Positions 1 to 64,000 of a DNA stretch of 64,000 nt are shown here, in pieces. A program made the translations under genes and the position numbers. The notes under the pieces are model-generated. The model ran no database searches. It saw only the letters and a list, made by a program, of their open reading frames with translations, and was not told where the DNA came from. The stretch's first letter is position 1. Each line of letters starts with the position of its first letter. This stretch comes from Spiribacter vilamensis (GTDB lineage Bacteria > Pseudomonadota > Gammaproteobacteria > Nitrococcales > Nitrococcaceae). The stretch spans positions 868,001-932,000 of the forward strand of contig NZ_SHLI01000001.1 of NCBI RefSeq assembly GCF_004217415.1, read 5' to 3'.

Positions 1-326
1 CGCCTGGCGACCTGTTCTTTGATAAGAACGATAACAAAATCTGCATAGACACGTCTTCATGCGGAGAAACAGCGGAACAGATTGATAACGAATTCGCGAC
101 AAAATTTACTGTTCCAATTCGATCTAACCAAAAGCTCGAACTGATCGTGCCAGTTAATGAAGATACGAATCAAAATGGCAATGGCAATGGCAATGGGAAC
201 GGGAACGGGAACGGGAACGGGAACGGGAATGGGAACGGGAATGGGAACGGGAATGGGAATGGGAACGGGAACAACAATAATTGCCCAGGTGAAAGCGGGA
301 CGACTGGGAATAAGAAAGGATGCTAG
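1..326 (+). CDS. 3' end of a secreted or pilin-like protein with an Asn-Gly repeat tail (5' truncated by the window)
   Basis: An open frame enters from the left edge (codons in phase with base 3) and stops at TAG 324-326. About 107 residues are visible. The first part is a polar domain with two cysteines close together (C-I-D-T-S-S-C), then an uninterrupted (Asn-Gly)16-Asn tract, then a short tail with two more cysteines ending in Gly-Cys. The position directly upstream of a minor pilin and a PilX/MshP-like gene suggests a pilus-associated or adhesin-like protein of the same cluster, but the N terminus that would show a prepilin leader lies outside the window. Base composition is AT-rich, like the next two genes. 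Reading frame is clear; function is inferred only from neighbours. Confidence 0.6.
   Translation, partial: PGDLFFDKNDNKICIDTSSCGETAEQIDNEFATKFTVPIRSNQKLELIVPVNEDTNQNGNGNGNGNGNGNGNGNGNGNGNGNGNGNGNGNNNNCPGESGTTGNKKGC
174..272 (+). repeat. In-frame hexanucleotide microsatellite encoding (Asn-Gly)n
   Basis: About 16.5 tandem copies of a 6-base unit, GGGAAC with GGGAAT and GGCAAT variants, coding for alternating Asn and Gly. The unit length is a multiple of three, so gain or loss of units would change tail length without shifting frame. The third-position variation (AAC/AAT, GGG/GGC) shows it is not a perfectly fresh expansion. Confidence 0.95.
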
Positions 327-364
327 AATTTCGTTTGTCGATCATCTCAGGTAGGAAAAACAGG

Positions 365-844
365 ATGGGTGTCGCGCGCTTCATACATAACGCTGAAGAC
401 GGCGTCACACTCATTGAGATGGTCGCCACTATCACTCTATTGGCAGTCATCGGCGGATTTATCGGGCAACCGTTGATTAATTTGATAGAGACGAAATTCG
501 TGATCGATGAACAAACCGATCAAGAGGCCGATATCGAGTATGCCTTATCGAGGGTCGCTAACGATATCCGATTCAGTTCAGGGATACCAACTTGCCCTAC
601 CAGTAATGCAATTGAGATTCCCGGCAGTGCAGGCCTTGTAGAGTATAAATATCGTGGAACGGACTTCGTGATTGTAAATAAAGAGTTCGAAGAAGGCGAG
701 GTATTGTTCAGTGTTATTGACAAGGACGAGCCATATAATTTTTATTGTGAACGCCTCTTAGAAACTCCGAGCACTAATCTTTACGAACTAATCCTGAAAC
801 TTGACGGTGAATCCCACTTAGTTAGAGCTACGCCGAGGCAATAA
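365..844 (+). CDS. Type IV prepilin-like minor pilin (MshO/PilW-like)
   Basis: 159 residues. The start chosen is ATG 365, which gives a 13-residue leader; an in-frame ATG at 320 would only lengthen the leader. The N terminus is a type III prepilin signal: Gly at the end of the leader, then Val-Thr-Leu-Ile-Glu with Glu at +5 and a hydrophobic helix of about 20 residues (V-A-T-I-T-L-L-A-V-I-G-G). The rest is a mixed alpha/beta globular part with two cysteines, as in MSHA/type IV minor pilins. It should be cleaved by the prepilin peptidase encoded at 2578-3390 and be incorporated at or near the pilus tip. It lies between the Asn-Gly repeat protein and a PilX/MshP-like gene, 3 bases apart from the latter. 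AT-rich compared with the rest of the window. Which minor pilin subtype it is cannot be fixed from sequence alone. Confidence 0.8.
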   Translation: MGVARFIHNAEDGVTLIEMVATITLLAVIGGFIGQPLINLIETKFVIDEQTDQEADIEYALSRVANDIRFSSGIPTCPTSNAIEIPGSAGLVEYKYRGTDFVIVNKEFEEGEVLFSVIDKDEPYNFYCERLLETPSTNLYELILKLDGESHLVRATPRQ

Positions 845-847
845 AAG

Positions 848-2581
848 ATGAATCGAAGTACAGATTACGAAATTGCCGGTCGTGCGAAACAAAGCGGCTC
901 CATCATGATTGTCGCGATAGTATCAATCTTAGGCGTCGGCGCTGTCGCCGCTGGTACAAACGCGTTACTGACTCAAAACGCTATTACCGTGAACGAAAAG
1001 ACAAGGGCGCTTCACGGGAATAGCGTAGGGGATTCGGTACGTCTGCTTAATGATGGCGGAGTAAATATAGATGCCAATGCCAACAATACGCGACCGAATG
1101 ACATTGAAAGGGTAATGTACCCAGGGGCTAATTTCAATACACATGCGCAATCGAATGCTGCAACCCCAGGCTTCGATTACGATGGCTACATAGAAATTAA
1201 CAACGCGCAGTATGGATACAGTATAGGAGAAAGCGGTCTTGATCCTATAAGGACAGAAAAACAACTTCGAGACCGAATGAAATCTTCCCCGGATAACTCT
1301 TGCTCAATCGACGAATTCGATAATGATGAGGGTGATATCGAAATCGATATACTGTGTGACGATGATGCTAAGGAACTTTCGTTTACGAAGGCACTCATCT
1401 TCGGAGATGAAGGCGCAGATGGGGCTGGAGAAGTCGACTTCGCAATAGACAATTCTGAAAACCTCGACTCTATAGTAATTAAAGATGGTCTCTTTTTTAA
1501 CGGAGAAGATTTCGATATCGAGCTGGATGATTTCAAAGGCGATCTTTCTATTAGCGGCCCTATTAACATCAAGAAAACCGATGGTGACGCGGAATGGCCT
1601 TTCGATATGGAGGGCATTGGCGACATTACAGTTGGCGGAGGAGTTCTCTTGGAAGGGGACGGTGCTGATATTATCGACAATGAAATAAAGTCTAGTATAA
1701 GCATGAATGGGCCGCTTATAATTACCGCGACCGATGGGGATGCTGTAGTTGAATTCGATATAAAAGAAGGTGGAAGCATCAGTGGTTTAAAGGGCGTGCT
1801 GATCGACGGAGAAACAGCGTTGTTTAAATTTAAAGGTATAAACGATCTATTAGAAATCGACGGTCCTGTTATTTTAGATGCAAGCAATGGAGAAGCAAAA
1901 GCGGAATTTGAGTTTGATGGATCCGGGTCACTTAAGATTCCGGAAAAGACGGATGTTTATTCACAAAATGTGGTTTTTATCAGAAGCACTGATGACAAGG
2001 CAGAGCTCCAATTCAAACATACAGCGGATAGCGACATATCAGACAGCGTGGTCATGGGCGCCCCTGTTCTGCTCGAGGGCAATAACGGAGACGCCAAAAT
2101 ACAAATCCAGGGGGAGGACAAAGAAAATTCCGTGTCTGTGAAATTTTTGGAAAAGGTTTTTCTGAAAGGAAACAAGGCAAAATTTGAGGTGAATGAGCTC
2201 GAGAAAGGTCAAACAATTTTTTCCAATGGCGCTTACTTCGACAGCATAAGCCACGATGAAGATGTCAAGTTTGAATTTGAGGAGCTGAATGAGTACGATT
2301 TGGTTTTTGACGGAGGCATATTTTCGGATGATTATATACGTTTCGAACTAAGTGATATCAGAAAGTCGTACTATAATATTGGGGGTGGTGGTTCGAAGCC
2401 GCTTCATAGAAACTATAGGGCCACTGAAAAGGATGTTAACCCATCCAGTTCATTGGACAATCCGCCAGAGATTTCAGATGAGACGCTCGAAAGCCTTGAA
2501 AAAGAGATAAAAGAAGAAATCCCTGATCGTCCTAACGGGTCGGTTAGCATCGGCCGTATCGCTATCCCGGAATTGGAATGA
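848..2581 (+). CDS. PilX/MshP-like membrane-anchored protein with a long acidic repeat (beta-solenoid-like) domain
   Basis: 577 residues. Residues about 15-40 (S-G-S-I-M-I-V-A-I-V-S-I-L-G-V-G-A) form a single N-terminal membrane helix preceded by a short basic/polar stretch, as in PilX/MshP proteins of type IV pilus operons. From about residue 170 to 500 the protein is built of roughly ten to twelve degenerate units of 22-30 residues with the pattern hydrophobic-x-hydrophobic-x-G-P-hydrophobic, then G-D-A, then alternating F/I residues. Such spacing is typical of stacked beta-strands (solenoid or beta-helix). Asp and Glu are very abundant, which suits a halophile or Ca binding. The end overlaps the prepilin peptidase gene by 4 bases (ATGA). 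Role in the pilus (adhesive minor component or assembly factor) is an inference; family assignment of the repeat region is unknown. Confidence 0.7.
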   Translation: MNRSTDYEIAGRAKQSGSIMIVAIVSILGVGAVAAGTNALLTQNAITVNEKTRALHGNSVGDSVRLLNDGGVNIDANANNTRPNDIERVMYPGANFNTHAQSNAATPGFDYDGYIEINNAQYGYSIGESGLDPIRTEKQLRDRMKSSPDNSCSIDEFDNDEGDIEIDILCDDDAKELSFTKALIFGDEGADGAGEVDFAIDNSENLDSIVIKDGLFFNGEDFDIELDDFKGDLSISGPINIKKTDGDAEWPFDMEGIGDITVGGGVLLEGDGADIIDNEIKSSISMNGPLIITATDGDAVVEFDIKEGGSISGLKGVLIDGETALFKFKGINDLLEIDGPVILDASNGEAKAEFEFDGSGSLKIPEKTDVYSQNVVFIRSTDDKAELQFKHTADSDISDSVVMGAPVLLEGNNGDAKIQIQGEDKENSVSVKFLEKVFLKGNKAKFEVNELEKGQTIFSNGAYFDSISHDEDVKFEFEELNEYDLVFDGGIFSDDYIRFELSDIRKSYYNIGGGGSKPLHRNYRATEKDVNPSSSLDNPPEISDETLESLEKEIKEEIPDRPNGSVSIGRIAIPELE

Positions 2582-3390
2582 CCTTTATCTTTCCCGTTTT
2601 CCTTGGGGCTCTTGTCGGCAGCTTCTTAAACGTAGTCATCTCCCGCATCCCCGCGCAGATCGACTACGCCGAGCGGCAGACTGACTCTGCATCCGGTGAT
2701 AATGCACCTCCCCCCGGCATCGCCTGGCCGGGCTCTCACTGCCCCCACTGCAAGCACCCGATCCGCATCCGTGACAACATCCCCATCATCAGCTGGCTGC
2801 TGCTCCGTGGACGCTGCCGCGATTGCGATGCCCCGATCTCGCCCCGCTATCCATTCACCGAAGCGCTAACGGCGATTGTCTTTGCCGCCGTTGTCGCCTG
2901 GTACGGCATCGAGCCAATCACCGCCGTGCTCCTGCTGCTCAGTGGATGGATGATCGCGATGGCTATCATCGACTTCGAGACGCATCTGCTGCCGGATGCC
3001 CTCACGCTGAGCGGCCTCTGGATCGGTTTGCTCGTGAGTGTCGGGACCGACTTCATTACCCCGACGATGTCGATCATCGGCGCCGCAGCCGGGTATTCAT
3101 CGCTATGGCTGATCAATGCCGGCTATCGGTTGCTGCGGGGCATCGAAGGACTGGGGTACGGCGACTTCAAGCTCTTCGCCCTGATCGGCGCCTGGGGCGG
3201 GCCGGAGGCGCTGCTCGCGACGATCCTGATCGCCCCCATTGCCGCGTTGCTGATCATCTTGGCGCAGGCGCCGTTAATGGGTATCGACGGCCAGCGGGAG
3301 ATCCCCTTTGGGCCCTATCTTGCCGTTGCCGGGTGGATTGCGATAACCGCCCCGCCCTCTCTCGCTGTCTATCTCCCGCCGTGGGGATAG
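2578..3390 (+). CDS. pilD: Prepilin peptidase / N-methyltransferase (PilD-type)
   Basis: 270 residues, full length for PilD. It is an inner-membrane aspartic protease that cleaves prepilin leaders after Gly and methylates the new N terminus. The N-terminal motif G-S-F-L-N-V-V-I-S-R is followed by a zinc-binding tetracysteine (about C55, C58, C80, C83) typical of the bifunctional enzymes. Catalytic aspartates sit in I-I-D-F-E-T (about D132) and G-Y-G-D-F-K (about D196). Several membrane segments are apparent. It overlaps the preceding gene by 4 bases, so it is probably cotranslated, yet its GC content is like the bulk chromosome while the three genes before it are AT-rich. No TadV/CpaA-type peptidase is seen in the Tad locus at 23997-35314, so this enzyme may also process those pilins. 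Confidence 0.95.
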   Translation: MTFIFPVFLGALVGSFLNVVISRIPAQIDYAERQTDSASGDNAPPPGIAWPGSHCPHCKHPIRIRDNIPIISWLLLRGRCRDCDAPISPRYPFTEALTAIVFAAVVAWYGIEPITAVLLLLSGWMIAMAIIDFETHLLPDALTLSGLWIGLLVSVGTDFITPTMSIIGAAAGYSSLWLINAGYRLLRGIEGLGYGDFKLFALIGAWGGPEALLATILIAPIAALLIILAQAPLMGIDGQREIPFGPYLAVAGWIAITAPPSLAVYLPPWG

Positions 3391-4692
3391 CTAGTCGGTG
3401 AGTTCGAGGCGGTTGCGACCGCTGTCTTTGGCCCTGTAGAGCGCATCGTCCACGCGCCGAAACCAGGGTCGGGTACCCTCACCATTGCGATATTCGCCAA
3501 CTCCCAGCGAGACCTCCACCTTCGGGAGATCCGTCCCCTCGGTGGCGGCGGCGATGCGTGTCCGCAGTCGCTCGGCAATCGCGCTGGCGGCATCGCGATC
3601 GGTTCCCGGCAGAATCACCGCAAACTCCTCGCCACCCCAGCGAACGAGGTAATCCTGCGAGCGCAGACAGCTCTGAGCGGCCTCCGTCACCGCTTTCAAT
3701 ACCTCGTCGCCCACGTTGTGGCCGTAGGTGTCATTGACCGCCTTGAAGTAATCCAGATCGAAGAGAATGAGTGAGGCGATCTCTCCGCTGCGGTCCGCGT
3801 TTGCAACGGCCCATGCCAACACATCATCGGCGAACTTGCGGTTATAGACACCGGTGAGCGGGTCATGCGTAGCCGCCTGCCAGAGTGCCTGCTCGAATGC
3901 GTGTTGGTTCGTGCGATCACGGATCACGATCAGGACGCCCAGATAGTCGCCGGACGGCGTTGTCAGGGCCGTCACCGCCAGCCGGATATTGACCGGCCGG
4001 CCGTTCACCTCGATCAACGCATAGCGCGTCGCGGTTCCGGGTTCGCCCTTCTCGATGACTTCATGGATCAGCGCACGAAGGTCAACGGATTCGGACGAAA
4101 CGCGATGATCCCGGGGCGCGGTAACGCGGGCGTCCGCCAGCGGCGCCAGCCATTCCGCCCAGTCATTGCCCTCCAGCACGGACTCGGAATCCAGACCCAG
4201 GATACGAATAGCCGCCTGATTCAATCGGGTCACGACGCCGGACGGATCGATCGCGATAATCGCCTCGTCGATACTCTCGAGGATATTCCGGTTGATGGTC
4301 TCGGTATGGACCTCGCGGGTGACCTCGTGCTGGACGGCGGCGTAGTAGCGCTCGCCGGTCACGTCATCACTGATCGGCGAGATGGCCCAGCGAACGATGT
4401 ACGGCTCACCGTTCTTGCGATAGTTGACCGTTGTACCGTCGAAGGAGTCGCCGCCCTGGAGATTGGTATCGAGCCGGTGGATGACGCTGCGATCGGTCGC
4501 CGGTCCCTGCAGGATGCGCGGTGTCTGGCCGATCAGTTCATCGAGGCCGTAGCCCGTCATGGCGCAGAATGCCGGGTTGGCATAAACAATGACGTAGCCG
4601 CCGGAGTGATGCTCCGTGTGTGTCACAAGCACTGCATCGTTGATCTGCTCGATCAGCTTTGCAATGACAGACTGCGCTATCTGGTCAGCCAT
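3391..4692 (-). CDS. Diguanylate cyclase with LOV-like PAS, second PAS and GGDEF domains
   Basis: 433 residues from ATG 4692, chosen over an ATG 33 bases upstream because an AAAGGA lies 6 bases before it. Domain order: a PAS of the LOV-like subclass (about 10-130; Y-A-N-P-A-F, P-R-I-L-Q-G-P, N-Y-R-K-N-G-E-P), a second PAS (about 135-255), then a GGDEF domain (about 270-430) with an intact active site G-G-E-E-F and an inhibitory R-S-Q-D site five residues before it. It should make c-di-GMP from two GTP and be feedback-inhibited. The LOV-type photoactive cysteine (N-C-R-F-L-Q in true LOV) is replaced by T-P-R-I-L-Q, so flavin-adduct photochemistry is not expected. No membrane segment. Its stop codon abuts the stop of pilD (convergent). 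A close paralogue is encoded at 50705-52009. Confidence 0.92.
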   Translation of the reverse strand: MADQIAQSVIAKLIEQINDAVLVTHTEHHSGGYVIVYANPAFCAMTGYGLDELIGQTPRILQGPATDRSVIHRLDTNLQGGDSFDGTTVNYRKNGEPYIVRWAISPISDDVTGERYYAAVQHEVTREVHTETINRNILESIDEAIIAIDPSGVVTRLNQAAIRILGLDSESVLEGNDWAEWLAPLADARVTAPRDHRVSSESVDLRALIHEVIEKGEPGTATRYALIEVNGRPVNIRLAVTALTTPSGDYLGVLIVIRDRTNQHAFEQALWQAATHDPLTGVYNRKFADDVLAWAVANADRSGEIASLILFDLDYFKAVNDTYGHNVGDEVLKAVTEAAQSCLRSQDYLVRWGGEEFAVILPGTDRDAASAIAERLRTRIAAATEGTDLPKVEVSLGVGEYRNGEGTRPWFRRVDDALYRAKDSGRNRLELTD

Positions 4693-4826
4693 AACATCCT
4701 TTGTTGAGGGCACCGCCCGTAACACTTAAATTCCGCGTGCGTCCCTTATATGGGATAAATTTGTCGACGGTTAGGGTACCCTTCCGGCCCTGACAAACCA
4801 ATCACTGGCGACCGGAGACCGCTTAC

Positions 4827-6701
4827 TTGTTGACGATACTGAGAATCTGCTGGCGACGTCTGCGCAGCCTGCGATGGATACAGATTGCTCTGCTCGAACT
4901 CGTCCTCGTGGTCGGGTTTGGCGTGACGTTCGCTTTCTATCTCGGCTACCAGCAGCAGGTGCGGAGTGAAACGGAACGGACCGAGACCACCATCGAGCGG
5001 GTTGCCCAGTTGCTGGGTGAGCGCAGCGCGGAGAGCGTCGTGTTTCGGAATCTGCCGGAAATCCGTCGGGAGATGCGGCTGCTCGAGACATTGCCGCGGG
5101 CCGGAGCGGTCCAGGTGCGCGATCGCGACGACAAGCTGCTGGTCAGCGCACAGCGCCGTGGGTACGCGCTGGAGTACGACAGCGCGGCAGAAGAATCAAC
5201 CTCCCCCGGAGAGTTGGGGTTCAGCGGGGCTTTTCCAGCGCTGTCGTACACGACGGCCATTACCCTTAACAGCCGCCGTGTCGGAACGCTCGAGCTGACG
5301 ACCGATGCCGAGTATATCCAGGACACCCTCGACCGGCGGTTCTGGCGTTTCATGCTGGAATCGTTCGTGCTCTGGTGCCTGCTCGGCATCATCGGCACTT
5401 ACCTGTTCGTTCAGAGCCGGTTCGAGAACCGGCTCCGCAAACAGATCCAGACCGATCCGATCACCGGTGAGCTGTCCCGGTTCGGCTTGCAGGAGCTGTA
5501 CGGCGACGGTGTCCGCTATCGGGGCGCCGCCCTGCTTCTGATCGATGTCTACAACATCAAGGCGATCAATAACAGTCACGGCATCAGCACCGGCGATCGG
5601 GTACTACAGGGGATCGCCCGCGTGCTGCGCTCGACACTCGGCCCCGGGGCGACGATCGCCCGTCTCGACGGTGATGACTTTGCCATCCTGTTACCGGCGC
5701 ACCGCTGGGCATTCGTTCGTCAACTCGGTGACACCATTGTGAGCGCCATTCAGGAAATGCGCATCGATGGCGCCGATGATGTCGGGAAGATCGAGATTTG
5801 CGGTGGCGGCACGCTACTCGCGCCCGATGACGCGCTCTCGGAGCGGCTCTCCGAGGCGGATCTGGCAATGCGGCACGCCAAGGAGCGGGACTGGAAATCG
5901 ATCGTCTGCGCGGATGCGGCCTTTATCGCCAATTCCCGGAGCAGCGGCGCCTTCGTTACCGACCGCGACATCCGACAGGGACTCAAGAACGGCGAGTTCA
6001 GCTACTACATCCAGCCGCTGGTGAATGCAGAAACAAACCGGTTCATCGGCTACGAGGCCCTTATTCGGTGGACCTGCGAGGATGAAGTCCGCTCGCCTGC
6101 CATTTTTCTCGACCGGTTACGGGAAATCCTCAAGGACGAGGACTTCTACGCCTATGTCATCGCGATGCGTCGCGCGCTGACCGAGCGGGTCGCTCGTAGC
6201 GGTGTCGGCCTGCTGTCCTACAACATCGGACTGGAGGATCTCCAGCGCATTGATGACCCCGCGCAGCTGCTGCACGACTTCGGCGCCGACAACGATCACG
6301 GCCTTCGCGTGATGATCGAGGTGACCGAACGCGGCCTGCCGCAGTATCTCGGCGACGATCTGACCGATCTCAAGACCACCTGGGCGAAGCTGACCGATAA
6401 CCGCACGCTCCTCGCACTGGATGACTTCGGCGCACTGGAGAGCAATCTCTACCGGCTGCGCGAGCTCGATATCGAGTACGTGAAAATCGACAAGGCACTG
6501 ATCACGGCCATCACCGAGGACGCAAAGTCGCGTGCCATCGTCGGCTCCATCGCGGATCTCTGCCGGGTACTGGATATCCAGGTGATCGCGGAAGGGATCG
6601 AGACAGCAACCCAGTCAGAGATGGTGAAAGAGCTCGGCATCGCCATCCAGCAGGGCTTTTACCTCGGCCGCCCACAGCCGCCGGAGATTTATCTGGGGTA
6701 A
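4827..6701 (+). CDS. Membrane-anchored GGDEF-EAL protein, probable c-di-GMP phosphodiesterase
   Basis: 624 residues starting at TTG 4827, with GGAG 9 bases upstream and no better ATG. Two membrane helices (about 16-40 and 171-193) bracket a periplasmic sensor region of some 130 residues. The GGDEF domain has a degenerate signature (D-G-D-D-F), so cyclase activity is unlikely. The EAL domain retains Y-E-A-L-I-R (about residue 408), the Asn of S-Y-N-I-G, E-V-T-E, L-D-D-F-G-A, V-K-I-D, A-E-G-I-E and Q-G-F-Y-L-G, which are the metal-binding and catalytic positions of active phosphodiesterases. It most likely hydrolyses c-di-GMP to pGpG in response to an unknown periplasmic signal. It is divergent from the diguanylate cyclase at 3391-4692 across a 134-bp gap, so the pair may set opposing activities. 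Confidence 0.9.
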   Translation: MLTILRICWRRLRSLRWIQIALLELVLVVGFGVTFAFYLGYQQQVRSETERTETTIERVAQLLGERSAESVVFRNLPEIRREMRLLETLPRAGAVQVRDRDDKLLVSAQRRGYALEYDSAAEESTSPGELGFSGAFPALSYTTAITLNSRRVGTLELTTDAEYIQDTLDRRFWRFMLESFVLWCLLGIIGTYLFVQSRFENRLRKQIQTDPITGELSRFGLQELYGDGVRYRGAALLLIDVYNIKAINNSHGISTGDRVLQGIARVLRSTLGPGATIARLDGDDFAILLPAHRWAFVRQLGDTIVSAIQEMRIDGADDVGKIEICGGGTLLAPDDALSERLSEADLAMRHAKERDWKSIVCADAAFIANSRSSGAFVTDRDIRQGLKNGEFSYYIQPLVNAETNRFIGYEALIRWTCEDEVRSPAIFLDRLREILKDEDFYAYVIAMRRALTERVARSGVGLLSYNIGLEDLQRIDDPAQLLHDFGADNDHGLRVMIEVTERGLPQYLGDDLTDLKTTWAKLTDNRTLLALDDFGALESNLYRLRELDIEYVKIDKALITAITEDAKSRAIVGSIADLCRVLDIQVIAEGIETATQSEMVKELGIAIQQGFYLGRPQPPEIYLG

Positions 6702-6743
6702 TGGATGCCAGCTATGGCCGCTAGGCTGGATTGATCCGTGGGG

Positions 6744-7286
6744 TCAGTACTGGTAGATACCACCAATGGAACCACCGGAGACGTCGTAGCTCGTGCCATC
6801 GAGATACTGGGCGTATTCGATAAATACCGAGAAACGGTCTGTCGGGGATACCCGGGCACCGATACCGTAGGACGTGTCACTCTCCCGCTCTTCCGCAATG
6901 CCTCCGGCATTTAGAAACTCGACTTCACCATGCGTGAATCCCGCGAGGCCGTAGAGAGAAAAACCCTCCGCAAGCGGAATACGCCCCACGCCATAGGCGC
7001 CGTACAATGAATTCAGGTCTACATCGCCGGTTGTTCCGTAGCCACGGGTGTCCTCATCGGTAATCCCCGTTCCTATCCGGAACTCGAAGCCAAGATAGTC
7101 CGTGAGGTTGTTACCGAAATGGGCGATAGCGATGGTGGGGGTTGCGCCGGAGGTTCCATCGACATCGACGTCCATAGCTCCGACGCTGAACCCCATATAC
7201 CCCTCCCCGATCTTTTCCTGCGCCAGCGCGGGCGAGACAGAACCAGCGAGCGCCATCACCAGGGGGAGCGTTTTATTGATATGCAT
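6744..7286 (-). CDS. Outer membrane beta-barrel protein (OmpA-like/opacity-type small porin)
   Basis: 180 residues from ATG 7286; this start is preferred to the ATG 9 bases upstream because GGAG would touch that one but lies 9 bases before this one. An N-terminal signal peptide ends at A-L-A-Q. The mature part shows alternating hydrophobic/polar strands separated by short turns, many aromatic and Gly residues, a shadow of the F-S-V-G-A-M-D-V pattern found in small eight-stranded barrels, and ends in I-Y-Q-Y, an aromatic C terminus recognised by the Bam machinery. Function is unknown beyond an outer membrane barrel. It stands alone, divergent from hemY. Confidence 0.75.
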   Translation of the reverse strand: MHINKTLPLVMALAGSVSPALAQEKIGEGYMGFSVGAMDVDVDGTSGATPTIAIAHFGNNLTDYLGFEFRIGTGITDEDTRGYGTTGDVDLNSLYGAYGVGRIPLAEGFSLYGLAGFTHGEVEFLNAGGIAEERESDTSYGIGARVSPTDRFSVFIEYAQYLDGTSYDVSGGSIGGIYQY

Positions 7287-7414
7287 TGGATGCATCTCCG
7301 TTGCGTGTCGGTATGTTCACAATGGAGGATAGCGTTTCCGTTACGGTGGCGGCACCCTCCAGGTGAGAGGCGCTTCGTCGTCCACCAAGTGTTCTACCGT
7401 GGCCGCCCGGCGTC

Positions 7415-7502
7415 TCCGTTGTTAGCTTTCCCCGACCCTTTGCACACGGCCAGTACACACTTTTTGATGTGTATGAGGAGTGTGCAAGCGGTCAGCAATA
7501 GG
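7415..7502 (+). repeat. Dispersed hairpin repeat, copy 1
   Basis: About 88 bases that match 10733-10822 in the same orientation (43 of the first 46 bases identical by eye). The core is a two-stage hairpin at 7442-7485: GCACAC/GTGTGC outer stem, a 6+6 internal loop, TACACA/TGTGTA inner stem, 8-base loop. In the two copies both stems are conserved while the terminal loop differs, which points to selection on structure. It lies in the 280-bp gap between the divergent barrel-protein and hemY genes. The rest of that gap shows nothing I can name. Confidence 0.8.
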
Positions 7503-7566
7503 CGAATTTCCATAGCCGCTTTTTTCCCAGTGGCGGGATAGAATATCGAAAAATAGGTGGTCTCCA

Positions 7567-8955
7567 ATGGAGAATCCTGGCTTCCTCATCATCGGCGGTG
7601 GTGTGACCGGACTTGCACTCGCCCTCGAGCTCGCACGCCAGGGGCGATCCGTCACGCTGGTGGAGGCCGCGGAATCACCGGGTGGCAATGTCCATTCGGT
7701 GACAGAGGACGAGTGGCAAATGGAGCTGGGGCCCAACACCCTGCTCTGTACGCTCCCCCTGTATCGACTGATTGACTCGCTGGGACTGGTGGACGAGGTC
7801 ATCTTTCCACCAACCGCCAGCAAGAAGCGTTATGTGGTCAATGACGGGCAGCCTGTCGCGTTGCCGAGCGGCGTCCTGTCCGCACTGACGCATCCACTCC
7901 TCGGTTTCAAGGCGTGGGGCCACCTGTTGTCCGAACCTTTCCGTGGATCCGCCGCCCACGAAGAAACGCTCGCTGCGTTCGTCGAACGACGCCTCGGTCC
8001 GCGTGTCCTCGAGCATTTCGTTGATCCGTTTGTTTCCGGCGTTTACGCCGGTGATCCTCAACGCCTGTCGGCCCGGGCGGCCATGCCTCGGCTCCACCGG
8101 CTGGAACAGCGGCATGGATCGCTACTGCGCGGCGGCATCACGGAAATGGCAAGCGCCAGGGCGCAGCGTCGGCAGGCGCGTATCGATGGTTTTCCCGATC
8201 ACTGGCGAGGCAATCTGGTCAGCTTCCCGAAGGGCCTGGCCACCCTGACCCGGGCGATGGCGAATGAATTCGCGCACTACCCCGAAGCGCGTCTGGTCAC
8301 GGGTAGCGAGGTGAAATCCATCCATCGGGACGAGAGCGGGTGGCAGGCCGTGGACCAGCACGATCGGTCTTTTCACGGCCATGAGGTGGTTCTCACTACA
8401 CCCTCGTCGGTCAGCGCGAAGCTGCTTGAAGACGTGGATACCGACCTCCAGGCAGCTCTGGATGAGATCGTGTATCCGCCCCTCGCGGCCGTAGCACTGG
8501 GGTATCCGCGCGACGCTATTTCGCATCCGCTTGACGGTTTCGGCATGCTCATCCCCAGCAGAGAAAACCGGCAGACACTGGGTGCGCTGTTCTCCTCGAC
8601 GCTGTTCCCCGCCCGGGCTCCCGAAGGGCATGCGCTTCTCACCTGCTTCATTGGCGGCCGCCGGAATCCTGGCGTCATGGCACAGCCCGATAATGAACTG
8701 ATCAGCATCATCAGTACGGAGCTGGGCGAGATTCTCGGTATTCAGGGAACACCCGTGTTCTCACGAGTGAAGCGCTGGTCGGAGGCCATTCCGCAATACG
8801 AGGTTGGGCATCTCGAGCGGATCGAGGCCATCAAGGCAAGGGTGGCCAGACACCGCGGATTGCACCTGGTCGGCAACTGGCGTGACGGTATCAGCGTCGG
8901 TGACTGCATCGACAGCGGCCAAGCCATGGCCCGGCGGCTGCAGATGACGGTTTAA
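7567..8955 (+). CDS. hemY: Oxygen-dependent protoporphyrinogen oxidase (HemY/PPOX family)
   Basis: 462 residues. FAD enzyme that oxidises protoporphyrinogen IX to protoporphyrin IX, the penultimate step of haem synthesis. The N terminus has the dinucleotide-binding signature I-I-G-G-G-V-T-G-L followed by the acidic V-E-A-A and the G-G-N-V-H-S segment; the middle has F-V-D-P-F-V-S-G-V-Y-A-G-D-P, typical of PPOX; the C terminus ends with the second FAD motif H-L-V-G-N-W-R-D-G-I-S-V-G-D. Length matches bacterial HemY. AGGTGG lies 8 bases upstream of ATG. It is convergent with the DUF805 gene, the two stop codons touching. Some databases label this family hemG. Confidence 0.93.
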   Translation: MENPGFLIIGGGVTGLALALELARQGRSVTLVEAAESPGGNVHSVTEDEWQMELGPNTLLCTLPLYRLIDSLGLVDEVIFPPTASKKRYVVNDGQPVALPSGVLSALTHPLLGFKAWGHLLSEPFRGSAAHEETLAAFVERRLGPRVLEHFVDPFVSGVYAGDPQRLSARAAMPRLHRLEQRHGSLLRGGITEMASARAQRRQARIDGFPDHWRGNLVSFPKGLATLTRAMANEFAHYPEARLVTGSEVKSIHRDESGWQAVDQHDRSFHGHEVVLTTPSSVSAKLLEDVDTDLQAALDEIVYPPLAAVALGYPRDAISHPLDGFGMLIPSRENRQTLGALFSSTLFPARAPEGHALLTCFIGGRRNPGVMAQPDNELISIISTELGEILGIQGTPVFSRVKRWSEAIPQYEVGHLERIEAIKARVARHRGLHLVGNWRDGISVGDCIDSGQAMARRLQMTV

Positions 8956-9309
8956 TCAGCGGGGGTAATCAAGCCGGTCAGCCCCACGATTCACGGGTGG
9001 AAGCAGGCCGATCACCGCCACGGGTATGACGGCGATATAGGGCAGGAACACGGTGGCTGACCAGAACGGATTGATCCCTGCCTCCCGGCAACGTCGGGCA
9101 CCAGTCGCCAGTTGCAGCCAGATCGGGCCGACCCACAAAGGCGAAAGCAGGATGACGATCGCGAGGAAGGTAAGAGGATGCATGTCAGGGGCGGTCGCAC
9201 CAGCGACGATAATCGGCACCATCACGGCCCCGATCAGTAGATTGATCACTGTAACCGCCCAGTAGACCTCTCGCCTAGACTCACCCTCAAAACTGAAATA
9301 CTGACGCAC
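8956..9309 (-). CDS. DUF805 family small inner membrane protein
   Basis: 117 residues with about three to four hydrophobic segments. The start M-R-Q-Y-F-S-F-E-G-E-S-R-R-E-V-Y-W and the internal A-R-R-C-R-E-A-G-I-N-P-F-W match the DUF805 (YhaH-like) pattern of an N-terminal R-R-x-Y-W and an A-R-R-x-x-D/E-x-G motif. The family has no established function. It is a single gene whose stop codon abuts that of hemY. Confidence 0.75.
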   Translation of the reverse strand: MRQYFSFEGESRREVYWAVTVINLLIGAVMVPIIVAGATAPDMHPLTFLAIVILLSPLWVGPIWLQLATGARRCREAGINPFWSATVFLPYIAVIPVAVIGLLPPVNRGADRLDYPR

Positions 9310-9454
9310 GGCACGGACCCCTTACTGCTCACGCTGTTTGTTTGAGAAGGGAAGGTTAAACGATTCAGCCGGGGCGGCTGCAACCGCTGCAGGCAGCTGC
9401 GGGCAATTGCGTCATTCGTAGACTCCCCGTCAAGTACACAATCCGAGAGTAGAC

Positions 9455-9565
9455 ACTAAACGCCCCGGGTTTTAAGGACGCTCCAGGACTCGAGAGGCTT
9501 TAGCCGTGAAAATCAAATCACGTATTTCCCCCGAGGTTCGCGAGCGCGCGGTAGGATCGGGATAA
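9455..9565 (+). mobile_element. Left-end remnant of an IS3-family insertion sequence
   Basis: The sequence from about 9456 (TAAACGCCCCGGGTTTT) closely resembles the left inverted repeat of IS3-group elements, and 50 bases later GTG 9506 opens a 19-codon frame reading M-K-I-K-S-R-I-S-P-E-V-R-E-R-A-V, the characteristic start of IS3-type OrfA, before TAA 9563-9565. Nothing of the remaining transposase (rest of OrfA, OrfB DDE domain) follows, so this is a dead fragment. The 310-bp gap 9310-9619 holds nothing else I can recognise; the remnant sits just upstream of the sugar dehydrogenase gene. Confidence 0.75.
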
Positions 9566-9619
9566 GGCCGTTACGTAGTCAACCGAAAAGATCCGGTGCG
9601 GCCGTGGAGATCCCGGAAT

Positions 9620-10711
9620 ATGCCGAGGCAAACGATGATCGTCGTCTTTGAGCACCTGTTCCACTATTTGATCGTCCTGCTTGCAGGCCTGACAGCGACG
9701 ACCGCAATGGCGGACTCGGGTGTGGAGACGCTCGCCAAAGATCTTGAGCACCCGTGGGGGATGGCCTTTCTCGCGGAAGGCGAAGTGCTGGTTACCGAGC
9801 GGCCCGGGCGGTTGCTTTATCTGGACCTGGAGACTGGCCAGCGAGCGCAGGTCTCGGGCGTGCCGGCGGTGGATGCACAGGGTCAGGGCGGGCTGCTGGA
9901 TATCGAACTGCACCCTGATTTCAGTGACAACCGGCAGGTCTACCTGACCTGGGCAGGTGCCTGCGGGGACGGTAATGCCACCCACCTCGGTCGAGGTCGG
10001 CTCACCGATGACAACCAGCTCGCCGACTTCGAAACCCTGTTCGTGGCGACGCCCTGTGTTGAGAGCACCAAGCATTTCGGCTCCCGCATCAGCTTTGATG
10101 GCGCGGGACATGTACTGTTCACTACCGGGGATCGCGGCGAGCGTGACCGCGCGCAGGATCTTGAAGACCACAATGGCGCGGTCATCCGGCTTCATGACGA
10201 TGGCAGCATTCCGGCGACCAATCCGTTTGTTGGTCAGGCCAACGCCGAAGCGGCCATTTACAGCTACGGGCATCGTAATCCTCAGGGCGCGGCGCGCCAT
10301 CCCGAGACCGGTGCCCTGTGGATCCACGAGCACGGACCTCGGGGCGGCGACGAGATCAACCTCCCCGCGGCGGGTGAGAACTTCGGCTGGCCAGAGACCA
10401 CCTATGGCCGCGAGTACTGGGGGCCGGAGATCGCACCGAGCGAGAAACCGGGCACCATCCAGCCCATCCACGTCTGGACGCCCTCCATTGCCCCGTCTGG
10501 CATGGCCTTCCACAACGGGGATCTCTACGTCGGTGCGCTCGCCAAGGTCCATCTCGCGCGACTGCGACTCGACGGCCAGGAGGTGGTGAGTGAAGAGCGG
10601 CTTCTAGAGGACCGGGGGTGGCGCATTCGGGCCGTGGAAAGCGGGCCGGATGGAAATCTCTACCTGCTAACGGACCAGGCCAATGGCCGCCTTGTCCGGG
10701 TGAATCCGTGA
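9620..10711 (+). CDS. Periplasmic PQQ-dependent aldose sugar dehydrogenase (YliI/Asd-like)
   Basis: 363 residues from ATG 9620 (GGAG 10 bases upstream; an ATG at 9635 is also possible). An N-terminal signal peptide ends near T-A-M-A-D. The remainder is the six-bladed propeller of the soluble glucose/sorbosone dehydrogenase family: E-H-P-W-G-M-A-F, G-G-L-L-D-I-E-L-H-P-D-F, F-T-T-G-D-R-G, Y-G-H-R-N-P-Q-G, H-E-H-G-P-R-G-G-D-E-I-N and N-F-G-W-P, which include the catalytic His and PQQ- and calcium-binding segments. It should oxidise aldoses to lactones in the periplasm with PQQ. No PQQ synthesis genes are in the window. Located between two copies of the hairpin repeat, with an IS3 remnant just upstream. 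Confidence 0.88.
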   Translation: MPRQTMIVVFEHLFHYLIVLLAGLTATTAMADSGVETLAKDLEHPWGMAFLAEGEVLVTERPGRLLYLDLETGQRAQVSGVPAVDAQGQGGLLDIELHPDFSDNRQVYLTWAGACGDGNATHLGRGRLTDDNQLADFETLFVATPCVESTKHFGSRISFDGAGHVLFTTGDRGERDRAQDLEDHNGAVIRLHDDGSIPATNPFVGQANAEAAIYSYGHRNPQGAARHPETGALWIHEHGPRGGDEINLPAAGENFGWPETTYGREYWGPEIAPSEKPGTIQPIHVWTPSIAPSGMAFHNGDLYVGALAKVHLARLRLDGQEVVSEERLLEDRGWRIRAVESGPDGNLYLLTDQANGRLVRVNP

Positions 10712-10732
10712 CAGACGAGATGAGTCGCTGAG

Positions 10733-10822
10733 TCCGTTGTCAGCTTTCCCTAACCCTTTGCACACGGCCAGTACACACGGATCAATGTGTATAGGGAGTG
10801 TGCGAGCGGTTGGAAATAGGTG
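10733..10822 (+). repeat. Dispersed hairpin repeat, copy 2
   Basis: Second copy of the element at 7415-7502, same orientation. Core hairpin 10760-10803: GCACAC/GTGTGC, internal loop of 6+6, TACACA/TGTGTA, 8-base loop (CGGATCAA here, CTTTTTGA in copy 1). It follows the sugar dehydrogenase stop codon by 22 bases and is not followed by a T-run, so it is not a simple terminator. Confidence 0.8.
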
Positions 10823-10882
10823 ACAACGCGCCTTCCTCTACCCGAATCCGTCCCGGTGGGTTCGAACTCCCAGCGTCGAGCA

Positions 10883-11005
10883 GAGAGGGTGGGATTGATT
10901 CGGCCCTCACGGGCCTCACCCTCCGGGCGCAGCGCTGCCGCGCCGCGTCCCAATCGCTGCGCGATTGGTCGAACCCATCATCTATTCCTTCGTGGGTTCG
11001 AACCC
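10883..11005. repeat. tRNA-Ser-like debris downstream of tRNA-Ser
   Basis: The gap 10823-11022 carries pieces that resemble parts of the adjacent tRNA-Ser. Bases 10883-10896 repeat exactly the 14 bases GAGAGGGTGGGATT of the tRNA 3' end (11060-11073). Bases 10987-11005 repeat its variable/T-arm (CCTTCGTGGGTTCGAA) in inverted orientation. A further T-loop-like G-G-G-T-T-C-G-A-A lies at 10858-10866, and a perfect 7-bp hairpin (CAATCGC/GCGATTG) at 10951-10967. These look like degenerate duplications, as left by past recombination or integration at a tRNA gene. No coding gene is supported here. Confidence 0.5.
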
Positions 11006-11022
11006 CGGCTTTCGTCAGACAC

Positions 11023-11048
11023 AAAAAAAGGGCCTGCGGCCCCTTTTT
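11023..11048 (-). terminator. Rho-independent terminator of tRNA-Ser
   Basis: On the minus strand, a GC stem GGGCC-GCA-GGCCC flanked by an A-run and a run of seven T. The A/T flanks also pair, so it could work in both directions. It lies 6 bases beyond the encoded CCA of tRNA-Ser. Confidence 0.9.
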
Positions 11049-11052
11049 CATG

Positions 11053-11146
<94 letters not shown>

Positions 11147-11205
11147 GATGTAAGACGCAAGAATACGGTATCGAGGGCGGTCTCGTAAACCGGGCCGTTC
11201 CCGAG

Positions 11206-11412
11206 CTAGCGATCGTCGTCGGCAGCGCGCTTTTCTTCAGGCGTTCCATCCTCTTCGCGGATGCGCTCGTAGATTTCCTCGCGATGAACCGTGACATCCC
11301 TGGGCGCTTTGACACCGATGCGGACCTGGTTGCCCTTGACACCCAGCACTGTCACGGCGACGTCGTCGCCAATCATCAGGGTTTCACCGACCCTGCGGGT
11401 CAGAATAAGCAT
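11206..11412 (-). CDS. csrA: Carbon storage regulator CsrA
   Basis: 68 residues. RNA-binding global regulator that binds GGA motifs in mRNA leaders. It begins [15 protein letters not shown] and contains [13 protein letters not shown] and V-H-R-E-E-I-Y, the beta-strand and helix signatures of CsrA. The C-terminal tail is unusually acidic ([10 protein letters not shown]). AGGAG lies upstream of the start. A 158-bp gap separates it from lysC and is AT-rich, probably holding its promoter, but I cannot assign boxes with confidence. It precedes tRNA-Ser on the same strand. CsrA often links to c-di-GMP and biofilm control, relevant to the many such genes here. Confidence 0.97.
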
Positions 11413-11570
11413 TCCGACATCTCCTCGTTGTTATTGCGACCGCCTCAATGTCGGACTCGCATTCCCTCGCGTAATATCCGGTATAGCTTATCCAGTACTA
11501 CTATTTTTTGATTGTATATTCTATGACCCGGACTGTCTCCCCTGCGTTCAGCCCAATTATGCGCCTCTGA

Positions 11571-12848
11571 CTAGACCGATTGACCTTCGACGCTCACCGT
11601 ATTGCCACTGCGATCATCCAGCCCAAAGGCCTTGTGGAGCGCGCGGGTTCCCACCTCGAGGGATTCCTCGTCGGTTACCACCGAGATCTTGATCTCGGAG
11701 GTCGAGATCATCTGGATGTTGATCCCCTCCGCCGCCAGCGCCTTGAACATGCGGCTCGCCACGCCGGCATGCGAGCGCATGCCCACGCCGACCAGCGAGA
11801 GCTTGCCGATGCTGTTGTCACCGAACACCTCGCGGGCGCCGAGCACCTCGGCCTGCTTGCGCAGAATATCCAGGGCCCGATCGTATTCGGTCTTGTTCAC
11901 CGTGAAGGTAAAGTCGGTCAGACCCTCATTGCTGATGTTCTGCACGATCATGTCGACCTCGATGTTGGCATCCGCCACCGGACCGAGGATCTGGGTCGCG
12001 ATACCCGGGGTGTCCGGCACGCCGATCATGGTCAGCTTCGCTTCATCGCGATTGAATGCGATGCCCGCGATCAGGGGCTCTTCCATACTGCCCTGCTGCA
12101 TATTCTTCTGTCCCTCCATCGTGATCAATGTCCCGGGGCCGTCCTGAAACGAGGACAGCACCCGGAGTGGCACCTGGTATTTGCCGGCAAACTCCACCGC
12201 CCGGATCTGCAAGACCTTCGAGCCAAGGCTTGCGAGCTCGAGCATTTCCTCGAAGGTTACTGTCTCGAGACGCCTTGCCGTGGGAACCACCCGCGGGTCG
12301 GTCGTGTAAACGCCGTCCACGTCGGTGTAGATCTGGCACTCATCCGCTTCGAGCGCCGCCGCAAGCGCGACGGCCGTGGTGTCAGAGCCGCCGCGTCCCA
12401 GCGTGGTGATCGAGCCATTCTCGTCGACGCCCTGGAAACCGGCCACCACGACGATTCGGCCTGCACCGAGGTCCTCGCGGATGAGTTCGGCATCGATGTC
12501 CTGAATCCGCGCCTTGCTGAATGCACTGTCGGTGAGGATGCGCACCTGCGCGCCGGTGAGGCAGCGCGCCGGCGCGCCCATGCGCTCGAGCACCATCGTC
12601 AGCAGCGCGATGGTCACCGTCTCGCCCGTGGAGAGCAGCAGATCATGCTCACGCGGTCGGGGCGTTGAGCTCTGCGCGGCGCCGAAGGCCAGCTCGTTGA
12701 GGCGATCGGTTTCGCCTTTCATGGCCGAGACGACGACCACGACGTCGTGGCCGGCCTCGCGCGAGGCGATCACCTTGCGCGCGACGTTCTCGATGCGTTC
12801 GATATCGGCGACCGAGGAGCCGCCGAATTTCTGGACAACTAGCGACAT
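11571..12848 (-). CDS. lysC: Aspartate kinase
   Basis: 425 residues. Phosphorylates aspartate, the first step to Lys, Thr, Met and, in halophiles, ectoine. N-terminal kinase domain with K-F-G-G-S-S-V and the V-V-V-V-S-A-M-K-G segment; G-R-G-G-S-D-T-T-A-V in the substrate loop; two C-terminal ACT domains (from about residue 265), the usual site of Lys/Thr feedback. Thirteen bases separate it from alaS upstream, so alaS-lysC are likely cotranscribed, as in Pseudomonas-type genomes. Confidence 0.96.
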   Translation of the reverse strand: MSLVVQKFGGSSVADIERIENVARKVIASREAGHDVVVVVSAMKGETDRLNELAFGAAQSSTPRPREHDLLLSTGETVTIALLTMVLERMGAPARCLTGAQVRILTDSAFSKARIQDIDAELIREDLGAGRIVVVAGFQGVDENGSITTLGRGGSDTTAVALAAALEADECQIYTDVDGVYTTDPRVVPTARRLETVTFEEMLELASLGSKVLQIRAVEFAGKYQVPLRVLSSFQDGPGTLITMEGQKNMQQGSMEEPLIAGIAFNRDEAKLTMIGVPDTPGIATQILGPVADANIEVDMIVQNISNEGLTDFTFTVNKTEYDRALDILRKQAEVLGAREVFGDNSIGKLSLVGVGMRSHAGVASRMFKALAAEGINIQMISTSEIKISVVTDEESLEVGTRALHKAFGLDDRSGNTVSVEGQSV

Positions 12849-12860
12849 GGAGATCCCTTG

Positions 12861-15464
<2,604 letters not shown>

Positions 15465-15476
15465 TCGAATCTGCTT

Positions 15477-15959
15477 TCAAGTGTCTGTGTTCTCTTTTTC
15501 GTTCGCCGCTTCATCGAGCACGCGGTGGACCAGCTCGGCACTGAACCCCCGACCTGCCAGGAACCGTGCCTGGCGCGACCACTCGCGCCGATCGCTCGGG
15601 GCGACGCCGAAGCGCCGGCGCCACGCGGCGCGACAGTAGTTCAGCCACGTATCGTCGACAAGTTCCAGGGAGCGGTCAATCTCTGCAGCGTCGACGCCCC
15701 GCGCCTGCAAATCGGCGCGGATCTTCACGGGACCCTGTCCATTCTCGCAGCGGGTCCGTGCAAACATCTCGGCAAATCGCTGATCGCTTAACAGATTTTC
15801 CTCGATCAGCGTATCCAGTACGGCGGGGATCTCGGTACGCGAAAAGTCGCGCGCCTCGAGCTTGCGCTTAAGCTCGAGGCGCGAGTGCTCGCGGCGGGCG
15901 AGCAGGCGAATACAGCACTCGCGTATCGCCTCGGAGGAATCGGCGGGTTCGGCACTCAT
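15477..15959 (-). CDS. recX: Regulatory protein RecX
   Basis: 160 residues, three-helix repeats of the RecX family: an [20 protein letters not shown] opening, then [13 protein letters not shown] and a C-terminal A-R-F-L-A-G-R-G-F motif. RecX caps RecA filaments and blocks their extension. Five bases downstream of recA, so made from the same transcript in the classical recA-recX pair. Confidence 0.95.
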
Positions 15960-15964
15960 CGGTG

Positions 15965-17008
<1,044 letters not shown>

Positions 17009-17064
17009 ACCTAACCCCTGGGTCTGCAAACCGTCAATAATGCCCTGATTGTCCCACAGTACCG

Positions 17065-17090
17065 CCCGACCGCCCACCCCGGCGGTCGGG
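17065..17090. other. Strong GC hairpin between pncC and recA
   Basis: Perfect 10-bp inverted repeat CCCGACCGCC / GGCGGTCGGG around a 6-base loop. It starts 12 bases past the pncC stop codon and 57 bases before the recA start. There is no T-run on either strand, so it may be a processing or pausing structure rather than a full intrinsic terminator. Confidence 0.6.
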
Positions 17091-17102
17091 GTTGAGCGAC
17101 CG

Positions 17103-17606
17103 TCAGGCGGCGGATTGCCGCATCAGCACACCCCGAAGCGCGTGCGCCACGCTCTCGCGACGAACGGCGTCGCGGTCCCCGGAGAAAATCACGGAATCGG
17201 TCACCACCTGACCCTCGGGCCAGGCCCAGGCAAACCAGACCAGGCCCACCGGCTTGCGCGTGGAACCGCCGCCGGGGCCCGCGATGCCGGTGGTCGCAAG
17301 CGCTACGCGTCGATCATCGCCGACCCGTGCACCCGTCGCCATCGCCGCCGCGGTCTCGCCGCTGACCGCCCCGAAGCCCTCGAGCGTTGCCGCCGGGACA
17401 CCAAGACGCGCCTGCTTGGCGGCATTGCTGTACGTGACAACACCCTCATCGAACCAGCGCGAGCTGCCGGCCCGGTCGGTGCAGACCTTCGCGATCCAGC
17501 CCCCGGTGCAGGACTCCGCCGTGGCGAGCCGCCAGCCGGCGTCGATCAGCCGGCCCGCGACCTGCCCGACCAGCGCCTCGAGCACTTCGTCGGTGGCAGC
17601 CACCAT
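17103..17606 (-). CDS. pncC: CinA C-terminal-type nicotinamide-nucleotide amidase (PncC)
   Basis: 167 residues, a stand-alone CinA C-terminal domain. Deamidates NMN to nicotinate mononucleotide in the pyridine-nucleotide cycle. Signatures: [11 protein letters not shown] near residue 30, [15 protein letters not shown] and T-G-I-A-G-P-G-G-G. Located next to recA as in many proteobacteria; 7 bases separate it from the universal stress gene upstream. Confidence 0.93.
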
Positions 17607-17613
17607 CGAGCGC

Positions 17614-18081
17614 TCAGCGGACCACGGTCACCGGGCAGCCGGCGTGGTGTAACACCCGCTGGCTGACACTCCCGAGGAGGAACTCCTTGAAGCCGCTCAG
17701 GCCACGCCGGCCGATGACGATCATCGGATCATCCTCGCCGGCCGCGTGCTCGACGATGGCCTCGGCGGGACTGCCGGAGATGATCTGCTCCTGGATCTCG
17801 ATGGTTGTCTCGCCCACCGCCTTGCGGGTCGCCGCGAATGCCTTCTCGGCGCTTTGGTCGCGGAGGCGATCGAACGCCTCGGGTGCGAAATACTCGAGTG
17901 CCTCGGGCCCCGGCGCCTCGGTGGGAATGCCGAACATGTCGACGGGGTCTTTCGGGAACGCGTAGACCAGCCGAACCGGGGCGCCCAGCCCCTCGGCGAT
18001 ACCAACGGCGTACCGGGCCGCCTCGCTGGCGCCCTCGGATCCGTCCACGGGAACAATCAGGATATCGGGTTGACGGGACAT
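17614..18081 (-). CDS. Universal stress protein (UspA family)
   Basis: 155 residues, one Usp domain. The start I-L-I-V-P-V-D-G-S-E-G-A-S-E-A-A and the C-terminal ATP-binding signature G-x2-G-x9-G-S (G-R-R-G-L-S-G-F-K-E-F-L-L-G-S) are both present, so it is of the ATP-binding subgroup. The precise role is unknown. Nineteen bases downstream of the VIT1-type transporter gene and just before pncC. Confidence 0.92.
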   Translation of the reverse strand: MSRQPDILIVPVDGSEGASEAARYAVGIAEGLGAPVRLVYAFPKDPVDMFGIPTEAPGPEALEYFAPEAFDRLRDQSAEKAFAATRKAVGETTIEIQEQIISGSPAEAIVEHAAGEDDPMIVIGRRGLSGFKEFLLGSVSQRVLHHAGCPVTVVR

Positions 18082-18100
18082 CGGTTTCTCCTCCCTGCAG

Positions 18101-18859
18101 TTATTTCGAGATGGCCAGTCCCATCTCGGTCATCATCGGCTCGAACACACCACCGACCAGGTAGGCGATGATCGCCGCGCCGCCGCCCATCAGCAATGTC
18201 TCCAGACCGGATCGCAGATGGCCTTCACCCAGCATAACGCCCTTGACGAAGCCGATGCCGAAAAAGGTGATCGCGGTCAGGAGACTGCTGGCTACAAAGG
18301 CCAGGTCGACGCCGATCGCCGGTGACATGAACGGCAGCAGCGGGATGGCGCCGACCAGCACGAAGGCGCTGAAGGTCCATAGCGCGGCACGGACGGGATC
18401 CGCGCCGTCAAGCTCGAGGCCATGCTCCTCGCGCAGCATGGTATCCACCCACAGCGACTCGTCGGCCGAGATGGTGTCGACGATCTCCTCGAGCACCTCG
18501 CCCTCGAAGCCCTTGCGGGCGAAAATCTGGCGGATTTCCTCGCGCTCGCCATCAGGAACATGGCGTATGTGACTGTTTTCCGTCGCCCGCGCCTGGTCAA
18601 GGGCGTCACGCTCGCTCTTGACGCCCTGGTAGTTGCTCACCCCCATGCTGAAGCCGTCGGCGATCAGGCTCGAGAGCCCGAGGCCGAGGGCAATCAGTCC
18701 CGGCAGACCGGCGCCGGCTACGCTCGCGACCACCGCGAACGTAGTCACGCAGCCATCGATACCGCCGAGTATCCCGTCGCGCAGATAGCTCGTCCGCCGC
18801 CCGGTCTCGAGCCGGTGGCGGATATCCTCCGGATGGTGGCTGTGTTCAAGCTCCGGCAT
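18101..18859 (-). CDS. VIT1/CCC1 family iron/manganese transporter
   Basis: 252 residues. N-terminal cytosolic segment, then R-D-G-I-L-G-G-I-D-G-C-V-T-T-F-A-V-V-A starting the first membrane helix, a second helix with L-S-S-L-I-A-D-G-F-S-M-G-V, a long acidic cytoplasmic loop (about 85-150) rich in Glu that in the family binds divalent metal, and three C-terminal helices. This is the five-helix VIT1/CCC1 layout, which exports or sequesters Fe(II) or Mn(II). Metal specificity cannot be read from the sequence. First gene of a run with usp. Confidence 0.9.
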   Translation of the reverse strand: MPELEHSHHPEDIRHRLETGRRTSYLRDGILGGIDGCVTTFAVVASVAGAGLPGLIALGLGLSSLIADGFSMGVSNYQGVKSERDALDQARATENSHIRHVPDGEREEIRQIFARKGFEGEVLEEIVDTISADESLWVDTMLREEHGLELDGADPVRAALWTFSAFVLVGAIPLLPFMSPAIGVDLAFVASSLLTAITFFGIGFVKGVMLGEGHLRSGLETLLMGGGAAIIAYLVGGVFEPMMTEMGLAISK

Positions 18860-18877
18860 TGAAGGATCCCTTGCAGG

Positions 18878-19129
18878 TTAGTGGCGGTCGCTGACCGGAT
18901 GGACACGCAGACTCCACACCTCGGGGCCCTCATCCACCGGCGTGATCTCGAAGCGGCCCGGGTACTGCGAGTGGATATGGTGGGGCAGATACGCCGGACG
19001 CTCGCGAAAGACGAGCAGGATGTCTTCGTCGGGTTTGAGGGCGGCCAGGGTCTGCTCGACGAGCATCAGCCGGGTCTGCGGTCGGTGCAGCCGCAGATCA
19101 ATGACACCGCCGGGATAATCGGCGCCCAT
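18878..19129 (-). CDS. DUF2249 domain protein
   Basis: 83 residues from ATG 19129; the frame extends further upstream but that part overlaps the preceding gene and is not homologous. V-I-D-L-R-L-H-R-P-Q, then L-K-P-D-E-D-I-L-L-V-F-R-E-R-P-A-Y-L and a final W-S-L-R-V-H-P match the TusA-like fold of DUF2249, except that the usual catalytic-type residues are not evident. The family is linked to sulfur or redox metabolism without a firm role. Four bases after the small gene upstream. Confidence 0.7.
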   Translation of the reverse strand: MGADYPGGVIDLRLHRPQTRLMLVEQTLAALKPDEDILLVFRERPAYLPHHIHSQYPGRFEITPVDEGPEVWSLRVHPVSDRH

Positions 19130-19133
19130 ACCG

Positions 19134-19382
19134 CTAGAACCCGAGCGGGGAAGTGGCGTCGAAATCGGTGGCATCGGCCAGTGCATCCGCGAGCGCCGCG
19201 TCATCCATGGCGGCGAGCTGGCCTAGTGCCTCCTGCTGGGTGTCGGCACCAATCGCGAGTTTGCGCACCTCGCCGGCCGCATCGCCCGGCCCGGCACTGA
19301 ATATGAGGTAGTACGTCCCGTAGGAACCGAACAGCACATCCACACTCCACTCATTGCCGTCTGAATCACTCAATCGCCGCAT
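19134..19382 (-). CDS. Small acidic protein of unknown function
   Basis: 82 residues, not recognised. It starts M-R-R-L-S-D-S-D-G-N-E-W and has G-S-Y-G-T-Y-Y-L-I-F-S then an Ala/Asp-rich helical tail. No signal peptide or membrane helix, so probably cytosolic. Its stop lies 4 bases before the DUF2249 start, implying cotranslation, and codon use is like the neighbours, so it is likely a real gene. It is divergent from the MFS gene across a 50-bp gap. Confidence 0.65.
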   Translation of the reverse strand: MRRLSDSDGNEWSVDVLFGSYGTYYLIFSAGPGDAAGEVRKLAIGADTQQEALGQLAAMDDAALADALADATDFDATSPLGF

Positions 19383-19432
19383 AGACCGCCTCCTCGGGTG
19401 CTAGAGTCTAGCGTTTCATGTCAGGAGATTGC

Positions 19433-20611
19433 ATGCACAGCGATACGCCGAAAACGCCGTCAACGCCCGTGGTCATGTTACTGCTGTGGCTGACCGGGCT
19501 GTATCTGCGCCTGACCGTGCTTGTCGCGCCGCCGCTGGCGCCCCACATCGCCCGGGATCTCGATCTCGGCCAGGCGGCGACCGGCGCGCTTACCACCCTG
19601 CCGATCCTGATGCTGGCGGTGGCGGGGCTCGCGGCGTCGTGGCTGATCAGCCGCATCGGTGCCCGCCGCACGCTCATCACGGGGCTTGTGCTGGTGGCCG
19701 TCAGCTCCTCGGCACGGGGTCTCGGCGATGCGCCGATGCTGTTCATTGCGACCGCGGTCATGGGCATCGCCATTGCCGGTATCCAGCCCGCGCTCCCCAC
19801 CCTGCTCACCGAATGGTGGCCGTCACGCATCGCCATGGGCACCGCGATCTACATGAACGGCATGCTGATCGGCGAAGTCATCGGCTCGACACTGACGCTG
19901 CCGGTCATGCTGCCACTCGCCAACGGCGACTGGCGCCTGGCACTCGTCTACTGGTCGCTACCGGCGCTTATCCCGGCACTGAGCATTCGACTGCTCAGCC
20001 CGGTATCGCGGGCCTTCGAGAATGATACCGGCCACTGGCTCCCGGACTGGCGCCGGCCACTGATGTGGAAACTGGGCATTCTCCTCGGCGCGAGCGGTTC
20101 GATTTTCTTTGGCGTCAACGCCTACATGGGTAGCGTCCTCGGCGGGCGCGGCGAAGAGGCGCTGCTGTCGTTGGCGCTGGTGATGTTCAATACGACGCAG
20201 ATCGCGGCGTCCCTCATCATGTTCAGCTTCGGTCGTCACTGGATCGGGCGCTCCCGGCCATTGATGTTGCTGATGATGGTCGGACTGGGCGGATTGGTCG
20301 GTTTTCTGTGGCTCTCCGGCTGGCCGGCGCTGATCGCGCTCGTGCCCACCGGACTCGCCGTGGGCCTGCTGCTGATCCTGATCGTCGCCCTGCCACCGCT
20401 TTACACCCGCGGCAACGCCACCGCCGCGCTGGCGGCGGGGATGTTCGCGGTCGGGGCGATCACCAACTTCTTCGTCCCCCTGCTGGGCGGCCTCGTCGGC
20501 GATATGCTCGGATCACCGCGCTTTGCGGTCATACCCATTCTGATCTACGGCCTGCTGGCGCTACCGCTGGCGCGTCAGCTGCCGGGGCGCTCGGGCTTGT
20601 CCCAGGAGTAG
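19433..20611 (+). CDS. MFS transporter, CynX/NimT-like
   Basis: 392 residues from ATG 19433 (GGAG 6 bases upstream; the ATG at 19418 lacks a site). Twelve predicted membrane helices, with G-A-R-R-T-L-I-T-G between helices 2 and 3 and a central loop. The overall pattern and the L-T-G-L-Y-L-R-L-T-V start resemble the cyanate/nitroimidazole (CynX/NimT) branch of MFS. Substrate unknown. Its 3' end overlaps the convergent methyltransferase gene by 37 bases. Confidence 0.8.
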   Translation: MHSDTPKTPSTPVVMLLLWLTGLYLRLTVLVAPPLAPHIARDLDLGQAATGALTTLPILMLAVAGLAASWLISRIGARRTLITGLVLVAVSSSARGLGDAPMLFIATAVMGIAIAGIQPALPTLLTEWWPSRIAMGTAIYMNGMLIGEVIGSTLTLPVMLPLANGDWRLALVYWSLPALIPALSIRLLSPVSRAFENDTGHWLPDWRRPLMWKLGILLGASGSIFFGVNAYMGSVLGGRGEEALLSLALVMFNTTQIAASLIMFSFGRHWIGRSRPLMLLMMVGLGGLVGFLWLSGWPALIALVPTGLAVGLLLILIVALPPLYTRGNATAALAAGMFAVGAITNFFVPLLGGLVGDMLGSPRFAVIPILIYGLLALPLARQLPGRSGLSQE

Positions 20612-21156
20612 AAGTGCATGGGCGGGATATTGATCCACTCGCACTCGACCAGTGGCTCGCCCATCACTCGACGACCCTGATGGCAGACGGCATCGCGAAA
20701 CTGGTAGGCGGTGAACCGTCCGCCCGGTGCAAGCGCCGCCCACGCCGATCGGAGAATGCCGTCGCCGATCGCCTCGGGCATGGTCGAGAACGGGATGCCG
20801 GAGAAAACGATATCCGGCGCCGGCAGGCCGTGCTCGGCGAGCAGCCCGTCGAGATCGGCGGCGCTGCCTTCCGCCACCATGAGGCGCGGATCACGAATCG
20901 TGCGAAGCTGCTCGACGAAGGCGGGATTGGTGTCGATGGCAAGCAACCGGGCATCGGCGGGCATGGCCGCGAGTACTGCCTGCGTCGTGCCGCCCGTACC
21001 GGGGCCGAGCTCGACCAGGGTGCGGGTATGGCCGGCATCGATCACCCGGCAGATGCGCTGCTCGAGAAAGCGAGAACTCGGCACCAGCGAACCGACCTCG
21101 CGGGGGCGCTTGATAAAGCCTTTGAGAAAAGTCAGTCGATCCCCCATCGTCGTCAT
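20575..21156 (-). CDS. Class I SAM-dependent methyltransferase (PmtA-like)
   Basis: 193 residues. The SAM-binding motif I is V-E-L-G-P-G-T-G-G-T-T, followed by a L-A-I-D-T-N acidic loop and the D-I-V-F-S-G-I-P-F segment. The N-terminal F-L-K-G-F-I-K-R-P-R-E-V-G-S-L-V-P-S-S is typical of phospholipid N-methyltransferases (PmtA) and related rRNA-methylase-like enzymes, so it may methylate phosphatidylethanolamine; not provable here. GGGAG lies upstream of ATG. The C-terminal end overlaps the convergent MFS gene by 37 bases. Confidence 0.75.
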   Translation of the reverse strand: MTTMGDRLTFLKGFIKRPREVGSLVPSSRFLEQRICRVIDAGHTRTLVELGPGTGGTTQAVLAAMPADARLLAIDTNPAFVEQLRTIRDPRLMVAEGSAADLDGLLAEHGLPAPDIVFSGIPFSTMPEAIGDGILRSAWAALAPGGRFTAYQFRDAVCHQGRRVMGEPLVECEWINIPPMHFYSWDKPERPGS

Positions 21157-21206
21157 TGGTTCGTCGCTCCCTTGATTGCCTGCCGCTCACCGGGCATTGT
21201 TCGGAA

Positions 21207-21503
21207 ATGATTATTCGATTCCTGCGTAGCATGATGGGTCGTAATGGCGGCGACAATCCCCCTGCCGTTGCGGCGGAGACGACTTACCAGGGCTACACCA
21301 TTACCGCGACGCCCAGCGAGGACCCGGGTGGCTGGCGGGTACGGGGGCAAATCAGCACCGAACAAGATGGCATGGTGAAGTCAACGACATTCATCCGCGC
21401 AGACATTTACGGCAGCCGGGAGGTCGCCGCGGAGATGACCCTTGCGAAGGCACGGCGCCTGATCGACGAGCAGGGCGCCGGCCTTTTCCAGTCGTCACAC
21501 TAG
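21207..21503 (+). CDS. HlyU family protein
   Basis: 98 residues from ATG 21207 (M-I-I-R-F-L-R-S), chosen because HlyU proteins begin with a short hydrophobic/Gly segment; later ATGs at 21231 and 21234 remain possible. The core Y-Q-G-Y-T-I-T-A-T-P, G-G-W-R-V-R-G-Q-I, T-F-I-R-A-D and the C-terminal A-R-R-L-I-D-E-Q-G-A-G-L-F match the HlyU family. Most members are small cytosolic proteins with an unclear or regulatory role. It is convergent with phaB across 6 bases. Confidence 0.75.
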   Translation: MIIRFLRSMMGRNGGDNPPAVAAETTYQGYTITATPSEDPGGWRVRGQISTEQDGMVKSTTFIRADIYGSREVAAEMTLAKARRLIDEQGAGLFQSSH

Positions 21504-21509
21504 GCGGGG

Positions 21510-22232
21510 TCAGACCATGTACTGGCCGCCGTTGATACTCAGGGTCGAACCGGTGACGAACGCCGCGCCGTCACTCGCGAGGTAGGCAACCGCCTCGCCG
21601 ATCTCCTCCGCCTCGCCGAGGCGGTTGACCGGGATCTGACCGATGATCTTCTCGAGGACATTCTCCGGGACCGACGCGACCATCTCCGTACTGATATAGC
21701 CGGGGGCCACGACGTTCGCGGTCACGCCGCGACGCGCATTCTCCTGTGCCACCGATTTGGTAAAGCCGATAAGCCCCGCCTTGGCCGCCGCATAGTTGGC
21801 CTGCCCCATCTGGCCCTTCTGACCGTTGACCGAGGCGATGGAGATGATGCGGCCGAAGCCCGCCTCGCGCATGCCGTTAATCACCGCCCGGGTCATGTTG
21901 AAGGCCGAGTTGAGATTGGTGGCGATGACCGCGTTCCAGTCGTCCAGCTCCATCTTGTGCAGGGTCGCATCGCGGGTAATGCCGGCATTGTTGACGAGCA
22001 CATCCACTGAACCGAATTCCTCGACTACCTCGCCGACGCCCTGCTGACAGGCCTCGAAATCGGCGACGTCCCACTTCCGTGTCGCGATACCGGTGTCACG
22101 GGTGAAGGCCGTCGCCGCCTGATCGTTGCCCTGATAGGTCGCCACCACCTGGTGGCCCGAATCGCTCAGCGCCCGAGCGATGGCGGCGCCAATGCCCCGT
22201 GTTCCGCCGGTAACCAGTGCCGTTCTTGTCAT
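21510..22232 (-). CDS. phaB: Acetoacetyl-CoA reductase
   Basis: 240 residues of the short-chain dehydrogenase family. Reduces acetoacetyl-CoA to (R)-3-hydroxybutyryl-CoA with NADPH for polyhydroxybutyrate synthesis. Nucleotide-binding T-G-G-T-R-G-I-G, the N-N-A-G-I-T-R-D segment, catalytic Ser (I-A-S-V-N-G-Q-K-G-Q-M-G-Q) and Y-A-A-A-K. N-G-Q-K-G-Q-x-G-Q is characteristic of PhaB. No phaC or phaA is in the window. Divergent from gshA across 145 bases in which I see no clear promoter boxes. Confidence 0.9.
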   Translation of the reverse strand: MTRTALVTGGTRGIGAAIARALSDSGHQVVATYQGNDQAATAFTRDTGIATRKWDVADFEACQQGVGEVVEEFGSVDVLVNNAGITRDATLHKMELDDWNAVIATNLNSAFNMTRAVINGMREAGFGRIISIASVNGQKGQMGQANYAAAKAGLIGFTKSVAQENARRGVTANVVAPGYISTEMVASVPENVLEKIIGQIPVNRLGEAEEIGEAVAYLASDGAAFVTGSTLSINGGQYMV

Positions 22233-22377
22233 GCCCGCCCCTCCTGATATTGGGAATTACCTAACGGCACAATACCCAGCCGGAACAAAACATGGCCAGA
22301 CGCACCGCAACATGGCATTCCAAATAACCGCCGAGATCGGCACAATCGCGGCTTTCAGAACCGGGTACGAAAGCACT

Positions 22378-23964
22378 ATGAACCAGAGCGCCGAGCGCCG
22401 CGTCCGTCGACTGCAGGAACATGGAGAGCGCGGCCTGCTCGCCGGCAGCCGTCACGGGCTGGAGAAAGAGAGCCTGCGCGTGACCCCGACCGGGCAGATC
22501 GCTCAGACGCCGCATCCACCGGGGCTGGGCTCGCCGCTGTGTCATCCGGAGATCACGACCGATTACTCCGAGGCGCTGCTCGAGCTGGTCACGCCCGCCT
22601 ACACCCGCGGCGATGACGCCCTACGGCACCTCGCCGAGCTGCATCGCTACACCGTCGACCAGATCGGCGATGAACTGCTCTGGACCACCTCGATGCCCTG
22701 TGTCGTTGGTGGTGACAAGAGCATCCCGATCGCCGATTACGGCCACTCCAACATCGGGCGCATGAAAAATGTCTACCGCCACGGCCTGGACTGGCGCTAT
22801 GGACGGACCATGCAGGCCATCGCCGGCATCCATTTCAACTTCTCGTTCAGCGAGGCGTTCCTGCGCTCGGTCCAGCGTCGAGAGGGCGATCCGCGGGATT
22901 TCGCGACGTTCCGGTCGGATTTCTACTTTCGCCTGATTCGCAATTTCCAGCGCTACGGCTGGCTCGTGCCGTATCTGATGGGGGCCTCGCCGGCAATCTG
23001 CAAATCGTTCACCGGCGGGCGTAACCTCGATTTCCAGTCATTCTCCCCCAACACGTTCTACACGCCCTATGCGACCTCGCTGCGCATGAGCGACATCGGC
23101 TACAAGAACAACGCCCAGGCGGGCCTCGAGATCGACTACAACGACCTCGACGCCTATGTCGCGAGCCTGCGCTCGGCGATTAGCACCCCCGACCCCGAAT
23201 ACGCGCGTATCGGCACCCGCGTCGACGGCGTCTGGCGGCAGCTGAACACCAACGTGCTGCAGATCGAGAACGAGTACTACAGCTTCGTGCGCCCCAAGGC
23301 CATCGCGCAGTCCGGCGAGCCGCCGACGTGTGCGCTCAACCGCGCCGGCGTCGAGTACGTCGAGATCCGGGCACTGGACCTCAACCCCTTCAACCCGGTC
23401 GGTATCGACGCCGACCAGGTCGCCTTTCTCGAGACGCTGCTGGTTTTCTGCCTGCTCCAGGACAGTCCCCCCATCGACGCGCTCGAGCAACACCATATCA
23501 ACGCCAACCAGGGCCTGGTCGCCCGCGAGGGCCGCGATCCGGACCTCACGCTCTACCGTGGCGATGGCGATCGGGTCGGCCTACGGCAGTGGGCGCGCGA
23601 GCTCTTCGATGCCATGGAGGCACCCGCCGAGCTGCTCGACGAGGTGCATGACGATGGCCGCTACCGCCGTGTCCTCGATGCCTACCGGGAGTCGGTGGAA
23701 GACGCCGACAAAACCCCCTCCGCCCGGGTACTTGCGGAGATGCGCACTCACCGGGAGGAATTCGTGGAGTTCGCGCTGAGAACCTCGGCCGAGCACATGG
23801 AGACGATCCGGGACTGGCCGCTCGATGAGGCGGCAAGGGCCCGCCTGAGCGAGGAGGCCGCCCGCTCGCTCGCCGAACAGGCGAGTCTCGAGGCAAGCGA
23901 CGAGCCCTCCTTCGAGGCCTTCGTCGAGGCCTACTTCGCGCAGGAATCGACCAACGGTCGTTGA
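22378..23964 (+). CDS. gshA: Glutamate--cysteine ligase (gammaproteobacterial type)
   Basis: 528 residues from ATG 22378 (the open frame extends upstream but without homology). First step of glutathione synthesis. It has G-R-S-H-G-L-E-K-E-S-L-R-V-type opening (S-R-H-G-L-E-K-E-S-L-R), D-Y-S-E-A-L-L-E-L-V-T and G-I-H-F-N-F-S-F, all E. coli type GshA landmarks. Length agrees with the family. The Tad locus follows directly on the same strand (33 bases to the chosen tadB start), so readthrough is plausible though functionally unrelated. Confidence 0.96.
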   Translation: MNQSAERRVRRLQEHGERGLLAGSRHGLEKESLRVTPTGQIAQTPHPPGLGSPLCHPEITTDYSEALLELVTPAYTRGDDALRHLAELHRYTVDQIGDELLWTTSMPCVVGGDKSIPIADYGHSNIGRMKNVYRHGLDWRYGRTMQAIAGIHFNFSFSEAFLRSVQRREGDPRDFATFRSDFYFRLIRNFQRYGWLVPYLMGASPAICKSFTGGRNLDFQSFSPNTFYTPYATSLRMSDIGYKNNAQAGLEIDYNDLDAYVASLRSAISTPDPEYARIGTRVDGVWRQLNTNVLQIENEYYSFVRPKAIAQSGEPPTCALNRAGVEYVEIRALDLNPFNPVGIDADQVAFLETLLVFCLLQDSPPIDALEQHHINANQGLVAREGRDPDLTLYRGDGDRVGLRQWARELFDAMEAPAELLDEVHDDGRYRRVLDAYRESVEDADKTPSARVLAEMRTHREEFVEFALRTSAEHMETIRDWPLDEAARARLSEEAARSLAEQASLEASDEPSFEAFVEAYFAQESTNGR

Positions 23965-23996
23965 ACGCGGCTCGGCCCCCCGGCAGTGTCGGGGGC

Positions 23997-24848
23997 ATGC
24001 CTGCATCGCTTTCACTCGCCTCGATCGGACTTTTCCTCGGCTCAGCGCTGGCGTTCCTGGCCGTCGTGACGGGACTCGCTCCGGCCATCCGGCGCTATCG
24101 ATGCCATGTCCGCGAGACGGCACAGGGTGATCTTCGTGCCCAGTTCATCAATCTACCGGCGCGCACGCTCCTGCAGCTCGCGCTCGGCCTCGGCCTGGTC
24201 CTGACGCTCTCCACCGCGGTAGTGCTTCCCTGGCCTTTGCCCGCCATGGCGGGCCTCACCGGGCTGATGCTGCCGCGTCTCGCCGTGCGCACCATTCGTC
24301 AGCGCCGCCGCCGCGGGATTATCCGCCAACTGCCCGATGCCCTGCAGGCGCTGGCAGGCTCGCTGCGGGCCGGCACCAACATCGGCCGCGCCATGGAGCT
24401 CGTCTCGAGACGACAGCGCCCACCGCTCAGCGAGGAATTCGGGCTCATGCTGAGCCGCCAGCGCCTCGGCGAGGAACTTGACACCGTCCTTGCCGGGTTC
24501 GCCGACCGGGTGCCCTCGGAGGAAACGGCGCTGTTTCGCAACGCCGTGATGATCTCGCACCGCGTCGGCGGTGATCTTGCCCACACCCTCGACACCCTCG
24601 CCGAGACCCTCCGTGAACGTGCCCAGGTCGAGGAGCGCATCGCCGCGCTGACCGCTATGGGCCGGATGCAGGGACGGGTGATGTGCATCCTGCCGTTCGG
24701 CATCGGCGGCATGCTCTACCTCCAGCAGCCGGTGATGATGCAGCGGCTTTTCACCGAGCCCCTCGGCTGGGGAGTGATCGGCATCGTCGCGATCGCCATG
24801 ACCCTGGCGGTGATCTGGATCCGGCGACTGGTAGCGATCGATGTCTGA
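23997..24848 (+). CDS. tadB: Tad pilus platform protein TadB (type II secretion F domain)
   Basis: 283 residues from ATG 23997; a TTG at 23961 would add 12 residues and overlap gshA, and neither start has a strong ribosome site. Inner membrane protein with two N-terminal helices, a central cytosolic T2SSF domain (L-P-D-A-L-Q-A-L-A-G-S-L-R-A-G, R-V-G-G-D-L-A-H-T-L-D-T-L) and two C-terminal helices. TadB and TadC form the platform on which the TadA ATPase acts. First gene of the Tad block here, whereas it commonly follows tadA in other loci. Overlaps tadC by 8 bases. Confidence 0.9.
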   Translation: MPASLSLASIGLFLGSALAFLAVVTGLAPAIRRYRCHVRETAQGDLRAQFINLPARTLLQLALGLGLVLTLSTAVVLPWPLPAMAGLTGLMLPRLAVRTIRQRRRRGIIRQLPDALQALAGSLRAGTNIGRAMELVSRRQRPPLSEEFGLMLSRQRLGEELDTVLAGFADRVPSEETALFRNAVMISHRVGGDLAHTLDTLAETLRERAQVEERIAALTAMGRMQGRVMCILPFGIGGMLYLQQPVMMQRLFTEPLGWGVIGIVAIAMTLAVIWIRRLVAIDV

Positions 24849-25731
24849 ATCGGCACCGTTCATTACGGTCGCGCTGTTCGGCGTGGCCGCTGCCGCCGGC
24901 ATCACGGGCGTGGCCGAGCTGCTTCGACCCGGTCAGTGGCGGCATGCCGATCCATGGCGCGACCCCTCACCGCGGCTTTTCCGACTCCTGCTGCCGATGG
25001 CGAGGGCACTCGCCGAGCGCATCCGCCCCGAGCGCTGGATGTCGACACGCGATCTGGCGGGGCGACTCGACCGGGCCGGCATGGGCTATGCCGTGCTCGC
25101 CGAGGAGTGGATGGTGCTGCGCGGATTGACGGCCCTCGCCGCCGTCATCGTTACACTCGCCCTCCAGCCGGCACTGCGCGAGAGCGGCTGGGACGGCCCC
25201 GGATCACTGCTCGGCGCCGCACTCCTCGGCGGCGTCTATCCGGCAATCTGGCTCCGCGATCAGGGCCTGCGCCGGCAAAAACGGATCGCCCGGCAGTTTC
25301 CGGCACTGCTCGAACTGCTGGGCCTGTCCGTCCGGGCGGGAATGAGCTTCAGCGCGGCGCTACCGCAGTGCAGTGCCCATCTCGAGCGGGGCCCGCTACG
25401 CGAGGAAATGCAGCGCGTCGATCGGGAGATCCGCACCGGCGTCCCTCGCCTGCAGGCGCTCGAGCGCATGGCGAGCCGGGTCGATCTTGGTGCCGTGCAC
25501 GGGTTTGTCGCCGCCATCGCCCAGGCGGATGAGACCGGCGCCGCGATCAGCCAGACCCTCACCGATCAGGCGGCACAACGCCGTCGCGAGCGGTTCGCGG
25601 CCGCCGAGAAGAAGGCCAACGAGGCCCCGGTCAAGATGCTCGCGCCGCTGGTCGGGCTGCTTTTCCCGGTCACCTTTCTGATCATCGGCTTTCCGATCGC
25701 GATGCAGTTCCTCGAAGGCCGGCTGCTGTGA
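24841..25731 (+). CDS. tadC: Tad pilus platform protein TadC (type II secretion F domain)
   Basis: 296 residues. N-terminal membrane helix, a cytosolic part with G-L-S-V-R-A-G-M-S-F-S-A-A-L and A-D-E-T-G-A-A-I-S-Q-T-L and C-terminal helices around K-M-L-A-P-L-V-G-L-L-F-P, matching TadC. It overlaps tadB by 8 bases and the next gene by 4, so the three are cotranslated. Partner of TadB in the pilus assembly platform. Confidence 0.92.
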   Translation: MSESAPFITVALFGVAAAAGITGVAELLRPGQWRHADPWRDPSPRLFRLLLPMARALAERIRPERWMSTRDLAGRLDRAGMGYAVLAEEWMVLRGLTALAAVIVTLALQPALRESGWDGPGSLLGAALLGGVYPAIWLRDQGLRRQKRIARQFPALLELLGLSVRAGMSFSAALPQCSAHLERGPLREEMQRVDREIRTGVPRLQALERMASRVDLGAVHGFVAAIAQADETGAAISQTLTDQAAQRRRERFAAAEKKANEAPVKMLAPLVGLLFPVTFLIIGFPIAMQFLEGRLL

Positions 25732-26102
25732 GCCCGCCCGTCGCGGATCAGTCCACGATCGCGCTACCGATGGAGACCGGCGTGCTGCGCATTCGTATCA
25801 CCCTGGCCGATCGCTTCCTCCCGCGGCTGATCGGGCTGCTGGGGCAGGCGACACCACCCCCGCCCGGCACCGGACTCCTGCTGATCTCCCGCGGCGGCGT
25901 CCATACCGTCGGCATGCGTTATCCCATCGACATCCTTGCACTCGACCGGACCCTGACCATTCTGCGCGTCCATCACGCCGTTGCACCGGGTCGATTCCTG
26001 CGCGCCCCACGGGGAACCGGCGCCACCCTGGAACTGGCCGCTCACAGCGTTCCACCCGGTCTTATCGGCCATCGCTTCCACTCCGAAGAGGATCTCGCAT
26101 GA
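25728..26102 (+). CDS. DUF192 (UPF0127) family protein
   Basis: 124 residues from GTG 25728 overlapping the tadC stop. The DUF192 core is seen: R-L-I-G-L-L-G-Q, then G-L-L-L-I-S-R-G-G-V-H-T-V-G-M-R-Y-P-I-D-I-L, and A-T-L-E-L-A-A. DUF192 proteins are generally small beta-barrels of unknown function, often secreted; this copy has no clear signal peptide. Position inside the Tad gene run suggests a linked job, but that is inference. Overlaps the TPR lipoprotein gene by 4 bases. Confidence 0.8.
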   Translation: MSPPVADQSTIALPMETGVLRIRITLADRFLPRLIGLLGQATPPPPGTGLLLISRGGVHTVGMRYPIDILALDRTLTILRVHHAVAPGRFLRAPRGTGATLELAAHSVPPGLIGHRFHSEEDLA

Positions 26103-26560
26103 TCATGCACCGACCGGCGCGCCTCGCCCTGATCGTCCCGATGCTCCTGCTCCAGGGCTGCCTCGCCCTGACTCCGAACGGGCCACCTTCGGTCATCGAG
26201 ACCCTCGCGGCTGCGGACAGCGCCCTCGAGCGCGGCGACATCGAGCAGGCGCGAATGGGCTACGAACGGGCCCTCGAACAGTCACCGGCACTGGTATCAC
26301 CGCATTTCCAGCTCGGGATTATCGCCTATGGCCGCGGCGACGACCCGGCCGCGCTGGAGCACTTCGACGCCGCGCTCGAGCGCGACCCGGGGCATGTACT
26401 CGCCACCTACAACCTCGCCGTCGTTCACCTGCAACAGGCCCGTTCACTGCTCGACCGCCACGAGCGGCTGGCGCCGATCAGCGCGGGGCGCCCCGATTTA
26501 ATCCGGATCCGCCAGGCGATCGGGGCGCTGGGGCGATCGGCGGCGGGCACCCGCGAGTGA
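26099..26560 (+). CDS. TPR lipoprotein, TadD-like
   Basis: 153 residues. Lipoprotein signal peptide with lipobox L-L-L-Q-G-C (Cys21), then about three tetratricopeptide repeats (for example R-G-D-I-E-Q-A-R-M-G-Y-E-R-A-L-E-Q-S-P, A-L-E-H-F-D-A-A-L-E-R-D-P-G-H). TadD is the TPR pilotin-like lipoprotein of Tad systems that helps place the secretin. It is short for TadD but in the right locus. Directly followed, with no gap, by an apolipoprotein N-acyltransferase-like gene. Confidence 0.82.
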   Translation: MIMHRPARLALIVPMLLLQGCLALTPNGPPSVIETLAAADSALERGDIEQARMGYERALEQSPALVSPHFQLGIIAYGRGDDPAALEHFDAALERDPGHVLATYNLAVVHLQQARSLLDRHERLAPISAGRPDLIRIRQAIGALGRSAAGTRE

Positions 26561-28444
26561 ATGGCCGGCCTTCTCACCGGCCTCCTCGGCATTGCCGCCC
26601 TGCCGCCGATCGCCCTTTTACCGGCCGGACTGATCTGGCTGGTCCCGTGGCTAATGGCACTGCATGCCTCCCCGCCGCGGCGGGTCGTGGAGACGCTCGT
26701 GGCCATCGGCCTCCCCGCCGGATTCGCGATCGGCCCCGTCGTCATCGCCGAGCCGCGACTCACGCTTGTCGTGATCGGTGCCACTCTGACCCCGTTCATC
26801 CTGACAGCCCTGCTCGCGACGGATCGACGCGGTCGAGGCTCGCCGGGCCGGCTGATCATCGCGGTCATCGTGCTCTGCGGACTCCTCGCCGGAGTGCGCG
26901 CACTCGGCCTCCCGCTCTCGCTCAGCCTGTTTCTGCCGACGGGTTTCATCCACCTGCCCCTGATCGGCGCGGGCGGGATACTGGCCTCGGATCTCGCCAT
27001 CGGCCTCCTGCAAACGGCGCTCGCCATTTTACTGCACCACCGGCGGGCCCGAGCGATGACGCCCGCCATCGCGGCCCGGTTTACCGTGGCCCTGTTTGCA
27101 CTGCTGCCGCTCGCCCTGGTCCAACCGCCCGTCGCGACCACCGATGACGCCGAGCGCGCGCGGATTGCGGTTATCCAGACCAACATCACGCCCCGGACCC
27201 GTCACCAGGCCATCGCGGACGGCGGACTGGAAGGCCTCAAGGCGCGCCAGCAACACCTCGCGCGGACCGCCGGGCAGCTGGATGCGGACTGGATCATCTG
27301 GCCCGAGGCCGCGTCGCCGGGGTTTCTCGGGCCGGACTGGCGAGTCACGGACTCATCGGCAACCCACCTGCGTCATGGCTACCGCTACCACCGGCCCGGC
27401 CGTGTCGAAAGCGAGGTCCGGCTATCCGCCGGCAGCGGGGATGAGGATGCCACCGGGCGGCGCTGGGGTAAGCATTACCCCCTGCCCTTCGCCGAGCGCG
27501 ATCTGAGCCCGGTGCATCAAATCAATACCACTCCGCCGGACATCGATGCCCTCGAGGTGCTGATCTGCTCCGATGGCACCCACCCCGGCGCTGTGGATCG
27601 GGCCGCCGCACGTCGACCACGGGTCATCCTCAACCCCGCGAGCGTCGCCTACCTCGGATCGATCCCGCTGCCCGGAATGCACCAGCGCAGTGTTCACCTG
27701 CAGTCGGCGCGGGTCGCTATCGCCATGATCGTCGTCGCTAACGCCGGACCGAGCGCGGTGCTCTACCCGGATGGCAGGAGACGCGTCCTCGCCGCGCCCT
27801 ATACGAGCGGAGTGGCGGCGCTGCCACTGCCCGATCGCTACATCGCCAGCGACCAGGACCCGGGCGTTCTCTATGGCCTGCTCGCGACCGGCTTTGTGGC
27901 CCTTGGCGGCAGCCGGCGAATGCGGGCCCGATCCCCGGCTCGATCATCGCCCCGCTCCGCATGGCCGGTCGTCGGCCTCGCGGCCGCATCAATCGGCATC
28001 GCCATCGTCCTGCAGCATCGATCGCTGGAGAAATTCAGTAGCGCAGCAACGCCGGCGCTGGCAACGCCCCTCGAGACTCGCGCTATTCACTCACCCGCGG
28101 CCGGACACCGCGGTAGCATCGCCCTTCTGGCGCGGGAGTTCGGGGTCGCGACGGACTGGCAAGCCGTCCCCGCATCGGTGGACGCGGCCATGGGCTGGCT
28201 GTGCCGCCAGACGGGACTGATCCCCATGGACCCAATGGCATCATCGATCCGCCCGCCGGCGTTCGGACTGCAGCAATCCACGACCGGGCTTCGGGCCGTG
28301 CGCTGGCGCGTCGGCGCGCAACCCATCGCCTTCGATGCATCGACCGCAGAATTCCAGGCGATTGAGGCTGATGATCCGGCCATTCACTGGCTCGCTACCG
28401 CCCGAACCCTCGACGACTGCCGTTCGGTCATCGCCCCCGAATAG
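26561..28444 (+). CDS. Lnt-like apolipoprotein N-acyltransferase homologue with extra C-terminal domain
   Basis: 627 residues. Residues 1-190 contain about six membrane helices; 200-430 form a nitrilase-fold domain with R-I-A-V-I-Q-T-N-I, I-I-W-P-E-A (E249), W-G-K-H-Y-P-L-P-F (K304) and L-I-C-S-D-G (C336), the Glu-Lys-Cys triad of apolipoprotein N-acyltransferase; a last helix is at about 469-485. About 140 further residues (488-627) of a domain I do not recognise follow, absent from usual Lnt. Lnt normally adds the third acyl chain to lipoproteins in the periplasm. Lying in the Tad operon right after a lipoprotein gene, it might acylate that lipoprotein or a pilus component; this is inference. 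The residue after the catalytic Cys differs from the C-Y-E of housekeeping Lnt, so an amidase role is also possible. Confidence 0.75.
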   Translation: MAGLLTGLLGIAALPPIALLPAGLIWLVPWLMALHASPPRRVVETLVAIGLPAGFAIGPVVIAEPRLTLVVIGATLTPFILTALLATDRRGRGSPGRLIIAVIVLCGLLAGVRALGLPLSLSLFLPTGFIHLPLIGAGGILASDLAIGLLQTALAILLHHRRARAMTPAIAARFTVALFALLPLALVQPPVATTDDAERARIAVIQTNITPRTRHQAIADGGLEGLKARQQHLARTAGQLDADWIIWPEAASPGFLGPDWRVTDSSATHLRHGYRYHRPGRVESEVRLSAGSGDEDATGRRWGKHYPLPFAERDLSPVHQINTTPPDIDALEVLICSDGTHPGAVDRAAARRPRVILNPASVAYLGSIPLPGMHQRSVHLQSARVAIAMIVVANAGPSAVLYPDGRRRVLAAPYTSGVAALPLPDRYIASDQDPGVLYGLLATGFVALGGSRRMRARSPARSSPRSAWPVVGLAAASIGIAIVLQHRSLEKFSSAATPALATPLETRAIHSPAAGHRGSIALLAREFGVATDWQAVPASVDAAMGWLCRQTGLIPMDPMASSIRPPAFGLQQSTTGLRAVRWRVGAQPIAFDASTAEFQAIEADDPAIHWLATARTLDDCRSVIAPE

Positions 28445-28535
28445 CCGACTGGCGGTACTTCGCGACGCCGGCGATCGTGTCCAGTCTGGTTGGCAACGGC
28501 TCATTGCCGGGAGTCACGTCAACCAGGGAGGCGCC

Positions 28536-28823
28536 ATGATCGTTCAACACCCGCATCCAGGCACAGGGCTCAAGAGCCGCCATCGCCAGCGCGGACAGGG
28601 CATGTCCGAGTACATCATCATTACCGCACTGATCGCCGTCGCCGGCATCGGGATCTTCTCCGCCTTCGGCGATACGATCTCGAGCCAGGCCGCTGCGATG
28701 GCCCGCGAGATGGCCGGTCAGGACGGTAGCGATCAAATCGACCGGGCCGATGATCATTCCGAGCGCGCCGCTAGCCGTGCCGATCAGGAAGACACGCTGC
28801 AGAGTTTCGATGCGCAGAACTGA
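28536..28823 (+). CDS. Flp/Tad-type prepilin
   Basis: 95 residues from ATG 28536 (GGGAGG 7 bases before). A 20-residue basic leader ends in R-G, and cleavage there gives Q-G-M-S-E-Y-I-I-I-T-A-L-I-A, with Glu at +5 and Tyr at +6 as in Flp pilins, then a single hydrophobic helix. The tail after the helix is acidic and hydrophilic. This is the best candidate for the main pilin of the locus. It needs a prepilin peptidase; none is in the cluster. Overlaps the next gene by 14 bases. Confidence 0.85.
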   Translation: MIVQHPHPGTGLKSRHRQRGQGMSEYIIITALIAVAGIGIFSAFGDTISSQAAAMAREMAGQDGSDQIDRADDHSERAASRADQEDTLQSFDAQN

Positions 28824-30045
28824 TCCGCAGCGCGGCCAGGTCCTGCCGGTGGTGCTTGCAACGCTTGCCCTCGCGGCAGCGGCAATCGCCGTCAGCCACC
28901 GCGTCGCCCGCGGCGTCGCCCAGGAATCGGCGGTGGTCAACGCCGCCGATGCGGCCGCCTACAGCGGAGCCGCCTGGACCGCGCGCCGGCTCAACCTGAT
29001 CGCCTATACCAATCGCGCGCTCATCGCGAATCATATCGCCGTCGGCCATGCAGTCGCCTATATCAGCTGGTTGCGATACACCGATGATGCCGTCGAACAG
29101 ATCGAGCGCTACGCCCGCTTTATCCCCTATGTCGGCCCCGCCGTTAGCCAGGCCGAACGGCTCCTGTCCAAGGCGACGAAAGTGTCGGCGCACACGACCG
29201 GTCTCTACATCCGCGGGACGGATGCGTACCTGGATATCCTGACCACCACGCAGTACGACGCCCGAATCGGGCTGCGAAAAGGCAAGGTTGACGAGGCCAT
29301 GCGTCGTGTCGTTCATCGCCACGACGAGCAATTCAAGATCAATGACGCCGACGCCATCGATGCCATCCCGGCGCCGTACGAGGCTGGCATGGACGCGCGG
29401 CTTTTCGCCGAGCGGTTCTCGAGCTACCTCGCACTCGATTCGGTCGGCCCCGGAAAGGACGACGGTTACTTTCAGCGCCTTCTGTCGGCAACCATCGATC
29501 GTGATCGCGGACTGAGTCGCTGGTTACGGGGACCGGCACGCCGCGGGCGCCCACGCTATGGTCGCGGCGGCCGGAAATGGAATCACTCCGTTTTCCATAC
29601 GGTTCGGTTTCGCAAACAGGGCGTCACCCAGCAGCCCCCTCTGCCGGATGCCGGCGGCTGGCGATCGGGGGACCGGCTGCAGGTGAGCTTTTTCAACCCG
29701 GCCAAATTCAGCTGGGGATCCTGGGCGACCCTCGCGAGCGGGCGGGCGAGCGCCGATGGTCTCGGCGGCAACTACCGAGGTGTGAGCAAATATACACGTC
29801 TTGAAAATCCACCCGCAGACAAGAAGCTGCTCCGGATCCCGGCACTGGTCACCGCACCGCTTCCGGGCGCTGATGACGCGGATGACGCCAACGCCGTCAA
29901 TGCGCATCTGAGCATCGGCGAGGTGCGCTATCGAGTGCCCGATAACTGTGGCCGCTACTGCCCGGCGCGCCACCGCCCGGCCACCCTGTTCAATCCCTAC
30001 TGGGAGGCCGCTCTCAGCGAGCCGCAGTTACCGAGGCTGCCATGA
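28810..30045 (+). CDS. TadG-like pilus protein (Tad/PilX-type)
   Basis: 411 residues from ATG 28810. N-terminal basic segment then R-G-Q-V-L-P-V-V-L-A-T-L-A-L-A-A-A-A-I, a single membrane helix as in TadG/von Willebrand-like Tad proteins; A-V-V-N-A-A-D-A-A-A-Y-S-G-A is the typical continuation. The remaining 350 residues are a periplasmic domain I cannot assign; no vWA MIDAS motif is evident. Probably a minor pilin-like anchor or assembly factor of the Tad pilus. Overlaps both neighbours (14 and 4 bases). Confidence 0.75.
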   Translation: MRRTDPQRGQVLPVVLATLALAAAAIAVSHRVARGVAQESAVVNAADAAAYSGAAWTARRLNLIAYTNRALIANHIAVGHAVAYISWLRYTDDAVEQIERYARFIPYVGPAVSQAERLLSKATKVSAHTTGLYIRGTDAYLDILTTTQYDARIGLRKGKVDEAMRRVVHRHDEQFKINDADAIDAIPAPYEAGMDARLFAERFSSYLALDSVGPGKDDGYFQRLLSATIDRDRGLSRWLRGPARRGRPRYGRGGRKWNHSVFHTVRFRKQGVTQQPPLPDAGGWRSGDRLQVSFFNPAKFSWGSWATLASGRASADGLGGNYRGVSKYTRLENPPADKKLLRIPALVTAPLPGADDADDANAVNAHLSIGEVRYRVPDNCGRYCPARHRPATLFNPYWEAALSEPQLPRLP

Positions 30046-30800
30046 GCGGCCAGCACGGAACGGCCATGACGGAATCGCTGATCGGTCTGCTCGCCATTAT
30101 CCCGGCGTTTCTGGCGATGGACCATCTCGGACGCCTCCAGGACATGGAACGCGCCGCGATCGCCGGCGCACGCTATGCCGCCTGGGAGGAGATCAGCGGC
30201 CGCGGCAAAGACGATGCATTACCAATCGCCATCGAGGACCGCATCTTCGGCAACGATCACGCCCCGATCGTGGATAGGGCGCGCCTCAGACGCGAAGGCG
30301 TCAGCCAGAACCCGCTCTGGCAAGATCGCGACGGGATGCTCCGCGACACCGACGCGGATGGCATCCAACGCCAGGACGGACGCAAGCGCGGGAACTCCAA
30401 TCTGCCCGAGCCCGGCACTGCCGTCCGCAACATCGCCTACGGTCAGTCCATCCCCGATGTCATCGAGGCCACCGGGCTATCCGGTGACATGCTCGGATTA
30501 CCCCGGGAGACGCTCGTCGGCCATCGGCTACGGATGGGCGCCCGGCCCCGCCTCGAGGAGGGTGACCGAAACCCGCCGCTCGTCTTCGAGGCGCAGGGGG
30601 CTATTTCGCCGGGGCACTGGCAGGCCGGAAGTGACCGTGCCTACCAGCGACGGACCGAACGGATCGTCGCGAGTGAACCCGTCGATACGCTATCCAAACC
30701 CGCCCAGGCACTGGGCGGATTCTTCGTGTTCAAGGAGGGACGCTATGCCCGCTCGACCGACTTCGTACCCCGATCCGATCTTTTCCCGACCCGGCATTGA
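30042..30800 (+). CDS. TadE-like pseudopilin
   Basis: 252 residues. Short leader ending in H-G, then T-A-M-T-E-S-L-I-G-L-L-A-I-I-P-A-F-L-A-M: Glu at +5 and a hydrophobic helix, the TadE/TadF pseudopilin signature. The rest is a polar globular domain with no known signature. It would be cleaved by a prepilin peptidase and joins the pilus base or tip in Tad systems. Overlaps the TadG-like gene by 4 bases and the next gene by 56 bases. Confidence 0.78.
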   Translation: MSGQHGTAMTESLIGLLAIIPAFLAMDHLGRLQDMERAAIAGARYAAWEEISGRGKDDALPIAIEDRIFGNDHAPIVDRARLRREGVSQNPLWQDRDGMLRDTDADGIQRQDGRKRGNSNLPEPGTAVRNIAYGQSIPDVIEATGLSGDMLGLPRETLVGHRLRMGARPRLEEGDRNPPLVFEAQGAISPGHWQAGSDRAYQRRTERIVASEPVDTLSKPAQALGGFFVFKEGRYARSTDFVPRSDLFPTRH

Positions 30801-31506
30801 CCGACCGCAATGGCGCAGCTCCTTCGTGTCGGGACTCGCCACCGGCCTGCTGGCGATCTCCGCGACAGCGATCGGCAACGACTGCGCTGACGAGCTTCGC
30901 ACCCTCCCGCTGCCCGCAGATGCAGCCGAGGTGTATCGCGACGGTCAGGTTGTATTTGGCGGCAGAAAGATGTGCCAGCTTGCTTACAAGACGGAGGAAT
31001 CCATCGACATGCTCACGTCGCGATACGAGGAGCACTGGGAGCACAAAGCAGGAGATCTGTTCAGGCACGGAACCGGCGATAACGGCGACGCGATTCTGAC
31101 GCAATCGGGAGGTCCCCGGGAGCGCTACATGGAGATTCAGCGCGACGGGTCGGGTCATGCAGTGATGGTCAACATCATCGCGAATCCCGGCGCGGACGTA
31201 ACATCCGTTAAGCCTTACATCCCGCTGCCGGACAGCTTCGAGGTGTTCACGCAGCAACGGAATCGCGATGGATTCACTGTGATCGCCCATACCTCGCTGG
31301 CATCCGAACCCGCGATCGAGCGGGTTGTGGAACGACTGGAGAGTGCAGGCTGGCGTGTCGATGATAATGGCCCCAGCCAATTGCTCGGATACCGGTTCGC
31401 GGCCATGAGCCGTGGCACGGATACACTCGACCTCGCTGTTGCCGGGAATGAGGAGGGGGCGCAGGCCACAATTCACGGCGTTGTCCCGGTATCGACCGAT
31501 GAGTAG
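30745..31506 (+). CDS. Exported protein of unknown function in the Tad locus
   Basis: 253 residues from ATG 30745, supported by AGGAGGG 5 bases upstream, so it starts inside the previous gene in another frame. A hydrophobic segment at about 27-44 (F-V-S-G-L-A-T-G-L-L-A-I-S) probably serves as a signal or anchor, followed by a region with two cysteines and no recognised domain. The C-terminal third has an alpha/beta look (A-I-E-R-V-V-E-R-L-E-S-A-G-W). Base composition is slightly lower in GC than neighbours. Position argues for a periplasmic Tad-system component. Confidence 0.65.
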   Translation: MPARPTSYPDPIFSRPGIDRPQWRSSFVSGLATGLLAISATAIGNDCADELRTLPLPADAAEVYRDGQVVFGGRKMCQLAYKTEESIDMLTSRYEEHWEHKAGDLFRHGTGDNGDAILTQSGGPRERYMEIQRDGSGHAVMVNIIANPGADVTSVKPYIPLPDSFEVFTQQRNRDGFTVIAHTSLASEPAIERVVERLESAGWRVDDNGPSQLLGYRFAAMSRGTDTLDLAVAGNEEGAQATIHGVVPVSTDE

Positions 31507-31627
31507 TGCCGAATACCTCGCAGTAGCGGCCGGTCTCGTCGGCGTATGGTCAGGCGTTGATCGGGTCATTAAGGCCCTGGGGAGCCACGGCGACGGCGTT
31601 CTCTGGACCCTCGCGATCCCCCTTTAG
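31499..31627 (+). CDS. 42-residue membrane micro-protein resembling a leaderless Flp pilin
   Basis: ATG 31499 overlaps the previous stop codon by 8 bases. The product M-S-S-A-E-Y-L-A-V-A-A-G-L-V-G-V has Glu at position 5 and Tyr at 6, followed by a hydrophobic helix, then V-D-R-V-I-K-A-L and a short polar C terminus. This is the mature N-terminal pattern of Flp pilins, but there is no leader before it. It might be a pilin-like subunit or regulator. Confidence that it is translated rests on overlap coupling only. Confidence 0.5.
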   Translation: MSSAEYLAVAAGLVGVWSGVDRVIKALGSHGDGVLWTLAIPL

Positions 31628-31651
31628 TCCGGATGCCTGGAGAGATCCGTC

Positions 31652-32440
31652 ATGAATCCCATAAAACGCGGTGTGCTGCTGGTCACCGGCGCCTTGATAG
31701 CCGGCGGTGCCGGGATCTGGTTCGGCGACCGCCATCTCGAGCAGCGAGCCAGTGCACTCGAGGCCGAACTGCGATCGGACCATGCCACACGCGCGGTGAT
31801 CGTCGCCCGCGACCATCTGCCCGAGGGCAGTCGGCTGACCCGGGATGGCGTTGCCATTCGCGATATGCCGGTGAAATTCACTCATGACAGTGCACTCGCG
31901 GCACCCGACTGGTCAGGCATCGCTGGACGGACGCTCAAGCGCGAGGTTGCTGCCGGCCGCGCGATTCTGCCCGCGCATGTCCAGGACACGGATCGGGCAC
32001 GACTCGCCGAGCAGGTCAAACCGGGGGATCGCGCCATCACCATCCCGGTATCCGGCGGTGCGGAGATCGCCGGCCTGCTCGGGCCCGGGGATCGGCTCGA
32101 TCTGATGCTGACTTATCGGAATGACGGCGAGCGCGAGACCGTTCCGCTCCTCGCCGATATCCCTATCCTTGCCACCGGCTCGGAGCTGGGTGACGCCGGC
32201 ACACCCCGAGGCCCCGTCCGGTATGACGATCTCACGCTGGCCGTCTCGCCGCTGGAGGCGGCACGGATCACCCACGCACTCGCGATCGGGGATATCCATG
32301 TCGTCCTGCGTTCCGATACCGACAACGCGCCGGTGGATGGCTTTCGCATCGACGCCGCGGCGCTCATCGATACCGGTCCGGACGCCGATCCAGGCAACGC
32401 CCCACCGGATATCGAACTGATCATCGGAGGCCAGCCATGA
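31652..32440 (+). CDS. cpaB: Flp pilus assembly protein CpaB/RcpC
   Basis: 262 residues. An N-terminal membrane helix, then a SAF-like domain (V-I-V-A-R-D-H-L-P-E-G-S-R-L-T) and the CpaB C-terminal domain (P-G-D-R-A-I-T-I-P-V-S, L-G-P-G-D-R-L-D-L-M-L-T). CpaB is a periplasmic partner of the secretin in Tad pili. GGAGAG lies 7 bases upstream. Four-base overlap with cpaC downstream. Confidence 0.92.
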   Translation: MNPIKRGVLLVTGALIAGGAGIWFGDRHLEQRASALEAELRSDHATRAVIVARDHLPEGSRLTRDGVAIRDMPVKFTHDSALAAPDWSGIAGRTLKREVAAGRAILPAHVQDTDRARLAEQVKPGDRAITIPVSGGAEIAGLLGPGDRLDLMLTYRNDGERETVPLLADIPILATGSELGDAGTPRGPVRYDDLTLAVSPLEAARITHALAIGDIHVVLRSDTDNAPVDGFRIDAAALIDTGPDADPGNAPPDIELIIGGQP

Positions 32441-33717
32441 GCCGCCCCTGTCACCGACACCTGATCGCCCGCATCGCCCTCGCCGCCGGGCTGCTCTGGA
32501 GTCCGCTGACGGCCGCCATCGAGGTCGCCATCGGCCACTCGCGGATCGTCGAGGCGAGCGATATCACGCGTGTTGCCCTCGGCGACGGCGCCCTGGCGGA
32601 GGTCGAGGTGCTCGGTGATGGCGATGGTGTCCTGCTGATGGGACGGGCCGCCGGCCGCACCGATCTGCGACTCTGGTTGGGGAATGGCGAATCCCGGCAT
32701 TTGCCGGTGATCGTCCGGCCGTCATCGGCGTCGACCCGTGATCCGCAACTCGAGGCACTGGCGGCGCGGATCGGCGGCGTCACGCTCGAGCGCACCGCGG
32801 ATGAGTATTTCGTCACCGGCCAACCGGCAACGAAGCGCGACCGGCAGCGCTTCGAGACGCTCATTGCCGCCTACCCGGCACTCGGCGATTTCACGGATCC
32901 GCTGTCGATGACGGAGACACCCACGGTGCAGGTCAAGGCGCGGTTCGTGGAGTTGCGCAAATCCACGCTGCGCGAGATCGGCCTGGACTGGGCCACGCAG
33001 TCGCCGGCGATCAGCTTCGCCTATGCCTCCGATCTCGAGACCAACGATGTATTCCGCGGCGAGCTCGGCGAGTTCCTGCCGTCCAACGCCCTGCCGCTCG
33101 ATATCGGCAAGGGGAACGGCTATCTCGGCGTCGGCCTGAGCCTGACTGCCATGATCGATCTGCTCGGTCAGTCCGGCGAGGCACGGGTCATCGCCGAGCC
33201 CATGCTCTCGGCGCTGAGCGGCACATCGGCCGAGTTCCAGGCCGGTGGCGAGGTGCCCATCCCGATCCAGGGCGCCGATGGCGCGCCCTCGGTGACGTTC
33301 AAGGACTACGGGATTCTGCTCAAGGTCGCCCCTCGGGTGGGCGATGACGCACGGATTCGCACGCGCATCGAGGTGGAGGTAAGCGATGTGGACGAATCCG
33401 TCACGGTCCTCGGCGTCCCCGGGTTCTCGGTGCGCAATGCAGTCACGGAGATGAGCGGCGCGAGTGGCCAGACACTGCTCATTGCCGGGCTCATCGACGA
33501 GCAGCAGTCGCGCGCCGTCAGCGAGGTGCCGGGACTCGGTCAGCTCCCGGTCATCGGCCGACTGTTCCGCTCGGAGCGATTCCAGAACCAGCAGACCGAA
33601 CTCGTCGTGCTGATCACGCCCACCCTACAGGACGAACCTGCCGCGGCGACGCCTCGCGACCCCGCAGGTCGGTCCGCCTCCCGTCGCCTGCCGCTTGAGG
33701 AGATCCGTTATGAGTGA
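32437..33717 (+). CDS. cpaC: Tad secretin CpaC/RcpA
   Basis: 426 residues. Signal peptide ending near L-T-A-A, an N-terminal pilus-assembly (BON/N0-like) region, then the secretin domain from about residue 160 (F-V-E-L-R-K, L-S-A-L-S-G-T-S-A-E-F-Q-A-G-G-E-V-P-I-P, A-P-R-V-G-D-D) with the final V-P-G-L-G-Q-L-P-V-I-G-R-L-F and E-L-V-V-L-I-T-P. It forms the outer membrane channel for the pilus. It has few transmembrane or pilotin motifs of its own, so the TPR lipoprotein may position it. Overlaps tadA by 8 bases. Confidence 0.94.
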   Translation: MSRPCHRHLIARIALAAGLLWSPLTAAIEVAIGHSRIVEASDITRVALGDGALAEVEVLGDGDGVLLMGRAAGRTDLRLWLGNGESRHLPVIVRPSSASTRDPQLEALAARIGGVTLERTADEYFVTGQPATKRDRQRFETLIAAYPALGDFTDPLSMTETPTVQVKARFVELRKSTLREIGLDWATQSPAISFAYASDLETNDVFRGELGEFLPSNALPLDIGKGNGYLGVGLSLTAMIDLLGQSGEARVIAEPMLSALSGTSAEFQAGGEVPIPIQGADGAPSVTFKDYGILLKVAPRVGDDARIRTRIEVEVSDVDESVTVLGVPGFSVRNAVTEMSGASGQTLLIAGLIDEQQSRAVSEVPGLGQLPVIGRLFRSERFQNQQTELVVLITPTLQDEPAAATPRDPAGRSASRRLPLEEIRYE

Positions 33718-35314
33718 GCTCGAGCTCGTCCACCGATTCGGGGATTACTCCCCCACAACCCTCCCGCTCCACCGGGGCGCTCGCTACGCGATCGGCAGCA
33801 GTCGTCGCTGCGACCTGCGCATCAGCGGTAGTGGCATCGCCCGCCGCCATGCCGAGCTGCGTGTCGACGAGTACGGCGTGCATATCCGTCTGCTTGCCGG
33901 TCGCAAGGAGATTGTCTTCAACGGCGAACCGGTCCGTCAGGCCGGCCCCCTCGCCGCCGGTGATACCCTCAGCCTCGGCGATGCGAACTGGCAGATCCGT
34001 CAGGCCGCATCCGACACCGTCTGCGAGGTCGCGGAACCCACGCCCACGCCCATTACAGCCGCATCGCCACAGGCGCCCGTTACCCCGGTTGCGCCGCGGA
34101 TCTCACCCGATCTCGTGCGACGCTTCCAGGAGGGCATCAGCCAGCGACTCGATCTGTATCGCCGCGATATCCTCCAGACGCTCTCCGCGCAACGGCTTCG
34201 CGAGGAGGCCGCGGCCACGGCGTGGCAATTGATCGAGGAGGGAGAGCTCACGCTGCCCGCCGAGGTCGATGCCGAGACCGCCGTCGCCGCGGTGGTCGCC
34301 GAGACCGTCGGGCTCGGGCCGATCGAGTCACTCATGGAAGACCCGGCGGTCAGCGAGATCATGGTCAACGGCCACGAGCGGATCTATGTCGAGCGTGGCG
34401 GGCGGCTCGAGAGAACGGCGCTGGAGTTCAGTTCGGCCGCCTCGCTCGACAGCGTCCTCGATCGCATCGTCTCGCCACTGGGTCGACGACTCGACGAGGG
34501 CTCGCCCCTGGTGGACGCACGGCTGCCGGACGGCTCGCGGGTCAACGCCATAATTCCGCCACTGGCGCTTAACGGCGCTACGCTCACCATCCGACGCTTC
34601 GGCGACGAGCGGATCGGACTCGACGACCTGATCCGCTTCGGTGGACTGGATCGCGAAATGGCCGACTTCCTGCGCCTGTGCGTGCACCGGCGCCGCAACA
34701 TCCTGATCGCCGGCGGCACCGGTACCGGCAAGACCACCGTACTCAATGCCCTGTCCGAGGAGATCGACGAGTCGGAGCGCATCGTCACCATCGAGGACTC
34801 CGCCGAGCTTCGCCTGCAACAGGACCACGTCGTGGCGCTCGAGTCACGACCGCCGAATATCGAGGGCAGTGGCGCCATCCCGATCCGCGACCTGGTCCGC
34901 AATGCGCTTCGCATGCGGCCCGACCGGATCCTCGTCGGTGAGTGCCGCGGCGGGGAGGCCCTGGACATGCTCCAGGCGATGAATACCGGCCACGACGGGT
35001 CACTGACTACGGCCCACGCCAACACCCCGCGTGATGCCCTCGCCCGACTCGAGGTAATGACACTGATGGCGGGCATGGATCTGCCGGCGCGGGCAATCCG
35101 CGATCAGATCGCCGCGGCAATCGATATCGTGGTGCAGCTGACGCGATTCGGCGATGGCGCGAGGCGAATCACGGCGATCACCGAGGTGGCGGGAATGGAG
35201 GGCGACCGGATCCTGCTCACCGAGCTGTTCCGGTACGACGACGGGTTTCATGCCACCGGCCAGATGCCGGCGTTTATCGAACCGACACCGGCATCGGTGA
35301 GCGGATTTACATGA
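33710..35314 (+). CDS. tadA: TadA/CpaF secretion ATPase with N-terminal FHA domain
   Basis: 534 residues from ATG 33710 (TGAGGAG 7 bases upstream, preferred to TTG 33695). Residues about 1-100 are an FHA domain (Y-A-I-G-S-S-R-R-C-D-L-R-I, G-I-A-R-R-H-A-E-L), a phosphothreonine reader. The C-terminal part is the hexameric ATPase: Walker A G-G-T-G-T-G-K-T-T (about residues 334-342), V-T-I-E-D-S-A-E-L, Walker B R-I-L-V-G-E-C-R, and T-A-H-A-N-T. It drives pilus assembly through TadB/TadC. The FHA domain suggests control by protein phosphorylation; no Ser/Thr kinase is in the window. Its last 8 bases overlap the convergent sufT gene. Confidence 0.95.
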   Translation: MSELELVHRFGDYSPTTLPLHRGARYAIGSSRRCDLRISGSGIARRHAELRVDEYGVHIRLLAGRKEIVFNGEPVRQAGPLAAGDTLSLGDANWQIRQAASDTVCEVAEPTPTPITAASPQAPVTPVAPRISPDLVRRFQEGISQRLDLYRRDILQTLSAQRLREEAAATAWQLIEEGELTLPAEVDAETAVAAVVAETVGLGPIESLMEDPAVSEIMVNGHERIYVERGGRLERTALEFSSAASLDSVLDRIVSPLGRRLDEGSPLVDARLPDGSRVNAIIPPLALNGATLTIRRFGDERIGLDDLIRFGGLDREMADFLRLCVHRRRNILIAGGTGTGKTTVLNALSEEIDESERIVTIEDSAELRLQQDHVVALESRPPNIEGSGAIPIRDLVRNALRMRPDRILVGECRGGEALDMLQAMNTGHDGSLTTAHANTPRDALARLEVMTLMAGMDLPARAIRDQIAAAIDIVVQLTRFGDGARRITAITEVAGMEGDRILLTELFRYDDGFHATGQMPAFIEPTPASVSGFT

Positions 35315-35630
35315 AACCGAGTTCGAGTCGCGCAGTCTCCGACATGCGATCCTGGGTCCAGGGCGGATCCCAGGTAAGTTCGACCTCGGCGGCCTCGATG
35401 CCGCGCACCTGCTCCACGGCGGCCTTGATCATGATCGGCATCTGCCCGGCCACCGGGCAGGCGGGGGAAGTCAGCGTCATGAGCACGTCGACGAAGCCCT
35501 CCTCATCCACTTCGACTTCGTAGATGAGACCGAGCTCGTAGACATCCACCGGGATTTCCGGATCGTAGACGCTGCGCAGCGCGGCAACGACACCTTCGCG
35601 AAGGGTCTCGACCGGGGGACGTTCCACCAT
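35307..35630 (-). CDS. sufT: SUF system MIP18-like protein SufT
   Basis: 107 residues of the DUF59/MIP18 family: V-Y-D-P-E-I-P-V-D-V-Y-E-L-G-L-I-Y, then T-L-T-S-P-A-C-P-V-A with its conserved cysteine, and D-P-P-W-T-Q-D-R-M-S. Assists Fe-S cluster carrier transfer. Last gene of the suf operon; the 3' end overlaps convergent tadA by 8 bases. Confidence 0.9.
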   Translation of the reverse strand: MVERPPVETLREGVVAALRSVYDPEIPVDVYELGLIYEVEVDEEGFVDVLMTLTSPACPVAGQMPIMIKAAVEQVRGIEAAEVELTWDPPWTQDRMSETARLELGFM

Positions 35631-35633
35631 GCT

Positions 35634-36092
35634 CTACTCCGTGCGTTGACCGTCAGGCGAATCCAGCGCCGCCTGCAACGTGTTCCATGCGAGCGTCGCG
35701 CATCTTACCCGCATCGGGTAATCGCGAACGCCGGCGAGTGCCTGGAGCTTTTCAAGCGCCGAATCGCCATCCACCGACAGTTCGCCCCCGCGACCGCTCA
35801 CCAGGCCCTGAAACCGTGCGCTGATGTCCCGGGCCTCGTCCAGCGTGCGGCCCATCAGCACCTCGGTCATGATCGACGCCGTCGCCATTGATATGGCGCA
35901 TCCCTCGCCGTCAAACCCGATATCCTCGATCCGACCGTCCCCATCCAGCCGCAGCTCGACATGCACCCGATCGCCACAGAGCGGATTCTTGCCGTCCGCG
36001 CTGTAATCATGGGGCTCCACGGCCCGGAAGTTCCGGGGCGAGCGGTTATGATCAAGCACCACCGCCTGATAGAGCGCCGAGAGTTCGGTCAT
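35634..36092 (-). CDS. sufU: Fe-S cluster scaffold/sulfur acceptor SufU
   Basis: 152 residues of the SufU/IscU fold. L-Y-Q-A-V-V-L-D-H-N-R-S-P-R-N, then N-P-L-C-G-D, G-E-G-C-A-I-S and R-V-R-C-A-T-L: the three conserved Cys and Asp that bind Zn in SufU, where the protein takes persulfide from SufS. Located 2 bases after the sufS stop codon and 3 before sufT. Confidence 0.92.
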   Translation of the reverse strand: MTELSALYQAVVLDHNRSPRNFRAVEPHDYSADGKNPLCGDRVHVELRLDGDGRIEDIGFDGEGCAISMATASIMTEVLMGRTLDEARDISARFQGLVSGRGGELSVDGDSALEKLQALAGVRDYPMRVRCATLAWNTLQAALDSPDGQRTE

Positions 36093-36094
36093 GA

Positions 36095-37351
36095 TCAGGC
36101 GAGCAGCGACTTCACCTTGGTAAGGCCATCAACCAGCGCGTCGACATCGGCGCGGTCGTTGTAGAGCCCGAACGAGGCCCGTACCGTCGCCGGCACGTTG
36201 AACCGTTCCATCAGCGGCTGGGTGCAATGATGACCCACACGGACCGCGACCCCCTCCATATCGAGAATCGTCCCCATATCATGGGGATGGATCCCGTCGA
36301 TGACAAAGGAGATGACGCCGGCCTTGCCGGGCGCGGTGCCGATCACGTGCAGATCGTCCCACGACGCGAGGCGCTCGTTGGCGTAGGCGAGCAGCGACTG
36401 CTCGTGGGCAAGGATCGACTCGCGCCCGACCGATTCCATGTATTCAAGCCCGGTGCCCATGGCGATGACGCCGGCAATGTTGGGCGTACCGGCCTCGAAC
36501 CGCTGCGGCGGCGGGGCATACTCGCTGCCCTCGAAGGTGACCGTGCGGATCATGTCGCCACCGCCCTGGTAGGGCGGCATCGCCTCGAGGAGCTCGAATC
36601 GCCCCCAGAGGATCCCCGAGCCGCTCGGCCCGTAGGTCTTGTGCGCCGAGAACGTGTAGAAATCCGCGCCCATGGCCTGGACGTCCACCGGCATGTGCGG
36701 CGCCGACTGGGCCCCGTCCACGAGCACCGGAATCCCGCGCTCGTGGGCAAGCGCGGTGATCGTCTCCACCGGGTTGATGGTCCCGAGCGTGTTGGAGACA
36801 TGCACAACGCTGATAAAGCGGGTGCGCTCGCTGATCCGCTCGCGCAGGCCGTCCATGTCCAGCGAGCCGTCATCGAGCACCGGCGCCACGACCAGCCTTG
36901 CGCCCGTGGCCTCGGTCACCAGCTGCCAGGGCACGATATTGGCGTGATGCTCCATACCGGTGATGAGCACCTCGTCTCCAGGCTGGAGCTTCGGGCGCAC
37001 GAACGACTGGGCGACCAGGTTGATGGCCTCCGTCGCACCGCGGACGAACACCACCTCGCGCTCGTCGGCGGCATTGATGAACCGCTTGACGGTTGCCCGG
37101 ACGTTCTCGAATGCCTGCGTCGAGCGCTGCGAGAGCTGGTATACGCCGCGATGAATGTTCGCGTAGTACTGCTCGTAGCATTCCCGCTCGGCGTCGATCA
37201 CGCACTGCGGTTTCTGCGCGCTCGCGGCGCTGTCGAGGAATGCCAGCCGCCGGCCGTTCATGGGCTGCTGCAGCACCGGGAAGTCGGCCCGGTACTGCGC
37301 CATTTCCGGACCGCTCACGGCACCGGTGTCATCGATGGGATGTGCGCTCAA
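36095..37351 (-). CDS. sufS: Cysteine desulfurase SufS
   Basis: 418 residues. PLP enzyme that supplies sulfur from cysteine. It has E-H-H-A-N-I-V-P-W, D-G-A-Q-S-A-P-H (aspartate binding PLP), the PLP lysine in S-A-H-K-T-Y-G-P-S-G and the persulfide Cys in V-G-H-H-C-T-Q-P-L-M, matching group II desulfurases. Its start overlaps the sufD stop by 4 bases. Confidence 0.95.
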   Translation of the reverse strand: MSAHPIDDTGAVSGPEMAQYRADFPVLQQPMNGRRLAFLDSAASAQKPQCVIDAERECYEQYYANIHRGVYQLSQRSTQAFENVRATVKRFINAADEREVVFVRGATEAINLVAQSFVRPKLQPGDEVLITGMEHHANIVPWQLVTEATGARLVVAPVLDDGSLDMDGLRERISERTRFISVVHVSNTLGTINPVETITALAHERGIPVLVDGAQSAPHMPVDVQAMGADFYTFSAHKTYGPSGSGILWGRFELLEAMPPYQGGGDMIRTVTFEGSEYAPPPQRFEAGTPNIAGVIAMGTGLEYMESVGRESILAHEQSLLAYANERLASWDDLHVIGTAPGKAGVISFVIDGIHPHDMGTILDMEGVAVRVGHHCTQPLMERFNVPATVRASFGLYNDRADVDALVDGLTKVKSLLA

Positions 37352-38694
37352 AGGATCTCCCCGATATCCGCGTCTTCCACGCCCAGCCGGCGCATCAAAA
37401 CGCCCCGGACATGGCTGCGGACACCGTCAACCTTAAACATGTCAACAATCTCGCCGGCAAAGGCCAGGGTCAGCATGCCCTTCGCCCCCTCGGCACTGAT
37501 ACCACGGGTGCGGAGGTAGAACAGGGCCTGCTCGTCGAGCTCGCCCACGGTCGAGCCATGGGTGCACTTGACGTCGTCGGCAAAGATCTCGAGACGCGGG
37601 TTGGAGTGGGCCAGTGCGCGCTTGCCGAGGATCAGGTTACGGTTTTCCTGCACCGCGTCGGTTTTCTGCGCGCCCTCGAACACCTTGACCAGGCCATCGA
37701 ACGACGTCTCGGAGCGATCCTGCAGGATGCCCTTGAAACGCTGGCGACTGAAGCAGTTCCCCTCGCGGTGGTTAAACCAGGTGTGGAAGTCGACGAACTG
37801 GCGATCCTCGGTGAGATAAATACCGTTACAGTCGATCTCGCCACCCTCGCCCTCGAGGTCTGCCACCAGGTCGACACGCCCCAGGCGGCCACCATCGGCG
37901 ACGAAGGCACCCCGGAGCGAGGTATTCCGCTTCGCGACCAGGTTGACCGTGCCGATGTTCATCACCGCCGCGCCGTCTTCCTGCAACCGGCTGTAGTCGA
38001 GGATCGTGTTGTCACCGGCGCTGAGTTCGCTGACCGGGCAGACCAGTGTGCTGGCCTCGTCATCACCGATGAAGCGCTCCACGACGCGGACTTCCGCACC
38101 CTCCTCGGCCTCGACGACCAGCCGCGGATAGACCGCCCTGCCATTCGCCTCGGCCGTGATGACATGCGTCACCGCGATCGGTTTCTCGATCATCGCGCCG
38201 CGCGCAACATGGATGTAGGCACCGTCCGCGAAAAAGGCGGTGTTCAGGGCAGCGAACGGGTGCCAGTCGATATCCACCCGATTACCCAGCGCGGACTGCA
38301 GTCGCTCCGGTGCACTGTCCTCGTACTGGCTGAGCGGGGTCACGGTCAGACCCTTGGCAAGATCGGAGAGATCCGACAGGTCGGCCGCCAGGCGCCCGTC
38401 CACGAACACGAGGTGGTAGCTGTCACCCAGATCACCGAGGCGCTCGACGAGTGCCTTTGGCGCGACACCCTGCGAGTCGGCCACCGGGAACTCCGCGCTG
38501 GTCACCGGCCGCAGGTTGGTCTTGCGCCAGGCCTCCTCGCGCGGGCCGGGAAAGCCGCGTGCCTCGAAGGCGTGGATACCGCGCTCGTGGAGCGACCGGA
38601 GCCAACTCGGGCCGGTGTTCCCGAGCTGCTCGAATGCCGTTAGGTAGACGCTCTTTGCTTCCGCTACTGCTTCCATCACTGATGCTCCTCGCAA
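37348..38694 (-). CDS. sufD: Fe-S cluster assembly protein SufD
   Basis: 448 residues. SufB-like beta-helical protein, C-terminal half with G-A-F-V-A-D-G-G-R-L-G and R-F-K-G-I-L-Q-D-R-S-E-T, and the end S-H-V-R-G-V-L-M-R-R-L-G. It pairs with SufB and SufC in the SufBC2D scaffold. Fills the gap between sufC and sufS, with 2 bases from sufC and 4-base overlap with sufS. Confidence 0.93.
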   Translation of the reverse strand: MRGASVMEAVAEAKSVYLTAFEQLGNTGPSWLRSLHERGIHAFEARGFPGPREEAWRKTNLRPVTSAEFPVADSQGVAPKALVERLGDLGDSYHLVFVDGRLAADLSDLSDLAKGLTVTPLSQYEDSAPERLQSALGNRVDIDWHPFAALNTAFFADGAYIHVARGAMIEKPIAVTHVITAEANGRAVYPRLVVEAEEGAEVRVVERFIGDDEASTLVCPVSELSAGDNTILDYSRLQEDGAAVMNIGTVNLVAKRNTSLRGAFVADGGRLGRVDLVADLEGEGGEIDCNGIYLTEDRQFVDFHTWFNHREGNCFSRQRFKGILQDRSETSFDGLVKVFEGAQKTDAVQENRNLILGKRALAHSNPRLEIFADDVKCTHGSTVGELDEQALFYLRTRGISAEGAKGMLTLAFAGEIVDMFKVDGVRSHVRGVLMRRLGVEDADIGEIL

Positions 38695-38696
38695 AC

Positions 38697-39452
38697 TCAG
38701 GCCGCAGCCTCGTCGAAGCCCTCGTAGCCCTTCTCTTCCAGCTCCTCGGCCAGTTCCTTGCCACCGGTCTTGACGATCCGGCCATCCACCAGCACGTGAA
38801 CCACGTCGGGGACGATATGCTGGAGCAGGCGCTGGTAATGCGTGATCACCATGAACGAGCGCTCGCCGTCGCGCATCGCATTGACGCCCTCGGAGACGAT
38901 CCGCAGCGCATCGATATCGAGGCCCGAGTCGGTCTCGTCGAGGATGCCGAGCTTCGGCTCAAGCACCGACATGTGGAAGATCTCGTTGCGCTTTTTCTCG
39001 CCACCCGAGAAGCCCTGGTTGACGGGGCGCTGCAACAGCGTCTCGTCGAGCTTCACGCGCCGGGCCCGCTCGCGCACCATCTGGAGGAACTCCATCGCGT
39101 CGATCTCGGGCTCGCCCTTGTGCTTGCGCATCGCGTTGACGGCGGCCTTGAGGAAGTAGGTGTTCGACACGCCGGGGATCTCGACCGGGTACTGGAAGCC
39201 CAGGAATACCCCTTCACGGGCCCGCACTTCCGGGTCCATCTCCAGCAGATCCTTGCCGTTGTAGAGGACTTCGCCCTCGGTAATCTCGTAGGCCTCGTCG
39301 CCCACGAGCGCCTTGGCGAGCGTGCTCTTGCCACCACCGTTGGGCCCCATGATCGCGTGGACCTCACCGGTGTCCATCGTGAGATCGAGCCCCTTGAGGA
39401 TTTCGGTCCCCTCCACGTTGACGTGGAGGTTGCGAATTTCCAGCAATGCCAT
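38697..39452 (-). CDS. sufC: Fe-S assembly ATPase SufC
   Basis: 251 residues from ATG 39452 (AGGAG 7 bases upstream; the longer frame is not homologous). ABC-type ATPase with Walker A G-P-N-G-G-G-K-S-T, signature F-S-G-G-E-K-K-R-N-E and Walker B L-G-I-L-D-E-T-D-S-G-L-D, of the SufC kind. Provides energy to the SufBCD scaffold. In operon between sufB and sufD. Confidence 0.97.
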   Translation of the reverse strand: MALLEIRNLHVNVEGTEILKGLDLTMDTGEVHAIMGPNGGGKSTLAKALVGDEAYEITEGEVLYNGKDLLEMDPEVRAREGVFLGFQYPVEIPGVSNTYFLKAAVNAMRKHKGEPEIDAMEFLQMVRERARRVKLDETLLQRPVNQGFSGGEKKRNEIFHMSVLEPKLGILDETDSGLDIDALRIVSEGVNAMRDGERSFMVITHYQRLLQHIVPDVVHVLVDGRIVKTGGKELAEELEEKGYEGFDEAAA

Positions 39453-39506
39453 GTCTGACTCCTGAAACAGATTCGTTGGTTGCGTTGACAGGGGATGGGT
39501 CGGCAA

Positions 39507-40950
<1,444 letters not shown>

Positions 40951-40967
<17 letters not shown>

Positions 40968-41424
40968 GACGCACTCCGGTAAATTCAAGCGTGTGAATAG
41001 GGCCTTGCGCATCATCGCCATCGGCGGATGACGCGTCGGCCAGCGTGATCTCAGACAGCGCCCGGAGCACAACGTCGTTGATACGACTCCAGACACCACT
41101 GATGTTGCATTGACTGCCGTACTGACAGGCCTCGCGCCCGTCCTCGATGCAGTCCGTCAATGCAATGGGACCCTCCAGCACGGTGATAATTTCCGCCACG
41201 GAGATTTCATCGGGCTGACGGGCCAGCCCGTAGCCACCCTTGGCCCCCCGGTAGGAGACCACCAGGTCGCTACGCGCGAGGTGCTTTAGGATTTTGCTGA
41301 CGATCGGCTGCGGCAGCCCGCGGATCTCCGCCAGGGCTGCGGCGCTATAGCGCGCCTCGGCGTCCCTCGCCATCAGCGCGAGGATGCCGACGCCATAATC
41401 CGTTTCGCGGTTCAGCTTGATCAT
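40951..41424 (-). CDS. sufR: SUF operon Rrf2-family regulator (IscR/SufR-like)
   Basis: 157 residues from ATG 41424. Winged-helix Rrf2 start [12 protein letters not shown], recognition helix [11 protein letters not shown], wing [12 protein letters not shown], and a C-terminal trio of cysteines (C-x8-C-x6-C) that would hold an Fe-S cluster. This fits the SUF-linked Rrf2 regulator, sensing cluster status to control suf. First gene of the operon, with a perfect inverted repeat immediately before it. Confidence 0.92.
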
Positions 41425-41441
41425 GGTTACGGAGTGTAACC
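41425..41441. promoter_or_regulatory. Palindrome abutting the sufR start (putative operator)
   Basis: Perfect inverted repeat GGTTAC-ggagt-GTAACC ending right against the sufR start codon. This is where an autoregulator could bind, or where an RNA hairpin would cover the translation start. No clear Shine-Dalgarno is visible outside it. Motif-protein match is not established. Confidence 0.45.
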
Positions 41442-41479
41442 GAAACAGGACTCTTTTGGTACATTTTAAACTGAAAAAT

Positions 41480-42097
41480 CTACCGACGGCCTTCGGCGGC
41501 GCTGGCTGCCAGCGTCTCGATGTGCGACCAGTCCCCGGCAGCCACGGCATCCGCCGGCGTCAGCCAGCTGCCCCCCACGCAGGGCACGTTCGGCAACTGC
41601 AGGAAATCCAGGTAGTTACCGGAATGTACGCCACCGGTCGGGCAGAACCGCATGGCCGGGAATGGTCCCGAAAAGGCGTTGAGTGCGCCGATACCGCCAC
41701 TGGGGACGGCCGGGAAGAACTTCACGTGGTCGAAGCCGTCGGCCTGTGCCCGCATCAGCTCGGTCGCCGTCGAGACGCCCGGCAACAGCGACAGGCCGGC
41801 GTGCTCCGCGGCCTCGACAATCGCGTCCGAATAGCCGGGGCTGACCAGGAAGCGCGCCCCGGCATCCCGTGCCGCATCAACCTGTCCGGCGGTCGTGAGC
41901 GTCCCCGCCCCCACCGTTATGTCGGGGACGTCCCGGGCGATGGCGGCCACGGCCGCCAGCGCGTCATCGGTGCGCAGCGTCACCTCGATCACCGACAGAC
42001 CGCCGGCCAGCAGCGCCCGAGCCAGTGCCGGCGCCGCCGCCGCATCCTCGATGGCCACGACGGGGATCACCGGCGAGCGCGCCAGCAGTGCCTGCAT
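41480..42097 (-). CDS. eda: KDPG/KHG aldolase
   Basis: 205 residues from ATG 42097; GTG 42109, whose bases overlap the edd stop, would add four residues and is also plausible. Cleaves 2-keto-3-deoxy-6-phosphogluconate to pyruvate and glyceraldehyde-3-phosphate. It has P-V-I-P-V-V-A-I, E-V-T-L-R-T (catalytic Glu), G-A-G-T-L, the Schiff-base Lys in H-V-K-F-F-P-A, and R-F-C-P-T-G-G-V. Directly after edd on the same strand. Confidence 0.94.
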   Translation of the reverse strand: MQALLARSPVIPVVAIEDAAAAPALARALLAGGLSVIEVTLRTDDALAAVAAIARDVPDITVGAGTLTTAGQVDAARDAGARFLVSPGYSDAIVEAAEHAGLSLLPGVSTATELMRAQADGFDHVKFFPAVPSGGIGALNAFSGPFPAMRFCPTGGVHSGNYLDFLQLPNVPCVGGSWLTPADAVAAGDWSHIETLAASAAEGRR

Positions 42098-42105
42098 GGA
42101 CAGGA

Positions 42106-43938
42106 TCACGACCCCGCCGTCGCGGGGTTGAAGGTGATCGCGCCGGTCTCGGCACTGCTCGCCGTGGCCCGAAAGGCGGCGAACATCTCCCGCCCCATCC
42201 CGTGTTGCACGCCGGTCTCGGCGGGTTCGGCCCGACGCGCCGCCCATTCCGCCTCGGGCACCTGCACCGAGAGCGTCCCGGCATCGGCGTCCAGGCAGAT
42301 CCAGTCGCCATCCCGTATCCGGCCGATCGCGCCGCCACACACCCACTCCGGATGCAGATGGATGGCGGCCGGGACCTTGCCGGAGGCCCCCGACATGCGC
42401 CCGTCGGTCACCAGCGCGACGCGCTGACCGCGCGAGAGCAGCACGCCCAGTTCAGGCGTGAGCTTGTGGAGCTCGGGCATGCCGTTGGCGCGCGGGCCCT
42501 GGCCGCGGACCACGCAGACGAAATCGCCCTCGAGCTCATCGGCCCGAAACGCGGCGAGTACGGCCTGTTGATCGTCGAACACCCGCGCCGGCGCCTCGAT
42601 CCGTCGGTGTTCAGCCCGCACCGCGGAGGTCTTGATCACCGCCCGACCGAGATTGCCGTCGAGCACCCGCAGGCCACCATCGGCGGCAAACGGCTCGGCC
42701 ACCGGCCGGACCACGCTCTGATCGCCGGACTCCCGGGGCGCGTCCTGCCAGCCCACGCCGCCCTCGGCGAGCATCGGCTCGCGGGCATAGGCGCGCAGGC
42801 CCTCACCGGCGACGGTCGTGACGTCCTCGTGGAGCAGGCCGGCATCGAGGAGTTCGCGCACCAGAAAGCCCATGCCTCCGGCAGCGTGGAAGTGGTTGAT
42901 GTCGGCCTGGCCGTTGGGATAGATCCGCGTGAGCAGCGGCACCACCCGCGAGAGCGTATCGAAATCGCTCCAGTCGACGTGCAGGCCGGCGGCACGGGCA
43001 ATCGCCACCAGGTGGATGGTGTGGTTGGTGGACCCGCCGGTTGCCAGCAGCCCGACAATACCGTTGACGATCGCCCGCGCGTCGATCACCCGTCCCACCG
43101 GCGTGTATTCGTCACCGCGCGCCGTAATGCGGTTGATGCGATGCCCGGCGGCGATCGTCAGCGCATCCCGTAGCGGCGTGTTGGGATTGACGAAGGCCGC
43201 CCCGGGCAGGTGCAGGCCCATGACCTCCATGAGCATCTGGTTGGAATTGGCGGTGCCGTAGAACGTGCAGGTGCCGGGGCCGTGATAGGACTGGGTCTCG
43301 GACTCGAGCAGTGCGTCGCGCCCCACCTTGCCCTCGGCGTAGAGCGCGCGGATCTTCGCCTTCTCGTCATTGGGCATGCCCGAGGTCATCGGGCCGGCGG
43401 GGACGAAGATGAACGGCAGGTGGCCGAAATGCAGGGCGCCGATCAGCAGCCCCGGAACGATCTTGTCGCACACCCCCAGGCAGAGGCCGGCATCGAAGGT
43501 GTTGTGGGACAGGGCAACGCCCGTTGCCATCGCGATCACGTCGCGGCTGAAAAGCGAGAGCTCCATGCCTGGCTGGCCCTGCGTCACACCGTCACACATC
43601 GCCGGGACGCCGCCGGCGAACTGGGCGGTGCCCCCAGCCTCGCGCACCGCCTGCTTGAGCAGTCCGGGAAAGCGCTCCAGCGGCTGATGGGCGGAGAGCA
43701 TGTCGTTATACGCCGACACGATGCCGACATTGCTCTGCTGCAGTCCCTTGAGCCGGGCCTTGTCGCTGTCCGGCGCAGCGGCGAATGCGTGGGCGAGGTT
43801 GGTACAGGACAGGCTGGTGCGGACCGGACCGGCATCCGCCGCCGCCTGCAGCCGATCGAGGTAGGCCGCGCGATCCGCCTCGCTGCGGGCCTCGATGCGC
43901 CGGGTCACCGCGGCGACCGCGGCATTGAGTGCTGGCAT
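42106..43938 (-). CDS. edd: Phosphogluconate dehydratase
   Basis: 610 residues of the IlvD/Edd family. Converts 6-phosphogluconate to KDPG in the Entner-Doudoroff pathway, with a [4Fe-4S] cluster. Seen: [32 protein letters not shown] and [11 protein letters not shown]. Full length. Divergent from zwf over 131 bases in which I can point to no clear operator. Its cluster could be supplied by the neighbouring suf operon. Confidence 0.96.
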
Positions 43939-44069
43939 ATCGCCTCCGTGTTGGATTGATGCGGGAGGATTTTATCGCAACCGCGCGGCGCGCGTGACAT
44001 CTGCTTATGCTCAGCCGCCCCGAGACGGTATCCTCGAATCATGATTTTGCGTTCACAGCAGGAGGCGCG

Positions 44070-45533
44070 GTGAAATCGACCAAGCCCTTTGACCTTGTCC
44101 TGTTCGGGGCGACCGGCGATCTGGCGATGAGTAAACTGCTGCCGGCGCTGTATCGCCGCGACCGCGCCGGGCAGCTGCCTGCCGACGGGCGGATTATCGC
44201 CACGGCCCGCACCCGGCTCGACCGCGATGCCTTCATTGCCCGCGTCACGGCGGCGTTCGACGAATACCTCGAGGCGGACGAGCGCACCAACGACGACTGG
44301 CAGCGCTTCGTCGAGCGGCTCGACTTTGTCTCCATCGACGCCGATACCTCGGGCGGCTTCGAGGATCTGGCGCGGCTGGTAAGCGGGCGCGAGGATCACA
44401 CCCGGGTCTTCTACCTCGCCGTCGCACCCAACTACTTCGTGGAGATCTGCGAGCACCTCCACGCCCACGGACTGGTCACGGACCGCGCCCGCGTCGTGCT
44501 GGAGAAACCCCTCGGCCACGACCTCGCCTCCGCGCGGTCGATCAGCGAGCAGATCGGCGCGATCTTCTCGGAGGATGCGATCTATCGAATCGACCACTAC
44601 CTCGGCAAGGAGACGGTCCAGAACCTGATCGCCCTGCGCTTCGGCAACATGCTCTTCGAGCCGTTGTGGCGACGTGACTGGGTGCGGGATGTGCAGATCA
44701 GTGTCAGCGAACAGCTCGGCGTCAGCGGCCGTGCCGGGTTCTACGACCGCACCGGCGCGCTTCGGGACATGGTCCAGAACCATCTCCTGCAGCTGTTGTG
44801 CATTATCGCCATGGAGCCGCCGACCGATATCGGCGCCGATGCCGTCCGCGACGAAAAGCTCAAGGTCCTTCGTGCGCTCAAGCGCCTCGAGGGCCAGGAC
44901 GCACTGCGCAACACCGTTCGCGGTCAGTACCGCGCCGGCGCCATCGCCGGGCAGCCGGTATCCGGCTATCTCGACGAGGAGGGCGTCCCCCCGGATAGCC
45001 GCACCGAGACCTTCGTCGCGCTGCGCACCGAAGTGGCCAACTGGCGCTGGGCCGGTGTGCCGTTCTATCTCCGCACCGGCAAACGCCTGCAGGAGCGCGC
45101 TGCCGAGATCGTCGTCAACTTCCGCGACGTCCCCCACTCGATCTTCGGCGTGACCTACGGGGCCGGACAGCCCAATCGGCTGGTTATCAAGCTGCAGCCG
45201 GACGAGGGCGTGCGCATGCACATGATGGCGAAGTCCCCCGGCGACCGGATGCAGCTGCGCCCCGTGTCGCTCAACCTCGACTTCGCCGAGGCCTTTCGGC
45301 AGCGTCCGCCGGACGCCTACGAGCGGCTGCTGATGGATGTCCTGCGCGGACGTCTGACGTTGTTCATGCGCCGCGACGAGCTGTATGCCGCCTGGTCGTG
45401 GATCGAGCCGATCCTCGACGCCTGGAACGAGGCCGGCGATGCCCCCAAAGCCTACACCGCCGGGACCTGGGGGCCTGCGGCCTCGAGCGCCCTGCTCGCC
45501 CGCGAGGATGCCAACTGGCATGAAGAGACCTGA
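44070..45533 (+). CDS. zwf: Glucose-6-phosphate dehydrogenase
   Basis: 487 residues from GTG 44070, chosen because AGGAGG lies 6 bases upstream and the product [18 protein letters not shown] starts at the homologous point; the ATG at 44007 in the same frame has no ribosome site. NADP-binding G-A-T-G-D-L-A, the active site R-I-D-H-Y-L-G-K-E and the [14 protein letters not shown] segment are intact. Feeds the Entner-Doudoroff pathway. Overlaps pgl by 14 bases. Confidence 0.97.
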
Positions 45534-46245
45534 ACCCGCCGCCCGCGCGCTTGACAACGCCCAGCGATTCACCAGGGCCGACCGGGCCGCCTCGGCGCTC
45601 GCGACACGAATCAGCGAGATCATCACCTACGGTGCTCGCGCCCGCGGCCGGGCCAGCCTGCTCGTGCCCGGCGGGCGTACGCCGATCCCGCTGTTCGACG
45701 CCCTGTGCGGACTCGATGTGCCCTGGCAACAGGTGTATGTCGGTCTGACCGACGAACGTCGGGTGCCGCCGGAGGACCGCCAGAGCAATGCCCGACTGAT
45801 CCGCGAGCACCTGCTTCGGGACCGGGCCGCTGCCGCGCATTTCCCCCTGCTCTATCACGACGCGGTCGGGGATCGGGCCGTCGAGGCCGCCTGCGGGGCG
45901 GCACTCGGGCTCCTCCCCCGCCCGTTCGATGCCGTGGTCGTCGGGATGGGCGATGACGGCCATATCGCTTCGCTCTTCCCCGGTGATGCGGCGCTGGCGC
46001 GCGGGCTCGACCCTGCCACCGAGGCGCCCTGCGTCCTCACGCGGGCCGCCGACCCGCCGTACGAGCGCCTGTCACTGACGCTGGCAACCCTGCTGTCGAG
46101 TCGCTGGGTCGCGTTGCTGATCAACGGCAGCGCGAAGTGGGCGGCGCTGGAGACCGCAATCGAGCGCCAGGACGCGCAGGCCTCGCCGGTCTATGCGTTG
46201 CTCAATCAGCGCCAGGTGGCGGTGAATGTCTTCTACGCGCCCTGA
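45520..46245 (+). CDS. pgl: 6-phosphogluconolactonase
   Basis: 241 residues from ATG 45520. Hydrolyses 6-phosphogluconolactone to 6-phosphogluconate. Has [17 protein letters not shown], and the [15 protein letters not shown] loop of the NagB/DevB-type fold. Overlaps zwf and glk by 14 and 20 bases, an operon. Confidence 0.93.
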
Positions 46246-47203
46246 CGCCGCGCCGGTCCTCGTCGCCGATATCGGCGGCACCAACGCCCGGGCCGCGATC
46301 GTGACCCGCCCCGGCAGCGCGCCGGACCCCGTGTTCAAGCGCCGGACGCGTGATTTCGACGGACTCGCCGAGTTCCTGGCCAGCGCCCTCGAGGAACTGG
46401 GTGGCGGCCATCGCCCGCGGTCCGCCCTGTGTGCCGTCGCCAGCCCGGTCGACCGCGATCCGATCGAGCTCACCAATGCCGGTTGGCGATTCTCGCGCGC
46501 CGGCACCGCCGATGCCCTCGGCCTCGACCGCGTCGAGTTCGTGAATGACTGGGTCGCACAGGGGTGGGCAACCACGCAGATCGGCGATGACCACCTGCAG
46601 ACCATCCACCCCGGCCGGCCGGATCCGATGGCGCCCCGACTGGCGCTGGGACCGGGTACGGGACTGGGCAGTGCGCTGGTCACCCCCGGATCGACGGATT
46701 GGCAGGTCTTCGCCACCGAGGGCGGGCATATCAGCTTCGCCCCGCGCACGGCCCGGGAGTGGGCTCTCGTCGAGCGGATACAGGCACGATTCGGTCATTG
46801 CAGCGCCGAGCGGCTGGCCTCCGGCATCGGCATCGAAACGGTCTATGCGGCGCTCCATGACATCGACGGCACCACGCCGCGTCGTACCGGTGCCGAGGCG
46901 ATTGCGCAGGCGGCGCTGGAGGGCGATTCGGTGTGTGGTGAGGTCATCGAGATGATGACCGCGGCGCTTGGCAGTGCCGCCGGCGATCTGGCGCTCGCGA
47001 CCGGGGCGCGGGGTGGCCTTTACCTGGGCGGAGGCCTGATTCCGTTACTCAGTGACGCCTTCGACTGGGGGCTGTTCTGCCGGCGCTTTACCGCCAAGGG
47101 ACGATTTCGCGACTACCTCGAATCGATCCCGGTGCATGCGATGACCCATCCGGCACCGGCACTCTACGGCCTGTCGGTCTATCTGACCCACTCGCGCATG
47201 TAG
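46226..47203 (+). CDS. glk: Glucokinase
   Basis: 325 residues, proteobacterial ROK-unrelated Glk family. The phosphate-binding L-V-A-D-I-G-G-T-N-A-R and F-V-N-D-W-V-A-Q-G, G-P-G-T-G-L-G and E-G-G-H-I-S-F-A-P are present. Phosphorylates glucose, feeding zwf in the same operon. Its 3' end overlaps the convergent amidotransferase gene by 25 bases. Confidence 0.95.
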   Translation: MSSTRPDAAPVLVADIGGTNARAAIVTRPGSAPDPVFKRRTRDFDGLAEFLASALEELGGGHRPRSALCAVASPVDRDPIELTNAGWRFSRAGTADALGLDRVEFVNDWVAQGWATTQIGDDHLQTIHPGRPDPMAPRLALGPGTGLGSALVTPGSTDWQVFATEGGHISFAPRTAREWALVERIQARFGHCSAERLASGIGIETVYAALHDIDGTTPRRTGAEAIAQAALEGDSVCGEVIEMMTAALGSAAGDLALATGARGGLYLGGGLIPLLSDAFDWGLFCRRFTAKGRFRDYLESIPVHAMTHPAPALYGLSVYLTHSRM

Positions 47204-47892
47204 GCCCGGACCGCCGGCGTGTCATCCTGCGCTGGCAGCGTCTCGAGTGCCGCATCGACCTCGGCGTCGCCCGCCCGGGGGCGGACGCGCTCCATGATCG
47301 CCGCGAAAAACGCCTGATCGAACTCGGGATGCCCCTGGATCGTCAATGTCCGGCCCCGGCGCATGGCATACCACGGGCACTGCGCACTGGTTGCCAGGCG
47401 CTCGAAGCCGGGGGCCGGCGCGACGACCTGGTCCTGGTGGACGGCGAGGAGAGCGAGCGGGTCACCTGCCTCCCGCCCCGCAAACGCCACCTCGCACTCG
47501 ACCGCATAGGTCCCGAGATGCCAGCCCATCGACGACCGACGGGTCTCGCCACCCAGTGCGGCCTGGATCAGCTGATGGCCGAAGCAGACACCGATCAGCG
47601 GCTGTTCGCGTTCGTCAATCGATCGCACGAAGGCCTTCAGCGGTGCCACCCACTCCGGCGCCTCGTGGACACTCGCCCGACTGCCGGTGACCACCCAGGC
47701 ATCCGCCGACGCGGGTGTCTCCGGCCACTCACCGGCGTGGACCCGAAACCCGACGGCCTCGATGTCCTGCCGATCATCCGTCAGCAGATTCTCGAAGAGC
47801 GAGAAATAGGATGCCCAGTCGGTGGCGAGCTCCTCGTGGAGGTCGTCGCAGAGGAGCACTCCGACGCGGATCGTACCCGCTGCGCTACTCAT
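47179..47892 (-). CDS. Class I glutamine amidotransferase domain protein
   Basis: 237 residues from ATG 47892. A stand-alone GATase-1 domain: nucleophile Cys in G-V-C-F-G-H-Q-L-I-Q, and the His-Glu pair in Q-G-H-P-E-F. Resembles the GuaA-like, YfdH-type amidotransferases that deglutamylate substrates in polyamine or other catabolism; the substrate is unknown. Coupled by a short overlap to the orphan gene upstream and convergent with glk. Confidence 0.85.
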   Translation of the reverse strand: MSSAAGTIRVGVLLCDDLHEELATDWASYFSLFENLLTDDRQDIEAVGFRVHAGEWPETPASADAWVVTGSRASVHEAPEWVAPLKAFVRSIDEREQPLIGVCFGHQLIQAALGGETRRSSMGWHLGTYAVECEVAFAGREAGDPLALLAVHQDQVVAPAPGFERLATSAQCPWYAMRRGRTLTIQGHPEFDQAFFAAIMERVRPRAGDAEVDAALETLPAQDDTPAVRAYMREWVR

Positions 47893-48394
47893 CACTCGAT
47901 GAAGCCTTCGTCTTCGTCGTCGGGCTCGCGCGGCGCGGCAGCACGCGGCGCAGCATCCGTGTCAGCGGATTCGCATCGCCGCTATCGGTAACCACGGCGG
48001 TTTCCGCTGCTACCCGCTCGCGCTCCGCCGCAAGGGCCGCCCGACGGGCCTCACGGCCCTCGCGCAGCCGGCCGTAGAGGTAGTGCGAGAAGGCGCCCTG
48101 TGCGCCGAGCCGTTCAATAAAGCGGAGCATGGCGTCGCGGAGTGACTCACGGTGCAGGGGCTGTTGCAGCGACAGCCCGATCTCGGCCAGCTCGGCGTTC
48201 ATTCGTCCCCCGGCGCCATAGGCGCGCACGAACTCGTCGAGCTCCTCAATCTGCCGACCAAGGGTCCAGCCGAGCTCGTCGGCAATCAAGAAAAACTGCT
48301 GCTCCACCAAATACTCCGCGATATACCGAAAATGCCTGATTAAGTGACAATTGTCGCGCCGCAGCATTCCCAACAACAAGCGAATAATGGGCAC
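47885..48394 (-). CDS. Unrecognised helical protein
   Basis: 169 residues from GTG 48394 (an ATG at 48367 is possible). I do not recognise it. The N-terminal 110 residues are predicted helical with a hydrophobic L-V-E-Q-Q-F-F-L-I-A-D-E-L-G-W core; the tail is rich in Arg and Ala, then Thr/Lys/Ser, and probably disordered. No signal peptide. Its stop overlaps the start of the amidotransferase by 8 bases. Confidence 0.6.
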   Translation of the reverse strand: MPIIRLLLGMLRRDNCHLIRHFRYIAEYLVEQQFFLIADELGWTLGRQIEELDEFVRAYGAGGRMNAELAEIGLSLQQPLHRESLRDAMLRFIERLGAQGAFSHYLYGRLREGREARRAALAAERERVAAETAVVTDSGDANPLTRMLRRVLPRRASPTTKTKASSSDE

Positions 48395-48415
48395 GATACC
48401 CGATCTTTTCAGGCA

Positions 48416-49801
48416 TTAACCGGTCAGCACACCGATCCATTGCAACCAGAGGTAGTGCAGCGGGAAGACCAGCACAATGCTGAGTACCGCGAACCCCAGC
48501 GTAAAACGGGTCAGCGCGCCCCAGGGGACCTGGCCGAGCTGCGCACCAATCAGAATGGGCGGTGCCTGGTAGGGCAGAAGATAGGTGGAATACGACGCGG
48601 CGAGGATGGTCAATACCGACTGTACCGACCAGCCGGTTGCATTCGCGAGGGTCTCACCCAGCGGCACGCCAATGGCCGGCACCCCCGGCATCGCCGTTAA
48701 AACCGCCAGAGCGGTACCGCCGATACTGATGACCGCATAGTTGATCGCGTTCGCGGCGGGCTCGAGCGGAAGTATCGGCAGGAGCTGGGTAAACGCGGCC
48801 TCGCCGATGCCGGCGTGGGCGATCACCGATCCGACGCCGAGGATGCCCGCGAGCAACAGCAAAGGCCCCATATCCAGCGCCGCGAAGGGCTTTGCCGGCA
48901 CGAGGCGGGAGGCGTTGAAAAGACAGTAGAGCGCCGCGCCCAGGGCGACCCAGGCGGGCCCGATCCCGTGCAGGGCGTCGGTTGCCCAGAATCCGAGCGC
49001 CACCAGGAGCACCAGCGCGGTCTGGCGTTGATCCCGGTCGAGTGGCGCGGGCGCGTCCCGCGCCTCGGAGCGGATGCCCGGACGATCCGGGAAGGCATAG
49101 ACGAGCACCACGACCAGCAGCGCCGAGCGCACCAGGCCCAGCACCGGGAAATGCCACCACAGGTAGTCGATGTAACCGATATCGATTCCGTGCATCGACT
49201 CCATCGCCCCGGACCAGACCACGTTGGGCGTGTTGGACGGGAGGATGGCGAACGACCCCAGGTGCGTCCCGAAGATCGCCGCCAGCACCACGGCGATGCG
49301 ACCGTTGGATCCCTCGTCGAAACCGGCCCGATCCGCCACGGCGACCGCGATCGGCACGATCAGCACCATTCGGCCCATGGCGCCGGGCATCAGAAAGGCG
49401 AGCAGCAGGCCGGCGCCCACGGTCGCGGCGATCAGTCCGCTGTAGCGGCCCGGCAGGCGCATCAGCAGCCGATCCGCGATGGCCTGGCCCAGCCCGGTGT
49501 GCCGGATCGACATGCCGAGGATCAACCCACCGAAGATGATCCAGAAGGCGGTCGAGGAGAACCCGGAGAAAACCACATCGGCCGGGGCGACCGCGAGGAG
49601 CATCGCCCCGAGGAAAAAGACCAGCGAGGTAATGGCCTCGGCGATCAACCCGGTGGCGTACAGGCCGATGGTGACGAAGGCGAGCGCGGTGGTCCATGCG
49701 GTACCAGCGGGGAGCCAGGCCGGCGGTGCCATGCCCGTGGCAAGGGCCACGATGGCAACGAGCAGCATGATGGCGCGGGGATAGGTGAATAGCGAAGTCA
49801 T
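48416..49801 (-). CDS. SLC13/DASS-type permease
   Basis: 461 residues from ATG 49801. About 11-12 membrane helices with G-T-H-L-G-S-F-A-I-L-P-S-N-T-P-N and a matching second half Y-S-T-Y-L-L-P-Y-Q-A-P-P, the paired hairpin motifs of divalent anion:Na symporters (SLC13/CitMHS). It likely moves di- or tricarboxylates with Na. Last gene of the six-gene chain, 4 bases after the deacetylase-like gene. Confidence 0.85.
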   Translation of the reverse strand: MTSLFTYPRAIMLLVAIVALATGMAPPAWLPAGTAWTTALAFVTIGLYATGLIAEAITSLVFFLGAMLLAVAPADVVFSGFSSTAFWIIFGGLILGMSIRHTGLGQAIADRLLMRLPGRYSGLIAATVGAGLLLAFLMPGAMGRMVLIVPIAVAVADRAGFDEGSNGRIAVVLAAIFGTHLGSFAILPSNTPNVVWSGAMESMHGIDIGYIDYLWWHFPVLGLVRSALLVVVLVYAFPDRPGIRSEARDAPAPLDRDQRQTALVLLVALGFWATDALHGIGPAWVALGAALYCLFNASRLVPAKPFAALDMGPLLLLAGILGVGSVIAHAGIGEAAFTQLLPILPLEPAANAINYAVISIGGTALAVLTAMPGVPAIGVPLGETLANATGWSVQSVLTILAASYSTYLLPYQAPPILIGAQLGQVPWGALTRFTLGFAVLSIVLVFPLHYLWLQWIGVLTG

Positions 49802-49805
49802 CCGG

Positions 49806-50708
49806 TTATTTTCCGACAGCATCGAGTGCGGCGACAAACAACTGGCCATGGCGACGGCAAAGCGCCTCCAGATCGCGGTCATAGCCGCCCCCGATCACAC
49901 CGGCCAGCGGAATCCCCCGAGCGCGGACCGTATCGATGACATAACGATCACGCCGGTACAGCCCGTCATCCGTGAGATCGAGATGACCAAGGCGATCCGC
50001 CGTATGGACATCCACCCCCGCGTCATAGATCACCAGGTCGGGTTGCACGCGATCGATGACGGGCGGCAGACGGCTCGACAGCACCTCGAGATAGGCCGCA
50101 TCGGTCAGGCCGCTCTCGAGTTCGATATCTTCGTCGCCGGCCGCCTTGCGCGCCGGGAAATTACGCGCCGCATGGATGGACAACGTCACCGCATCCGGCT
50201 CATCCGCCAGAAGCCGCACCGTTCCATCGCCCTGGTGGACGTCGAGATCGATGATGAGTACGCGCCGGACGCGCCGCTCGGACAACAGGATTTTCGCGGT
50301 GACCGCCAGATCATTGAGCAGGCAGTAGCCGCTCGCGTAGTCCGCATGGGCGTGATGCGTCCCGCCGGCGGCATTGAGGGCAATACCCTCGGCCAGGGCC
50401 AGCCTCGCGGCGAGCAGTGTGCCACCGGTCTCGAGCCGGATTCGCCGGATCAGCGCCTGCGACCAGGGGAACCCGCTGCGGCGCTGTGCTGCATGATCGA
50501 GTTCCCCGGCTAGCAACGCGTCCAGGTATGCGCCGGTGTGGACGCTCTCCAGAGCGGATCGATTAGCCATGCCGGGCTGATGCCAGCGGATCCGATGATC
50601 AAACGCTGCAAGCTGGCGACGCAGCACCCGGAACTTCGCCATGGGAAAGGGATGGTTGGCCGGGAGATCGAAGCTGTAGTCGGGGTGGTGGACAGCCGCC
50701 AGGGTCAT
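49806..50708 (-). CDS. Histone-deacetylase-like amidohydrolase
   Basis: 300 residues. Zn-dependent arginase-fold hydrolase: N-A-A-G-G-T-H-H-A-H-A-D-Y-A-S-G-Y-C-L (active-site His pair), I-I-D-L-D-V-H-Q-G-D-G-T (Asp and His Zn ligands) and D-A-G-V-D-V-H. The compact length matches class IV/HDAC11-like bacterial AcuC or acetylpolyamine hydrolases, which remove acetyl from polyamines or small amides. Overlaps the upstream diguanylate cyclase by 4 bases. Confidence 0.9.
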   Translation of the reverse strand: MTLAAVHHPDYSFDLPANHPFPMAKFRVLRRQLAAFDHRIRWHQPGMANRSALESVHTGAYLDALLAGELDHAAQRRSGFPWSQALIRRIRLETGGTLLAARLALAEGIALNAAGGTHHAHADYASGYCLLNDLAVTAKILLSERRVRRVLIIDLDVHQGDGTVRLLADEPDAVTLSIHAARNFPARKAAGDEDIELESGLTDAAYLEVLSSRLPPVIDRVQPDLVIYDAGVDVHTADRLGHLDLTDDGLYRRDRYVIDTVRARGIPLAGVIGGGYDRDLEALCRRHGQLFVAALDAVGK

Positions 50709-52009
50709 TCGGCTGTGTGCACACGGTTGCGGCCAGCCCCCTTGGCCGCGTAGAGGGCCTCGTCGACACGGTTGATCCAGACTCTCAGGTCTTCATGCGG
50801 TTTGTACTGACCGACGCCCGCCGATACGGTGATCCCGCCGGGCCCATGTTCGAAATCCATGCCGGCGATGCGCTCGCGTAGCGCTTCAGCCACCTTTCCG
50901 GCGCTCCGCTGCTCCGTTCCGGGCAGGATGATAAGGAACTCCTCGCCCCCCCAGCGAACGAAATAGTCGCTCTGGCGCAGCCGCTGGACGACGCAGTCGG
51001 CGAGCGCCTTGAGGATCCTGTCGCCCACGCCGTGGCCGTATCGATCATTGATCGGCTTGAAGTGATCGATATCGAAGTAGATGAGCGAGAGCGGCACGCC
51101 CTCCTGTTCGGCAAGCCCGATTTCGCGGGTCAGTATCTCCTCACCGAATCGACGGTTGTAGGCATCGGTGAGCATATCCCGATTCGCCGCATTCCACAGA
51201 CGCCGCTCGAAACGGCGTTGCACCGTATTGTCACGAACGATGACGACACAGCCATGATCGCTACCCTCGGCAACGGTCATCGGTGTTGCCGATATCTCGA
51301 TATCGATCGTTCCGCCATCGCTGCGTGGCCACCGGCCGCGGTGACTCGACAACGGCTCGCCGCTCTGGATAACCCGCTCGATCGGTCGCGCGAATGCCGA
51401 CTCGGTCGAATCCTGTCTCGACGCGAACAGTTCCCGCCAGTGAACACTCAGCCAGTTCCGTTCCGCCGACAGGTCGAGGAGTCTGCGCGCGGCCGGATTC
51501 AGCAAACGGATATAGCCGTTGGCATCGATGGCGATGATGCCCTCGGCGACGCTCTCGACGATGCGGTCGTTGATCTGGTTGGCTTCAACCTCACGGGTCG
51601 TCTCACGCTGGATCGAGACATAGTAATGCCGATTGGTCCGGTCACTGTAGAAAGGCCGGATATTCCAGCGGACGAAATACGGCTCGCCGTTTTTACGGTA
51701 ATTAACCGTTTCCCCCTCGAACGTCTCACCGGCCTTAAGGTTCTCTCTCAGCCGATCAATGACGGCCCGATTTGTTGCCGGTCCCTGCAGAATCCGCGGA
51801 CTCTGACCGATCAGCTCCGCGCACGAATAGCCCGTTTTTCGGCAGAAGGCCTCGTTGGCATAGACAATCAGCGGACCCGGCGGGTCGAGGTCCGTCGTCG
51901 TTATGAGCACCGAGTCATACAAACGCCCGATAATCCATGACGTCAGAGACGCGTCATCGGGGAGTGCCGTATCCGGATCGGCCAGGGTCGGGTTATGCAA
52001 GTGATCCAC
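50705..52009 (-). CDS. Diguanylate cyclase with LOV-like PAS, second PAS and GGDEF domains (paralogue)
   Basis: 434 residues from GTG 52009 (GGAGG 7 bases upstream; the longer frame is unsupported). Same plan as 3391-4692: a LOV-like PAS (about 15-140; S-P-R-I-L-Q-G-P, N-Y-R-K-N-G-E-P-Y-F), a second PAS, and GGDEF with intact G-G-E-E-F and R-Q-S-D inhibitory site. The LOV cysteine is again absent (Q-S-P-R-I-L-Q). Soluble. Overlaps the larger sensor cyclase upstream by 17 bases and the deacetylase-like gene by 4. Confidence 0.92.
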   Translation of the reverse strand: MDHLHNPTLADPDTALPDDASLTSWIIGRLYDSVLITTTDLDPPGPLIVYANEAFCRKTGYSCAELIGQSPRILQGPATNRAVIDRLRENLKAGETFEGETVNYRKNGEPYFVRWNIRPFYSDRTNRHYYVSIQRETTREVEANQINDRIVESVAEGIIAIDANGYIRLLNPAARRLLDLSAERNWLSVHWRELFASRQDSTESAFARPIERVIQSGEPLSSHRGRWPRSDGGTIDIEISATPMTVAEGSDHGCVVIVRDNTVQRRFERRLWNAANRDMLTDAYNRRFGEEILTREIGLAEQEGVPLSLIYFDIDHFKPINDRYGHGVGDRILKALADCVVQRLRQSDYFVRWGGEEFLIILPGTEQRSAGKVAEALRERIAGMDFEHGPGGITVSAGVGQYKPHEDLRVWINRVDEALYAAKGAGRNRVHTAE

Positions 52010-54728
52010 TGTTTTCCTCCAGATCGCTGTACATGACCGTGCGCTGCCCTCCCAGGGATTTGGCGCGGTAGACCGCCTGATCGGCCCGTCGTATGAGCTG
52101 GTCCCCGTCCACCGGGGCCGTCGCATCAAACACGGCAACCCCCAGGCTGCCCCCTACCTCGACCGTGATGTCGGCCGCCTCAACATAGATTGCTCGGCTG
52201 ACTGCCTCCAGTATACGCTCGAAGACGCGGTGGTCGGCCTTGTAGTCGCGCACCAGGATCAGGAACTCGTCGCCGCCGAAGCGGGCGACGGTGTCCTCGT
52301 CCCGGAGTGTTTCTTCAAGGCGTTCACCGAGACGAGCCAGTACCTGGTCGCCCGCCTGATGTCCGTAGGTATCATTCACCGGTTTGAAACGATCCAGATC
52401 GAGCATGCAGACCGCGAAGGTTTCGCCCGAGCGTTGTGCCTGCGCGGAGGCCTGGCCCAGCCGATCGCTCAGGAGGCGTCGGTTCGGCAACCCGGTGAGC
52501 AGGTCGAAATTGGCGAGACGCTTGAGTCGCTGTTCGTAGAGAATCCGTTCGCTAATGTCATGTAATACAGCGACATGCCGCACTGTCTGAAATGATTTGT
52601 TATTAAGCGTGGTTGCGTATACCTCGACATCCAGATCGTCGCCTTCCCGCGAGCGGAGGCGAACATCGCCCCGCCACACGCCCCCACCATGGTCGAGGGT
52701 TTCGATAATGAGCGGAAACACTGCGTCACGCTCGGTCGGCGGGAACAGGTTGCCAGCCAGCTGTCCCTCCAATTCGGTGCTCGAGTAGCCCAGCATGACG
52801 TTTGAGGCACGATTCACCTCGACGATGCGATGCTCTTCATCGGTGATGATAATCCCGTCCTCGGTGGCGTTGAACACCTCGGCGGCCTGTTCCAGGCGGC
52901 CATTGGCCTCTCGCACCTCCGTCACATCCTCGAGATAGCCATGCCAGGTCACTCCGCCATTGGCGTCCCGCGCCGGCGTCGAGCGTGCATGGAGCCAGCG
53001 CTCACCCTTGACCGGATGATCGATGGGATAGGTAAAGTCGAACTGCGATAGCTCGTTGGCAGAGCGCTGGATCGCCCGGTCCAGTTCTCCGCCATAAGCC
53101 GATCCGGATTTGTCGAGTATGCTGGCGGGATTGGCTATCGCCTCTTCGGCGGAGCAACCCACGACCTCGTCAACCCGCTCCGAAACAAACGGGAAGACGT
53201 ACTGGCCGTTCTCGTCGATACGGAACTGGAAGAGTACGCCGGGGACATTGGGAGTGAACTCGCGAAACTGCTCGTAGAGCTCGCGTTCCGCCTCGGTCAG
53301 CCGATGCCGGGCCGTATCATCGATATGCGTACCGCTAACCCACTCGGGCTCGCCATCGGCAGTCCATGTTCGGACCTGACCGCGATCGTAGACCCAGATC
53401 CAGTGCCCGTCGCGATGCCACATGCGGATCACGACCTCGAAGAAATCGATTTCACCCGCGAAATGCCGCTGCATCTGGTGCCGCGCCAGTACAAGGTCGT
53501 CGGGGTGGACCCGCTCGTTCCAGGTATCAATGCTGGTGGGCTCGAGTTCCGCCAGGGAGTGCCCGAGCATTTCCGCCCAGCGCTCATTGAAATGGGTGCG
53601 ACCGGAGGGGACATGCCACTCCCAGGTCCCTGCCCGTGTGCCAGCAACGACTCCCTGCAGCCGGCTAAAGAGCCAGTTCAAGCGTCGGTTCAGACGACGC
53701 TGACGATAATAGAAAAGACCGATCAGCCCGAGCAGAACCAGCACCAGACCCGCAAGCCCTGTAATAATCACCACGCTTAACCAGTAGCGGTCCCATACAT
53801 CGCCGAGGTTAAAGGCCGGTTTCTCATCGAACGGCGGTATGCGCAGATCCTGCATGAGCGTGCGGACAACGCCGTAATCCGCCGGCAGCGCAAATCCCTG
53901 GATACCGGCATCCGGATCAGCGGGATCCAGCGAGTAGAGCGCGGCCGCCACCGCCTTCCGCGCCGCCTGCGAGAGCCCTCGGCGCGCCGCGACAGGCCAC
54001 TCGGGGAGCAGCCGGGTTGAGGCCACGTGGGGAAACATCGGATAGACAACGGGTTCGATGACCCGTATCTGCCCCGGGTCTATCCGTCCCGCATCCACCA
54101 GCGATTCGAGGACCCCTGTCCGGATAAACCCCGCATCGGCGCGGCCGTCGAGGACTGCATCCACGACTTCTCCCTGGCTCTGCGGCGTACGGACGAAATC
54201 GATGGCGTCGAGGTCGATTCCCCGCTGCTGGAGTGCCCAGGCGTTGGGTAGATACCCGCCCGAATGATCGCCACCCATAATGGCGACGCGCCGATCGCGG
54301 AGGGATTCCCGGGTACGCAGGTCGGAGGACTCGGCCCGGCGAATCAGCACGCCACCCGCGCGCGCTGCGCCGTGACGATCGATGCCGCGCACCAGTGTCG
54401 CGATCGGAGAGCCGAGCACCGATGTCTCATGGAGCGTTGCGTAATGGGCGGGGTTCGCGAGGACCAGATCCACCTCCTCTCGCCGAATCGCCTCCGGCCC
54501 TCGATCAGGAGGAAGCACCAGCAGCCGAAGCCGGAACCGCTCTGGCAGGGAGTCGTTCAGTCGATCAATGACCGACGACCATTGCTGTCGGACAGTCGCT
54601 TCGTCGCGATATTCAAGCACCCCCAGCGTCAGGGCAGTATCCGCTGCATGGGCGGCCGGGATAGGGCCGACGCACAGCAGCAACAAAGCCAGTGGCAGAA
54701 AGAGCAAAGGACGCTGGCGCACCACCAT
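51993..54728 (-). CDS. Membrane diguanylate cyclase with PhnD-like sensor, three PAS and GGDEF domains
   Basis: 911 residues. Signal peptide (ends A-A-H-A-A), then a periplasmic phosphonate/PhnD-like binding domain (about 30-300: L-T-L-G-V-L-E-Y-R, D-L-V-L-A-N-P-A-H-Y, G-G-D-H-S-G-G-Y), a membrane helix (about 320-345), three PAS domains (about 360-480, 490-610, 620-740) and a GGDEF domain with F-G-G-D-E-F and R-D-E-D inhibitory site. A ligand bound outside would change c-di-GMP synthesis inside. Ligand unknown. Overlaps the EAL gene upstream by 1 base. Confidence 0.9.
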   Translation of the reverse strand: MVVRQRPLLFLPLALLLLCVGPIPAAHAADTALTLGVLEYRDEATVRQQWSSVIDRLNDSLPERFRLRLLVLPPDRGPEAIRREEVDLVLANPAHYATLHETSVLGSPIATLVRGIDRHGAARAGGVLIRRAESSDLRTRESLRDRRVAIMGGDHSGGYLPNAWALQQRGIDLDAIDFVRTPQSQGEVVDAVLDGRADAGFIRTGVLESLVDAGRIDPGQIRVIEPVVYPMFPHVASTRLLPEWPVAARRGLSQAARKAVAAALYSLDPADPDAGIQGFALPADYGVVRTLMQDLRIPPFDEKPAFNLGDVWDRYWLSVVIITGLAGLVLVLLGLIGLFYYRQRRLNRRLNWLFSRLQGVVAGTRAGTWEWHVPSGRTHFNERWAEMLGHSLAELEPTSIDTWNERVHPDDLVLARHQMQRHFAGEIDFFEVVIRMWHRDGHWIWVYDRGQVRTWTADGEPEWVSGTHIDDTARHRLTEAERELYEQFREFTPNVPGVLFQFRIDENGQYVFPFVSERVDEVVGCSAEEAIANPASILDKSGSAYGGELDRAIQRSANELSQFDFTYPIDHPVKGERWLHARSTPARDANGGVTWHGYLEDVTEVREANGRLEQAAEVFNATEDGIIITDEEHRIVEVNRASNVMLGYSSTELEGQLAGNLFPPTERDAVFPLIIETLDHGGGVWRGDVRLRSREGDDLDVEVYATTLNNKSFQTVRHVAVLHDISERILYEQRLKRLANFDLLTGLPNRRLLSDRLGQASAQAQRSGETFAVCMLDLDRFKPVNDTYGHQAGDQVLARLGERLEETLRDEDTVARFGGDEFLILVRDYKADHRVFERILEAVSRAIYVEAADITVEVGGSLGVAVFDATAPVDGDQLIRRADQAVYRAKSLGGQRTVMYSDLEENSGSLA

Positions 54729-56641
54729 CAGGCTTGACGGCCCCTGTCCGGTAGATAGTGACGCTCAAATCCATCCGCCTCGATCGGTCGACCAAGCAGA
54801 AAGCCCTGGAGCTGATCGCAGTTGTATTCAATCAGCCACTCTCGCTGGCGCTCCGTTTCGACACCCTCCGCCACGATCACCAGGTCCAGTGCCCGGGCGA
54901 GTGCAATGGATGACGCGAGGATCGACACCGCTTTGCCATCCGCGTTGTCGATATCGGCGACAAAACAGCGATCGATCTTGAGCGTGGACAGCGGAAGCGC
55001 CTGCACGTAGCGCAGTGATGAGTGCCCCGTCCCGAAATCATCCAGCGCCACTCTGATCCCCGCTGCCCGGAACTGCCGGAGATTGGCGTGGACGGTCTTT
55101 GAATCGCCGATGTTTTCGGTCTCGGTCACCTCGATTTCGACACTGCGCTTGTCGACACCGTGCCGATCCAGTCGCTCGAGCATGTCCTGGGCGGCGTGTC
55201 CGGCAATCAGGCTAAGCGCCGAGACATTGATGGAGAGATCGAGGCGGCAACCGCGCCGCTGCCACTCGGCCAGCTGGCGACCAGCGCGATCAAACACCAG
55301 GCGATCGAGCGTACAGACAAGACCCGCACGCTCGGCGAGCGGGATAAATTCCGCGGGGCTGATATCACCGAGCGACGGGTGTCGCCAGCGCAGCAGGACC
55401 TCGGCGCCGCAGACGCAGCCATCGCGAGCGCTCAATCTGGGCTGGAACACAATTCGGAGCTCATCACCATCGACCAGCGCGTGCTGCAACGCCTGGGTCA
55501 AAGTGAGCTTTCGCTCAAGCGCGGCACGCATCTCCCGGCTGAAGCACATGACACGGTTGCGGCCCTCTGCTTTAGCCTGGTCGACGCCGATGTCCGCGTT
55601 CTCCAGCAGTGCCGCCCGGGTTCGACCATGGGATGGCGCAACGACGATGCCGACGCTGGCTGTCACCAACAGATCGTAGTCATCAATCGGATGGACCCGG
55701 CGAAGTGCGTCGAGAAACGCCTCGCCGCGCTGCATCAGATGCTCTGTCGACCCGGAGGCCACGAGCACGGCGAATTTGTCACCGGTTAACCGGTACAGCG
55801 TCTCGCCGGTACGGCACTGCATCGAGAGACGCTGCGCGATGGAGCAAAGCACCGCGTCCCCCACCGCAAACCCGAGTGCGTTGTTGATGTATTTGAGGTT
55901 GTCGATATCGAGGCAGACCAGCGCAAAGGCGGGCCTGACCGCCGGAGCCGCACCAACCTCGGCATCGATATCCGCCTCCAGTGCGTCCCGGTTCTTGAGC
56001 CCGGTCAGTGGATCCAGCGCCAGGTTGTGACGGTGTTCCTCGAGGGCGCGGGTCGTCTCCTCGACATCCATTCCCAGCCAGCCGACGAAGACTGCGCCCG
56101 CCATATTGATCGCAAAGATGAGCGGTACGGTCTCGGCGAGCGCAACCTCCCGGGGCGTCGCCCCGAAGCCCACCACTGCAAGCAAAGGTAGAGACAGGAG
56201 AACACCGGACAGGACCTCGCTCCAGGGCGAGGTCAGTGCTACACGGGGCCGGATCCAGCCCGCAAGCAGGCCCGCGCCAGGCGCGGCAATAAAAGCCATT
56301 GTCGTCGCACCGGGGACGAGTGACTCGACATCCGTCAGCAGCCGTGCGGGTAACACAATGGCGAGGGCGGCGATAGCGCCCCATCCACCGGCAAGCAGCC
56401 CGGCCAGACCCGTGAACAGGATCGCTGCATTGAGCAGTAGACCGGGAGCCGCCTCCAGCGGCTGATGCAAAACCAGGAGGACGGCAACGCCCAGGATACC
56501 GCCCAGAACGAGCTGCCGACGCGTCGCGCCCAGCAGCCCCCGTCGGACGTGATCGCGGTAGAGCATTGCCATACCGCCGAGCATCACCACACCGCTGGCC
56601 GCGCTGGCCACGACCGGCGCGAGGGACAGGGTGCCCGACAC
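54728..56641 (-). CDS. Membrane GGDEF-EAL protein with multi-helix N-terminal domain, probable phosphodiesterase
   Basis: 637 residues. Five to six N-terminal helices (1-205) with the layout of the 5TM LytS/YhcK sensor domain, then a degenerate GGDEF (L-T-G-D-K-F) and an EAL domain with A-E-V-L-L-R-W, N-V-S-A, E-V-T-E, D-D-F-G-T-G, K-I-D and A-E-G-V-E-T conserved, so hydrolysis of c-di-GMP is expected. Overlaps the BHMT-like gene upstream by 1 base (TGATG-like junction on the other side). Confidence 0.9.
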   Translation of the reverse strand: MSGTLSLAPVVASAASGVVMLGGMAMLYRDHVRRGLLGATRRQLVLGGILGVAVLLVLHQPLEAAPGLLLNAAILFTGLAGLLAGGWGAIAALAIVLPARLLTDVESLVPGATTMAFIAAPGAGLLAGWIRPRVALTSPWSEVLSGVLLSLPLLAVVGFGATPREVALAETVPLIFAINMAGAVFVGWLGMDVEETTRALEEHRHNLALDPLTGLKNRDALEADIDAEVGAAPAVRPAFALVCLDIDNLKYINNALGFAVGDAVLCSIAQRLSMQCRTGETLYRLTGDKFAVLVASGSTEHLMQRGEAFLDALRRVHPIDDYDLLVTASVGIVVAPSHGRTRAALLENADIGVDQAKAEGRNRVMCFSREMRAALERKLTLTQALQHALVDGDELRIVFQPRLSARDGCVCGAEVLLRWRHPSLGDISPAEFIPLAERAGLVCTLDRLVFDRAGRQLAEWQRRGCRLDLSINVSALSLIAGHAAQDMLERLDRHGVDKRSVEIEVTETENIGDSKTVHANLRQFRAAGIRVALDDFGTGHSSLRYVQALPLSTLKIDRCFVADIDNADGKAVSILASSIALARALDLVIVAEGVETERQREWLIEYNCDQLQGFLLGRPIEADGFERHYLPDRGRQA

Positions 56642-57690
56642 TAGGCCTTATCGCCCAGCGCTCGTATGTGCTCGGGGAGCCGGTCGTGGGCGCCGTACAT
56701 GAAATGGTTTTCCATCCGCTCGGCGAATCGCGCCGCCACCGGCGTCCGTCCCACCGCCATGGCCACCTCGCGGATATGCATGGGTGAGGCACCGCAACAC
56801 ACGCCGAGGTAATTCACGCCCATCTCGTGGGCGGCATGGGCGAAGGCACCCATTTCATAGCGGTTGCAGTAGAACGGATCGAGTGCGGTCGGGAAAGGCC
56901 GGCCATGGGGAGAAGGACAGCTGCAGGACGACGACTCGGTCAGACTGAAGAAGGTGGGCTCTTCCTCGGTGGTGCGGTAGGTCACGGGCAACGCCGCCAC
57001 ATGGCAGCTCACCGCCTCGCGGATCGCCTTGATCCAGGGCAGCATCGTATCCGGACCGCGGAAGCAGTTCATGCCCACCACGCTGGCACCGGCCTGCTCG
57101 AGGTCGAGGCAGGTCTCGACGATCCCGGGGCCGTCCATCATCCGGTTTTCGGCCATGGGCGCGAGCGTGATCACCGCTGGCAGCCCGTGGTCACGGATCA
57201 CGTCGAGGGCCGCACGCGCCTCGCCGGCGTAATAATAGGTCTCGGCGATAATCAGATCGGCGCCCTCTTCGACCGACCAGCGCACCATCTCATCGAACAT
57301 GGTGCGGACTTCGTCCTGCACCTGCGGATCGTCCGGATCCCAGATATTGCTGTTGGAGATGTTACCGGCCATCAGGTTACCCGGCTGCTCGTTCGCAACG
57401 CGGCGGGCGATCTGGAGTGCGGAGCGGTTGAGCGGCTCGAGCTTGTCCTCTTTGCCGATCACGCGCATTTTCTCGCGATGACCGTTATAGGTGAATGCCT
57501 GGACGATATCCGAGCCGGCATGCTGGAAGTCGCGGTGCAACGTCTCGAGCGCATCCGGTCGAAGCAGCGCCACTTCGGGAACGAACTCGCCAGCGGAAAG
57601 GTAACCGCGTCGTTCGAGCTCGAACAGAAAGCCTTCGGCACAAATCAACGGCCCCTCGTTGAGCCGATCCACCACCACATCATTCGTCAT
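56641..57690 (-). CDS. bmt: Betaine--homocysteine S-methyltransferase
   Basis: 349 residues. Zn-dependent methyltransferase: G-M-N-C-F-R-G-P and G-V-C-C-G-A-S-P give the three Zn cysteines, with E-G-F-L-F-E-L-E-R-R-G-Y at the N terminus as in BHMT. Transfers methyl from glycine betaine to homocysteine, giving methionine and dimethylglycine, suitable for an organism holding betaine as osmolyte. First gene of a six-gene overlapping chain. Upstream 149 bases contain a 6-bp inverted repeat ATCCGC/GCGGAT at 57708-57722 near the start. Confidence 0.88.
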   Translation of the reverse strand: MTNDVVVDRLNEGPLICAEGFLFELERRGYLSAGEFVPEVALLRPDALETLHRDFQHAGSDIVQAFTYNGHREKMRVIGKEDKLEPLNRSALQIARRVANEQPGNLMAGNISNSNIWDPDDPQVQDEVRTMFDEMVRWSVEEGADLIIAETYYYAGEARAALDVIRDHGLPAVITLAPMAENRMMDGPGIVETCLDLEQAGASVVGMNCFRGPDTMLPWIKAIREAVSCHVAALPVTYRTTEEEPTFFSLTESSSCSCPSPHGRPFPTALDPFYCNRYEMGAFAHAAHEMGVNYLGVCCGASPMHIREVAMAVGRTPVAARFAERMENHFMYGAHDRLPEHIRALGDKA

Positions 57691-57839
57691 CGCGACATCC
57701 TTCCCTCATCCGCATTGCGGATATCAGCACTAATTTCCGATGAGTGTATAACACGGACGATCAGTGCTTCATTGATTTCAGGGAAATCGGACGATCGGCA
57801 GGAGCGGGAAAGTAGCGGAGTCACTGGATATCTTGATGA

Positions 57840-57916
57840 TGGTCGGGACGGCAGGATTTGAACCTGCGACCCTCTGCACCCCATGCAGATGCGCTACCAG
57901 GCTGCGCTACGCCCCG
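57840..57916 (-). tRNA. tRNA-Pro (anticodon GGG)
   Basis: 77 bases with encoded CCA. Acceptor stem CGGGGCG/CGTCCCG, anticodon stem TCTGC/GCAGA around loop ATGGGGT giving anticodon GGG (CCC codons), and a T-arm with GGTTCAAATCC. Lies between merR and the betaine-homocysteine methyltransferase gene on the same strand. Confidence 0.97.
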
Positions 57917-57975
57917 ACTGATTGAAATGATACAACAGCTTCCGCCTGCGGGCCAGCCACCACCGCCCAGTGGCC

Positions 57976-58332
57976 TCAGCGCTTGAGTTCACTCAGCAGT
58001 GTCTCGAGCTCGGTGCGGATCTGCCGAACCACCTGTTGGCGCTGATTGCTGTCATCGCGGGCCGACTCGCCCGAGAGCTGTTGCCGGGCGCCGCCGATGG
58101 TAAACCCCTGCAGGTACAGCAGGCCGCGGATCTGGCGGATCAGGATGACGTCCTGGCGCTGATAGTAGCGACGATTGCCGCGTCGTTTAACCGGACTGAG
58201 CTGACTGAACTCCTGCTCCCAGTAACGCAGCACATGCGGCTTGACCGCACAGAGCTCGCTGACCTCACCGATCGTGAAATAGCGCTTCGCCGGGATCGGC
58301 GGCAGCGCCTCGCTACTGCTCGTGTCCGGCAT
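57976..58332 (-). CDS. MerR family transcriptional regulator
   Basis: 118 residues. [12 protein letters not shown] at the start, V-L-R-Y-W-E-Q-E-F, and R-R-Y-Y-Q-R-Q-D-V: winged helix of MerR. No cysteine metal site. This MerR, adjacent to ihfA after pheST, is the usual gene in gammaproteobacteria and its target is unknown. Its start overlaps ihfA by 20 bases. Confidence 0.9.
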
Positions 58333-58612
58333 AGGCCTCTACCCGGGCCTTGAGCTTCTGCCCCGGCCGGAATGTGACGACGCGACGCGCAGAGATCGGG
58401 ATCTCCTCGCCCGTCTTCGGGTTTCGACCGGGACGCTCGCTCTTGTCACGCAGATCGAAGTTGCCGAACCCCGAGAGCTTCACCGGCGTGCCTGCCTCGA
58501 GGGCCTGGCGAATCTCCTCGAAAAAGCTCTCGACCAGTTCTTTGGCCTCGCGCTTGTTCAAGCCTACCTCCTCGAAAAGCCGCTCGGCCATGTCGGCCTT
58601 GGTCAGCGCCAT
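58313..58612 (-). CDS. ihfA: Integration host factor subunit alpha
   Basis: 99 residues, HU/IHF fold: [34 protein letters not shown], and [12 protein letters not shown]. The R-N-P-K-T-G beta-arm bends DNA. Follows pheT by 7 bases, the conserved pheST-ihfA arrangement. Confidence 0.97.
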
Positions 58613-58619
58613 GCCTGCC

Positions 58620-60998
58620 CTACTCCCTCAATTCCGCGTTCAGTGTCTCGTGCAGCGAACGGACGACGGCCTGCTGCACCGCATCGATCTCATCATCTGT
58701 TAGCGTGCGGGAATTATCCTGCAATATCAATCCCATAGCGAGGCTTTTACACCCGTCGCTGACACCTTTGCCCCGGTAGACGTCAAACAGGGCAACGGAA
58801 TCGAGCACCCGCCCCGCGGCAGCGGTAATGCAGTCGCGCACCGCATCCGCGGAGACCGACTCCGCGACGACAATGGCGAGATCACGCCGGATGGACGGAT
58901 ACCGGGAAAGGGGTTTGAACGCGGGTAGCGAGCGGTGATGGAAGACCGATTGCTCGAGTTCGAACAGATAGACGGCCCCGTCCAGATCCATCGCCCGGGC
59001 CTGCTCCGGATGCAATGCACCCACCCAGCCAATGGTACGCTCGCCACTGACGATACGCGCCGACTGCCCCGGATGGAGGGCCGGATGCGCCGCCGACTCG
59101 AACCGGCAGGCGTGCGCCGGCCCCGTCAGCGCAAGCAACCCTTCGACATCGCCTTTGATATCGAAAAAATCCACCGGGCGATCGGAATGATCCCAGTGTT
59201 TGGGCGTTGCCGGACCGGTCAACACACCGGCAATGACCGGCGTCTGCTCGAGCGCCCCGAGGGCGCCGCGGAAGCGCAGACCCGCCTCGAACAACCGGAC
59301 ACGCGGCATCTGGCGGTTGCGATTGTGCACCACCGCCCGGATCAGACCCGGCCAGAGGGAGCTTCGCATCACGTCCATATCGCTCGAGAGCGGATTGGCG
59401 AGGGCCAGTGGCGGGTGTTCGGGGTCGAGCCTTGCCTGCAGATCCGCGGGTACGAAGCTGTAGGTAATCGCCTCGTGGTAGCCCCGGTCCACCAGCAGCG
59501 ATCGCAACCGGCCCAGCGCTACACTCGATTCGGACTGTGCAGGGATCGACGCCGGCAGGGCCGTACGCGTTGAGGGGAGTCGATCATAGCCATGGATCCG
59601 CGCGATCTCCTCGATCAGATCGACCTCGCGGGCGATGTCGAAACGCCAGCTCGGCGCCTCGACCCACCAGGTATCACCGTCGGCCCTCGGCGGCATGCCA
59701 AGGCGGGTCAGCGTCTCCTCCATCGCGGACGGCTCAATCGCCGTTCCGAGCAGTGCGTTCGCGCGCGCCGGGCGGACGCTGACGGCGCGGGTCGCGGGCA
59801 GGTGATCGGGGTCCACCGCCTCGATGACGGGCCCCGGCTCACCGCCGGCATGGGCGAGGATCAGTGCGGTCGCGCGCTCGATGGCATCGCGACAGCGCTG
59901 CGGGTCGACCCCGCGCTCGAAGCGGTGCGAGGAATCGGTATGCAGTCCGTACTCGCGGGCACGACCGGCGATGGCGGACGGGGCGAAGAACGCCGCCTCG
60001 AGAAACAGATCGGTGGTGCCCGCGCTGACGGCCGTGTCCTGTCCGCCCATGACGCCGGCGATGGCGACGGGCCGATCATCGTCGGCAATGACCAGGGTCC
60101 CCGCCGCCAGGGTCACGGACTCGCCGTTCAACAGCGTGATCGACTCCCCCTGACGCGCGTGACGCACCCGGATACCGCCGTCGAGGGCCTCGAGATCGAA
60201 GGCGTGCATGGGCTGACCGAGTTCGAGCATCAGGTAATTGGTGATATCCACCGTCAGGCTCAGCGGACGGATACCGGCTCGCCGCAGGCGCTCTGCCAGC
60301 CAGACCGGCGTCGCAGCATCGGGGTCGATCCCGCGAATGACGCGCCCACAGTAGCGCGGGCAGTCGGTCGGCTGCTCGAGACGGACCGGCCGGGTGACAT
60401 CATGCACCGCATCCACCGGATCGGCGTCCGGCGCCGTTACCGGATGCCCCGTCAGTACGCCCACCTCCCGGGCGACGCCGGCCATGCTCAGGCAGTCACT
60501 GCGATTGGGCGTGAGCTCGACCTCGATCACCGCATCATCCAGATCCAGCCACTCGCGCAGGTCCTCGCCCACGGGCGCATCCGCCGGCAGCGGCATCAGT
60601 CCGGCGCTCTCCTCGGAGAACCCCAGCTCCTTCGCCGAGCAGAGCATGCCCCAGGACTTGACGCCCCGCAGTTTCGTCGCCTTGATTTTCATGTCGCCAG
60701 GCAGGCGCGCACCGACACGGGCGAAGGGCGCCTTCAGCCCCGTTACGGCATTGGGCGCACCGCAGACGACGGCCTTCGGTTCGCCACTGCCATCTTCCAC
60801 CGTGCAGACCTTGAGGCGCTCGGCGTCCGGGTGGGGCTCGCAGAGCGTTACCTCACCGACCACTACGTCGCTGAAGGCGGGCGCGGCGGTTTCCACCGAA
60901 TCCACCTCGAGACCGGCCATGGTCAGGCGTTCCGCCAACTCGCGGGTCGACGCCGGCAGGGCCACCCATTCACGCAACCAACGTTCGCTGATTCTCAT
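58620..60998 (-). CDS. pheT: Phenylalanine--tRNA ligase beta subunit
   Basis: 792 residues. The N-terminal EMAP-like tRNA-binding domain ([17 protein letters not shown]), B3/4 editing region, B5 and a C-terminal anticodon-binding (FDX-ACB) domain near [13 protein letters not shown]. Forms the alpha2beta2 enzyme with PheS. Nine bases from pheS. Confidence 0.98.
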
Positions 60999-61007
60999 GC
61001 AGCGCTC

Positions 61008-62458
<1,451 letters not shown>

Positions 62459-62486
62459 CTTCAGAATCCTCTCTGTTCAGTTTAAA

Positions 62487-62684
62487 TCAGCTGTAGGGAA
62501 GTAGCCGCCGAATCATCGGCGTATCCCGCTTTGCAACCAGTGTGGTCGCTCGCAACTCCACCTTCCGCTTCGCATCCTTTTTGGTCAGGATGTGGTTGTG
62601 GAAGGCATGCGCCCGCTTGTAACGACCGCTCGCGGTCTTGCGGAAGCGCTTGGCGGCGCCACGGTTCGTCTTCATCTTCGGCAT
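62487..62684 (-). CDS. rpmI: Large ribosomal subunit protein bL35
   Basis: 65 residues from ATG 62684 ([14 protein letters not shown]). Basic ribosomal protein, with the N-H-I-L-T-K-K segment of bL35. An upstream ATG in frame exists but is non-homologous. Preceded by the hairpin pair described separately. Confidence 0.97.
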
Positions 62685-62705
62685 GAACCGCTTCTCCGTT
62701 GCCAC

Positions 62706-62731
62706 AAAAAAGAACACCCGGCGAACCGGGC
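62706..62731 (-). terminator. UUCG-capped hairpin with U-run between infC and rpmI
   Basis: Minus-strand stem GCCCGG-TTCG-CCGGGT followed by GTTCTTTTTT: a tight tetraloop hairpin and T-run, as in a weak intrinsic terminator or attenuator. A second hairpin CGGAGG/CCTCCG lies at 62742-62759, just past the infC stop. The pair may tune transcription into rpmI-rplT. Regulatory use is inferred. Confidence 0.6.
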
Positions 62732-62759
62732 GCTCACCCGACGGAGGCCGAAACCTCCG

Positions 62760-63320
62760 CTATTTCCCCTTGCGGGGAGACATCGTCATCACCATCAACC
62801 GGCCTTCCATCTTGGGCCGCTGATCAACGGTGGCATCGTCTTCCAGATCTTTCTCGACCCGCTGCAACAGCTCGAGACCCAGCTCCTGGTGAGCCATCTC
62901 CCGGCCCCGGAAGCGCAGTGTAACCTTTACCTTGTCGCCTTCCTCGAGGAATCGCTTGAGATTACGCAGCTTGACGTCGTAATCGCCCACGTCCGTCCCG
63001 GGCCGGAATTTTACTTCCTTGACCTCGATCTGCTTCTGCTTCTTCTTGGCAGCCTGTTGTTTCTTGGACTGCTCGAACTTCCACTTGCCGAAGTCCATCA
63101 CCCGGCAGACGGGCGGGTCGGCGTTCGGGTCCAGTTCGACCAGGTCCAGACTCACGCCCTGCGCCCGACTGACAGCCTCGTCGGTACCGACGATACCGAC
63201 CTGTTCGCCGTTTTCGTCGATCATCCGGACACGGGGGACCTGAATATCCTCGTTGATCCGCCGGTTCTCACCGGCGCCGGGCTGCTGGCGACGCGCCCCC
63301 GGCTTTCTGCGTATAGCGAT
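62760..63320 (-). CDS. infC: Translation initiation factor IF-3 (ATC start)
   Basis: 186 residues if it begins at ATC 63320, placed 7 bases after GGAGG, which agrees with the known rare start codons of infC (ATT, ATC or ATA). No ATG, GTG or TTG gives the family N terminus [15 protein letters not shown]; the first ATG in frame (M-I-D-E-N-G) would cut it off. The core V-D-F-G-K-W-K-F-type motif (M-D-F-G-K-W-K-F), K-E-V-K-F-R-P and R-F-R-G-R-E-M are those of IF-3. Autoregulation by start-codon discrimination is known for infC. Two bases from the thrS stop. Confidence 0.93.
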
Positions 63321-63322
63321 GC

Positions 63323-64000
63323 TTAATCCTCCACAAGCGTTCGGCCCAGACGGGCAACATCCTGATTGAGACGCTCCATGAACGTCTCCAGCGGCATGGA
63401 ACCGAGATCCTCACCGATCCGTGTACGGACCGCAACCTGTCCCGATTCCCGCTCCTTGTCACCGACGACTGCCATATACGGCACTCGACGAATCGTATGC
63501 TCACGGATCTTAAAGCCGATCTTCTCGTTCCTCAAGTCACACTCCGCCCGGAATCCCCTTTCAGTCAGGGACTTCTGAATCGATCGGGCGTAATCCGCGT
63601 GGCGATCGGTGATGTTGACGACCTCGACCTGGGTCGGCACGAGCCAGACCGGCCAGTCGCCCCCGTAGTGCTCGGTGAGGACGCCGATGAACCGCTCGAA
63701 CGATCCGAAGATCGCGCGGTGGAGCATCACCGGCACTTCCCGATCGCCGCTTTCAGCGACGTATTCCGCATCGAGCCGGCCCGGCATGGAGAAGTCCACC
63801 TGCATGGTCCCGCACTGCCAGACCCGGTTGAGGCAGTCGCGCATGGCGAGCTCGATCTTGGGCCCGTAGAAGGCGCCCTCCCCCGGGTTGACGGTGAACG
63901 CCATATCTTTCGCCTGGAGCGCGTGTTCGAGCGCCGATTCGGCCCGATCCCAGAGGGCGTCCTCGCCGACGCGCTTCTCCGGCCGTGTAGACAGTGCGAC
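63323..64000 (-). CDS. thrS: Threonine--tRNA ligase, C-terminal part (5' truncated by the window)
   Basis: About 225 codons visible, open to the right edge. Begins with [10 protein letters not shown], then [26 protein letters not shown] (class II motif 3) and an anticodon-binding domain ending L-G-R-T-L-V-E-D. The catalytic motifs 1 and 2 and the editing domain lie outside the window. thrS-infC-rpmI-rplT-pheST-ihfA is the standard gammaproteobacterial order. Confidence 0.97.

Follow-up and report, generated by a model that had tools for sequence, protein, structure and literature searches.

Known Tad systems and the locus in the window

The Tad systems of Caulobacter, Aggregatibacter and Pseudomonas comprise a TadA-type ATPase, two platform proteins, CpaB/RcpC, a secretin, the Flp pilin, TadE/TadG and a TPR lipoprotein, together with TadZ, CpaD/RcpB and TadV. 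In a published scheme of CpaF ATPases, those with an N-terminal FHA domain, a linker and the ATPase form class III, which was described as mostly betaproteobacterial (PMC12019362). The Kil system of Myxococcus xanthus also has an FHA domain fused to its ATPase, and PilD is suspected of processing its pilins (PMC8460266, PMC12075869). Kil includes two small Flp pilins with leaders, KilK and KilO, which are adapters joining the tip complex to the pilus and are required for polymerisation (PMC12075869). By definition, a prepilin carries a leader whose last residue is invariably Gly or Ala (reviewed in PMC10191384), and minor pilins are stated to function only once processed (PMC12075869).

The window analysed here is a stretch of 64,000 nucleotides (868001-932000 of contig 1) from a gammaproteobacterial genome of 2.08 Mb. 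When its open reading frames were listed and searched with profiles, a Tad locus of 13 co-directional and mostly overlapping genes was observed at 23997-35314 on the + strand, between gshA and the suf genes (sufU) (Table 1). The locus shares with the Caulobacter, Aggregatibacter and Pseudomonas systems all of the common parts listed above, but it has no TadZ, CpaD/RcpB or TadV and its ATPase carries an FHA domain. It also adds a DUF192 protein, an exported orphan and an Lnt-like protein, its gene order is permuted, and one of its minor pilins lacks a leader. Kil differs from it in being split over clusters, in having its own peptidase (KilA) and tip variants, and in the leaders of KilK and KilO (PMC8460266, PMC12075869). 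We consider it probable (roughly 0.72) that these genes specify a single and complete Tad (type IVc) machine of the FHA-CpaF lineage, with a leaderless minor pilin made directly in mature form as a fourth pilin.

Table 1 Features of the Tad locus and the prepilin peptidase gene in the window
Feature	Position	Strand	Evidence
PilD	2578..3390	+	genome's only A24 prepilin peptidase; PF01478, one match; N-terminal region with four Cys and GYGDFK motif visible
TadB, inner-membrane platform	23997..24848	+	PF00482 (T2SSF), E 1e-16
TadC, inner-membrane platform	24841..25731	+	PF00482 (T2SSF), E 7e-18
DUF192 protein	25728..26102	+	PF02643, E 2e-6; slot after tadC in most loci
TPR lipoprotein, probable TadD-like pilotin	26099..26560	+	TPR families, E 4e-10; lipobox LLLQGC; after DUF192 in relatives
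Lnt-like membrane N-acyltransferase paralog with extra C-terminal domain	26561..28444	+	TIGR00546, E 2e-13
Flp major prepilin, RQRG/QGMSEY	28536..28823	+	alignment; leader kept in all genus members
TadG-like minor pilin, QRG/QVLPVV	28810..30045	+	slot conserved; family profile matches other Tad loci
TadE-like minor pilin, QHG/TAMTES	30042..30800	+	slot conserved; family profile matches
Exported two-domain orphan protein	about 30826..31506, start codon uncertain	+	present in most loci of the lineage
Microprotein, probable leaderless Flp-like minor (adapter) pilin, 42 aa, Met at mature +1, Glu5-Tyr6	31499..31627	+	
CpaB/RcpC	31652..32440	+	TIGR03177, E 5e-41
CpaC/RcpA secretin	32437..33717	+	PF00263, E 1e-40; PF13629, E 2e-12
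TadA/CpaF ATPase with N-terminal FHA (class III CpaF)	33710..35314	+	PF00437 (T2SSE), E 3e-63; PF00498, E 6e-10

Gene content of the locus

An earlier, sequence-only reading had described the 13 genes, their strand and their order correctly, and the profile search of each protein confirmed TadB, TadC, the DUF192 protein, CpaB, the secretin CpaC and the FHA-TadA. Its list of recognised parts stands, except that it omitted the TPR lipoprotein, a plausible TadD pilotin. The nature of the microprotein, a leaderless minor pilin, was missed as well.

In TadA, PF00498 was matched at 26-90 and PF00437 at 200-479; the match to TIGR03819 (E 8e-101) lies just under the cut-off of that model. The Flp, TadG-like and TadE-like pilins gave no match to public family models, the Pfam Flp family included. 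However, all three have class III leaders, and with profiles built in this study they match the corresponding pilins of other Tad loci. The locus thus contains a TadA/CpaF-type ATPase, separate TadB and TadC, CpaB/RcpC with a secretin and an Flp-type major prepilin with G(-1) and E5, as in Tad (type IVc) systems, and lacks TadZ/CpaE and a TadV prepilin peptidase. The FHA domain fused N-terminal to the ATPase agrees with class III CpaF; this copy is gammaproteobacterial.

Missing Tad parts in the rest of the genome

When the whole genome was searched for T2SSE and T2SSF domains, a single Tad set was found; the genome has in addition an MSHA-like type IV pilus and one more pair of the GspE/GspF type. 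No CpaD was found genome-wide. The AAA_31 matches of the genome were ParA, ParA-like, MinD, ArsA, Mrp and Wzc-like proteins and a short ParA-like fragment, with no TadZ among them, and the PF01478 search returned PilD and no TadV. The absence of TadZ, CpaD and TadV noted in the sequence-only reading therefore holds genome-wide, and the normal set that it had allowed for elsewhere in the genome was looked for and is not there: the genome has one Tad set, no CpaD, no TadZ-like protein and PilD as sole A24 peptidase.

MinD-type P-loop and A24 motifs were not found in 17 related clusters. Relatives in the genus have one or two A24 peptidases each, with the exception of an 86 %-complete genome in which none was found. 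Because PilD is the only such peptidase of the genome, it is presumed to process the leader-bearing Tad pilins. Exchange of prepilin peptidases between systems is known (PMC6668835).

Gene order and distribution of the lineage

Of 369 genomes sampled from the class, 38 had a match to an Flp-pilin profile. The neighbourhoods in 20 of these 38 were surveyed along with those of 80 named loci obtained by scanning GTDB genomes. Most of the surveyed loci share one gene set (Flp, TadG, TadE, exported orphan, minor Flp, CpaB, CpaC, FHA-TadA, TadB, TadC, DUF192 and TPR) in the usual order flp-tadG-tadE-orphan-(minor Flp)-cpaB-cpaC-FHA::tadA-tadB-tadC-DUF192-TPR; they include loci of Shewanella, Idiomarina, Marinobacter, Alcanivorax, Paraburkholderia, Massilia, Variovorax and others. 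A Moraxella bovis plasmid also carries the gene set, annotated there without a subtype name. In Idiomarina-type loci the profile did not pick up the orphan. The survey defines the gene set of a Tad lineage with FHA-CpaF and without TadZ that is common in beta- and gammaproteobacteria; the exported orphan and the minor Flp belong regularly to this set. The genes that the sequence-only reading took for extras of this locus are thus regular members of a widespread lineage.

The order in the window is a permutation, as the sequence-only reading had noticed: tadB-tadC-DUF192-TPR-lnt precede flp, whereas tadB-tadC-DUF192 normally come last. In the genus relatives examined the gene string keeps its order and its flanks, which argues against a chance arrangement, and FHA-TadA was present in 13 of 13 other genus genomes searched. 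The neighbourhood survey found the permuted order in at least four loci outside the genus (Marinobacterium iners, Amphritea balenae, Ca. Thiodiazotropha and the MAG BWSM_30). In the TadA tree the genus, these four loci and three loci with the canonical order formed one well-supported clade (SH-aLRT 99); a single origin of the permutation is possible.

The proposal that this organism has a distinct and undescribed Tad subtype of its own fits the permuted order, the lack of TadZ, CpaD and TadV in the genome and the literature, in which we found no subtype name for the gene set. However, the same set is found in dozens of beta- and gammaproteobacteria, FHA-CpaF is already class III (PMC12019362), and Kil is a studied Tad system with an FHA-CpaF (PMC8460266). 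A subtype peculiar to this organism is therefore doubtful; the unusual order and the absences stand. The locus is a permuted member of a common and apparently unnamed Tad lineage.

The microprotein as a minor-pilin ortholog

In other loci of the lineage, the slot between the orphan and cpaB is occupied by an Flp-like prepilin of roughly 50 aa in mature form. A leader with Gly(-1) is followed by four residues and Glu5-Tyr6 (or F/W); a hydrophobic helix comes next, and the protein ends in a sequence such as EYAWSLMIPF. When a profile built from about 50 of these leadered orthologs was run on the open reading frames of the window in six frames, the microprotein was the only significant one (E 3.6e-8); with a profile of the gammaproteobacterial subset its E-value was 4e-10. 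All 12 microproteins tested gave E-values of 2e-5 or lower, against 0.088 for the best of 600 shuffled controls.

In a gapless comparison of the microprotein with the 42 aa mature part of six leadered orthologs, identity was 31 % when the two were in register and did not exceed 10.5 % at any other offset. The microprotein thus matches the mature pilin residue by residue, with Met replacing residue +1. Glu5 and Tyr6 are invariant among the microproteins, and the C-terminal W..P motif is in register with that of the leadered orthologs. The length is 42 aa in all 13 genus genomes with the region and in one MAG (L123), the same as the mature length of the closest leadered orthologs. Slot, homology and Glu5 are those of the minor pilin of the lineage, and the leader ending in Gly/Ala is absent; the microprotein is consequently not a prepilin, although it is an ortholog of one. 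These comparisons are strong evidence that the microprotein corresponds to a small Flp-like minor pilin that has a leader elsewhere.

Loss of the leader

The leader is absent in all 13 genus genomes with the region and in the MAG. Among the 51 loci outside the genus with a readable slot protein, 49 have Gly and one has Ala as residue -1, and one locus (L167) is doubtful; within the genus the residue is arbitrary (P, R, A, S, V, T, A, S, I, A, D). In the window, no stop interrupts the 30 codons of this frame upstream of the Met, and GTG, ATG and TTG candidates occur there, so that a misjudged start, with a leader read from an upstream start, an unusual start codon or across a frameshift, had to be considered. 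However, seven loci (L037, L041, L042, L043, L045, L205 and L123) have no upstream ATG, GTG or TTG in the open frame, and stops lie a few codons upstream of the Met in several loci; in L205 an in-frame stop is found two codons before it, with a single codon between. In L045 the sequence AAGGAGG directly precedes the ATG. From the ATG onward, codon positions 1, 2 and 3 differ at 0.36, 0.28 and 0.59, and the 39 bases before it show no such phase (0.71, 0.67 and 0.70). With residue -1 not conserved as Gly and the upstream nucleotides free of codon-phase constraint, a misjudged start is very improbable.

Loss of the 5' end is a typical first step of gene decay, and the missing leader would suit a decaying remnant. 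This explanation is less probable still, as the gene has exactly 42 codons in every genus genome with the region and in L123, and the dN/dS of the closest microprotein pairs (about 0.1-0.35) is well below 1 and indicates purifying selection.

The four permuted relatives outside the genus (L124, L125, L126 and L131) still have leaders. If one loss is assumed, the leader was therefore probably lost after the permutation.

In the literature searched, mainly outside subscription journals, no naturally leaderless pilin was found. The pilD suppressors of Synechocystis were considered as a precedent and rejected, since they carry a point change in the leader and have not lost it. The leaderless minor pilin is the novel point of this locus; sequence evidence for it is strong, and its incorporation into the pilus is proposed below.

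Proposed assembly and the place of the microprotein

In the machine that we propose, CpaC would form the outer-membrane channel, with the TPR lipoprotein as its likely pilotin and CpaB aligning it. TadB and TadC would form the platform, and FHA-TadA would drive assembly, possibly switched by phospho-threonine signals. The leaders of Flp, TadE and TadG would be cut by the general peptidase PilD. The microprotein would be translated directly in mature form, following the leader deletion in the genus, would insert through its hydrophobic helix and would join the filament without processing by a prepilin peptidase. By analogy with KilK and KilO, it may act as a tip adapter, a fourth pilin coupling a TadE/TadG tip to the Flp shaft (PMC12075869).

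Glu5 of type IV filaments can pair with the N-terminal amine of a neighbour (PMC10191384). The invariance of Glu5 argues that the microprotein still enters the filament. Alternatively, a protein of minor-pilin descent could now stay outside the filament as a regulator or plug in the inner membrane, for example holding TadE/TadG or TadB/TadC. With the leader gone, the usual maturation step falls away, and a pilin-like helix that stays in the membrane could still bind those partners. However, invariant Glu5 and Tyr6, the full mature length and the W..P motif in register are expected if filament contacts matter, and we regard this role as unlikely, though less so than an organism-specific subtype. 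We favour, with modest confidence, a pre-matured filament subunit: a protein without its former leader that needs no peptidase, inserts by means of its helix alone and is still built into the pilus, stably throughout the genus.

If the pre-matured subunit is real, its N-terminus would be formyl-Met, Met or Ser, with no amine made by a peptidase. Position 2 is Ser or Thr, so methionine aminopeptidase might remove Met1 and leave the Glu at position 4. As there is no basic leader, the positive-inside signal of the microprotein is weak; the C-terminal flank, with an average net charge of -1.4, still favours a C-out topology. A leaderless ortholog fixed across a genus separates the roles of the leader (topology, inertness before cleavage and exposure of the N-terminal amine) from those of the mature pilin. 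A protein of 42 residues is easy to manipulate, and it offers a testable exception to the leader requirement of fibre assembly.

Lnt-like protein and exported orphan

The Lnt-like protein resembles apolipoprotein N-acyltransferase (Lnt) in fold, membrane region and Glu-Lys-Cys catalytic triad (E249/K304/C336, invariant), and its AF2 model matches Lnt structures (E 1e-14). It differs from Lnt in being a divergent second copy that scores below the cut-off of the Lnt family and carries an additional C-terminal domain; a separate housekeeping Lnt is present in the genome. The C-terminal domain gave one weak match to C39 peptidase (E 0.2), in one relative. The protein may acylate the TPR lipoprotein or another product of the locus. 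We also considered it as an essential part and rejected this role, because the gene is absent from the locus in two genus genomes (G003 and G011; loci L203 and L205); it is also absent from the partial contig L123.

A search of PHROGs gave no match for the microprotein, the orphan or the DUF192 protein. The exported orphan matched nothing in Pfam or NCBIfam and had neither a sequence-based match nor a clear fold match in the PDB; its AF2 model (pLDDT 86.6) predicts two tandem alpha/beta domains.

Variation among the Tad loci

The Lnt-like protein, a membrane N-acyltransferase paralog encoded in the Tad locus, has an additional domain of approximately 110 residues at its C-terminus, which is also present in its relatives. 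Within the genus, the WLC motif and the C-terminal Cys of this domain are invariant, and a weak match to Peptidase_C39 (E 0.2) was observed in one relative. The Lnt-like gene itself is missing from the Tad loci of two genus genomes (L203 and L205) and from that of a MAG contig from Great Salt Lake (L123); the leaderless pilin is retained in all three.

In the FHA-TadA lineage, flp is found in two or three tandem copies in L095 (genome G331), L146, L153, L165, L173, L179 and L198. The same Tad gene set as in the window is carried by a Moraxella bovis plasmid (L206), where the minor pilin is leadered and the Tad genes are flanked by a DUF2235 gene on one side and RHS-repeat genes on the other.

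Canonical loci of the Lnt-bearing group encode an extra FHA-domain protein (~460-570 residues) between DUF192 and the TPR lipoprotein. It directly follows DUF192 in genomes G108 (L082/L101), G136 (L086/L103), G096 (L087/L104) and G236 (L085/L105), and is absent from the window genus. The G136 copy showed an FHA and a weak TPR match in Pfam.

Genes elsewhere in the genome

The DNA immediately upstream of the window encodes an MSHA-like type IV pilus; this locus has PilT-like, PilB-like, secretin and platform genes and is followed by PilD, the shared peptidase. A ParA-like gene is broken into two short frames and is possibly a frameshifted remnant.

Coordinates of the features described
Feature	Sequence	Position
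Lnt-like C-terminal domain	window	28070-28444
PilD	window	2578-3390
MSHA-like locus (L048)	genome contig 1	853578-867500
Split ParA-like gene (L026)	genome contig 1	2041482-2041868
Moraxella bovis Tad genes (L206)	NZ_CP087831.1	1-23527

Follow-up and report, generated by a model that had tools for sequence, protein, structure and literature searches.

A Tad-linked Lnt-like protein with a probable degenerate C39-type domain in Spiribacter vilamensis

The window considered here, a continuous stretch of 64,000 nucleotides from the genome of Spiribacter vilamensis, carries a Tad (type IVc pilus) locus with the recognizable components of this machinery, namely tadA, tadB, tadC, CpaB, RcpA, a Flp-type pilin and a TadD-like TPR lipoprotein. 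An earlier note on this DNA had placed an open reading frame resembling apolipoprotein N-acyltransferase (Lnt) within the locus, at 26561-28444, and the frame lies exactly there, on the plus strand, with a length of 627 residues. The product of this frame is named LntX here. The features of the locus and of LntX itself are as follows:

23961..25731, plus strand: tadB and tadC, encoding T2SSF proteins, in the same operon as LntX (Pfam)
25728..26102, plus strand: DUF192 protein, in the same operon as LntX (Pfam)
26099..26560, plus strand: TadD-like TPR lipoprotein with the lipobox LLQGC (Pfam, sequence)
26561..28444, plus strand: LntX, predicted Lnt-like membrane acyltransferase with a fused, putative C-terminal pseudo-C39 domain, 627 aa (ORF, alignment, AF2, Foldseek)
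26561..27160, plus strand: N-terminal Lnt-like membrane part of LntX, about residues 1-200 (AF2 helices, hydropathy)
27161..27860, plus strand: nitrilase (CN-hydrolase) domain, about residues 201-433, with E249, K304, E312 and C336 (alignment, AF2)
27863..28042, plus strand: two C-terminal helices (435-449 and 464-494) with an Arg-rich loop between them (alignment, AF2; predicted membrane topology)
28043..28441, plus strand: putative degenerate C39-like (papain-fold) domain spanning about residues 495-627, in which C548 and C620 are invariant and the catalytic Cys and His are lacking (genus alignment, AF2, Foldseek, profiles)
28536..28823, plus strand: FlpX, Flp-type pilin with a likely G|QGMSEY processing site (sequence, locus comparison)
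28750..35314, plus strand: rest of the Tad locus, comprising a TadG-like protein, the minor-pilin-like orf30042, an exported protein, CpaB, the secretin RcpA and an FHA-TadA-like ATPase (less clear names from position and sequence)

The stop codon of the TPR frame closes at 26560 and the very next base, 26561, opens LntX, so the two genes adjoin without a gap, as the earlier note had described, and their junction reads GAG TGA ATG. Elsewhere in the locus, DUF192 and tadC are neighbours in several further Tad loci of Gammaproteobacteria as well, and the exported protein (30800-31503), together with an overlapping small membrane ORF bearing an AEY motif (31409-31624), lies between orf30042 and CpaB as a pair with similar counterparts at other Tad loci. 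In contrast to the locus of the window, the table of Tad components given in PMC10191384 includes no Lnt-like enzyme, and no report tying such an enzyme to Tad, Flp, pilins or C39 domains was found in the literature, chiefly that which is openly accessible.

The likeness of LntX to Lnt, proposed from the letters alone, is borne out. Family models see it weakly: LntX scores 50.4 bits against the curated lnt model TIGR00546, below its cut-off of 132.9, and 17.3 bits against PF00795, again under the cut-off (Pfam). A profile of ten LntX homologues reaches experimental structures of Lnt at E 5e-6, and Lnt is the top Foldseek match of the AF2 model (mean pLDDT 77), at E 1e-13 over about 500 columns that span both the membrane and nitrilase parts. 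A chance reading frame is ruled out by the conservation of the catalytic triad and by the codon-position differences from the nearest homologue (0.24/0.19/0.44), which follow a purifying pattern.

The earlier note had advised checking for a separate housekeeping Lnt, and one is present. Five PF00795 matches occur elsewhere in the genome (2.08 Mb, two contigs), and the housekeeping enzyme is a 509-aa frame at C1:33.6-35.0 kb bearing both PF00795 and the LNT_N domain, with LntX falling below threshold in the genome searches with either model. LntX is thus not the sole Lnt of the genome, and the objection to a dedicated role that a sole Lnt would have raised falls away. A separate Lnt over the cut-off likewise accompanies LntX in the searched genomes except G113 and G281. 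In a tree of 37 sequences, which is unrooted and has some long branches and deviating composition in part of its rows, the 18 LntX-type rows split from 16 housekeeping and three other Lnt-like rows with support of 96/93. The distant members of the LntX type come close to the lnt cut-off or exceed it.

The catalytic apparatus of LntX appears intact. The triad named in the earlier note, E249, K304 and C336, together with E312, which corresponds to E343 in E. coli Lnt, is invariant across ten Spiribacter-type sequences including that of the window, at identities of 30-64% to the window copy. Mapped on housekeeping Lnt, with E. coli numbering assigned by motif, E267, C387 and E343 are retained in all 18 LntX rows and K335 in 17, and eight of nine distant members keep the full triad and the E343 equivalent. 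In the LntX of L080 (G113), a Gln stands in place of the catalytic Lys, and that assembly, 95% complete, yielded no further Lnt above the cut-off.

The residues surrounding this apparatus tell a different story. F416 and a Trp that we take to be W237 are altered in 18/18 LntX rows, and Y388 and E389 are replaced by Ser and Asp in all nine Spiribacter rows, whereas the distant rows retain E389 and carry Tyr, Phe or Leu at position 388. Among 16 housekeeping Lnts, all four positions vary little or not at all. The sequence after the Cys, CSD rather than CYE, was already seen in the earlier note as unlike housekeeping Lnt, and with Ser, Asp and Leu at positions 388, 389 and 416 the window copy lacks the acceptor and cavity residues that are essential in Lnt. 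In E. coli Lnt, the Y388W, E389A and F416A variants are inactive, and V339A, Y388W and E389A nevertheless still form the acyl-enzyme, which implicates the second, acceptor step of the reaction (PMC5500890). E343 has been described as conserved in Lnt and not across the nitrilase superfamily (PMC5500890). The residue changes of LntX could also mean a hydrolase or a loss of function.

The approximately 140 C-terminal residues, which the earlier note had left unassigned, do constitute an additional domain, and what requires revision is their lack of assignment, for they appear to be C39-like, with less certainty for the window copy. The structure prediction suggested at that time gives a defined fold for the isolated domain (AF2 pLDDT 86.7), which is present in all full-length homologues of the genus. 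Searches of Pfam, which gave no hit, and of PDB sequences were uninformative for the Spiribacter C-terminus. A Foldseek search with the window's domain gave nothing at E <0.001, and its best matches (E 0.04-0.4, TM about 0.4-0.5) were mainly papain-like, comprising MepS, the C39 domains of PCAT1 and ComA, a C39-like domain, a viral leader protease and NlpC/P60, with unrelated folds lower in the list. The distant members speak more clearly: PF03412 (Peptidase_C39) exceeds its cut-off in four of eight (L075, L076, L079 and L129), a genome search with PF03412 independently recovered the L075 protein, and hhalign places the distant members with C39 at 98.6% probability and E 1.1e-15. The Spiribacter domain in turn aligns with the distant members over 102 columns (P 2.5e-4) and with C39 directly over 22 columns (P 0.004), against P values of at least 0.24 in fifteen column-shuffled controls. 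In six distant members the C39 Cys is replaced by Ser or Ala, the His by Glu or Trp and the Asp by Ser (Asp is kept in L080), and no Cys occupies the corresponding place in the first helix of the window's domain. The C-terminus of LntX is thus taken to be a catalytically dead peptidase domain of the papain-fold C39 type, an assignment that the fold search and profile comparison support less strongly for the window copy, where it depends on weak Foldseek E-values and on a chain through distant homologues. Judging by the Arg-rich loop that joins the last two helices, the domain probably faces the periplasm, where C548 and C620 might form a disulfide. In the LntX of L012 (G012), both C-terminal membrane helices are absent together and the pseudo-C39 domain is retained.

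Within the genus, LntX occurs in 10 of the 13 other members (split over two contigs in G002), and where contigs reach, the gene order is gshA-tadB-tadC-DUF192-TPR-LntX-FlpX-TadG-orf30042-CpaB-RcpA-TadA. The remaining three, G003, G007 and G011, possess a Tad locus and retain the TPR lipoprotein, but the interval from the TPR gene to FlpX carries no LntX; the assemblies of G003 and G007 are incomplete, with contigs that are unbroken across the site, and the tree is compatible with one or two events behind the absence. The pilus locus can therefore persist without LntX, which is also the fastest-diverging gene of the operon, with 63-67% identity to the copy in the nearest relative of the window, against 69-89% for the other genes.

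Outside the genus, a search of 276 class-level genomes with the TadG-like protein gave a match in 26, the window's own included. A Lnt-like gene was present at eight of the 14 Tad loci read first, seven of them encoding about 650-720 aa and that of L074 510 aa; at the other six, and at eleven more loci matching TadG, no Lnt-like gene was detected at E 0.01. One of these six, L073, belongs to the same genome as L129, a contig fragment with its FlpX on another contig. The LntX-type gene is a divergently oriented neighbour of FlpX in nine genomes from four other gammaproteobacterial genera (G093, G219 and G308; G105; G126 and G352; G183, G281 and G408), and in a fifth genus (L080) it lies near TadG, with FlpX not recognized there. 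At E 1e-60, a profile search recovered members of the distant type in 10 of 369 class-level genomes, a count of that type only, since the copy of the window falls outside this cut-off. With the profile of the distant family, a search across the phylum at E 1e-50 returned nothing, and as it was run without a positive control and also missed the window copy, it says nothing on spread. Wherever the surroundings were readable, LntX-type genes were found at Tad loci, a position conserved across taxa, although this linkage may mirror co-regulation alone. Among the Flp-type pilins of the window and of L071-L128, those at LntX-bearing loci read GQGM/LSEY; where LntX is missing, loci outside the genus mostly show GQGMTEY or GQGFTEY, L071 being an exception. 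This Ser/Thr difference was rejected as evidence on LntX because it follows Tad subtype, which it probably reflects, and the three LntX-less members of the genus also carry Ser.

The earlier note had further envisaged a dedicated acylase or deacylase acting on a pilus lipoprotein or on the pilin. An Lnt-type, triad-bearing and apparently Tad-dedicated enzyme beside a housekeeping Lnt agrees with this idea, and the part that finds no support is a role of the TPR lipoprotein as the specific substrate of this enzyme. The TPR gene persists in the three genus members without LntX, and none was recognizable in the stretches read of distant LntX loci, where it may have escaped recognition and some flanks are cut; an obligate partnership is therefore rejected. 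The pilin is suggested by position, as FlpX lies beside the LntX-type gene at most Tad loci where such a gene occurs, though at the divergent loci this is also just the operon start. The Lnt active site lies on the periplasmic face of the membrane. Type IV prepilins, by comparison, undergo processing at the cytoplasmic face (PMC10191384). The genome search for A24 prepilin peptidases recovered a single one (2578-3390 of the window), which is moreover of PilD type, with the CPHC...CRDC four-Cys motif of the methylating domain; on both counts, acylation of the pilin N-terminus by LntX would be awkward. No dedicated TadV was found in the genome.

With its catalytic residues intact, its partner-binding residues changed and a broken C39 domain fused to it, LntX probably acylates another exported part of the Tad system. 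At a probability of roughly 55%, we favour LntX as a Tad-dedicated Lnt paralogue, an acyltransferase with a changed acceptor in which the pseudo-C39 domain would serve as a substrate-binding module. The retained residues would form an acyl-enzyme at C336, from which an altered acceptor would be acylated, and the pseudo-C39 domain, anchored by the extra helix and probably periplasmic, would bind the substrate as is thought for the C39-like domain of HlyB. The favoured acceptor would be a Tad component whose N-terminus lies free in the periplasm, rather than the TPR lipoprotein alone. More tentatively, the whole Tad-linked family may modify a protein of the pilus system by acylation elsewhere than at a lipobox Cys, with the acceptor presented by the dead C39 domain.

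Of the alternatives, a second Lnt of ordinary function, N-acylating lipoproteins and notably the Tad TPR lipoprotein, with the Tad location only securing supply, seems rather unlikely. The Lnt architecture recovered by Foldseek, the abutting TPR and LntX genes and the scores of the distant members would suit such an enzyme, but the window copy lies far under the lnt cut-off, the essential F416, Y388 and E389 are altered, and either of the two, LntX or the TPR lipoprotein, can be present where its counterpart is missing, as far as TPR genes are recognized in the distant stretches read. A degenerating or non-catalytic scaffold, of which only the fold and pseudo-C39 domain would be used, for binding, appears improbable: the rapid divergence, the absence from three genus members and the Lys to Gln change in L080 point that way, yet the triad is invariant at 30-35% overall identity, the frames are open and the codon pattern is purifying. 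Nitrilase-fold enzymes are mostly hydrolases, and this background, with the altered acceptor site, would accommodate a hydrolase or amidase in the Tad system, be it a deacylase or a small-molecule nitrilase-type enzyme. We give this reading little credence, as the membrane part and the Lnt-typical E343 equivalent (PMC5500890) are retained and the top structural matches are Lnt and not soluble amidases.

Among known systems, Lnt itself (TIGR00546; PDB 5vrg/5n6h) shares with LntX the membrane part, the nitrilase domain, the E-K-C triad and fourth Glu, and is its best fold match; LntX differs from it in scoring under the lnt cut-off, in the alterations at W237, F416, Y388 and E389, in the extra helix and pseudo-C39 domain, in its Tad linkage and in not being the housekeeping copy. 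A functional parallel may be AatD, the gene for which lies on a virulence plasmid. As published descriptions have it, AatD of enteroaggregative and enterotoxigenic E. coli is likewise a system-dedicated Lnt paralogue that retains the four catalytic residues (E, K, E and C) (PMC7943197; PMC7478709), and it acylates an N-terminal Gly, a precedent for a non-Cys acceptor (PMC7943197). Unlike LntX, it is part of an ABC-type secretion system reported, in these accounts, only in Enterobacterales pathogens, and they describe no C39 domain. An unsystematic reading of the Tad neighbours recognized neither Aat ABC partner genes nor an N-terminal-Gly substrate. The C39-like domains (CLDs) of HlyB-type exporters share with the LntX domain a C39 fold without the catalytic Cys, and substrate recruitment has been proposed for them (PMC6363468); CLDs are N-terminal extensions of ABC exporters, whereas that of LntX follows an acyltransferase at its C-terminal end and probably lies in the periplasm.

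If LntX is active, protein acylation would be added to Tad pilus biogenesis, the AatD principle would extend beyond Enterobacterales, and the fusion of an acyltransferase to a dead C39 domain would be described, some members of which the lnt model would name plain Lnt. Should the Tad-linked acylation of a site outside the lipobox prove true, lipid modification would be built into the biogenesis of this pilus. Lnt-like sequences of a clade separate from LntX also occur in the same family and order (L018, L019 and L021; L145-L147): the neighbours read of L018, L019 and L021 included no Tad genes, and in L146 and L147 the gene comes after an exported-protein gene.
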